Both the position numbers and the translations under genes were made by a program. The notes beneath the pieces are model-generated. The model saw only the letters and a program-made list of their open reading frames with translations. It was not told the DNA's origin and ran no database searches. This document shows, in pieces, positions 1-32,744 of a DNA stretch of 32,744 nucleotides; the first letter of the stretch is position 1, and each line of letters starts with the position of its first letter. The DNA lies in the NCBI GenBank assembly GCA_013287135.1, contig JABDEK010000044.1:1-32744 (forward strand), written 5' to 3'. This DNA is from Acidobacteriota bacterium (GTDB lineage: Bacteria; Acidobacteriota; Terriglobia; Acidiferrales; UBA7541).

Positions 1-58
1 CAATGCGGAATCCGCGTATCGGACGAGCAGATCGTTCAGGTGCGCTGGCGCGCGAGAA

Positions 59-433
59 GTTGTTCGCGCAATTCGGCCGGCGAATGGAACGAAGCGCGCT
101 TTGTTGGTCGCCGATATGCCTTACGGCAGCTTTCACGTCTCGATCGAGGAATCCATACGCAACGCCATGCGCCTGGTGAAAGAAGGCGGCGCCGAAGCGA
201 TGAAGATCGAAGGCGGCGAACGCCGTCTGGAATTAATCACGCGCCTAGTCGAAGCCGAAATTCCTGTGATGGGCCATGTCGGTCTAACGCCGCAATCGAT
301 CAACGCTCTGGGCGGTTTTCACGTCCAAGCCAATCTCTACCGACTTGATCTTTTTTTATCGCGAGCGCGCTGCCCAGGTCAAAGTATGACGCCGTCGCTT
401 CGTCCGACAATTTCGCTCAACGCAATTCCCTAA
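59..433 (+). pseudogene. panB: panB remnant (ketopantoate hydroxymethyltransferase), internally deleted
   Basis: PanB transfers a hydroxymethyl group from methylene-tetrahydrofolate to ketoisovalerate in pantothenate synthesis. The segment at about 83-330 encodes a clear PanB core, with motifs LLVADMPYGSF, GGAEAMKIEGG and GHVGLTPQSINALGGF. The family is usually about 260-280 residues. Here the frame leaves PanB similarity right after GGFHVQ, near 333, and reaches a stop at 431-433. The roughly 100 residues that should follow, including the conserved GIGAG region, are absent. The short stretch 355-432 has only vague resemblance, in shifted frames, to a PanB C-terminus. Upstream of about 60 no frame gives the expected N-terminus. 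panC follows directly, which is the classic panBC order. Either this is a decayed copy or the assembly is faulty at the window edge. Identity of the core is secure; the state of the gene is not. Confidence 0.75.
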
Positions 434-456
434 GATCCCCATCCCTCACCAATGCC

Positions 457-1330
457 ATGGAAATAATCCGCACCATATCGTGGATGAGCCAGGTAGCCCG
501 CGAAGCGCACGCGAAGGATCGCCTCGTCGGCCTCGTTCCAACCATGGGCGCCTTGCACCAAGGCCACTTCTCACTCATCCGCGCAGCGAAAGCGGAATGC
601 TCTCCCGTCGTAGTTTCGATTTTCGTAAACCCAAAACAGTTCGGTCCCTCCGAAGATTTCCGGAAATATCCACGCGCTTTCGAAGCGGACCGCGCTGCCC
701 TTGAAAATCTCGGAGTCGATTATCTGTTCGCGCCCACTCCTGCAGAAATGTATCCGCGAGGTTTTTCGCACCACCGTCACGGTGGAAGGCCTGAGCGAAA
801 AGTTGGAAGGCCGCTCGCGCCCCGGACATTTTCAGGGTGTCACAACGGTTGTGTTGAAACTTTTGGGGATCGTTCAGCCCAACCGTGCGTATTTTGGACG
901 CAAGGACGCCCAGCAAGCCCGCATCATTCGCCAAATGGCCGCGGACCTTAATCTCACCACGCAAATCGTCGTGCGTCCAATCCTTCGCGAGCCCGATGGG
1001 TTAGCCCTCTCGTCGCGAAATGTTTATTTGAACGCCGACGAGCGCCGCGCCGCCACCGCGTTGTACCGCTCGCTCGAAGCCGTGCGCCAGAAAATCGTCG
1101 CGGGTGAACGCAGCGCGGACCCTTTGCTGGCCGCATTGCGCCGCGTGATTGATTCGGAACCCGGTGTTGTTCTCGATTATGCGGAAATCGTGGACGCAGA
1201 AACTCTTGAGCCGGTCGTGAGTGTGCGTGGCGAGTGCCTAATATTGTTAGCCGCAAAGTTGGGGGAAACACGACTAATCGATAACGCGCTAATCGAGGAA
1301 AATAACGGAGCTTTCCGCCTGACTTTATAA
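457..1330 (+). pseudogene. panC: panC, pantothenate synthetase, interrupted by a one-base frameshift
   Basis: PanC condenses pantoate and beta-alanine with ATP to give pantothenate (cytoplasm). The first frame (457 to about 766) carries the nucleotidyl-transferase start VGLVPTMGALHQGH and FVNPKQFGPSEDF. The second frame (from about 767) carries TVEGLSEKLEGRSRPGHF, the FGRKDAQQ motif, EPDGLALSSRN, and runs to the stop at 1330. Joined, the protein would be about 290 residues, the normal PanC length, with no residue missing. The join falls in a run of five T at 762-766. Removing one T gives a continuous reading through MYPRGFRTTVTVEG, just as the family requires. A homopolymer error or a recent single-base insertion is therefore the simplest explanation. 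It follows the panB remnant by about 25 bases, so the two form a broken panBC operon as read here. Confidence 0.88.
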
Positions 1331-1346
1331 CCCGGGTCTGCCGAGC

Positions 1347-1808
1347 TTATCCCGCCTTGATCGCCGCGATCACTTCGGCCGCGTGGCCTTTCGGCGTCAC
1401 CTTATCCCAAATTTTCCGGATGATTCCGTCCGGACCGATCAAGAAGGTCATGCGCACGATTCCCAGGAATGATTTCCCCAGAAAGCTTTTCATCCGCCGC
1501 GCGCCGTACGGCTCGATCACTTTGAACTCGGTGTCCGCCAGCAGAGGAAAATTCAGCTTATGCTTCAGCTTGAATTTTGTCTGCGCTTCCACATCGTCCG
1601 CGCTGCATCCCAGAATAGACGTATCCAGCTTCTCAAATTCCTTCATTGCGTCACGAAACTCGGACGCTTCGTTAATTCAACCCGGGGTATTGGCCTTCGG
1701 ATAAAAGTAGAGGACCAAATTCCGCCCGCGAAAATCCTTGAGCGACACCGTCTTGCGGTTATCGGCTGTCACCGAAAAGTCCGGGGCCTTATCACCTTCT
1801 TTAAGCAT
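1347..1808 (-). CDS. bcp: Bcp/PrxQ-type peroxiredoxin with in-frame TGA (predicted selenocysteine 44)
   Basis: Peroxiredoxins of the Bcp/PrxQ group reduce hydrogen and alkyl peroxides in the cytoplasm, using a peroxidatic Cys in a TPGC motif. Read from ATG at 1808 the protein begins MLKEGDKAPDFSV, continues LVLYFYPKANTPG, meets TGA at 1679-1677, then continues in the same frame INEASEFRDAMKEFEKL to FLIGPDGIIRKIWDKVTP and a stop at 1347. Full length is 153 residues, normal for the family. The TGA is codon 44, exactly the peroxidatic position (E. coli Bcp Cys45). The usual resolving Cys five residues on is Ser49; the only other Cys is Cys68. An AAGGA ribosome site lies 9 bases upstream of the ATG. 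The gene follows gatB by 27 bases on the same strand. selB in this window makes selenocysteine the preferred reading. A standard caller would report only the 99-codon 3' part from Met55. The alternative is a nonsense mutation. Confidence 0.85.
1648..1667 (-). promoter_or_regulatory. Candidate bacterial SECIS hairpin downstream of the bcp TGA
   Basis: Counting from the base after the TGA, nucleotides 10-29 fold into GCGUC CGA / GUU / UCG U GACGC. This is an eight-base-pair stem with one bulged U on the 3' side and a three-base apical loop starting with G at nucleotide 18. Known bacterial SECIS elements are short coding-region hairpins just after the UGA, with a G among the first loop bases, recognised by the C-terminal domain of SelB. 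Shape and spacing fit; the bulge is on the opposite side from that of E. coli fdhF. The fold was made by eye, not by an energy calculation. Confidence 0.55.
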
Positions 1809-1835
1809 TTCGTTCGATCCTTCGATTCGCCTGGG

Positions 1836-3326
1836 CTACGATTCTGCCAGCACGCGTTTCAAAACGTCGTTCACCACTTGCGGATTCGCCTGCCCGCGCG
1901 TTTCCTTCATCACTTGGCCCACGAAAAACTTGAACACGCCTTCATTCCCCGCGCGATACTTCGCCGCGTTCTCCGCATTCTTGGCCACCACCGCCCGTGC
2001 GATCTTCTCAATCGCGCCGGCATCGCTGATCTGCGACATCCCCTCGGCGGAAATAATATCAGCCGCGCGCTTCCCGCTATCGAACATCGTTGCAAACACT
2101 TTCTTTCCGGTGGCTGCGGTAATTTCAGCGCTCTCAATTTTTGCGAGTAATTCCGCCAGTGCGACCGGCGGCACCGGACAATCTTGAATCTCTTTCCCAG
2201 CTTCATTCAGCCGGCGCAATAATTCAGTCGAAATCCAATTCGCTGCCGCTTTAGCCGGCGCCCCCGCGCGTACAGCCGCCTCGAAATAGTCCGCCAGCGC
2301 CCGCGTCGCGGTCAAAACCTCGGCGTCGTACGGTGTAATCCCATACTCCCGCAAAAAGCGCGCGCGTTTTACGTCCGGAAGCTCCGGCATCTCCGCCCGA
2401 ACTTCTTCCACTAATCTTTCAGGAGCCAAAAGAGGCAGCAGGTCCGGATCTGGAAAGTAGCGATAGTCGTGCGCGAATTCCTTCGAGCGCATCTGCTCCG
2501 TGCGTCCCGCCGCCACATTCCACAAACGCGTCTCTTGCACGATTTGCCCGCCTGACTCCAGCACACCTATTTGCCGCACGATTTCATATTCCAAAGCGTG
2601 CTGCAGATAACGAAATGAATTCAGGTTCTTCGCCTCCACTTTAGTCCCGAATTTCGGAGCGCCTCGCAACCGCACGCTCACATTCGCGTCGCAGCGCAGC
2701 GAACCTTCTTCCATGTTGCAATCGCTCACTTCCGTGTACTCCAGCACCTGTTTCAGCGTCGTCAAATATGAATACGCTTGGGCGGGCGTCCGTATATCAG
2801 GCTCCGATACAATTTCTATCAGCGGCACGCCGCAGCGGTTGTAATCGATGTAGCTCCAGCGGTCGGAATCCGCGAATCCCTCATGCAAATTCTTGGCCGC
2901 GTCTTCTTCCATGTGTACGCGCGTGATTCCCACTCGCTTCACCGCGCCCTCGAGCTCAAATTCCAAAGAGCCTTTTGTAGCTAGCGGCAATTCGTACATC
3001 GAGATCTGGTAGCCCTTCGGCAAGTCCGGATAAAAATAATTCTTGCGCGCAAATACCGAGCGCTGGTGAATCTCGCAATGCAGTGCGAGCGATGCTCGAA
3101 TCGCCAAATCAAGCGCTTTTCGGTTCAACACCGGCAGCGCGCCAGGCAAACCAAGACACACCGGACAAGTATTGGAATTTGGAGCGTCGCCGAAGCGCGT
3201 CGAGCAGCCGCAAAACGCTTTCGTCAGCGTTTTGAGCTGCGCATGCACTTCCAGCCCAATCACCGCTTCATAACGTTCTTTGATTTCCGGCGCGACACGC
3301 GGCCGTTCTTCTGTTGTCCGGCTCAT
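1836..3326 (-). CDS. gatB: Aspartyl/glutamyl-tRNA(Asn/Gln) amidotransferase subunit B
   Basis: GatB is the kinase/tRNA-binding subunit of GatCAB, which converts Glu-tRNA(Gln) or Asp-tRNA(Asn) to the amidated forms in bacteria lacking the direct synthetases. The 496-residue length is slightly above the usual 470-490. The N-terminal catalytic cradle is intact: YEAVIGLEVHAQL near residue 20, zinc-type cysteines in CGCSTRFG and NTCPVCLGLPG, then KNYFYPDLPKGYQIS and RCDANVSVR. The C-terminal GatB/YqeY domain ends QVVNDVLKRVL. The ATG at 3326 has no clear Shine-Dalgarno sequence, but a perfect TATAAT box lies 12 bases upstream, so the mRNA may be nearly leaderless. bcp lies 27 bases downstream and is probably co-transcribed. 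gatA and gatC are not in the window. Confidence 0.97.
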   Translation of the reverse strand: MSRTTEERPRVAPEIKERYEAVIGLEVHAQLKTLTKAFCGCSTRFGDAPNSNTCPVCLGLPGALPVLNRKALDLAIRASLALHCEIHQRSVFARKNYFYPDLPKGYQISMYELPLATKGSLEFELEGAVKRVGITRVHMEEDAAKNLHEGFADSDRWSYIDYNRCGVPLIEIVSEPDIRTPAQAYSYLTTLKQVLEYTEVSDCNMEEGSLRCDANVSVRLRGAPKFGTKVEAKNLNSFRYLQHALEYEIVRQIGVLESGGQIVQETRLWNVAAGRTEQMRSKEFAHDYRYFPDPDLLPLLAPERLVEEVRAEMPELPDVKRARFLREYGITPYDAEVLTATRALADYFEAAVRAGAPAKAAANWISTELLRRLNEAGKEIQDCPVPPVALAELLAKIESAEITAATGKKVFATMFDSGKRAADIISAEGMSQISDAGAIEKIARAVVAKNAENAAKYRAGNEGVFKFFVGQVMKETRGQANPQVVNDVLKRVLAES

Positions 3327-3338
3327 TGGTAGCGCAGA

Positions 3339-3344
3339 ATTATA
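3339..3344 (-). promoter_or_regulatory. Candidate -10 box for gatB-bcp
   Basis: A perfect TATAAT on the minus strand ends 12 bases before the gatB ATG. Transcription would start about six bases before the start codon, giving a nearly leaderless message, which agrees with the absence of a ribosome site. I see no convincing -35 box at 16-18 bases spacing. Confidence 0.35.
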
Positions 3345-3437
3345 ACACTCGCGCCCAACCTATTGCCGGTCACTCTAGACATTGCCAGTCCTTAAAACAG
3401 GAGTGATATCGTAGCTCTGCTCGAACCGAGAAACTGT

Positions 3438-4157
3438 ATGCGCATGGCGGTCGTATCCGACATCCACGGCAACCGAACCGCGTTTGAGGCGGTTCTAGCA
3501 GATCTGCGCCTAACCTCTCCGGACTTAATTCTTCATGGCGGCGATTTAGTTGCGTCGGGAGCGAGTCCCGCGGAGATTGTAGATCGCATTCGCGATCTCG
3601 GATGGCCAGGCGTCGTCGGCAATACGGATGAGATGCTCTGGGCGCCACAATCACTGACGGATTTGGCGAATCAATCTCCGAAGCTGCAACCCCTTCTCGC
3701 CACCTTCCAGGAAATGGCGACTGCGACCCGCGAAGCACTGGGAGAAGAGCGGCTCACTTGGCTGCGCGGCCTTCCGCGCATTCAGGTCCATGGATCGATG
3801 GCGCTCGTGCATGCCAGTCCCGAAAATTTGTGGCGCGCACCTCTGCACTCAGCGAGCGATGCCGAGCTGGGGTCGGTTTACGCACCGCTTGGCCAGCCGG
3901 TCGCTGTCTATGCCCATATCCATCGCTCCTACATTCGGAGCGTCTCGGGAATGACTGTCGCCAACACAGGCAGCGTCAGCCTTTCTTACGACGGCGATCG
4001 TCGCGCCGCATATTTATTGCTGGATGAAGATAGGCCGACAATCCGGCGCGTGGAATATGACGTGGATAAAGAGCTTGAAGCTCTTTCCAGTTGCGGTCTC
4101 CCACACTCCGATTGGGTTGCGAAAATCCTGGATAACGGCTGCTTCCAAATGCCGTAA
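3438..4157 (+). CDS. Metallophosphoesterase of the YfcE/DR1281-like calcineurin superfamily
   Basis: A 239-residue cytoplasmic protein with the ordered metal-binding signatures of the calcineurin-like phosphoesterases: SDIHGN (residues 7-12), GGDLV near 35, GNTDE near 60, a histidine in VHASPE near 123, and YAHIHRSYIR plus ANTGSVSLSYDG towards the end, in place of the usual GHTHxP. The family hydrolyses phosphomono- or diesters with two metal ions; the substrate cannot be told from sequence. The ATG at 3438 is followed by a second in-frame ATG two codons later, and no strong ribosome site separates them. It is divergent from gatB across about 110 bases and convergent with the receptor gene, so it appears to be a single-gene unit. 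Confidence 0.85.
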   Translation: MRMAVVSDIHGNRTAFEAVLADLRLTSPDLILHGGDLVASGASPAEIVDRIRDLGWPGVVGNTDEMLWAPQSLTDLANQSPKLQPLLATFQEMATATREALGEERLTWLRGLPRIQVHGSMALVHASPENLWRAPLHSASDAELGSVYAPLGQPVAVYAHIHRSYIRSVSGMTVANTGSVSLSYDGDRRAAYLLLDEDRPTIRRVEYDVDKELEALSSCGLPHSDWVAKILDNGCFQMP

Positions 4158-4247
4158 TGAGCGCACGCGAGTCCTCATCCTTCAACGTCAAAATCGCGGC
4201 GTCGAACTGAACGCATGAAGTTTCGAGCCTCGCCGTTCGCGAACGCC

Positions 4248-6407
4248 CTAGTCTCTACCCCAAACGTAATGTATTCCGACGCGGTAACCCCGGCCCAGTG
4301 CAGGATATCCGACCGCGTCCTGATACTTCCGGTCGAACAGGTTTTGCACTTGCGCGATTGCCGAAAGCCCTTTAGCTACGGGAACGGTCGTCGCTGCGTC
4401 CCAGCGCACATAGCTCGGATCGCTCGTAATACAAGGGCCTGTGCACATGTTTCCAACACGTACGCTATCGAAATCACTATCCGTCCGACGCCCCACGTAA
4501 TACCCGGCTAGGTTGATGTTGGCCCAATGAAAATGCGCATTGGCAATCAAGCTGGCCGAGTTCAGCGGCCGCTTGAAAAGACGACTGCCCTGTGCCAGCG
4601 CCGGATCCATCAGCGGATTGGTAGTCTTCAACACCTTCGAGTCGTCGTAGGTGTAGTTTCCTACGATGTTCAACCAATGCAACGGCTTCGCCTCAATTGT
4701 CGAATTGATGCCGTTCGCGCGCGCCAAGTCGGTGTTGAAGAAGCTTCCCCCGAACGCCGGGCAGTTTCCGCCATTCGTCAGCGTGGCAAAGCTAACAATG
4801 TCCTGAAATCGGTTGAAAAATGCCGTAGCCGAAAAACGAATTCGGTCCGAAGCCAACACCTGATCGAATCCCACATCCACCGTCCGGCTGCGCTCCGGAT
4901 CGAGCTGCGGGCTGCAATCCGGCGGAAGCAATTCCGGCTCTTTAATCCCCAGCCCGTACGACGCGCGCAACCGCGTCGAGCCCCAGAAGCCGGAACCATA
5001 ACGCAACGCGTATGCCGCGCCTATTCTCGGAACCGCGCGCACACCGTAAAATCCATTGCCATCCGCACGCACGCCCGCAATTACCGTTAGCCGGTGTACC
5101 AGTTGGTAGTGCACCTCCACATAACCCGCTTGATTGTGCCGCGCAGTCGCTCCGCCATTTTCCACTTCGAAGAAATATCCAATAGACACGCCACCATTAG
5201 GGAAAAGATAGCTCGATTGCTCGTTTAGTCCCGCACGATTGAAGTCCGAAGGGAAGGAACCGAAGGGCCCCACATCCAGCGAATAGTCGCGGGATTCAAA
5301 TCCAATGATCTGGTGCTGCCAGTCGCCAGTCTGGAAATTCCAGGTTAACCCCGAGGCGAAATCGTGCAGGACAGTGTGTTGTCCCGGCACGAGAAACAAT
5401 GGACCGAGCGCCGTCTGTCCCGGCTGTCCCGCATCGCTCGAGCTATTTCGCAACGTCAGCCGCAGCGTATCTGTGTCGGAAAATTTCCAGCCAAAATTTC
5501 CCCACAGCGTTGTATCGCGGAAATAATCGTCCGGGCCCTGCCCGTCGCTGTCAAAATAAGCCGCGCCCATCGAATAATCGGAAGCTCCCAGCATCCCGCT
5601 TAACTGGCCCGAAGTGTGTTGAGTATTAAACGTACCGCCGTCGGCATTCAATTCCAGCACCGGCTGGCTGGTATTGCCGCGGTGCGTGAAAATCTGCATC
5701 ACGCCGGTCATGGCGTCCGAGCCATAAAGCACACTCGAAGCGCCGTGCACCACTTCGATCTTGTCAATTCCGTCCAGCGAGAAATTAGAAAAATCCACCA
5801 GCCCGCCTGGTGGATTCGCCGGCACTCCGTCGATCAGCAGCTTGGTGTAATTCGAATTCCCACCGTCCAGGAAAAACGTCGTTGAACCGCCCAGGGGGCC
5901 TAGTTGCGAAAAGCTCACTCCCGGTATTCCCTGCGTCAGCGGCGTCAGCCAAATCTCACCGCGCTGATCGATTTCCTCCCGCGTCACGATGTTTACCAGC
6001 GCGGCCGTATTCTCAATCGTCGCAGGTTCAGCGGACGCGCTCACTACCACGTCAGCCGACATCGGCTCAAGCTGCAAGCGCAGGTTCCATGTGCGAGCGT
6101 CACCGGCAGCGAGCATGAATTCCTGCTCTTCTTTTTTAAACGCGTGGTGCTCCACGGTCACGCGGTACCGTCCAGGATTGAGTGCCAGCGAAAACCTTCC
6201 GTCTGGCCCGCTTTCCGCGTGAACACTCGCCCCCGTGGCACTGATCGGCTGTACTGTTACCAACCCCCCCACGATTGCTGCCTCAGTTTGGTCTGTTAAC
6301 GTTCCGGTGATTGTGGCGGTTTGCTGTGCTGGTGTTACGGTGGGGAGAAAAAACAAAATTCCAAAACAACTTGCTGAAGCAAGAACTAAGAAGCGGAGCA
6401 GTCTCAT
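4248..6407 (-). CDS. btuB: TonB-dependent outer-membrane receptor, probable cobalamin transporter (BtuB-like)
   Basis: A 719-residue outer-membrane receptor that should import cobalamin using TonB energy. The ATG at 6407 was chosen because GAGGAGG lies five bases before it and a signal peptide follows (MRLLRF, hydrophobic stretch, TPAQQ); the open frame extends upstream to 6677 but only across the riboswitch. Residues about 32-120 are a carboxypeptidase-regulatory-like beta domain, common in acidobacterial receptors. The plug follows (VVVSASAEP, LIDGVPANPPGG, IEVVHGASSVLYGSDAMTGVMQIFTHRG), with the same layout as the BtuB plug. The rest is a long beta-barrel ending RVGIHYVWGRD. It lies downstream of btuFCD and behind its own cobalamin riboswitch, which is what assigns B12 rather than a siderophore as substrate. 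Confidence 0.88.
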   Translation of the reverse strand: MRLLRFLVLASASCFGILFFLPTVTPAQQTATITGTLTDQTEAAIVGGLVTVQPISATGASVHAESGPDGRFSLALNPGRYRVTVEHHAFKKEEQEFMLAAGDARTWNLRLQLEPMSADVVVSASAEPATIENTAALVNIVTREEIDQRGEIWLTPLTQGIPGVSFSQLGPLGGSTTFFLDGGNSNYTKLLIDGVPANPPGGLVDFSNFSLDGIDKIEVVHGASSVLYGSDAMTGVMQIFTHRGNTSQPVLELNADGGTFNTQHTSGQLSGMLGASDYSMGAAYFDSDGQGPDDYFRDTTLWGNFGWKFSDTDTLRLTLRNSSSDAGQPGQTALGPLFLVPGQHTVLHDFASGLTWNFQTGDWQHQIIGFESRDYSLDVGPFGSFPSDFNRAGLNEQSSYLFPNGGVSIGYFFEVENGGATARHNQAGYVEVHYQLVHRLTVIAGVRADGNGFYGVRAVPRIGAAYALRYGSGFWGSTRLRASYGLGIKEPELLPPDCSPQLDPERSRTVDVGFDQVLASDRIRFSATAFFNRFQDIVSFATLTNGGNCPAFGGSFFNTDLARANGINSTIEAKPLHWLNIVGNYTYDDSKVLKTTNPLMDPALAQGSRLFKRPLNSASLIANAHFHWANINLAGYYVGRRTDSDFDSVRVGNMCTGPCITSDPSYVRWDAATTVPVAKGLSAIAQVQNLFDRKYQDAVGYPALGRGYRVGIHYVWGRD

Positions 6408-6544
6408 TTTTCCTCCTCTCCCTCTCGCGCGGGAGTTGAAGGTTGTCCTGGCATCTATGCTTTGCGCCGTTTTCTTGCGATCCGTCACCGATTCAAACGG
6501 TCCGCAAACCCAGCGCATGGCATATTTACCAAGATTGAGATTCC

Positions 6545-6827
6545 GCTCGGTTTCCTGGCTTGGCGGCTTGCCTGGCGCTACCGATTTCGCTCGGTAACGC
6601 CAAAACATCAGCGCGGCCTTCCCATCGCAAGTCTTAAATCGCAATTGCTTGCAACTCAAAACGAGCGACAGTGGCACGCGCCGAGAATCTCCGCCTTACA
6701 GTCGCGCGGCGGCGACGGCTTTTCACCGTCTTCCCGTGCGCGGAGTCTCGGGTCATTGTGAACAGCGCGCCGCATCCTCTGCAGCACGCCGCTTGCGAAG
6801 GCAGATTTCTGCCACCGCAACCTAACC
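6545..6827 (-). promoter_or_regulatory. Cobalamin riboswitch (long form) upstream of btuB
   Basis: On the minus strand this 280-base leader holds the conserved parts of a class-I cobalamin riboswitch in order: GGUGGC-like 5' element near 6817; GGGAA (6735-6731) followed by GGUGAAAAGCC; the CGCGACUGUAA core (ACUGUAA at 6702-6696); the peripheral GCCACUG (6674-6669 region) and GGGAAGGCC pair; a strong hairpin; and the B12 box AAGCCAGGAAACCGAGC (6561-6545). It begins about 20 bases after the btuD stop and ends about 140 bases before the btuB ATG. I see no terminator between it and the gene, so control is probably translational. Confidence 0.85.
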
Positions 6828-6846
6828 AAACAAAACTTGTGAGCCC

Positions 6847-7704
6847 TCAGCGCGTAGCCCTCAGAATCACGCGCGGACGCCCGCTGTATCCGCTTTCCAC
6901 TTCCAGCGGCGCCTCAAAAACTTCTTCCAGCAATTCGCGTTCGTAAACCTCTGCCGGCGTCCCAATCCTCGGACATTTGCCCTTGTGCAGCAGCACGATG
7001 CGATCTGAAAATTCTGCGGCAAGATTCAGTTCGTGCGTCACCACAATCACCGTGTACCGGTTTTCGTCCGCCAACCGACGCAGCCGGCGCAGCAATTCCA
7101 CTTTCCCGCCAATATCGAGATGTTGCGTGGGCTCATCCAGCAGCAGTAGCGACGGCTGCTGCGCCAGCGCGCGCGCTAATATCACCCGTTGCTTCTCGCC
7201 GCCGGAAAGTTGGTCCATCCAACGATCGCGCAACGCATCGGCGCCCACCTGTGCCAGCGCATTCCCCGCCAGCAAGCAATCCTCATCGGACTCAAACCGC
7301 AGTCTTTTCCCGTACGGGTAGCGCCCCTGCAAAACGTACTCCCACACGCGCAGCGGAAATAAAAGCTCGCTCTCCTGCGCCACTAGCGCAATTTTCTGCG
7401 CTCGCACTTTCAGATCAAGCTCGCTCACTTCCGTGCCATCCACTTCAATTCGGCCCGATAGCGGCTTCAACAATCCCGCGAGCAACTTGAGCATCGTGGA
7501 TTTCCCGCTCGCGTTTGGCCCCAATATGGCCAGCAGTTCGCGTTGCTGCGCCTCAAAACTCGCCGGCCCCAATGTAAACTTCGGCGCTGAACGATCTGTC
7601 GCTGCATACGCGTAGCTGGCTTGTTCAACTTTCAGCCGCAGGTTGGCGTTCCCGCCCGGACGCGCCGTCTGCGGCAACGCCACCGCTCCGCCTCCCGCGC
7701 TCAT
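6847..7704 (-). CDS. btuD: Cobalamin ABC transporter ATP-binding protein
   Basis: A 285-residue ATPase that drives the BtuCD-type importer at the inner membrane. Walker A GPNASGKST (about residues 63-71), signature LSGGEKQR (about 166), Walker B LLLLDEPTQHLD and the switch histidine in VTHELN are all intact. About 20 extra residues (MSAGGGAVALPQ...) precede the ABC core, and the C-terminal tail from about 255 is specific to this protein. Its start overlaps the btuC stop by four bases (ATGA), showing translational coupling. By motif alone it could serve iron-siderophore uptake (FecE/FhuC group); the two cobalamin riboswitches flanking the unit favour B12. Confidence 0.92.
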   Translation of the reverse strand: MSAGGGAVALPQTARPGGNANLRLKVEQASYAYAATDRSAPKFTLGPASFEAQQRELLAILGPNASGKSTMLKLLAGLLKPLSGRIEVDGTEVSELDLKVRAQKIALVAQESELLFPLRVWEYVLQGRYPYGKRLRFESDEDCLLAGNALAQVGADALRDRWMDQLSGGEKQRVILARALAQQPSLLLLDEPTQHLDIGGKVELLRRLRRLADENRYTVIVVTHELNLAAEFSDRIVLLHKGKCPRIGTPAEVYERELLEEVFEAPLEVESGYSGRPRVILRATR

Positions 7705-8732
7705 CGCATCCTCCGGCGCATCAGATAAATAAAAACAGGGGCGCCAGCCAGCGCCGTCATCGCCCCCACCGGCAACTCCGTGGGAGCCACCACCGTCCGC
7801 GCCAGCGTATCGGCCAACACAATCGCGATCGCTCCGCCAATCGCCGCCGTCGGAATCAGCATTCGATAATCGGTGCCGAATAGCATGCGCATCACATGCG
7901 GCACCAGGAGCCCCACATATCCAATCGCCCCACTCACCGAAACCGCCAGTCCCGTAAGCACCGATGCCGCGATATAAACCACAAACTTTACGCGGTTAAC
8001 ATTCACACCCAAATGTTTCGCTTCCTGCTCCCCGGTAAGAATCAAATTCAGATCGGACGAAGTCGTGTACATCGCTCCCGCCGCCACGATGAACACAAAA
8101 AAAAGAAACCCAAGCCATCCCAAGACATTCGTAGTAGGCGGAGGCGCCGTAAGATCGCCCATGAGCCAGAACGCAATGCTCCGCAATTCCGATCCCGTAA
8201 CCATGGTCAAAAGAAACATGATGATCGCCGAGAGAAACGAAGCCGCCACAATCCCCGCAAGCAAAAGTGTCGGACTGTCCAGCTGCCCGCCGCGCCGCCC
8301 CAGAAAATACACCGCCGCGATCGTTGACGCCGCTCCCACAAACGCCGCTATCTGAATCGCGCCAACCGTGTGTGGCGCGACGATCAAACTTACGATCGCG
8401 CCCAACGCCGCGCCGCTTGAAACTCCCAACACGTATGGATCGGCCAACGGATTCCGCAGTAGCGCCTGAAACCCCGCGCCCGCCGTTGAAAGTGATGCTC
8501 CCACCAAAATTCCCAACGCGATTCGCGGCAGCCGCAGCCCAAACACAACTTGCCAGAACTCCACGGGAATTTCTTCGCGTCGCCCCGCCGCCGCATTAAA
8601 AAGCGTGCTCAAAATATCGCGCACCGAAATCGGATACGCGCCCATGCGCAGCGAAACCACGCATACCGCGAACAAAACGCCGCAAAGCAACGCGCAAATC
8701 CCCAAGATTCTCTGCGGCGTTAAAGGGCGCAA
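7701..8732 (-). CDS. btuC: Cobalamin ABC transporter permease (FecCD family)
   Basis: A 343-residue polytopic inner-membrane permease of the FecCD/BtuC family, with about ten hydrophobic segments. Family landmarks are LRLPRIALGILVGASLSTAG (about residues 66-85), NPLADPYVLGVSSGAALGA (about 93-111), the coupling region GEQEAKHLGVNV, and the end ELPVGAMTALAGAPVFIYLM. Length is normal (about 330-350). The ATG at 8732 lies within the 3' end of btuF, a 13-base overlap, and its stop overlaps the btuD start. With btuF and btuD it completes a B12 importer. Confidence 0.93.
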   Translation of the reverse strand: MRPLTPQRILGICALLCGVLFAVCVVSLRMGAYPISVRDILSTLFNAAAGRREEIPVEFWQVVFGLRLPRIALGILVGASLSTAGAGFQALLRNPLADPYVLGVSSGAALGAIVSLIVAPHTVGAIQIAAFVGAASTIAAVYFLGRRGGQLDSPTLLLAGIVAASFLSAIIMFLLTMVTGSELRSIAFWLMGDLTAPPPTTNVLGWLGFLFFVFIVAAGAMYTTSSDLNLILTGEQEAKHLGVNVNRVKFVVYIAASVLTGLAVSVSGAIGYVGLLVPHVMRMLFGTDYRMLIPTAAIGGAIAIVLADTLARTVVAPTELPVGAMTALAGAPVFIYLMRRRMR

Positions 8733-9805
8733 AAATCACGCTCCCTTTCCCACCGCATATTCGCAAATATTTCCGCCGTCACTCCGCCTTGAAGTTCAAT
8801 GCTCTCGCCGCGACCGTCCGACGAAAACACACCCGGATGCAACTCCCGCGCAATTTGTTCAATCGCTCCGACCAATCCCGGCGAAGGCTTTGTAATTTCG
8901 TCATCCACCTGCACGATATGGCCCATTTGAATCGCCTTCAACGCCTTCCACGCCGGCCGCGTGCGCAGACGGCTCAGTTCGTGATCGTCGTTCGATTCCG
9001 CATGATTCCCAGTGAACAAAATGTACTCCGGCTGCAGCCGCACAATTTCTTCCATGCTTACTTGCGGATAATTTTGGTCCGCCACAATTACCGACTCCGC
9101 GCCCGCCCATCGCAACGCATCCGCAATAAACGTATTCTGCCCAATCGTAATCAGCGGATCTTCCCACACCACAAACAGCACGTGAACCAGCGGCAGCTCC
9201 GCTATGCGCGAGTGCACCGCATCCAGCCGCGCTTGCAGTTGCGCCACTAAACCCACCCCCTGTTCGTTCGCTCCCATCAAGTCCGCCATCCGCGCAATCG
9301 AATCCAGCATTCCGCGCACCGTGTGCGGGTCGCTGGTGTAAACGGAAATCCCCAGCCGCAGCAGCGCGTCCACCGTTTCCGGACGGTTAATCGAAGTCGT
9401 GGCCAGCACCAGATCCGGATGCATCGCGACAATCGCTTCCAAGCTCGGTGTCTGCGGCGAGCCGATATGCGGTTTCAACTTCGCCGCCGCCGGCGTGTCG
9501 CAAAAAGTTGTATCAGCCGCCAGCTTGCCTTCCAGTCCCAACGCGTACACTGTTTCGGTCAAATCCGGTGCCAGCGTCACGATGCGCTGCACGGAAAACG
9601 GAATCGCCACGCGCCGCCCCGTCTCATCCGTTACAACTTTCATGGCGCGCTTGAAACCCGGCGTTTGACGCGGTACCGCAGCAGCAGCCTGCACCGCGCC
9701 GTAGCACGCCAAGAAATAAATCACGCAGAAAAGTTGTCGCCCCGCGCGCGTAAATTTTCTCCCAACAAAAAAGCCTCGCGAATAGAGCGAGGCGTCTCGC
9801 CACAC
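8720..9805 (-). CDS. btuF: Periplasmic cobalamin-binding protein (BtuF-like)
   Basis: A helical-backbone (cluster III) binding protein that captures the ligand in the periplasm and delivers it to BtuCD. From about residue 55 it shows RIVTLAPDLTETVYALGLEGKLAADT, GSPQTPSLEAIVAMHPDLVLA and the C-terminal QLQPEYILF/AWKALKAIQMGHI region typical of the family. The hydrophobic VIYFLACYGAVQAAAA is the signal segment. The start is doubtful. The open frame begins at GTG 9805, but a riboswitch terminator lies inside codons 5-13 of that reading. The next in-frame options are GTG 9724, which leaves a short signal peptide without basic residues, and ATG 9643, which removes the signal peptide. No good ribosome site marks any of them. 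It is first in the riboswitch-controlled btuFCD unit. Confidence 0.85.
   Translation of the reverse strand: MWRDASLYSRGFFVGRKFTRAGRQLFCVIYFLACYGAVQAAAAVPRQTPGFKRAMKVVTDETGRRVAIPFSVQRIVTLAPDLTETVYALGLEGKLAADTTFCDTPAAAKLKPHIGSPQTPSLEAIVAMHPDLVLATTSINRPETVDALLRLGISVYTSDPHTVRGMLDSIARMADLMGANEQGVGLVAQLQARLDAVHSRIAELPLVHVLFVVWEDPLITIGQNTFIADALRWAGAESVIVADQNYPQVSMEEIVRLQPEYILFTGNHAESNDDHELSRLRTRPAWKALKAIQMGHIVQVDDEITKPSPGLVGAIEQIARELHPGVFSSDGRGESIELQGGVTAEIFANMRWERERDFCAL
9767..9793 (-). terminator. Riboswitch-linked intrinsic terminator before btuF
   Basis: On the minus strand GCCTCGC (9793-9787) pairs perfectly with GCGAGGC (9779-9773) across a seven-base loop, followed at once by six T (9772-9767). 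It lies 45 bases after the cobalamin riboswitch and before the conserved part of btuF, so it should stop transcription when the riboswitch binds cobalamin. Confidence 0.8.
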
Positions 9806-9837
9806 CCTCTCTCGCGAAGAGTGTCAGCTTCCACTTG

Positions 9838-9971
9838 CTCGGGTAGGTTTCCTGACTTTCGGCTGCCTTAAAACCTTCAGCCGATTACAGTGGCGGGACC
9901 GTGGCCGATTTTCACGGCCTTCCCCTCATTTCCGAATCATCGATGGACGTTCGAAAACTTTGAACCCCGAG
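9838..9971 (-). promoter_or_regulatory. Cobalamin riboswitch (short form) upstream of btuFCD
   Basis: On the minus strand the element opens with CTCGGG (9971-9966), which pairs with CCCGAG (9843-9838) as the closing P1 helix. Between them are GGGAA (9924-9920), GGCCGUGAAAAUCGGCC, GGUCCCGCCACUGUAA (CCACUGUAA at 9893-9885), one stem-loop, and the B12 box AAGUCAGGAAACCUACC. These are the conserved cobalamin-riboswitch motifs in the correct order. It lacks the extra peripheral arms of the btuB-side element. A terminator follows, implying control at the level of transcription. Confidence 0.93.
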
Positions 9972-10354
9972 CCAGCTAAGTTGTCTTCGGCGAGTTTATG
10001 CGCCCCGCCTTTCACTGTCAATCGAACGGAATTTCAAAGGCGCTCAATTTGAGTTTCTAATCGAAAACGCAATGAGGAAGACGATGAGTATCAGGCTCCA
10101 GAGACGCAGAGGGTGATCCATTGCCATTTGTTAGGCTTCTTCCACAACCTGGAGTGGCCAGCCTTCCACGAGCGTGCTCGAATGGATTCCAGAGACCAAA
10201 CACGAAGATAGAAAATAACAAATGCAGCGCAAACAAACTTCGCGAAGAGAATCCAGTCCACGGCGTCATGCGCATGGTAGTTCTAGAACATGCAACGCGT
10301 ACGCATCGCCAGTCGAACTACCCACGAAGCGTCGCCATCATCGTCTCGCAGCGG
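9972..10354. other. 383-base intergenic stretch between the B12 leader and the hydratase gene
   Basis: Apart from the possible small membrane ORF at 10091-10261 I see no gene, RNA or repeat here. It should hold the promoter of the btu unit near 9980-10060 on the minus strand, but no convincing pair of -35/-10 boxes is visible. Confidence 0.4.
10091..10261 (-). CDS. Possible small single-span membrane protein (56 aa)
   Basis: From GTG at 10261 a 56-codon frame reads MDWILFAKFVCAAFVIFYLR, then VWSLESIRARSWK and a basic tail, ending at a TGA at 10093-10091. The composition is one hydrophobic helix followed by positively charged residues, as in many small membrane proteins. An in-frame stop lies just upstream, so GTG is the only start. 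No ribosome site and no family recognised. It lies in a 383-base gap and could be chance. Confidence 0.25.
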   Translation of the reverse strand: MDWILFAKFVCAAFVIFYLRVWSLESIRARSWKAGHSRLWKKPNKWQWITLCVSGA

Positions 10355-11191
10355 CTAGCGGTTCTTCCACTTCGGAGCACGCTTCTCGACGGTCGCGCGT
10401 AAACCTTCCTGCGAATCTTCCAGGTCGGCAAGTTCATTGAGGAAAACTTTCATCGAATTTCGCACACCTTCGCGCAACGGCAAACCCAAACTACCCAGGA
10501 TGGCTTTCTTCGCCATCGTCAGCACCGGCCCGGACTGCGCCGTAACTTTCGCGCAAACTTCTTCCACTTTTTTCTGCAAATCTTTTTCCGGCACCAGCCA
10601 GTTGACCAGTCCAAGCTCCCGCGCGCGCTCGGCCGACATCGTTTCCGCCATCAACACCAGTTCCAGCGCCATCTTCGGCCCCAAAATATAAGGCAACACA
10701 GCCGCAGCCAGCGGAGGAAACGCTCCCAGCTTGATTTCCGGTTGCGCGAACCGCGCATTCGGCGTCGCAATCACCAAGTCGCCCAACGCCGCCAGCTCCG
10801 CGCCTCCGCCAAACGCCGGCCCGTTGATCACCACCAGAATTGGCTTGGCCGTTTCCACCATCGCGGAAAACGCGCTGTGAAACGCGTCCAGCAACTGAAA
10901 CACGCGTCGCGCCGTATATTCTCCCAACTCGATCCCGCCGCAGAAAGTTTTCGCCGCTGAATCCAGTACGATGAGTTTTATCTCGCGCGTCTCGCTTACC
11001 GAGTTGATTCCCGCCACCAGCTCCATCAGCACGCGCTCGTTCAGCAAATTATGTTCAGGACGGTCCAGCGTAAGCCGCGCAATTTCGCCCTCAATCCGAA
11101 ATTTCACGAATTGAAAGTCCGTCGTCTTCGGCGCCGCCAGCGCTAACGTCCCCAGCATCTCCGATTCGCGCGCCATTTTATTGATCTGCAT
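10355..11191 (-). CDS. Enoyl-CoA hydratase/isomerase family protein, resembling cyclohexa-1,5-diene-carbonyl-CoA hydratase
   Basis: A 278-residue crotonase-fold protein that hydrates or isomerises an unsaturated acyl-CoA. The crotonase oxyanion-hole segments are present as AAKTFCGGIEL and NGPAFGGGAELAALGDLVIA, followed by FAQPEIKLGAFPPLAAAVLP and RARELGLVNWLVP. The line TARRVFQLLDAFHSAFSAM and the FPPLAAAVLP stretch recall dienoyl-CoA hydratases of the benzoyl-CoA pathway (Dch), but no other gene of that pathway is nearby, so the substrate is open. The ATG at 11191 was chosen because GGAG lies eight bases upstream; later ATGs at 11176 and 11158 are possible. It appears to stand alone. Confidence 0.85.
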   Translation of the reverse strand: MQINKMARESEMLGTLALAAPKTTDFQFVKFRIEGEIARLTLDRPEHNLLNERVLMELVAGINSVSETREIKLIVLDSAAKTFCGGIELGEYTARRVFQLLDAFHSAFSAMVETAKPILVVINGPAFGGGAELAALGDLVIATPNARFAQPEIKLGAFPPLAAAVLPYILGPKMALELVLMAETMSAERARELGLVNWLVPEKDLQKKVEEVCAKVTAQSGPVLTMAKKAILGSLGLPLREGVRNSMKVFLNELADLEDSQEGLRATVEKRAPKWKNR

Positions 11192-11281
11192 GCCTGTGGC
11201 TCCGATTTGCTCTTCGCCTACGAGCCTAACCCTTTCCAGCGCCCGCATCCACGCGCATCCCACGCCATGCGCTCAATCGGG

Positions 11282-11342
11282 CAAGACCTGTCCGAGCGAA
11301 CAGGTTTGTCTTGGCTCTTCGTAGCGCCGGCATCCTGCCGGC
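11282..11342. repeat. Two adjacent palindromic elements in a gene-free stretch
   Basis: In the 333 bases between the hydratase start and the toxin gene there are two hairpins. One has ACCTGT/ACAGGT inside CAAG/CTTG arms (11282-11313). The other has GCCGGC-ATCCT-GCCGGC (11326-11342) followed by TCTTTTT, which could act as a plus-strand terminator. Further on are phrases such as TGGCTTTCAGCCC and GTCATCCCGAGCGAAGC. I judge these to be members of short dispersed intergenic repeats, but only one copy of each is in the window. The rest of 11192-11498 holds nothing else I can identify. Confidence 0.4.
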
Positions 11343-11498
11343 TCTTTTTCCCTTTCCGGCTTTGCTTGCTTTTACGTAGTAGTGGCTTTCAGCCCAGCAT
11401 CTTTGCTTGCCTCCTTTTACGCTGTCATCCCGAGCGAAGCCCCGTGCGCTTCTGCTTTTCCCTTAGTTTTCAGGGGCTTCAGGACTCAAAAATCAAAT

Positions 11499-11521
11499 CC
11501 TGTACCCACTTTGGGAACAGG
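11499..11521 (+). promoter_or_regulatory. Imperfect palindrome before the toxin start, candidate HigA operator
   Basis: CCTGTACCC (11499-11507) and GGGAACAGG (11513-11521) form an inverted repeat with one mismatch and a five-base spacer. It ends three bases before the toxin ATG and includes its Shine-Dalgarno-like GGAG. HigA-type antitoxins bind such operators to repress their own operon; binding here is inferred. Confidence 0.45.
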
Positions 11522-11524
11522 AGT

Positions 11525-11818
11525 ATGTTTACCGATGGCCTCAAAGGCGGCATGGACCAGAAGGCAGTCAAATCTGCCCTCCATGCGTGGTTCCATGAGG
11601 TGCTCCGAGCGCGCTGGAAAAGCCCTGCTGATATTTTGAAAACCTATGCCCATGCCAGCATTGTCGGGAAGGACAGAGTGGTTTTCAACATCAAAGGCAA
11701 TAACTACCGCCTGGTTGTGACCATCAGCTATCTGCATCAGATCGTATTCATCAAATGGATTGGCACGCACGCGGATGATGACCACATTGATGTGAAGACG
11801 GTGAAATATGGACATTAA
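11525..11818 (+). CDS. higB: HigB-family mRNA-interferase toxin
   Basis: A 97-residue protein. The stretch ARWKSPADILKTYAHASIVGKDRVVFNIKGNNYRLVV...IVFIKWIGTHADDDHID matches the HigB_toxin family throughout (RelE-like fold; ribosome-dependent mRNA cleavage in known members). The ATG at 11525 follows GGAG with unusually short spacing; ATG 11551 (MDQKAVKSAL) is a possible alternative and would also leave the family core intact. It overlaps the antitoxin gene by 11 bases, in toxin-first order as is standard for hig modules. The longer open frame upstream to 11207 has no family similarity and was rejected. Confidence 0.88.
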   Translation: MFTDGLKGGMDQKAVKSALHAWFHEVLRARWKSPADILKTYAHASIVGKDRVVFNIKGNNYRLVVTISYLHQIVFIKWIGTHADDDHIDVKTVKYGH

Positions 11819-12236
11819 ACCGATTCGAACCGAAGCAGATTACGACCGCGCGCTGCGCCGGGTCGAAAAGCTGTGGGATTCCCCGAAAGGCTCCGCGCAA
11901 AGCGACGAGTTGGACATCCTAGCCACGCTCATCGAGGCTTACGAACGTCAGCACTATCCCATCGATCTCCCAAGCCCCATCGAGGCAATCAAGTTTCGTT
12001 TGGAACAGCAGGGCACGGACACTCGCGTATTGATCGGAGTCATTGGCCAGCGCACACGCGTTTATGAGGTGATGCAGGGCAAGCGTCCACTTTCCCTGAA
12101 TATGATTCGCAATCTCCATCAGAAATTCGGCATTCCTGCCGAAGTCCTGATCCGCCCCGCGCGCCAAGGCCGCAGAGCCGCCCGTCATCTCCCAGGTACG
12201 AAGATCGGCCGAACGCGCATTCGAAAGTCAGCCTAA
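11808..12236 (+). CDS. higA: HigA-family antitoxin, XRE-type regulator
   Basis: A 142-residue antitoxin. The N-terminal part EADYDRALRRVEKLWDSPKGSAQSDELDILATLIEAYERQHYPI is the typical HigA/COG5499 leader, followed by PIEAIKFRLEQQG and a helix-turn-helix ending RVYEVMQGKRPLSLNMIRNLHQKFGIPAEVLI. It should neutralise the upstream toxin and repress the operon through the palindrome at 11499-11521. A basic tail (RPARQGRRAARHLPGTKIGRTRIRK) extends beyond the usual family end. The ATG lies inside the toxin gene (11-base overlap), so the pair is translationally coupled. Confidence 0.92.
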   Translation: MDIKPIRTEADYDRALRRVEKLWDSPKGSAQSDELDILATLIEAYERQHYPIDLPSPIEAIKFRLEQQGTDTRVLIGVIGQRTRVYEVMQGKRPLSLNMIRNLHQKFGIPAEVLIRPARQGRRAARHLPGTKIGRTRIRKSA

Positions 12237-12443
12237 GTCTCGGTACGCCGTGACATGAGAATTCACCGCAACCTACAGAAAACAAACGACGGAGAAATTT
12301 CTAACCGGGCCAGAACACACATCAGCAGTTTCGATTATTCGCATAATTCTGTCGTGTAAACCGCCTCGCAGTTCAGGAATCTCCCGCCTCGCCGCAAGCG
12401 TCGCTTCACAGCGCCTACTCCCTTCCTGTATTCTGCTGAGCCT

Positions 12444-13724
12444 ATGCTGGATCTTGGATACGTACGGGAGCACCTCGACGTAATTGAAAAGATGGCAGGT
12501 GACCGCGGCGTCATTCTGGACCTCGCCCCTTTTCGCGAAATTGATACCGAGCGCCGCCAGCTCATCACCGCCGCCGAGCGCCTGAAGGCCGAACGCAATC
12601 GCGCCAGCGAAGAAATCGCGCGAAAGAAACGAGCCGGCGAAGATGCCTCAGAGCTTTTGGCGCTGATGAAGGCAGTGTCGGAGCGCCTGAAACGCGATGA
12701 CCAGCGCATCAACGAGCTGGACGAGCGCCTGAAACAATTTCTGCTCACCATCCCCAACACTCCGCACTCCAGTGTGCCAGTAGGAAAAAGCGCCGCCGAT
12801 AATGTGGAAGTTAGGCGTTGGGGCGCTCCTCCGAAATTTGATTTCAAGCCGCGCCCGCACTGGGAAATTGGCGAAGGCACCGGGATTCTGGATTTTCAGT
12901 CAGCCGTAAAAATTGCCGGCTCGCGATTCGCAGTTTACAAAGGACTGGGCGCGCGACTCGAACGTGCCCTCGCGAATTTTTTCCTCGACGTGCACACGCG
13001 CGAACACGGCTACACCGAAATTCTTCCGCCATTTCTGGTGAACACGGCTTCGCTGACCGGCGTAGGCCAATTGCCAAAATTTGCCGCCGACATGTTTCAG
13101 GTGGAAAACACGGACTTGTGGCTCACGCCCACTTCTGAAGTGGAACTCACCAGCCTGCGCCGCGATGAAACGCTCGACGCGGACAAATTGCCAGAGAAAC
13201 TCTGCGCCTGGACCGCTTGCTTCCGTTCCGAAGCCGGCGCCGCGGGAAAAGATACGCGCGGCCTAAAACGCCAGCACCAATTTCAAAAAGTGGAAATGTT
13301 CAAATTCACGCGCCCCGACCAAAGTTACGACGAACACGAAGCCCTGGTGCAAGACGCGGAATCGATGCTGCGGCGTCTCGGCTTGCATTACCGCGTGATG
13401 CTGCTCTGCACCGCGGACATGGGCTTCGCCGCCGCAAAAACCTACGACATCGAAGTGTGGCTCCCCTCCACCGGCGAGTTCATGGAAATTTCTTCCTGCT
13501 CCAACACGGAAGCATTCCAGGCGCGCCGCTCCGGCATCCGCTTCAAAGGAAAAACAGGCAAAAGCGAATTCGTGCATACGCTGAACGGCTCCGGCCTGGC
13601 CGTAGGACGCACTTGGATCGCGCTGGTAGAAAATTTTCAGCAGGCCGACGGCTCCATCCTAATCCCCGAAGTTTTGTGCCCGTACATGAGAGTGGACCGC
13701 ATCCCCGCAACACCGAAGACCTAG
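12444..13724 (+). CDS. serS: Seryl-tRNA synthetase
   Basis: SerRS (426 residues, normal length) charges tRNA-Ser and, in organisms with selenocysteine, also tRNA-Sec. The N-terminal coiled-coil arm spans about residues 30-105. The class II core follows: motif 1 region HTREHGYTEILPPFLVN (about 184-200), motif 2 FRSEAGAAGKDTRG...QFQKVE (about 260-284) and motif 3 NGSGLAVGRTWIALVENFQ near 385-403. ISSCSNTEAFQARR is also typical. The TPTSEVELTSLRRDE segment replaces the common PTAEVPLTNLY, a small departure near the active site. It starts with ATG; the 207 bases upstream show no T-box. It is convergent with the anti-sigma gene, 24 bases away. Confidence 0.97.
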   Translation: MLDLGYVREHLDVIEKMAGDRGVILDLAPFREIDTERRQLITAAERLKAERNRASEEIARKKRAGEDASELLALMKAVSERLKRDDQRINELDERLKQFLLTIPNTPHSSVPVGKSAADNVEVRRWGAPPKFDFKPRPHWEIGEGTGILDFQSAVKIAGSRFAVYKGLGARLERALANFFLDVHTREHGYTEILPPFLVNTASLTGVGQLPKFAADMFQVENTDLWLTPTSEVELTSLRRDETLDADKLPEKLCAWTACFRSEAGAAGKDTRGLKRQHQFQKVEMFKFTRPDQSYDEHEALVQDAESMLRRLGLHYRVMLLCTADMGFAAAKTYDIEVWLPSTGEFMEISSCSNTEAFQARRSGIRFKGKTGKSEFVHTLNGSGLAVGRTWIALVENFQQADGSILIPEVLCPYMRVDRIPATPKT

Positions 13725-13748
13725 CAGAAAATGTTCGCGAATAAAAAA

Positions 13749-14534
13749 TCAGGTAACGGGGCCGACGAGGACCATTGGCCCGGTAGGTTGCGGCATGCCA
13801 CCCGCAGGTTCCAGCGTTACCGCGAACGCTTTCGCCGCCATTCCTTGCGGCAGTTTCACCGTCCAGGGATTAATCGGCCCGCCATCAATCACGCCGGCGC
13901 TAATGGGCTTGCCATCCTTGGGGACCAGCCACAACTGGTAGCTCTTGTTCGCCGGCGCCGGCTCTACCCACCCGTCGCACATGGCCATGCCCATTTTCGA
14001 GTTGTACATCACGCGCACGTCGCCCTTGGGCATGCCGGGTTGCTGCGCAAGCGCGACGGAGACCGTGTCCTTCGATTCCAACAGCGCTTGCGCGTGGAGA
14101 GCTTCATCGAGCTGCTTCTGTTGCTGCTGCAGCGTGGCCTGCTCTTGTGCGAGCTCCCGGCTCAGTCGCTCGTTCTCATTGCGAAGGCGAGCCGCGACGA
14201 AAAGAAGCAAAATGCACGCGGGCACAAGCACCGCAGCCCACCATCGCCCGAAGAATCCGCCAGCGCGTTCCGGCTCGCGTTGCGCACGCTGTGCTTCGGC
14301 GCCTTCGACGGACGCGTGAATCTGGCGCATCAGCCGCTCTCGCACCGTCGGAGACGGCTCCACGCGGGGAGCAGAGAATGCCAGCAACCCAATTCGTCCG
14401 CGCGCTTCCGCCAGTCTCGTAGCGCACTCCGCGCACGTAGGCACGTGCGATTCGATCGCAGCCTTCTCTTCGCCTTCCAGAACGCCGAGGGCGTAAAGGT
14501 CGAAGTCTTCCGGCCGAGTTGGATGTCCGTTCAT
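13749..14534 (-). CDS. RskA-like anti-sigma factor, membrane anchored
   Basis: A 261-residue single-span inner-membrane protein that should hold the adjacent ECF sigma factor inactive. The cytoplasmic zinc anti-sigma motif is complete: H30-VPT-C34-AE-C37. One transmembrane helix follows at about residues 97-116 (WWAAVLVPACILLLFVA), then a Q/E-rich coiled coil (about 118-150), then the RskA C-terminal domain outside the cytoplasm (KSYQLWLVPKDGKPISAGVI and AKAFAVTLEPAGG). The start overlaps the sigma-factor stop by four bases. The family is usually released by regulated proteolysis; no protease gene is nearby. Confidence 0.9.
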   Translation of the reverse strand: MNGHPTRPEDFDLYALGVLEGEEKAAIESHVPTCAECATRLAEARGRIGLLAFSAPRVEPSPTVRERLMRQIHASVEGAEAQRAQREPERAGGFFGRWWAAVLVPACILLLFVAARLRNENERLSRELAQEQATLQQQQKQLDEALHAQALLESKDTVSVALAQQPGMPKGDVRVMYNSKMGMAMCDGWVEPAPANKSYQLWLVPKDGKPISAGVIDGGPINPWTVKLPQGMAAKAFAVTLEPAGGMPQPTGPMVLVGPVT

Positions 14535-15088
14535 GACAATAAATTCCGTTTCAAACTTTCCACCGCCGTGCGAATCCGCGTCTTCACGGTGCCAAGCGGA
14601 TCGCCTGTCCTGCTGGCGATCTCGCTGTGGGTCAATCCTTCAAAATATGCCAACTCGATCGCGGCGCGCTGCTCTGTTGAAAGATTTCCCAAGGCGCCCA
14701 TCACGCGTCCGAGTAATTGCTGCTGGGTTATCGCATTTTCCAAATTTACCGGCACGATGACCGTTGTCTCCCGCAGCTCTTCGCCTGCGCTCGGAGTATG
14801 CCGTCGTAGCCGCGATATGGCCCGGTTGCGCGCGATCACCGCGAGCCATCCCGGCAGCGAGCCGCGCGCAGGATCAAATTGCGCAGCGTTCATCCACAGC
14901 TGAAAGAAAACATCCTGCAAAATTTCCTCGGACGCTTGCGTATCGCGGAGAATGCGGTTCAGAAGCGAGGACAGCAAAGAGGCGTAGCGGTCGTATAGCG
15001 CGGCGAGCGCCGACTCGTCCCGCTGGACGATTTTCTGAATGAGCGCCGCGTCCGAGGCCCTCAACTCTGTTCCCGTTTGACCGCTCAC
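14531..15088 (-). CDS. ECF RNA polymerase sigma factor (SigK-like)
   Basis: A 185-residue extracytoplasmic-function sigma factor. Region 2 is ALYDRYASLLSSLLNRILRD...EEILQDVFFQLW (about residues 30-70) with PARGSLPGWLAVIARNRAISRLRR. Region 4 is STEQRAAIELAYFEGLTHSEIASRTGDPLGTVKTRIR (about 140-176), which holds the promoter -35 recognition helix. Pairing with an RskA-like protein places it in the SigK-type group. The start is GTG at 15088 without a clear ribosome site. It is divergent from glutamate dehydrogenase across 451 bases and is probably autoregulated. The regulon cannot be deduced here. Confidence 0.93.
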   Translation of the reverse strand: MSGQTGTELRASDAALIQKIVQRDESALAALYDRYASLLSSLLNRILRDTQASEEILQDVFFQLWMNAAQFDPARGSLPGWLAVIARNRAISRLRRHTPSAGEELRETTVIVPVNLENAITQQQLLGRVMGALGNLSTEQRAAIELAYFEGLTHSEIASRTGDPLGTVKTRIRTAVESLKRNLLS

Positions 15089-15408
15089 CAGGTTCTGGCG
15101 ACTCCATTATCTAAAGTACGCGCGAGACAGGCTCTCGGATGTCAGGAGAGCCGGAAGCTGCCGCGGACTGCGCTGTGCAGGTGCAACTCCGATTCCTCAA
15201 GCACCGCGCGCAGAGTAGCTTGCAAGGGGTAGGGCGTCAATCGGGTATTTCGGTCGCGCGGTTTCTTACCTCGAACTCTCATCTTCTAACCTGACGCCGC
15301 TGGTTAAGTATATTAGATACAGTTAGATAAAGGCTGGGAGCTTAGATGATTCGCCCGATAATTCTAAACTAAGTGGCTTTAAATCTCTCACTTTGTCAGC
15401 GGTTTCCA
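15089..15408. other. Gene-free stretch between the sigma-factor gene and the gdh promoter
   Basis: No coding frame, tRNA or conserved RNA is visible in these 320 bases. It should hold the sigma-factor promoter on the minus strand. The AT-rich part near 15301-15380 is the only compositional change. Confidence 0.5.
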
Positions 15409-15436
15409 TTGACATCCTTGACGGCTTGGCTAAACT
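15409..15436 (+). promoter_or_regulatory. Candidate sigma-70 promoter for glutamate dehydrogenase
   Basis: A perfect -35 box TTGACA (15409-15414) is followed after 16 bases by TAAACT (15431-15436), a four-of-six match to TATAAT. Transcription would begin near 15443, about 100 bases before the start codon. Confidence 0.5.
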
Positions 15437-15539
15437 TCGACTCGCGTAAGACTTACGGCGCCCAAATAATCGAACTAAGTTCTGAGCGGCGAAGGCAAAG
15501 CAGTTCGCCGCGTCGAAAGCACGACAGGAAGGAAGCTAG

Positions 15540-16838
15540 ATGGCCACAGTCGCCAAAGCCGCACCGCAGCCGATTCCGCGCATTGCACCGCGCGAGGATT
15601 TGAATCCATACCGTATTGCGCAGATTCAGTTTGATATCGCTGCCGAATATTTGAAACTCGATCCAGGACTGCGCCAGATATTGCGTACGCCGAAGCGCGT
15701 GCTGGAAGTGTCCGTCCCCACCAAGATGGACAACGGGCAGATCAAAGTTTTCACCGGATTTCGCGTGCAGCACAATATAGCGCGCGGTCCGGCCAAGGGC
15801 GGCATCCGTTATCACCCCGCGGTAACGCTGGACGAAGTGAAAGCTCTGGCGACTTGGATGACCTGGAAAACAGCTACCGTGAATATTCCTTACGGTGGCG
15901 GCAAGGGCGGCGTGATTTGCGATCCGAAGCGGATGAGCAAGTCTGAACTCGAGCGCATGACGCGCCGATTTGCCTCTGAAATTTTTCCGATAATCGGACC
16001 GGACCAGGATATTCCCGCGCCGGATGTTTACACCGATTCTCAGACGATGGCGTGGATCATGGACACCTATTCCATGACAAAAGGGCGCACGTCACTCGGC
16101 GTGGTTACAGGTAAGCCGATTTCGATCGGCGGGTCTGAGGGACGCAACGAAGCGACCGCTCGCGGCTGCCTGGTAGCCGTGGAAGAGGCTTGCAAGGTCA
16201 AGAAGGTGCCTCTGCGCGGAGCAAGTGTGGCGATTCAAGGTTTTGGAAATGCGGGATCTATCGCTGCGCGTTTATTCGCGGAAAAGAAAGCGCGGGTGAT
16301 CGCCATCAGTGATTCTCGCGGCGGCGTTTTTAATTCGCGCGGAATCGATCCGTTGAAAGCGGCGCGTTACAAAGAACGTTCGGGAACTGTTGTCGGCATG
16401 CCGGGGACATCGCGCATTTCGAACGATGATTTGTTGACTATGAAATGCGACATTTTAATTCCCGCGGCGCTGGAAAACGTGATCACGTTGAACAATGCAG
16501 ACCAAATCAAAGCGAAAATAGTCGCCGAAGCGGCCAACGGCCCCACCACCCCTCACGCGGACGAAGTTCTGGCGCGCAAGGGCATCACCATGATTCCGGA
16601 TATTCTGGCGAATGCCGGAGGTGTGACCGTGAGTTACTTTGAGTGGGTGCAGGACCTGCAGAGTTTCTTCTGGTCCGAAAGCGAAGTGAACGCGAAGCTT
16701 GAGATGGTGATGCGTCGCGCGTTCCACGAAGTGCACGAAATGGCGAGGAAGCATCGCACGCATATGCGAACCGGCGCTTACGTTCTTGCCGTCGGCCGCG
16801 TGGCGGACGCCACGCTCGTTCGCGGACTCTTTCCATAA
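15540..16838 (+). CDS. gdhA: Glu/Leu/Phe/Val dehydrogenase, most likely glutamate dehydrogenase
   Basis: A 432-residue cytoplasmic enzyme that interconverts glutamate and 2-oxoglutarate plus ammonium using NAD(P). The substrate domain shows FRVQHNIARGPAKGGIRYHP (about residues 75-94), the catalytic lysine region NIPYGGGKGGV (about 117-127) and PAPDVYTDSQTMAW. The nucleotide domain shows IQGFGNAGSIAARLF (about 235-249), and ANAGGVTVSYFEWVQDLQSFFW is typical of the NAD-type GDH group. The ATG at 15540 has AGGAAGG seven bases upstream. It stands alone behind its own promoter, and thiD follows 175 bases later. Coenzyme preference was not judged. Confidence 0.93.
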   Translation: MATVAKAAPQPIPRIAPREDLNPYRIAQIQFDIAAEYLKLDPGLRQILRTPKRVLEVSVPTKMDNGQIKVFTGFRVQHNIARGPAKGGIRYHPAVTLDEVKALATWMTWKTATVNIPYGGGKGGVICDPKRMSKSELERMTRRFASEIFPIIGPDQDIPAPDVYTDSQTMAWIMDTYSMTKGRTSLGVVTGKPISIGGSEGRNEATARGCLVAVEEACKVKKVPLRGASVAIQGFGNAGSIAARLFAEKKARVIAISDSRGGVFNSRGIDPLKAARYKERSGTVVGMPGTSRISNDDLLTMKCDILIPAALENVITLNNADQIKAKIVAEAANGPTTPHADEVLARKGITMIPDILANAGGVTVSYFEWVQDLQSFFWSESEVNAKLEMVMRRAFHEVHEMARKHRTHMRTGAYVLAVGRVADATLVRGLFP

Positions 16839-17013
16839 AAATTGCTAGCTGACCCTGTTGTTCCAATCAGCCATCAACTTTAACCTCACTGAAAAATTTC
16901 CCCTTGCGCAGTGAGTAAGAACACGCGTACATTTTTGCTTAGCCGGTGCGCTCACGCGAAAAAGGGCAGCGCCGGCATATTTGTCTGCGTGACTTGCGCG
17001 AGGAAGTTGAGAA

Positions 17014-17895
17014 TTGAACAACCACATAAATCACACTCCGCCGATTCTTCTAACCATTGCTGGTTTTGATCCGTCCTGCGGCGCGGGCGTGGCTGCAGAC
17101 CTGAAAACTTTTGCTGCGCATAACTGCTACGGTGTAGCGGCGGTCACCGCGCTTACCGTGCAATCCACCCAAGGCGTGCTATCGGTGCACCCGACGCCGT
17201 CGGCCACTCTGCGCGCGCAACTCGATGCATTAGTGGATGATGTGGCGATTGCGGGCGTGAAGATCGGTATGCTCACGAATCGCGGTAATGCATCCGCCGT
17301 CACCGAATTTCTGGACAAACATAAATTCCAACACGTCGTGCTAGATCCGGTTTTCCGTCCAACTGCGGGCAACGCCGAACTGTTGGATACATCCGGATTA
17401 AAGTTTGTGCGTGACGAGTTGCTGAAACGCGTAAGCCTGATCACTCCCAACCTGCCGGAGGCGGAATTTCTTACCGGTATGGAAGTAAAAGATTTGGCCG
17501 CGATGAAAACAGCCGGCCAGAAGTTAATTGAGATGGGTGCGCGCGCCGTCGTGGTTACCGGCGGCCATCTGGACAAACCGATCGACGTATTTTGCATTGG
17601 AACGGAAGTAGAGACCTTTGCCGGCGACCATGTGAAAAGCCCTAACACGCATGGGTCGGGATGCACTTTTTCATCCGCGATCCTGGGCCAACTAGCTTCG
17701 GGACAGCAGCTGCGCGAAGCTGTAATTTTAGCGAAGGCTTACGTTACGAAGGCAATCGAGAAGTCCTATCAGATCGGTAAAGGCGCTGGCCCGCTGAATC
17801 AGCTTTTCCGCTTTCATCAGGAACAACCTTTGCGCGGCGTGCACGAAGTTCCTCAACACGGCATGCATCCAGCCGCAGAACCAGCCGCACATTAG
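17014..17895 (+). CDS. thiD: Hydroxymethylpyrimidine/phosphomethylpyrimidine kinase
   Basis: ThiD phosphorylates HMP and HMP-P in thiamine synthesis. The 293-residue protein has the ribokinase-fold signatures: LTIAGFDPSCGAGVAADLKTF (about residues 13-33), GVAAVTALTVQSTQGV, VVLDPVFRPTAGN, LITPNLPEAEFLTG, VVVTGGH, and the anion-hole motif GSGCTFSSAI (214-223). The start is TTG at 17014, supported by AGGAAG eight bases before it. About 25 residues after the kinase core (GVHEVPQHGMHPAAEPAAH) are extra, of unknown use. I looked for a TPP riboswitch in the 175-base leader and found none; only a seven-base-pair inverted repeat (CTCACTG/CAGTGAG, 16885-16916 region) is present. No other thi gene is in the window. 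Confidence 0.93.
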   Translation: MNNHINHTPPILLTIAGFDPSCGAGVAADLKTFAAHNCYGVAAVTALTVQSTQGVLSVHPTPSATLRAQLDALVDDVAIAGVKIGMLTNRGNASAVTEFLDKHKFQHVVLDPVFRPTAGNAELLDTSGLKFVRDELLKRVSLITPNLPEAEFLTGMEVKDLAAMKTAGQKLIEMGARAVVVTGGHLDKPIDVFCIGTEVETFAGDHVKSPNTHGSGCTFSSAILGQLASGQQLREAVILAKAYVTKAIEKSYQIGKGAGPLNQLFRFHQEQPLRGVHEVPQHGMHPAAEPAAH

Positions 17896-18043
17896 AACTT
17901 CAGTTATAGACTCCCAGAGTTGTCAAGCCTGCCTGGACTCGGAAAAATCGTCTCCTCCTGGTCTGTCTCGTCAGAGTTAAAAAATCTTGCCGAAGACATC
18001 CCGCACAATTATCATCCCGACTGAATCTTGATCGAGGTGCGTC

Positions 18044-18853
18044 GTGAAGAAATACATGGAAATCGTAATTGTGCTCGTGGGGATCCTACTTAGCGCGCAA
18101 ACAGTTGTTGCACAGGAATGGTCACAACCTTGGGCTCGCGCGCGAATCGAGAAATCGTCGCGCCATAGTGAGTGGGTTACGGTGAAACACGATGGCCGAA
18201 GCGTGGACACGCTCATCGTTTATCCAGAGTCGAAAGACAAGCGGCCCGTAGTGCTGGTGATCCACGAAGTATTCGGACTGAGCGACTGGGCGCAAGAACT
18301 GGCTGACGAAGTCGCCGCAGCGGGCTACATAGCGGTGGCGCCAGACCTTTTGAGCGGAATGGCGCCAAACGGCGGCCGCACCAAGGATTTTCCTAGCGGT
18401 GTTACTGAAGCCGTCAGCAAGTTGAACCCCGATCAGGTGACTGCGGACCTGAACGCTGCTGCGGACTACGGTTTGCGGTTGCCTGCTTCCAGCGGAAAAA
18501 TTTATGTCGTTGGTTTCTGCTGGGGAGGGGCGCAGAGTTTCCGCTTTGCAACCAATCGGGGAGATCTTTCCGCGGCGTTCGTTTTTTACGGCTCACCTCC
18601 GCCGACGGACGACATGTCCCGCATCAAAGCGCCCGTTTATGGATTTTATGCAGGGAACGATGTGCGTATCGACGCCACGATTCCGGACACAATCGCGGCA
18701 ATGAAAGCTGCTGGGAAAACCTACGACCCGGTTACCTATGAGGGCGCCGGCCACGGTTTTATGCGCGCGGGAGAAGCTCCGGACGCGACCGAAGCCAACA
18801 AGAAGGCTCGGGAAGAATCGTGGAAACGCTGGAAAAGCCTGCTTGCACACTGA
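18044..18853 (+). CDS. Secreted dienelactone hydrolase family protein
   Basis: A 269-residue alpha/beta-hydrolase with an export signal. The GTG at 18044 has GAGG eight bases upstream; the first 23 residues (MKKYMEIVIVLVGILLSAQTVVA) are a signal peptide with cleavage before QEW. The dienelactone-hydrolase triad is visible: nucleophile Cys159 in VVGFCWGGAQ, Asp206 in AGNDVRID, His237 in GAGHGFM, with Glu75 in IHEVFG. A cysteine nucleophile and the HEVFG loop are hallmarks of the DLH family; the natural ester or lactone substrate is unknown. It converges on pyrC with only six bases between the stop codons, and no terminator is evident. Confidence 0.9.
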   Translation: MKKYMEIVIVLVGILLSAQTVVAQEWSQPWARARIEKSSRHSEWVTVKHDGRSVDTLIVYPESKDKRPVVLVIHEVFGLSDWAQELADEVAAAGYIAVAPDLLSGMAPNGGRTKDFPSGVTEAVSKLNPDQVTADLNAAADYGLRLPASSGKIYVVGFCWGGAQSFRFATNRGDLSAAFVFYGSPPPTDDMSRIKAPVYGFYAGNDVRIDATIPDTIAAMKAAGKTYDPVTYEGAGHGFMRAGEAPDATEANKKAREESWKRWKSLLAH

Positions 18854-18859
18854 CTTGTT

Positions 18860-20125
18860 CTAGCGGCGATAAACGATCTTGCCGGCGACAATTGTAGCCA
18901 TTGACGCGCCGCGAAACTCACGGCCGTCGAACGGACTGTTACGCGATTTGCTCGGTGACTCAGATGTCCGATACGTCCATACTTGGTCGGTCGAGAAAAT
19001 CGTTAAATCCGCGGGCTCATCAGCTGCGATTTTTCGTTCAATGCCAAGCACCCGCGCAGGACCCGTTGTAAACAGCTCAACCAAACGCAGCAGCGAAATT
19101 TTCCCGGGCCGCACGAGTTCGCTCAAAGCCAGGGCGAGAGCGGTTTCGAAACCGATAATTCCGAAGGGTGCGCGGTCGAATTCAACGTCCTTGCTCGAAG
19201 GATGATGCGGGGCGTGGTCGGTAGCGATGGCGTCCACGGAACCGTCGGCCAAGCCTTCGATCAGCGCGGCGCGATCTTCGCCAGAGGCCAGGGGCGGATT
19301 CATTTTGTAATGTGAATCGTAGCGCACGTCTTCGTCGATGAGGGTGAAGTGGTGCGGTGTGACCTCGCAGGTTACCTGCAGACCCTGTTGTTTTGCCGCC
19401 CGAACATATTCGAGCGAAGCGCGAGCGGACATGTGCGCGATGTGAAGGCGCGCGCCCGTTAGCGTTACAACTTCCACGTCACGGCCCACACAAATGGATT
19501 CCGATTGCGCGGGAATACCCCTCAGGCCCAAGCGAATGGAACGTGGGCCTTCGCGCATCACGCCACCGGCGAATAACGAACGATCTTCGCAGTGGTCAAT
19601 CACCGGCAGATCGAGAGCGCGGCAATAGTCCATTACCTGGCGCATCAGGCGAGCGGTCGCCACGGGTTTTCCGTCATCGCTTACGGCGACGATACCCGCT
19701 TCTTTCATCGCTGCGATTTCTGAAAGAGATTCGCCTTTACTGCCTACGGAAGCGGCGCCAATGGGCCACACTCGCACCGCACCGGCTGCGGCGGAGCGTT
19801 CCACAATTCCGCGCGTAACCGAGGCGTTGTCATTTACAGGTTGCGTGTTCGGCATGGTGCAGACGGCGGTAAAGCCTCCACGTGCAGCGGCGCGCGTGCC
19901 GGTTTCAATTGTTTCGGAAAGCTCCTGGCCAGGCTCGCGCAGGTGGCAATGCAAATCGATGAAGCCAGGCGCGACGATCATTCCGCCTGCGTCAAAAATC
20001 TCCACATGGGAAGCTGTCAGATCTGGACCCACCCTTAAAATTCGAGGGCCGTCGACAAGGATATCGAGCGTTGCGTCGGTGTTGCTTGACGGGTCCAGAA
20101 CCCGGCCATTTTTAATCAGCAGCAT
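18860..20125 (-). CDS. pyrC: Dihydroorotase
   Basis: PyrC closes carbamoyl-aspartate to dihydroorotate, step three of pyrimidine synthesis. The 421-residue length and motifs are those of class I enzymes: zinc ligands in PGFIDLHCHLREPG (about residues 53-66), TAVCTMPNTQPVND, the metal aspartate in AVSDDGKPV (about 148-156), PVIDHCED, HIAHMSA, CEVTPHHFTL and ATDHAPHHP. The ATG overlaps the pyrB stop by one base (TAATG), so the two are translationally coupled. It is the last gene of the pyrR-pyrB-pyrC operon. Confidence 0.96.
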   Translation of the reverse strand: MLLIKNGRVLDPSSNTDATLDILVDGPRILRVGPDLTASHVEIFDAGGMIVAPGFIDLHCHLREPGQELSETIETGTRAAARGGFTAVCTMPNTQPVNDNASVTRGIVERSAAAGAVRVWPIGAASVGSKGESLSEIAAMKEAGIVAVSDDGKPVATARLMRQVMDYCRALDLPVIDHCEDRSLFAGGVMREGPRSIRLGLRGIPAQSESICVGRDVEVVTLTGARLHIAHMSARASLEYVRAAKQQGLQVTCEVTPHHFTLIDEDVRYDSHYKMNPPLASGEDRAALIEGLADGSVDAIATDHAPHHPSSKDVEFDRAPFGIIGFETALALALSELVRPGKISLLRLVELFTTGPARVLGIERKIAADEPADLTIFSTDQVWTYRTSESPSKSRNSPFDGREFRGASMATIVAGKIVYRR

Positions 20126-21093
20126 TATTTATCCTTGCCTGCCATTCCCGGCCCGCTCGCAGGTTCTGACGCGGCACCGCCCACAAGATGGTAAAGAAGG
20201 GCCATGCGAATCGCCAGGCCGTTGGTCACTTGGTCGAGAACACAAGATTGCGGGCCATCGGCGACGCTTGGGTCGATTTCCAATCCGCGAATCATTGGCC
20301 CGGGATGCAATACAAGCGCATCTTTTCCGGCTAGTCGCAGCCGCTCCGGAGTGAGTTGAAATTGCAAAATATATTCTTCTGGTGCGAGCGCAGGTTCGTG
20401 CATGCGCTCAGTCTGTACGCGTAGCACGATAATGACGTCAGCTCCATCAAGCGCTTCATCAATGTGCGATACGCGGCGAACGTTGGGTGCAAGCGACTCC
20501 AATTCGCGTGGAACCCACATGGCCGGGCCGCATAAGGTGATGTGAGCACCGAATTTGCTCAGCAGATGAATATTCGAGCGGGCTACACGGCTATGCAGGA
20601 TGTCGCCAAGAATGGTGACGTGCAATCCGTCCAAGGTATTTTTGCGATCGCGGACGGTCAAAGCATCGAGCAACGCTTGGGTGGGATGCTCGTGCGTGCC
20701 GTCTCCGGCGTTCACAACCGGAATCCCCAGGCGCTGGGCTATGAATTCGGGCGCGCCCGACGAGCTGTGGCGGATCACGATACCGTCGGGACGCATGGCT
20801 TCCAGCGTCCATACTGTGTCGAGCAGAGACTCCCCTTTTTTCAAACTGGAAGATTCGGCCTGCAGGTTCATGGTGTCCGCGCCGAGCCGGGCAGCTGCAG
20901 TGGCAAAACTAATTCGCGTGCGCGTGGAATTTTCGAAAAAGGCCAGGGCCACGGTTTTGCCACGTAACGTCGCTAGTTTTTTTAGCGGATGACGATGGAA
21001 TTCCTGGAAAGGCTTCGCTTGATCCAGAATAAAAGAAATTTGCTCGCGGGTAAGGTCTTCGATTCCAAGCAGGTGTTGCAGACGCTGCAGCAC
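20125..21093 (-). CDS. pyrB: Aspartate carbamoyltransferase catalytic subunit
   Basis: PyrB transfers the carbamoyl group to aspartate, the committed step of pyrimidine synthesis. The 322-residue protein has the carbamoyl-phosphate motif FENSTRTR (residues 53-60), SSSLKKGESLLDT, the HEHPTQALLD motif, LGDILHSRVARSN and LHPGPMIRGLEI. Length is normal for a catalytic chain. No pyrI is adjacent, as expected for genomes with PyrR control. It lies 53 bases after pyrR and overlaps pyrC by one base. Confidence 0.96.
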   Translation of the reverse strand: MLQRLQHLLGIEDLTREQISFILDQAKPFQEFHRHPLKKLATLRGKTVALAFFENSTRTRISFATAAARLGADTMNLQAESSSLKKGESLLDTVWTLEAMRPDGIVIRHSSSGAPEFIAQRLGIPVVNAGDGTHEHPTQALLDALTVRDRKNTLDGLHVTILGDILHSRVARSNIHLLSKFGAHITLCGPAMWVPRELESLAPNVRRVSHIDEALDGADVIIVLRVQTERMHEPALAPEEYILQFQLTPERLRLAGKDALVLHPGPMIRGLEIDPSVADGPQSCVLDQVTNGLAIRMALLYHLVGGAASEPASGPGMAGKDK

Positions 21094-21146
21094 GTTTTCC
21101 CTTTAATGCCTTTTGCTCCGGGCCTCCCAAAGGATTGCCGGGTTTT

Positions 21147-21695
21147 TCAAGAAACGCGATCCACCAGCATCACGCGCTCTTCGTCATCAATTTCCATCAA
21201 ACGCACCTCGACGATCTCCGTATCGCTGGTCTCCACCGTGCGGCCAACAAAGGAAGCCTCGATAGGCAGTTCGCGGTGCCCGCGATCGATCAAAACGCAA
21301 AGCCGGATGCGTTTGGGACGTCCGAGGTCAAAAAGTCCGTTCATTGCAGCCCGGATCGTGCGGCCGGTATAAAGCACGTCGTCGACAATCACCAAGTCCC
21401 GGTCATCGACTGGGAAATCGATCTCGTTCGAGTGAAAGACTGGTTGAGGACCTACTGTCGAGAGGTCGTCGCGGTAGAGCGTGATGTCCAGGGTGCCGAC
21501 TGGAACTTTGACGCCGGAGGAATCGAAGATGGTTTTCGCCAACCGCTGGGAGAGGGGAACACCACGGCGGCGCACGCCGATCAAAGCCAAATTGTTGGTC
21601 CCACCACTCTTTTCGACAATTTCATGGGCCAATCGCTGGAGGGTACGGCTCATTTCTTCCGCAGAAAGCAATTGTCTTTTTTCTACGACGCGCAT
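21147..21695 (-). CDS. pyrR: PyrR, pyrimidine operon regulator / uracil phosphoribosyltransferase
   Basis: PyrR binds pyr mRNA in response to UMP in several bacteria and also has uracil phosphoribosyltransferase activity. The PRPP loop VIVDDVLYTGRTIRAAM and SAEEMSRTLQRLAHEI, LIGVRRRGVPL and LYRDDL are clear family signatures. I chose ATG 21695 (MRVVEKRQLLSAEEM, 182 residues); a longer frame starts at 21716. A short hairpin built from two CCGCGG boxes lies at about 21719-21743 in the leader, but it does not match the known PyrR-binding consensus. First gene of the minus-strand pyr operon, divergent from pyrD. Confidence 0.95.
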   Translation of the reverse strand: MRVVEKRQLLSAEEMSRTLQRLAHEIVEKSGGTNNLALIGVRRRGVPLSQRLAKTIFDSSGVKVPVGTLDITLYRDDLSTVGPQPVFHSNEIDFPVDDRDLVIVDDVLYTGRTIRAAMNGLFDLGRPKRIRLCVLIDRGHRELPIEASFVGRTVETSDTEIVEVRLMEIDDEERVMLVDRVS

Positions 21696-21814
21696 TCTGG
21701 CACGCCATCCTAGCATAGACCGCGGACTGTTCGCAGCCGCGGAATAAAGCCGCAGACGCTGAGAAATCCTGCGTTCGCTGGAATAGATGTGGCCTCAGTG
21801 CTAGACTAGCGGCC

Positions 21815-22786
21815 GTGAATGCGCCGCAGCCGGCCCGCATGTCCCAACGGCCCGCGGGAGTTGACCTTCGAGTCAGCGTCGGCGCCCTCCAGCTTAAAAA
21901 CCCCATTATTGCCGCCAGCGGTACTTTTGGTTACGGAATCGAATTTACTCCTATGGTCGACTTAAACCGGTTGGGGGCGATGGTTGTGAAGGGCCTCTCG
22001 CTCGCGCCTATGGCCGGTGCACCGCCTCCCAGGATCTGCGAAACATCGAGCGGCATGGTAAATGCGATCGGTTTGCAGAATATCGGCGCGCGGGCATTTG
22101 TCGCCGAGAAGCTGCCTGAGCTGCGACGTCGGAACGCCACCGTCGTGGCAAACGTGTTCGGGTGCACCATCTCAGACTACGTCGAGGTCATCCGGATCCT
22201 TGAAGACGCCGAGGGGGTAGCGGCATACGAGCTAAACATCTCCTGTCCCAATGTGGAACACGGCGGGGCTGAATTCGGGGTGGATCCAGTACTAACAGCG
22301 CAGGTCGTCCAGGCCGCTCGGAAGGCGGCCCGGAGGCCTCTTTGGGTGAAGCTCTCCCCTAATGTTAATAGGATTGGACTTACGGCTAGCGCCGCCGAAT
22401 CCAGCGGAGCTGACGCCCTGGTAATTGCAAATACTTACCCCGCATTGTGTATAGATGCACACAACCGGAGGTCACGCCTAGGTAGTACGACAGGTGGGTT
22501 GTCGGGTCCGGCCATAAAACCTATAACTATGAGACTGGTTTACGAGGCTAGTAAGGTAATTAAGATACCGATTATAGGGCTTGGTGGTATTGAGAGCCCC
22601 ATCGATGTAATCGAATATATGTTGGCGGGCGCCTCAGCAGTCGAGATTGGCACCGCCAATTTTGTGGACCCGAGGGCCACAGAGGAGGTTTTGAAGGGAC
22701 TAGAAAGATGGTGCGAAGACAATAAAATTACTGTAATCAGCAAGTTACGAGGCGGCATAGAGGTTGCTGAGACAGCCTCGAGATAG
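21815..22786 (+). CDS. pyrD: Dihydroorotate dehydrogenase, class 1B
   Basis: PyrD oxidises dihydroorotate to orotate with FMN. Class 1B is indicated by the catalytic cysteine in ELNISCPNVEHGG and by the overall layout (IIAASGTFGYG, MVNAIGLQN, VKLSPNV, GGLSGPAIKP, IIGLGGIESPID, AVEIGTANF). Class 1B enzymes need the PyrK electron-transfer partner, which is not in the window. The start is GTG 21815; ATG 21839 (MSQRPAGVDLRV) is also possible. The last 140 codons use ATA at least six times and AGA/AGG at least five times, unlike the first half and unlike neighbouring genes. pyrD is divergent from pyrR and is followed by rlpA and pyrF. Confidence 0.95.
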   Translation: MNAPQPARMSQRPAGVDLRVSVGALQLKNPIIAASGTFGYGIEFTPMVDLNRLGAMVVKGLSLAPMAGAPPPRICETSSGMVNAIGLQNIGARAFVAEKLPELRRRNATVVANVFGCTISDYVEVIRILEDAEGVAAYELNISCPNVEHGGAEFGVDPVLTAQVVQAARKAARRPLWVKLSPNVNRIGLTASAAESSGADALVIANTYPALCIDAHNRRSRLGSTTGGLSGPAIKPITMRLVYEASKVIKIPIIGLGGIESPIDVIEYMLAGASAVEIGTANFVDPRATEEVLKGLERWCEDNKITVISKLRGGIEVAETASR

Positions 22787-22820
22787 TACAATTTACTGAT
22801 TCAACTAAGGTTAGGAGATC

Positions 22821-23318
22821 ATGAAAGCAAAAATTTTCGTCGTGCTCGAATCGGTGTTTTTAGGATTGGGTCTGCTTGCGTTCACTCCGTCGGTGAACCC
22901 TACGACTGCCGGAAAGCCAAGCAACCCGCCTCAAGTAGCTGTGTACCCGAAGAAAGCGTCCTCTGGAAAAACTGATACCCTAAAGCCCCTTGCTGTCTGG
23001 GAATGCACCACCAGCTGGTACGGCGAGGATTTCGACGGCCAGCCGACCGCCACTGGCGAGAAATATGACATGTACGGCGAGACCGCCGCTCACCCCACCC
23101 TCCCCTTAGGTTCGATTGTTCGAGTCGTGAACCCACGCAACCACCGCAGCCAAATCGTCCGAATCAATGATCGCGGACCATATGTTGAAGGACGCGAATT
23201 GGATGTTTCTTATGAGGTGGCACGTAGGTTAGGATTTGACCAGCGCGGGATTGCGAAAGTTCGGCTCGAGCTGCTCAAGGTGCCTACACGGCCGGAACCG
23301 ACCCATCACGAAGACTAA
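22821..23318 (+). CDS. RlpA-like septal-ring lytic transglycosylase family protein (DPBB domain)
   Basis: A 165-residue exported protein. The N-terminus (MKAKIFVVLESVFLGLGLLAF) is a signal peptide or anchor, followed by a low-complexity linker, and then a double-psi beta-barrel domain (about residues 62-155): TTSWYGEDFDGQPTATGEKYDM, TAAHPTLPLGSIVRVVNPRN and VRINDRGPYVEGRELDVSYEVARRLGF. These are the RlpA signatures; characterised members cleave denuded peptidoglycan. No SPOR domain is present, so it is a minimal form. AGGAG stands five bases before the ATG. It sits between pyrD and pyrF, and its 3' end overlaps the beginning of pyrF. Confidence 0.88.
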   Translation: MKAKIFVVLESVFLGLGLLAFTPSVNPTTAGKPSNPPQVAVYPKKASSGKTDTLKPLAVWECTTSWYGEDFDGQPTATGEKYDMYGETAAHPTLPLGSIVRVVNPRNHRSQIVRINDRGPYVEGRELDVSYEVARRLGFDQRGIAKVRLELLKVPTRPEPTHHED

Positions 23319-24007
23319 TCGTCGCGCTGGATGTAGATAATCTCCAGGCTGCCACTGCTTTAGCGCGGAAGCTTCGCGGAGCAGTTGGGCTCTTCAAAGT
23401 CGGTAGTCAACTCTTCACAGCCGAAGGTCCGCGAGCAGTAGAGAAGCTCGCGGACGCAGGCGTCCAGATTTTCCTCGACCTGAAATTCCACGACATCCCC
23501 AATACGGTGGCGAGGGCCGTTTCAGGCGCGGTAAAGCTTCCGCATGTGCGTCTGCTCACACTCCATGCATCGGGCGGCACAGCCGTAATGAAGGCTGCGC
23601 GCGAAGCAGCCGGGGACCGAAAGGATCGGCCGAAGCTGCTCGCGGTTACCGTCTTGACGAGCTTCGACCAAGCGACCTTGCGTGAAATTGGTATGTCAGA
23701 CCCAATCGAAAGCCGCGCGGTCGCGCTCGCATGTTTGGCCAAGAGAGCAGGAATGGATGGCGCGGTTTGTTCCGCACACGAAGCCCGTGCGATTCGGCGC
23801 GCGTGTGGGCCGAAGTTCATAATACTCATCCCAGGCGTACGTCCGAGCAAAGGCGCCGCGAACGACCAGTCGCGCATTGCGACGCCGGCAGAAGCCGTTC
23901 GGGCAGGCGCGAACTATTTGGTAGTCGGACGACCGATTACGGCCGCTCCGAATCCACGTTCGGCCGTCTCGGCCATCGTTGACGAAATGAAGTCCGCTCT
24001 ACAATAG
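23315..24007 (+). CDS. pyrF: Orotidine 5'-phosphate decarboxylase, start codon unresolved
   Basis: PyrF makes UMP from OMP. The reading from 23315 gives LIVALDVDN, then GLFKVGSQLFTAEGP, the catalytic DLKFHDIPNTV, HASGGTAVM, VCSAHEA, ILIPGVRPS and YLVVGRPITAA, a complete group 1 enzyme of about 230 residues. The puzzle is the start. The upstream in-frame stop is at 23237-23239, and no ATG, GTG or TTG occurs in frame before GTG 23507, which lies after the catalytic lysine. Initiation at a rare codon (CTG, CTA, ATC), frameshifting from the overlapping rlpA, or a sequence error are the options. The coordinate given is the first residue of clear similarity. It is likely coupled to rlpA. Confidence 0.85.
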   Translation, partial: LIVALDVDNLQAATALARKLRGAVGLFKVGSQLFTAEGPRAVEKLADAGVQIFLDLKFHDIPNTVARAVSGAVKLPHVRLLTLHASGGTAVMKAAREAAGDRKDRPKLLAVTVLTSFDQATLREIGMSDPIESRAVALACLAKRAGMDGAVCSAHEARAIRRACGPKFIILIPGVRPSKGAANDQSRIATPAEAVRAGANYLVVGRPITAAPNPRSAVSAIVDEMKSALQ

Positions 24008-24038
24008 CCGCTAAAGTTTCTCTTCTCGTCTCCTGCTA

Positions 24039-24065
24039 TTGACAAAATACGCTTGTCGGTACAAC
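24039..24065 (+). promoter_or_regulatory. Candidate promoter for the BIG2/LVIVD gene
   Basis: A perfect TTGACA (24039-24044) is followed after 15 bases by TACAAC (24060-24065). The spacing is short, so the call is tentative. It lies 40 bases before the chosen start codon. Confidence 0.35.
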
Positions 24066-24105
24066 TTCTCTGCCGAACATTCTCTTGGCGAAGGGAGCTT
24101 CTCAA

Positions 24106-26157
24106 ATGCGGATCGTGTCGAAGTGGTCTGTACGGACGGCGGGAATTGCGCTGGCGTTTGTACCAGCGATACGGGCACAGGAAGTCGGCGCTCCGCCTAT
24201 TCCTCCGAAAGCACAAACGGTTGAAGTCACTCCTACAAATATTCAGGCAAATGTTGGGGACAAAGTTAAATTCAGCGCCGTCGCGAAAGACGTTTCTGGA
24301 AACGCGCTGTCCGCTAAGCCGATGATCTGGTTCGCTGCGCCGTTTGATGTGGCCGGCGCTGACAAAGAAGGCGTGGTGGTATTTCATCAACCGGGTGAAG
24401 TGACGGTGGGTGCGGTTGTGGCTGGCAAGCCCGGATATGCCCATGTAACAGTTGTTGCGCTGCCGGTTGCAAAAATTGATATTGCTCCTGTAACCCAGGC
24501 GCTGGTGGCAGGCAGCACTACCGTGCTTTCCTCAACTGCGCGCTCTTCGAATGGCGACCCGCGAGCTGACACGCCGATTCATTGGACCTCGAAATCGCCA
24601 GCTATCGCTCAGGTGGATGAATCGGGCATGGTGACAGCAAAGTCCGCTGGCGCCGCGACCCTCGTGGCCACGGCCGGCCCTGCGAACGCTGAAGTAAGCG
24701 TGCGAGTGGTTGCGGACGCAATCCAAAAAGTCGCCGTGGAACCGGAAACCACCAGCGCGAAAACGGGAGATGTGGTTCATTTCACGGCCACAGCCCAGAG
24801 CGCAAAGGGTGCACCGGTAAAGGATATTTTTACGAGTTGGACTGTCGGCGGACCCAATGCCACGATTTATCCCGACGGCGCATTCGTGGCGACGCTCCCA
24901 GGTACGTACAAAGTGATGGCAGCCGTAGGTTCGCATACTGCTGTGGCGTCAATTACCGTGGCGCCGCGAAATGCGGAGCGCGAGATCGACGTGATAGCCC
25001 ACATTCCGCTAAAGGCGGCCGACGGGTCCGCGATTCAAACTACCGAAGAATGGATTATGGGCAATCACCTATACATTGCTTCACTCGCCGACAAAATTTA
25101 CGACTACGACATCAGCGATCCCTCGAAACCGAAGGCGCTCGATTCCTTGAAGGCGGATGCGCGGTTGATAAATGACGTCAGCACTACTCCAGACGAAAAG
25201 GTAGGAGTCTTCACGCGAGAGGGAGCATCCACTCGCAAAAATGGAATCGTGATTTTCGATCCCTCCGATCCCGCGCACTTGAAAGTTCTGTCCGAATACA
25301 CCGAAACGGTCACCGGAGGAGTACACAGCGCATTTATCAACACGCACTACGTTTACATTACCGACGACGCAACCGGCTCGTTGCGCGTGATCGATTTCCA
25401 GGATGCGCAACATCCCAAAGAAGTAGCGCGGTGGGAGGTGCAAAATGCAACCGCCGCAACAATCGCCGGTCCCATGGGACCGATGTCCAGCGGGCGCTAT
25501 CTTCACGATTTGTACGTGAAAGATGGACTCGCCTATCTGGCTTATTGGCGCGATGGACTGATCGTCCTTGACGTTGGCAATGGCATGAAGGGCGGTAGTC
25601 CGGAGCACCCGCAGCTTGTCTCCCAATACAAATTCAATCATTACGAACTTTATGGCAACGGCTGGTTGGCCGGAACGCACACAACATTTCGTTACAACAA
25701 TTATCTTTTTGTAGGCGACGAAGTTTTCCCTGCGCAGTTCGATATCGATAGCAAAGAACGCATCCCCGTTCGCGGAGTTTGCCATGTGATGGACATCACC
25801 GATATCGAGCATCCACGCGAAGTGGCAATTTACGAAGTGCCCGAGGGCGGCATACACAATTTTTGGGCTGACAACGACATGTTGTTCATCGGCGACTACG
25901 CCGGGGGCGGACGTGTACTCGATATTTCCGGCGAGCTTCGCGGAAATCTCTACCAGCAAGGACGCGAGATCGCTCGCATATGGACTGGAGACCCTGCCGG
26001 CTATCGCGCGAATTTGCCGTTTTCCTGGGGAGCGCAGCCCGCCAATGGTTTAATCTACTACAACGACATCAACACCGGAATCTGGATCGCAAAACTGGGC
26101 AAGCCGCGGTTCAAAGGCTCAACCACAGCACCGCCGCTTCAGGAAAAGGCTGAGTAG
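24106..26157 (+). CDS. Secreted protein with BIG2-like domains and LVIVD repeats
   Basis: A 683-residue exported protein of unknown function. ATG 24106 was chosen because GGGAG lies eight bases upstream and a signal peptide follows (MRIVSKWSVRTAGIALAFVPAIRAQ). Residues about 35-290 form three bacterial Ig-like repeats, each with the pattern I.V.P....V.VGD.V.F.A.A, for example VEVTPTNIQANVGDKVKF, VAVEPETTSAKTGDVVHF, and VDESGMVTAKSAGAATLVA. Residues about 300-670 are LVIVD-type repeats: LYIASLADKIYDYDISDPSKPKALDSL, VYITDDATGSLRVIDFQDAQHPKEVA, YLAYWRDGLIVLDV and LFIGDYAGGGRVLDIS. These probably form a beta-propeller on the cell surface or in the periplasm. A terminator follows; selB comes next but is functionally unrelated. 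Confidence 0.85.
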   Translation: MRIVSKWSVRTAGIALAFVPAIRAQEVGAPPIPPKAQTVEVTPTNIQANVGDKVKFSAVAKDVSGNALSAKPMIWFAAPFDVAGADKEGVVVFHQPGEVTVGAVVAGKPGYAHVTVVALPVAKIDIAPVTQALVAGSTTVLSSTARSSNGDPRADTPIHWTSKSPAIAQVDESGMVTAKSAGAATLVATAGPANAEVSVRVVADAIQKVAVEPETTSAKTGDVVHFTATAQSAKGAPVKDIFTSWTVGGPNATIYPDGAFVATLPGTYKVMAAVGSHTAVASITVAPRNAEREIDVIAHIPLKAADGSAIQTTEEWIMGNHLYIASLADKIYDYDISDPSKPKALDSLKADARLINDVSTTPDEKVGVFTREGASTRKNGIVIFDPSDPAHLKVLSEYTETVTGGVHSAFINTHYVYITDDATGSLRVIDFQDAQHPKEVARWEVQNATAATIAGPMGPMSSGRYLHDLYVKDGLAYLAYWRDGLIVLDVGNGMKGGSPEHPQLVSQYKFNHYELYGNGWLAGTHTTFRYNNYLFVGDEVFPAQFDIDSKERIPVRGVCHVMDITDIEHPREVAIYEVPEGGIHNFWADNDMLFIGDYAGGGRVLDISGELRGNLYQQGREIARIWTGDPAGYRANLPFSWGAQPANGLIYYNDINTGIWIAKLGKPRFKGSTTAPPLQEKAE

Positions 26158-26171
26158 TTCTTCACATTTGC

Positions 26172-26224
26172 GCGGTAGCCGGTCAGACGGCTTTTTTGTG
26201 CTCGGTCATTTGACCGGCTGCCGC
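26172..26224 (+). repeat. Long inverted repeat in the selB leader, exclusive with the terminator
   Basis: Bases 26172-26185 and 26211-26224 can form a 14-base-pair stem with a single G-U pair around a 25-base loop that contains the T run. Its 5' arm includes the 5' arm of the terminator at 26177-26197, so the two folds exclude each other. It ends 39 bases before the selB ATG. Confidence 0.5.
26177..26197 (+). terminator. Intrinsic terminator after the LVIVD gene
   Basis: AGCCG (26177-26181) pairs with CGGCT (26188-26192) across a six-base loop and runs directly into six T (26192-26197). The stem is short. The same bases can also pair with a more distant partner (see 26172-26224), so the structure may not be constitutive. 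Confidence 0.55.
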
Positions 26225-26263
26225 CGCCTTCGCTAGCATCATTGTGCAAATTACATTCCCTTC

Positions 26264-28180
26264 ATGGAAGACGTTAAACATGTGATCGTTGGCACCGCCG
26301 GGCATATCGACCATGGCAAATCCGCTCTGGTCGAGGCTCTCACGGGAACCAATCCTGATCGCCTGGAAGAAGAAAAGCGCCGCGGCATTACGATTGACCT
26401 CGGGTTTGCCTTCCTGAATCTCGAGGGCATTCGATTCGGATTTGTTGACGTCCCCGGACACGAGAAATTCGTTCGCAATATGCTCGCCGGCGTTGGCGGT
26501 ATTGATGTAGTTCTTTTCGTCATCGCTGCGGATGAATCGATCAAGCCGCAAACCCGCGAACACTTCGATATCTGCTGCTTGCTGGGTATCTCGCGCGGCA
26601 TTATAGCAATCACGAAATCCGACAAAGTCAGCCCAGACGTACTAGATACCGTGCGTCTGGAAATAGAAGAATTTGTGCGCAATTCTTTTCTGGAAAGCGC
26701 GCCGATCGTTCCCGTTAGCGTGCGCAGTGGCGCGGGAATTGAAGATCTGAAGCAGGAGCTACGTCGATCGGCGAATGCGGACCGGTGGCGAGACGACAAA
26801 CAACATTTGCGGCTTCCCATCGATCGCGCTTTCGCGATGAAGGGATTTGGGGCCGTTGTCACCGGTACGCTCGTAGCAGGTGCTTTGAATGTCGGCGCAG
26901 AGGTACAGCTTTATCCCACGCGCAAGCGAGTCCGCGTGCGCGGCCTCCACTCCGATGGGAAACAAATCGAGCGAGCTGTTGCCGGGCAACGCACGGCGGC
27001 AAACTTGGCCAGAATCGACTCCAGCGAAATAAAACGAGGGATGGTCCTGGCAACTCCTGGGATTTTCGAACCAAGCTCGCGCGTGGACGCAGCTGTAACT
27101 CTGCTGCCCTCTGCTCACCCGTTAAAAAACCGTGCGCGCGTTCATATGCATCAGGGGACGGCAGAAGCGGTGGCCGAAGTGGTTTTCCTGGATGGCCATG
27201 CGGAACTTGCTGCGGGTCACACTTCTTTTGTTCAGATGAAACTGGATAAGCCGGTTTTAATCCTGCCGGGAGATCGCTTTATTCTGCGACAGCTTTCTCC
27301 CATGGCGACCATCGGAGGAGGCCGCGTGCTCGACGCTCGCCCTGCCAGGCGCCGTCGCAATGACCATGGCGTCAAAAGTTTCCTTGAAATTATAGAGCGT
27401 GGAAACCAAGAAGAAACTTTGGTTGCGCTTGCTGAGGCATCGCCTCGTGGACTAACGTCTCCCGAAATCGTCTCACGCACCGGGTGGATGAAAGACGATA
27501 TACACTTTTCTGCAAAGAACCTTGCGCAGTCACAACGCCTGCGAATTATTGGCGACGCAGCATCGTCGGATTTCACAATAGTCTCGGCGCCCGCATTTGC
27601 AGAATCACTGACAGTAATTCGGAAGGCCGTCGACGATTTTCACGGCGCGAATCCGCTGTTGCCGGGAATTCCGAAACAGGAACTCCACGGCCGTGCCGGA
27701 AAACCTCGCGCCGAACTTTTTGAAGCGGCGCTCGATGATTTGTTGAAATCACGAGCGATTGTGATTTCAGGAGACCTGGTTCAACGAGCCGGACGAGAGA
27801 TTGCCCTGTCGCCGGAAGAAGCGCGCGCCAAAGAACTGATCGAGGAGGAGTTTGCGACGGCCGGACTCATGGTTCCGAGCTTTGCAGTCGTTCTGGCCAA
27901 GTTGCCGGTGGAATCACGTCGCGCGCAGAAAATTTTGCAGATTCTGCTGCGCGAAAAAGTGCTGGTAAAAGTGGCGGACGACCTGGTTTTCCACCAACTC
28001 GCCGTAAAAAACTTGCGCGAAACGCTCGCCAAGTATTGCAAAGAACGCGGTGCCAGGCTTTCGATTGGCGCATTCAAAGAACTTACGGGGGTCTCTCGGA
28101 AATACGCAATACCTCTGCTCGAGTATCTTGACCGCGAACACTTGACGCGTCGGGTCGGAGACGAGCGTGTTATACTTTAA
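26264..28180 (+). CDS. selB: Selenocysteine-specific translation elongation factor SelB
   Basis: SelB brings Sec-tRNA(Sec) to the ribosome at UGA codons that are followed by a SECIS hairpin. The 638-residue length is typical. The GTPase domain has G1 GTAGHIDHGKS (residues 10-20), RGITID (about 40-45), G3 DVPGHEKFV (62-70) and G4 TKSD (117-120); EEEKRRGITIDLGFAFL is the SelB form, not EF-Tu. Beta-barrel domains II and III follow (FGAVVTGTLVAGALNVG, PVLILPGDRFILRQLSPMATIGGGRVLD). The last 250 residues are the winged-helix array, ending GAFKELTGVSRKYAIPLLEYLDREHLTRRVGDERVI, the part that binds SECIS RNA. Its presence shows the genome decodes selenocysteine and supports the reading of bcp. selA, selD and tRNA-Sec are not in the window. 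Confidence 0.97.
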   Translation: MEDVKHVIVGTAGHIDHGKSALVEALTGTNPDRLEEEKRRGITIDLGFAFLNLEGIRFGFVDVPGHEKFVRNMLAGVGGIDVVLFVIAADESIKPQTREHFDICCLLGISRGIIAITKSDKVSPDVLDTVRLEIEEFVRNSFLESAPIVPVSVRSGAGIEDLKQELRRSANADRWRDDKQHLRLPIDRAFAMKGFGAVVTGTLVAGALNVGAEVQLYPTRKRVRVRGLHSDGKQIERAVAGQRTAANLARIDSSEIKRGMVLATPGIFEPSSRVDAAVTLLPSAHPLKNRARVHMHQGTAEAVAEVVFLDGHAELAAGHTSFVQMKLDKPVLILPGDRFILRQLSPMATIGGGRVLDARPARRRRNDHGVKSFLEIIERGNQEETLVALAEASPRGLTSPEIVSRTGWMKDDIHFSAKNLAQSQRLRIIGDAASSDFTIVSAPAFAESLTVIRKAVDDFHGANPLLPGIPKQELHGRAGKPRAELFEAALDDLLKSRAIVISGDLVQRAGREIALSPEEARAKELIEEEFATAGLMVPSFAVVLAKLPVESRRAQKILQILLREKVLVKVADDLVFHQLAVKNLRETLAKYCKERGARLSIGAFKELTGVSRKYAIPLLEYLDREHLTRRVGDERVIL

Positions 28181-28243
28181 GTTGACACCCGGGCTCTGAA
28201 AACGCCTCTCGTTAAACTGGCGCCCTCGGGAAGGCAGGTAAAC

Positions 28244-28468
28244 ATGGGAGAGTTTAGCCCAATCCATTGGTTGATCGTTTTGGCGATCATCGTCCTTCTG
28301 TTCGGAGGAAAGAAAATTCCTGAAGTGATGCGTGGACTTGGCGAAGGCATCCGCAACTTTAAAGAAGGCATGCATGCGAATACGCAGACTCCGCCGCCAC
28401 CCGCTCCGCCGGCAAATCCGCCGACCGTAACAACGGCGCCGCCGCCTCTGGGCGAAGATAAAAAGTAA
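28244..28468 (+). CDS. tatA: Twin-arginine translocase subunit TatA/TatE
   Basis: A 74-residue inner-membrane protein that forms the translocation pore for folded proteins. It has the TatA layout: a short periplasmic N-terminus, one membrane helix ([15 protein letters not shown], residues 7-21), the [22 protein letters not shown] hinge and amphipathic helix, and a proline-rich tail. Residue 4 is F and residue 5 S, where TatA often has xxE at the helix start. It lies 63 bases after selB in the same direction and is followed by a strong terminator, so it may share a transcript with selB. tatB and tatC are not in the window. Confidence 0.93.
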
Positions 28469-28491
28469 TTTTTAGTCGAGTGAAGGTAAGG

Positions 28492-28516
28492 ACGGCGGCT
28501 TCGGGCCGCCGTTTTT
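28492..28516 (+). terminator. Intrinsic terminator after tatA
   Basis: ACGGCGGC (28492-28499) pairs perfectly with GCCGCCGT (28505-28512) around the loop TTCGG, followed by a run of T (28512-28516). It overlaps the stop codon of the convergent maf gene. Confidence 0.88.
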
Positions 28517-29126
28517 ATTTGGTATCGCTCTGATTTTCGGCCGAATTTCCTAATCCGAATTCGCGCAGCAAAGTCCACCATCGCGCGAGCGGCAGCCCCA
28601 TAACGTTGAAATAACAGCCTTCGATTCGCGATACGTAACGTCCTCCCAGGCCCTGGATTGCGTACGCGCCCGCTTTATCGAAGGGCTCCCCGGTGGCCAG
28701 ATAGTCTTCAATTTCCTGATCGGTGAGATGCGCGAAATGTACTCTGGTAATCTCCTCGACCACTCGCTGTTGCATCCCGGAGTTTTGTAATAGCGCAAGA
28801 CCGGTATGAACTTGGTGGACGCGCCCGCTGATGCTGCGCAACATGCGCTTCGCGTCATCACTCGACTCCGGTTTGCCGAGAATAGCGTCATCATCAACCA
28901 CCACGACTGTGTCCGCGCCAATAATCAGAACGTCCGCGCCCAGATTCGGATTTTTTTCGGCGGCTGAAACAGCTTTTGCCAATGCCAATCTGCGAACATA
29001 ATCGCTGGGCGATTCATTATCCAAGCGCGATTCATCGACATCCGTACTGCATATCTCGAATCGAATTCCGGCGTTTCGCAGGATTTCCGCGCGGCGAGGC
29101 GAAGCTGATGCAAGGATGAGTTTCAA
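28515..29126 (-). CDS. maf: Maf-family nucleoside triphosphate pyrophosphatase
   Basis: Maf proteins hydrolyse dTTP/UTP or modified nucleotides to monophosphates, a house-cleaning role. The 203-residue protein has the family motifs LILASASPRRAEIL (residues 3-16), GADTVVVVDDDAILGKP (about 70-86), SGRVHQVHTGLAL, GEPFDKAGAYAIQG (about 147-160) and GCYFNVMGLPL. The motifs fit the YhdE-like (dTTP/UTP) branch, though the specificity is inferred. A C-terminal tail (GNSAENQSDTK) is poorly conserved. It lies 47 bases downstream of the mutase gene on the same strand and may be co-transcribed. Confidence 0.94.
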   Translation of the reverse strand: MKLILASASPRRAEILRNAGIRFEICSTDVDESRLDNESPSDYVRRLALAKAVSAAEKNPNLGADVLIIGADTVVVVDDDAILGKPESSDDAKRMLRSISGRVHQVHTGLALLQNSGMQQRVVEEITRVHFAHLTDQEIEDYLATGEPFDKAGAYAIQGLGGRYVSRIEGCYFNVMGLPLARWWTLLREFGLGNSAENQSDTK

Positions 29127-29173
29127 GAAAATATATCTTACTTTCGACCGCCAATTGTCGGAGTTGAAAATAG

Positions 29174-30793
29174 TTAAATTACAATTGACTCGCGATACTC
29201 GCCGAAAGCTCGCCGCAGTGCGTCTGAAATTTCACCGACCGTGCCATACGATTCAACCGCCAGCAAAATGGCCGGCATTAAATTTTCGGTACCGCGGGCT
29301 CGGCGTTCTACTTCCGCCAGCGCGCTCTGTGCTTTCGCGGCATCGCGATGCGCGCGCAAATTATTAAGTCTCGTAACTTGCGAACGTTCAATTTCCGGAT
29401 CAACTCGCATCGTGGGAATGGGACGTTCTTCTTCCGCTTGAAAGCGATTTACGCCCACGACTACTTGTTCCCCAGAATCAATCGCTCGCTGGTATTCGTA
29501 GGCCGATTTCTGAATCTCCTGCTGGACATAACCAGTTTCGATGGCGCGCAGCATCCCGCCCATGGCGTCAATTTTCGAAATGTAATCTTGCGCGGCGGCT
29601 TCGATTTCGTTGGTTAATTTCTCCACCGCAAACGATCCCGCCACCGTATCAATCGTATTCGCGACGCCGGATTCCTGGGCAATAATTTGTTGCGTGCGCA
29701 GAGCGAGCAGCGCCGCCTCTTCGGTCGGGAGCGCCAGCGCTTCGTCCAGAGCGTTAGCGTGCAGGGATTGGCAGCCGCCCAGTACCGCCGCCAGGCTCTG
29801 AAGAGCGACGCGAACGATATTGTTCTCGGGTTGCTGTGCAGTCAACGAGGAGCCAGCTGTCTGCGCGTGAAAGCGAAGCATCAACGAGCGCTGGTCGAGC
29901 GCGCCGAAGCGCTGGCGCATCGTTCGTGCCCACACGCGCCGAGCCGCGCGAAACTTGGCGATTTGCATCAGGAATTCGTTGTGCGAATTGAAGAAGAATG
30001 AAAGTTGCGGCGCGAACTCGTCCACAGTCAGACCTGCTTCAATAGCCGCGACCACGTACGCGATTCCATTGCCGAGTGTGAAGGCCACCTCTTGCACATC
30101 AGTCGAGCCAGCTTCGCGAATGTGGTATCCGGAAATCGAAATAGGATTCCAATTCGGTATTTCGCTCCGGCACCAGGCAAAAATATCGGTGACGATACGC
30201 ATGGCCGGCCGCAGCGGGTAGATGTAAGTCCCGCGCGCAATATATTCTTTCAAAATATCGTTCTGCACCGTGCCGGCCAAGCGCTTCAAATTCGCGCCCT
30301 GCTGCTTCGCCACCGCGACGTAAAGTGCCAGCAGGATCGCAGCCGTGGAGTTAATCGTCATGGAAGTGGAAACACGTTCCAGCGGGATAGCGTCGAAAAG
30401 CGTCTGCATGTCTTCAAGCGAATCGATCGCTACGCCGACTTTGCCCACTTCTCCCTGTGCTAGGAGATGGTCGGAATCCATTCCAATTTGCGTGGGGAGA
30501 TCAAATGCGACAGACAAACCGTTTTGTCCTTGCGAAAGCAAGTAGCGATAGCGATGGTTCGACTCCACTGCGCTGCCGAAGCCCGCGTATTGCCGTGTGG
30601 TCCACAGCCGGCCGCGGTACATGGTGGGATAAACGCCGCGCGTGAAGGGGAATTCGCCCGGAAAACCAAGCTCGCGCTCGGGATCCCAACCATTCAAACT
30701 TTCTTGGGTGATCACAGTTTCCATGGGAAGGCCGGAAGAAGAGGCGAGCTTCCGTTCTGAAATGGCTGGGCGCTTTTTGATGTCTTCAGGCAT
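29174..30793 (-). CDS. Methylmalonyl-CoA mutase large (catalytic) subunit, split form without B12 domain
   Basis: This B12-dependent radical enzyme interconverts methylmalonyl-CoA and succinyl-CoA. The protein is 539 residues from ATG 30793 ([13 protein letters not shown]); the frame extends upstream but would overrun the preceding gene. It contains the TIM-barrel catalytic domain ([90 protein letters not shown]) but stops before the C-terminal DxHxxG cobalamin-binding domain, which must be a separate protein. The tyrosine of RQYAGF and the arginine of ARGTYIYP lie 118 residues apart, matching Tyr89 and Arg207 of the Propionibacterium enzyme; isobutyryl-CoA mutases have Phe and Gln there. This favours true methylmalonyl-CoA specificity. 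Confidence 0.92.
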
Positions 30794-30801
30794 TGGAAAA
30801 C

Positions 30802-31059
30802 TCAGCGGACTCGCCGCGCTCGTCGGAAGGAAGTGAAAGCGAAGACGGCCATGGTGATGGCATAAATGACGGCAAATCCCAAAAGCCAGGCTGCTACGCG
30901 GGTATGCCACTGGCGCCACACTGCTACCCCGCCATAGAGAGCGAAGGTGGCGAAAAGAGCGCCGACGGCTTCATGGAAAAATTGCCGTGCAGCACGCCAC
31001 CAGACGCGCCAGGTGACCTTAGAGGAATTCCACAGTGTGGAGTACAAGCCGGCGGCCAT
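30802..31059 (-). CDS. Small membrane protein, family not recognised (85 aa)
   Basis: A 85-residue protein, [20 protein letters not shown] onward, with two hydrophobic helices at about residues 30-48 ([18 protein letters not shown]) and 55-75 ([19 protein letters not shown]), and a basic C-terminus (FRRARRVR). Tryptophan-rich before the first helix. No known family comes to mind. It ends eight bases before the mutase ATG on the same strand, so the two are likely co-transcribed. A function in the same pathway is possible but not shown. Confidence 0.7.
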
Positions 31060-31266
31060 AATGCAATTCTAGTATAGATTGCCGTGACGCGCTGCGTGTC
31101 CGGCGCCAATCTTGACTAGACCAGCAGCGCGCGTGCCTTTGGGGCCCGCCTCGTCTGAACCGAAGGACAGGTAACACTCGCGATTCCAACACCGCACGTG
31201 GGTCTTGTTTCGTGATTGCAGCGGACCTAGAATTGGTGTAGGAAGGGCCTTTTACAGGAGGCGCCT

Positions 31267-31605
31267 TTGCAACTCGACGACCGCATGAAGCAGTTACTTC
31301 GCGATCTGGGGCACGCCATCAACGATAGCGTGTCGGACTCCGATCGTATCGCTGAAGCTATTTCCAGTGTGCGTTCCGCCGGCTTCGATATTGTGCTCAA
31401 GCTGGACGCCACCATCGGGTTGGCGCGGCGCTCGGAGCAAGACGCCAAGATGACTTCGCTCGACCGCCGTTTTCTGGAATCGCTGCATATCCGCGTGGAC
31501 GACGAAACGCTGGAAGAAGAAACTGTAGCTCCGCGCGTGGAAATCACTCCGCAGGATATTAAATTTCTGAAGTCCCTGAAGATTTCTTTCGATGAAGAAC
31601 TCTAA
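31267..31605 (+). CDS. Hypothetical acidic cytoplasmic protein (112 aa)
   Basis: The start is TTG at 31267, with a perfect AGGAGG five bases upstream. The protein (MQLDDRMKQLLRDLGHAIND...) is acidic and mostly helical, without signal peptide or membrane segment. An internal similarity is visible: SLDRRFLESLHIRVDDE (about residues 63-79) and TPQDIKFLKSLKISFDEE (about 94-111) share the pattern D..FL.SL.I..D.E, suggesting a repeated short motif. I do not recognise a family. Its stop overlaps the next start by 14 bases, which suggests a joint function or at least coupled expression. Confidence 0.8.
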   Translation: MQLDDRMKQLLRDLGHAINDSVSDSDRIAEAISSVRSAGFDIVLKLDATIGLARRSEQDAKMTSLDRRFLESLHIRVDDETLEEETVAPRVEITPQDIKFLKSLKISFDEEL

Positions 31606-31957
31606 GATTTTCGCCGCGTTTACTCTGGCTCTTCTTGCCGGATGTTTGTCAGCCGCGGCTCCTGTGGCGCGCGCGCAGATGAGCGGCAGCGCTCCCATAG
31701 TTGTGAAGAAAAAGGTTCAGAAACCTGTGTGGCTCAAGGCGCAATTTATCCACGCCGATAACCATACGCTGATGGTGCGCGAACAAGCGAATCAGATGAA
31801 CGTTCACACCTTTACCTATGCCGACAAAGCCCAGAAGAAAATGAGCAAGATTCTGGACGAAGGTGGCTATCAGACCGGCGATTCCATCAAGGTTCTCTGG
31901 ATGGCCGGCGGTTCCGAAGCGCTCGACATAAAGGGCAAACCGTCGAAAGCCATCTAA
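31592..31957 (+). CDS. Hypothetical exported protein or lipoprotein (121 aa)
   Basis: A 121-residue protein starting MKNSKIFAAFTLALLAGC. The stretch LLAGC at residues 14-18 fits a lipobox, while APVARAQM at about 24-31 fits an ordinary signal-peptidase site, so it is either a lipoprotein or a periplasmic protein. The mature part is a small, probably beta-rich domain (WLKAQFIHADNHTLMVREQ, NVHTFTYADKAQKKMSKILDEGGYQTGDSIKVLW). No family recognised. The ATG lies inside the 3' end of the preceding gene. Confidence 0.8.
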   Translation: MKNSKIFAAFTLALLAGCLSAAAPVARAQMSGSAPIVVKKKVQKPVWLKAQFIHADNHTLMVREQANQMNVHTFTYADKAQKKMSKILDEGGYQTGDSIKVLWMAGGSEALDIKGKPSKAI

Positions 31958-32024
31958 TGGTTGCCCCAAACCTCCCTTTGACCTAGCTTTTACTGCATAA
32001 TATTCTGTTCTGTCGATTAACTCT

Positions 32025-32744
32025 ATGATTCGCCCGCCCGCAGTTTCCGGTCGCTTCTATCCCTCAGACAAAAAGAAACTCGCTCTGGAAATCCAACAAT
32101 ATACCGGGAGCGAAACTAGAAAATCCGTCGTGAGCGGATGCATAGTGCCGCACGCGGGATACATGTATTCCGGGCACGTTGCTGGGGCGGTTTACTCGGC
32201 GATCGAAATCCCTGCTCGTTGTATCCTTCTGGGCCCGCGCCATTTCCCCGGCGGCGAAGCTATGGCCATAATTTCAGAGGGGAGTTGGCAAACTCCATTC
32301 GGTAACGCGCAAATAGATTCGGAGCTCGCCACACAGCTGAAGCAAGCGTGTCCTTTCCTGCGCGAAGACCGCGTTGCGCACCAGCGCGAGCATTCGCTCG
32401 AAGTGCAAATTCCATTCCTCCAACACCTCAACGCAAATCTACGATTCGTGCCCGTAGTGCTTGCCACACACAGATATCAGGAACTGGAAGCATTAGGGCA
32501 TGCGGTAGCGAGAGTAATAAAAGCGCAGAACGACCCGGTTCTTGTGGTCGCGAGCACGGATATGAATCATTACGAAAGCGATACGATCACGCGCGCAAAA
32601 GACCAGAAAGCAATCGATCGCATTCTAGACCTCGATCCGCGCGGCCTGTACGATACGGTGCAGTCGGAGGAGATTACGATGTGCGGCGTCGCTGCAACCG
32701 TAGCAATGCTCGTCGCCGTGCGCGATCTAGGCGCTACGCAAGTT
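32025..32744 (+). CDS. amrB: AmmeMemoRadiSam system protein B (Memo family), 3' end beyond window
   Basis: The frame from ATG 32025 stays open for 240 codons to the window edge; the family is about 260-290 residues, so little is missing. MIRPPAVSGRFYPSDKKKL, CIVPHAGYMYSGHVAGAVY, LLGPRHFPGG, REHSLEVQIPFLQ, VVASTDMNHYESD and TMCGVAATVAML are the Memo/LigB-like signatures, with the metal-type histidines in PHAGY, GPRHF and EHSLEVQ. In many bacteria this protein occurs with an AMMECR1 protein and a radical-SAM enzyme (AmrS); these partners would be expected just downstream. The biochemical role of the system is unsettled. Confidence 0.92.
   Translation, partial: MIRPPAVSGRFYPSDKKKLALEIQQYTGSETRKSVVSGCIVPHAGYMYSGHVAGAVYSAIEIPARCILLGPRHFPGGEAMAIISEGSWQTPFGNAQIDSELATQLKQACPFLREDRVAHQREHSLEVQIPFLQHLNANLRFVPVVLATHRYQELEALGHAVARVIKAQNDPVLVVASTDMNHYESDTITRAKDQKAIDRILDLDPRGLYDTVQSEEITMCGVAATVAMLVAVRDLGATQV

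Follow-up and report, generated by a model that had tools for sequence, protein, structure and literature searches.

A probable selenocysteine-containing Bcp/PrxQ peroxiredoxin in a soil acidobacterium, and the alternation of TGA and cysteine codons at its locus

Is a single in-frame TGA in an otherwise intact peroxiredoxin gene translated as selenocysteine (Sec), or does it mark a sequence error, a dead gene or a changed code? The question is raised by the window studied here, i.e. the whole stretch of 32,744 nucleotides of contig JABDEK010000044.1, in which a bcp/PrxQ frame (Table 1) runs from an ATG at 1808 to a TAA at 1349-1347 with this TGA, codon 44 of 153, as its sole interruption. An initial annotation, made from the sequence alone, had put the TGA at the codon of the peroxidatic Cys and had predicted a selenoprotein. 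Its reading of the site was borne out: the active-site motif reads T41-P-G-U44, residue 49, usually the resolving Cys, is a Ser, a Cys is present at position 68, and selB lies in the same window. We consider it very probable, judging from sequence comparison, that the gene makes a Sec peroxiredoxin of the Bcp/PrxQ type. The reading is supported by the alternation of TGA and Cys codons among relatives, by a hairpin and the conservation of its silent sites, by the presence of tRNA-Sec, selB and selD, and by dN/dS values that are even on both sides of the TGA.

Table 1. Positions in the window of the peroxiredoxin gene, its putative recoding elements and associated genes
Feature	Position	Strand	Remarks
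Sec-containing Bcp/PrxQ peroxiredoxin gene (predicted)	1347..1808	minus	153 residues including U44; family models, fold model
In-frame TGA, codon 44	1677..1679	minus	peroxidatic position, TxxU motif, very probably read as selenocysteine; homologue comparison
SECIS hairpin (predicted)	1648..1667	minus	GCGTCCGA-GTT-TCG-(T bulge)-GACGC, 8 bp; encodes A48-S49-E50-F51-R52-D53-A54
gatB	1836..3326	minus	directly upstream of bcp; neighbour kept in TGA and Cys copies
selB	26264..28180	plus	Sec-specific elongation factor; GTPase, beta-barrel and winged-helix domains

The read-through protein matched PF00578 (E 3e-36) and the NCBIfam model NF006960 for thioredoxin-dependent thiol peroxidase/Bcp (148 bits at a cut-off of 140, the model scoring Cys where the protein has Sec). 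Its fold model has a mean pLDDT of 96.9, the best solved relatives are Bcp/PrxQ proteins, and the peroxiredoxin fold is found with its active-site Thr, peroxidatic residue and Arg. Ser49 occupies the place of the resolving Cys five residues past the peroxidatic residue; such a Cys is common but not universal in Bcp/PrxQ, and many Cys-type relatives in the second locus set described below likewise lack it.

The bcp protein was matched in 57 of 61 genomes (the window's own and 60 relatives), and strongly in 79 of the 89 genomes of the bacterial family. A tblastn search gave 72 matches in 69 of 88 related loci, with Cys at codon 44 in 33 of them. All 38 internal stops were TGA at this very codon, in line with the earlier argument that a chance nonsense mutation would hardly strike there. 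Two candidates for extra internal stops, a TAA (G049) and another TGA (G052), were rejected, both being terminal stops. A second set, which holds some genomes of the first set and of family f1 again under public names, yielded 90 matches in 89 further loci; codon 44 was TGA in 33 and Cys in 57, and two of the Cys copies have a stop at residue 149 or 152, near the C-terminus of the protein. In total 103 matches were collected, and dropping four partial or second-copy rows of family f1 (85 to 81) left 81 copies in f1 and 18 outside.

Within f1 the alternation that the initial annotation had suggested looking for was found, codon 44 being TGA in 58 copies and TGC or TGT in 23. The TGA copies come from five genomes of the window's own genus (window included) and from genera g2, g3, g5, g6, g7, g8, g10, g11, g12 and g13, the Cys copies from g1, g4, g5 and g9. 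Among the matches listed, the records titled Myxococcales (L147) and Gemmatimonadetes (L158) contain TGA copies as well. The gene gatB lies directly upstream of 56 of the 58 TGA and 22 of the 23 Cys copies (78 of 81), and for the three remaining copies gatB was not in the stretch examined. Since both forms are found directly behind gatB, the exchange happened in the same locus; in genome G011 one copy of each form even stands there, in tandem.

Some further matches deserve mention. In L071 (G032:C68) a bcp TGA copy is split by a frameshift about 20 codons past the TGA, giving two overlapping matches. Further peroxiredoxin-like matches (L074-L080 and L083-L086, e.g. G011:C2:68142-68540, and L081 and L082) are 33-46% identical to the window protein; many relatives have TGA at the same catalytic position in these, and position 49 is not a Cys. 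One of these was searched for in its TGA form and was not found in the window's own bin, and among six genomes searched it occurred only in G011, the source of the query.

The distribution of the TGA bears directly on the possibility that it is a sequencing or assembly error for TGC or TGT in a Cys-type Bcp. Such an error could be suspected from the frameshifted panC and the cut panB at the same contig end, and from the fragmented state of the genome bin. The TGA, however, recurs in four further genomes of the window's genus and in ten more genera of f1, and the TGA copies have a hairpin that the Cys copies lack. At the level of the family the error reading is refuted, and for this gene we regard it as highly improbable.

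The two pan genes show the following. The panC gene (window 457-1330, plus strand) is read in two frames, matching Pfam Pantoate_ligase positions 1-100 and 95-267, and the shift, an assembly indel or a real frameshift, lies at a T run (762-766) on the same contig, about 580 bases past the 3' end of the bcp gene; the contig end is therefore not free of indels. In panB (2-433, plus strand) the Pantoate_transf match covers only positions 71-155 of 259, and the frame is without match past about 334 though panC begins at 457, so that its 3' part is missing or misassembled. Elsewhere in the window, positions 11207-12236 (plus strand) resemble a toxin-antitoxin pair of the HigB/HigA type; a Pfam search of 11808-12236 gave no match.

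Decay of the frame downstream of the TGA, which the initial annotation had named as evidence against its prediction, was not observed. Compared with five relatives, the window gene has a dN/dS of 0.06-0.24 before the TGA and 0.09-0.19 behind it (in a sixth comparison the silent sites were saturated), indicating purifying selection behind the TGA. This argues against a pseudogene created by a true nonsense mutation. Translation in two pieces, with a restart at ATG 1646, would make use of the 99-residue open reading frame that begins there, but the nearest relatives do not share Met55 (they read FRDAI and FRDAL there), and a product begun at 1646 would be without the catalytic residue; we give very little credence to either variant. 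For a changed code or a suppressor by which UGA is read as Trp, Cys or Gly, the open frame is the one point in favour. TGA, however, serves as terminal stop in 7 of the 25 other open reading frames listed as window genes (one of the seven is doubtful), which argues against a code change, and tRNA-Sec, selB, selD and a SECIS hairpin are all present, which makes such recoding extremely improbable.

The predicted SECIS hairpin, GCGUCCGA-GUU-UCG-U-GACGC in the RNA, has eight pairs and one bulge, begins 9 nt behind the TGA and has its apical loop, GUU, 17 nt behind it. In a scripted test it agreed with every constraint of the bacterial SECIS model published in PMC13188914 (Fig. 2 legend): a 3-nt loop starting G, U, an 8-bp stem, 17 nt from UGA to loop and an energy below -7.5 (-8.8 kcal/mol for the hairpin alone, -10.3 kcal/mol within 48 nt). 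The folding energy of the window's 48 nt is not outstanding by itself (z -1.27; 26 of 200 shuffles fold as well). Over the relatives, the model fitted 51 of 58 TGA versus 2 of 23 Cys copies in f1, and 22 of 33 TGA versus 3 of 66 Cys copies in the second set, failing in 7 and 11 TGA copies, respectively. The hairpin pairs are formed in 96% of the cells in f1 TGA copies and 59% in Cys copies (83% and 49% in the second set), and TGA copies of the second set show two-sided changes that keep the pairing (G-C to A-T, A-T to G-C).

The f1 TGA copies range from 50 to 99% in protein identity to the window, and bases 13-32 counted from the TGA are 98-100% one base in them, lower values being confined to the bulge (58%) and a single position of the stem (91%). 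Over this stretch the Cys copies are more variable. At codons 48-51 and 53 a single codon likewise accounts for 98-100% of the TGA copies (z 4.8 to 9.6). Of the 67 columns tested for silent-site conservation, these five are within the top eight; the others there are S69, S91 and N86, so that conserved silent sites by themselves do not set the hairpin apart. The shared hairpin, inside which residue 49 is coded, also accounts for the Ser (TCC) found at this residue in 53 of the 58 f1 TGA copies. No TGA copy in f1 has Cys49; as a general rule this was rejected, since the TGA copies L122, L147, L151, L155 and L158 outside f1 do have it, and Ser49 is therefore not forced by Sec use as such. Remnants of the hairpin were sought in the 23 f1 Cys copies: none keeps seven of the eight pairs and the two that pass the model do so with other loops, so there is no clear relic.

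With respect to the decoding machinery, the initial annotation had called for a search of the source genome for selA, selD and tRNA-Sec. A tRNA-Sec (64.6 bits, anticodon TCA) and selD were found, as was selB, and selA was not found in the bin, which is 79% complete. Elsewhere selA was above cut-off in 33 of 37 f1 genomes, the window's genome being among the four without, and its absence is most likely a gap in the incomplete bin. The gene that adjoins selA in G011 was not found in the bin either, with a query without positive control. The Sec-machinery genes found in the window's genome lie on different contigs; tRNA-Sec, selD, selA and selB form one cluster in G009:C113, G018:C233 and G022:C20 (in part in G007:C228). 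In many relatives selD has an internal TGA, and the window genome's own selD match is without one.

A clear tRNA-Sec is present in the genomes of 46 of the 58 TGA and 17 of the 23 Cys copies of f1. The genomes of the other 12 TGA copies gave no match, and selA is present in all five of these that were searched. A lax search of 20 genomes returned 47 weak matches; ARAGORN called 19 of 20 such places ordinary tRNAs (mostly Ser, Leu) and one, in G007 beside selD, a tRNA-Sec. For the 12 TGA-copy genomes, the places fetched in 11 were ordinary tRNAs and G104 was without any match; bin gaps are the easy answer. Among the g4 genomes with a Cys copy, four of five are without a clear tRNA-Sec. Genome G034 (g4, Cys copy, 97% complete) has no selA and no selB or selD above cut-off either, and as all four components are missing it fits a loss of the whole selenocysteine trait. 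Given that g4 sister genomes seemingly are without the trait, the machinery cluster may also have been acquired by transfer.

The course of Sec insertion, catalysis and resolution that we infer is as follows. SelB would bring Sec-tRNA(Sec) to UGA codon 44, guided by the hairpin behind it, and without selenium translation would stop there and leave a fragment of 43 residues. By analogy with the peroxiredoxin family, the selenolate at 44, activated by T41 and R119, would reduce peroxide to water or alcohol and become a selenenic acid. Because the local resolving position 49 is a Ser, we propose that an external thiol, for instance that of thioredoxin, would then reduce the selenenic acid; where Cys68 is present, this residue might do so instead.

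Both partners had been put forward in the initial annotation, and the relatives separate them. In genus g5, 30 TGA copies have no Cys at 49 or at 68; Cys68 is therefore not the general resolver, and resolution by an external reductant was more probably the original scheme. These g5 copies probably depend on an outside thiol, and Cys68 may help in other TGA copies. A selenoprotein with Cys68 as its resolving residue, via an intramolecular selenylsulfide U44-C68, is thus rather doubtful, although Cys68 is present in 25 of the 58 TGA and 16 of the 23 Cys copies of f1. Cys copies more often have a second thiol at 49 or 68 than TGA copies do (21 of 23 versus 25 of 58; Fisher 5e-5), an association that is weak when the tree is considered (5.1 versus 0.2 of 9 pairs, median p 0.06), so that the link of the second thiol to the Cys form is only suggestive.

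The direction of the exchange was examined on a tree of 140 columns and 99 rows (81 from f1, 18 outside), from which the hairpin-coding columns were left out. The Sec/Cys label changes at least 12 times over the 99 rows, nine changes being forced by supported branches. For f1, parsimony needs seven changes with a Sec ancestor (six from Sec to Cys, one from Cys to Sec) and nine with a Cys ancestor; with Cys to Sec at half weight the balance is 6.5 versus 6.0, favouring a Cys ancestor. In AU tests, with groups that were named after the tree was seen, a single clade was rejected for the complete set of 23 f1 Cys copies (p 8e-8) and for the 18 from genera other than g5 (p 6e-5), whereas the five g5 copies are compatible with one clade (p 0.08), which implies at least three separate Cys groups. 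Sec thus looks ancestral in f1 and replaced in place by Cys at least three times (six by parsimony). As the Cys copies have no clear SECIS relic, this direction rests on parsimony and on the shared hairpin sequence, which, G006 excepted, is nearly identical across the TGA copies of f1 and was therefore presumably gained once.

Genome G006 is a special case. Its TGA copy (L028, G006:C343:10605-11057) is nested in a Cys clade and its family hairpin has decayed; another hairpin, with loop CGUGC 26 nt behind the TGA, 9 nt further on, agrees with the SECIS model. A tRNA-Sec was not found in this genome, the lax search included, and selA is present. The TGA may have been regained, or may be a sequence error; regain of Sec is a lead only, because chance passes of the model are not rare (2 of 23 and 3 of 66 Cys copies) and because of the missing tRNA-Sec. 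A tentative extension, to which we attach modest credence, is that bcp behind gatB acts as a two-way switch, with a Sec ancestor, three to six in-place gains of Cys mostly with tRNA-Sec kept, and a regain of Sec with a new SECIS in G006. If true, this would revise the published one-way picture of bacterial peroxiredoxins, from Cys to Sec; a Sec-to-Cys change for peroxiredoxins is given neither in Table 1 of PMC1794560 nor in the available text of PMC13188914. If the Sec-to-Cys direction holds, f1 is a clear exception to that picture.

If every TGA is annotated as a stop, the enzyme would be truncated at residue 43 or given a start at 55, and the same can be expected in dozens of related genomes. 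For a single enzyme and locus, family f1 and the wider set offer a dense natural series of Sec and Cys variants, with both in tandem in G011, on which it can be tested directly when bacteria abandon selenium and whether they then require a second thiol.

As far as the available texts go, Sec-Bcp is already an established selenoprotein family: 43 Sec-Bcp peroxiredoxins with a TxxU motif (COG1225) are catalogued in PMC1088965, COG1225 (Bcp) is in the selenoprotein family list of PMC9312934, and a Sec-containing peroxiredoxin family is also treated in PMC13188914. Acidobacteria with a few selenoproteins appear in PMC1794560 (Table 2) and PMC12013277. The window gene is therefore a further member of a known family, and the in-place Sec/Cys history is the less expected part. 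Among open-access papers, no title or abstract opening was found that names Sec-Bcp in this acidobacterial group, and in the available text of PMC1088965, PMC9312934 and PMC13188914 the lineage near Candidatus Acidiferrales is not named.

The PrxU protein of Eubacterium acidaminophilum, a Sec peroxiredoxin cited in PMC13188914, had been brought in as precedent by the initial annotation. It illustrates the principle and shares Sec at the peroxidatic position with the window protein, but belongs to another peroxiredoxin subfamily (NF040737: 48.5 bits at a cut-off of 270). The Cys-type Bcp/PrxQ proteins of Xylella (PrxQ, 3ixr, the structure itself being a C47S mutant), Burkholderia (5enu) and Sulfolobus (Bcp1, 3drn) differ in having a peroxidatic Cys instead of Sec. 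With the known Sec-Bcp proteins the window gene shares the family, the TxxU site, the UGA at the peroxidatic position and a bacterial SECIS behind the UGA, whereas Ser49, the frozen hairpin and the repeated in-place Cys forms are features of family f1.
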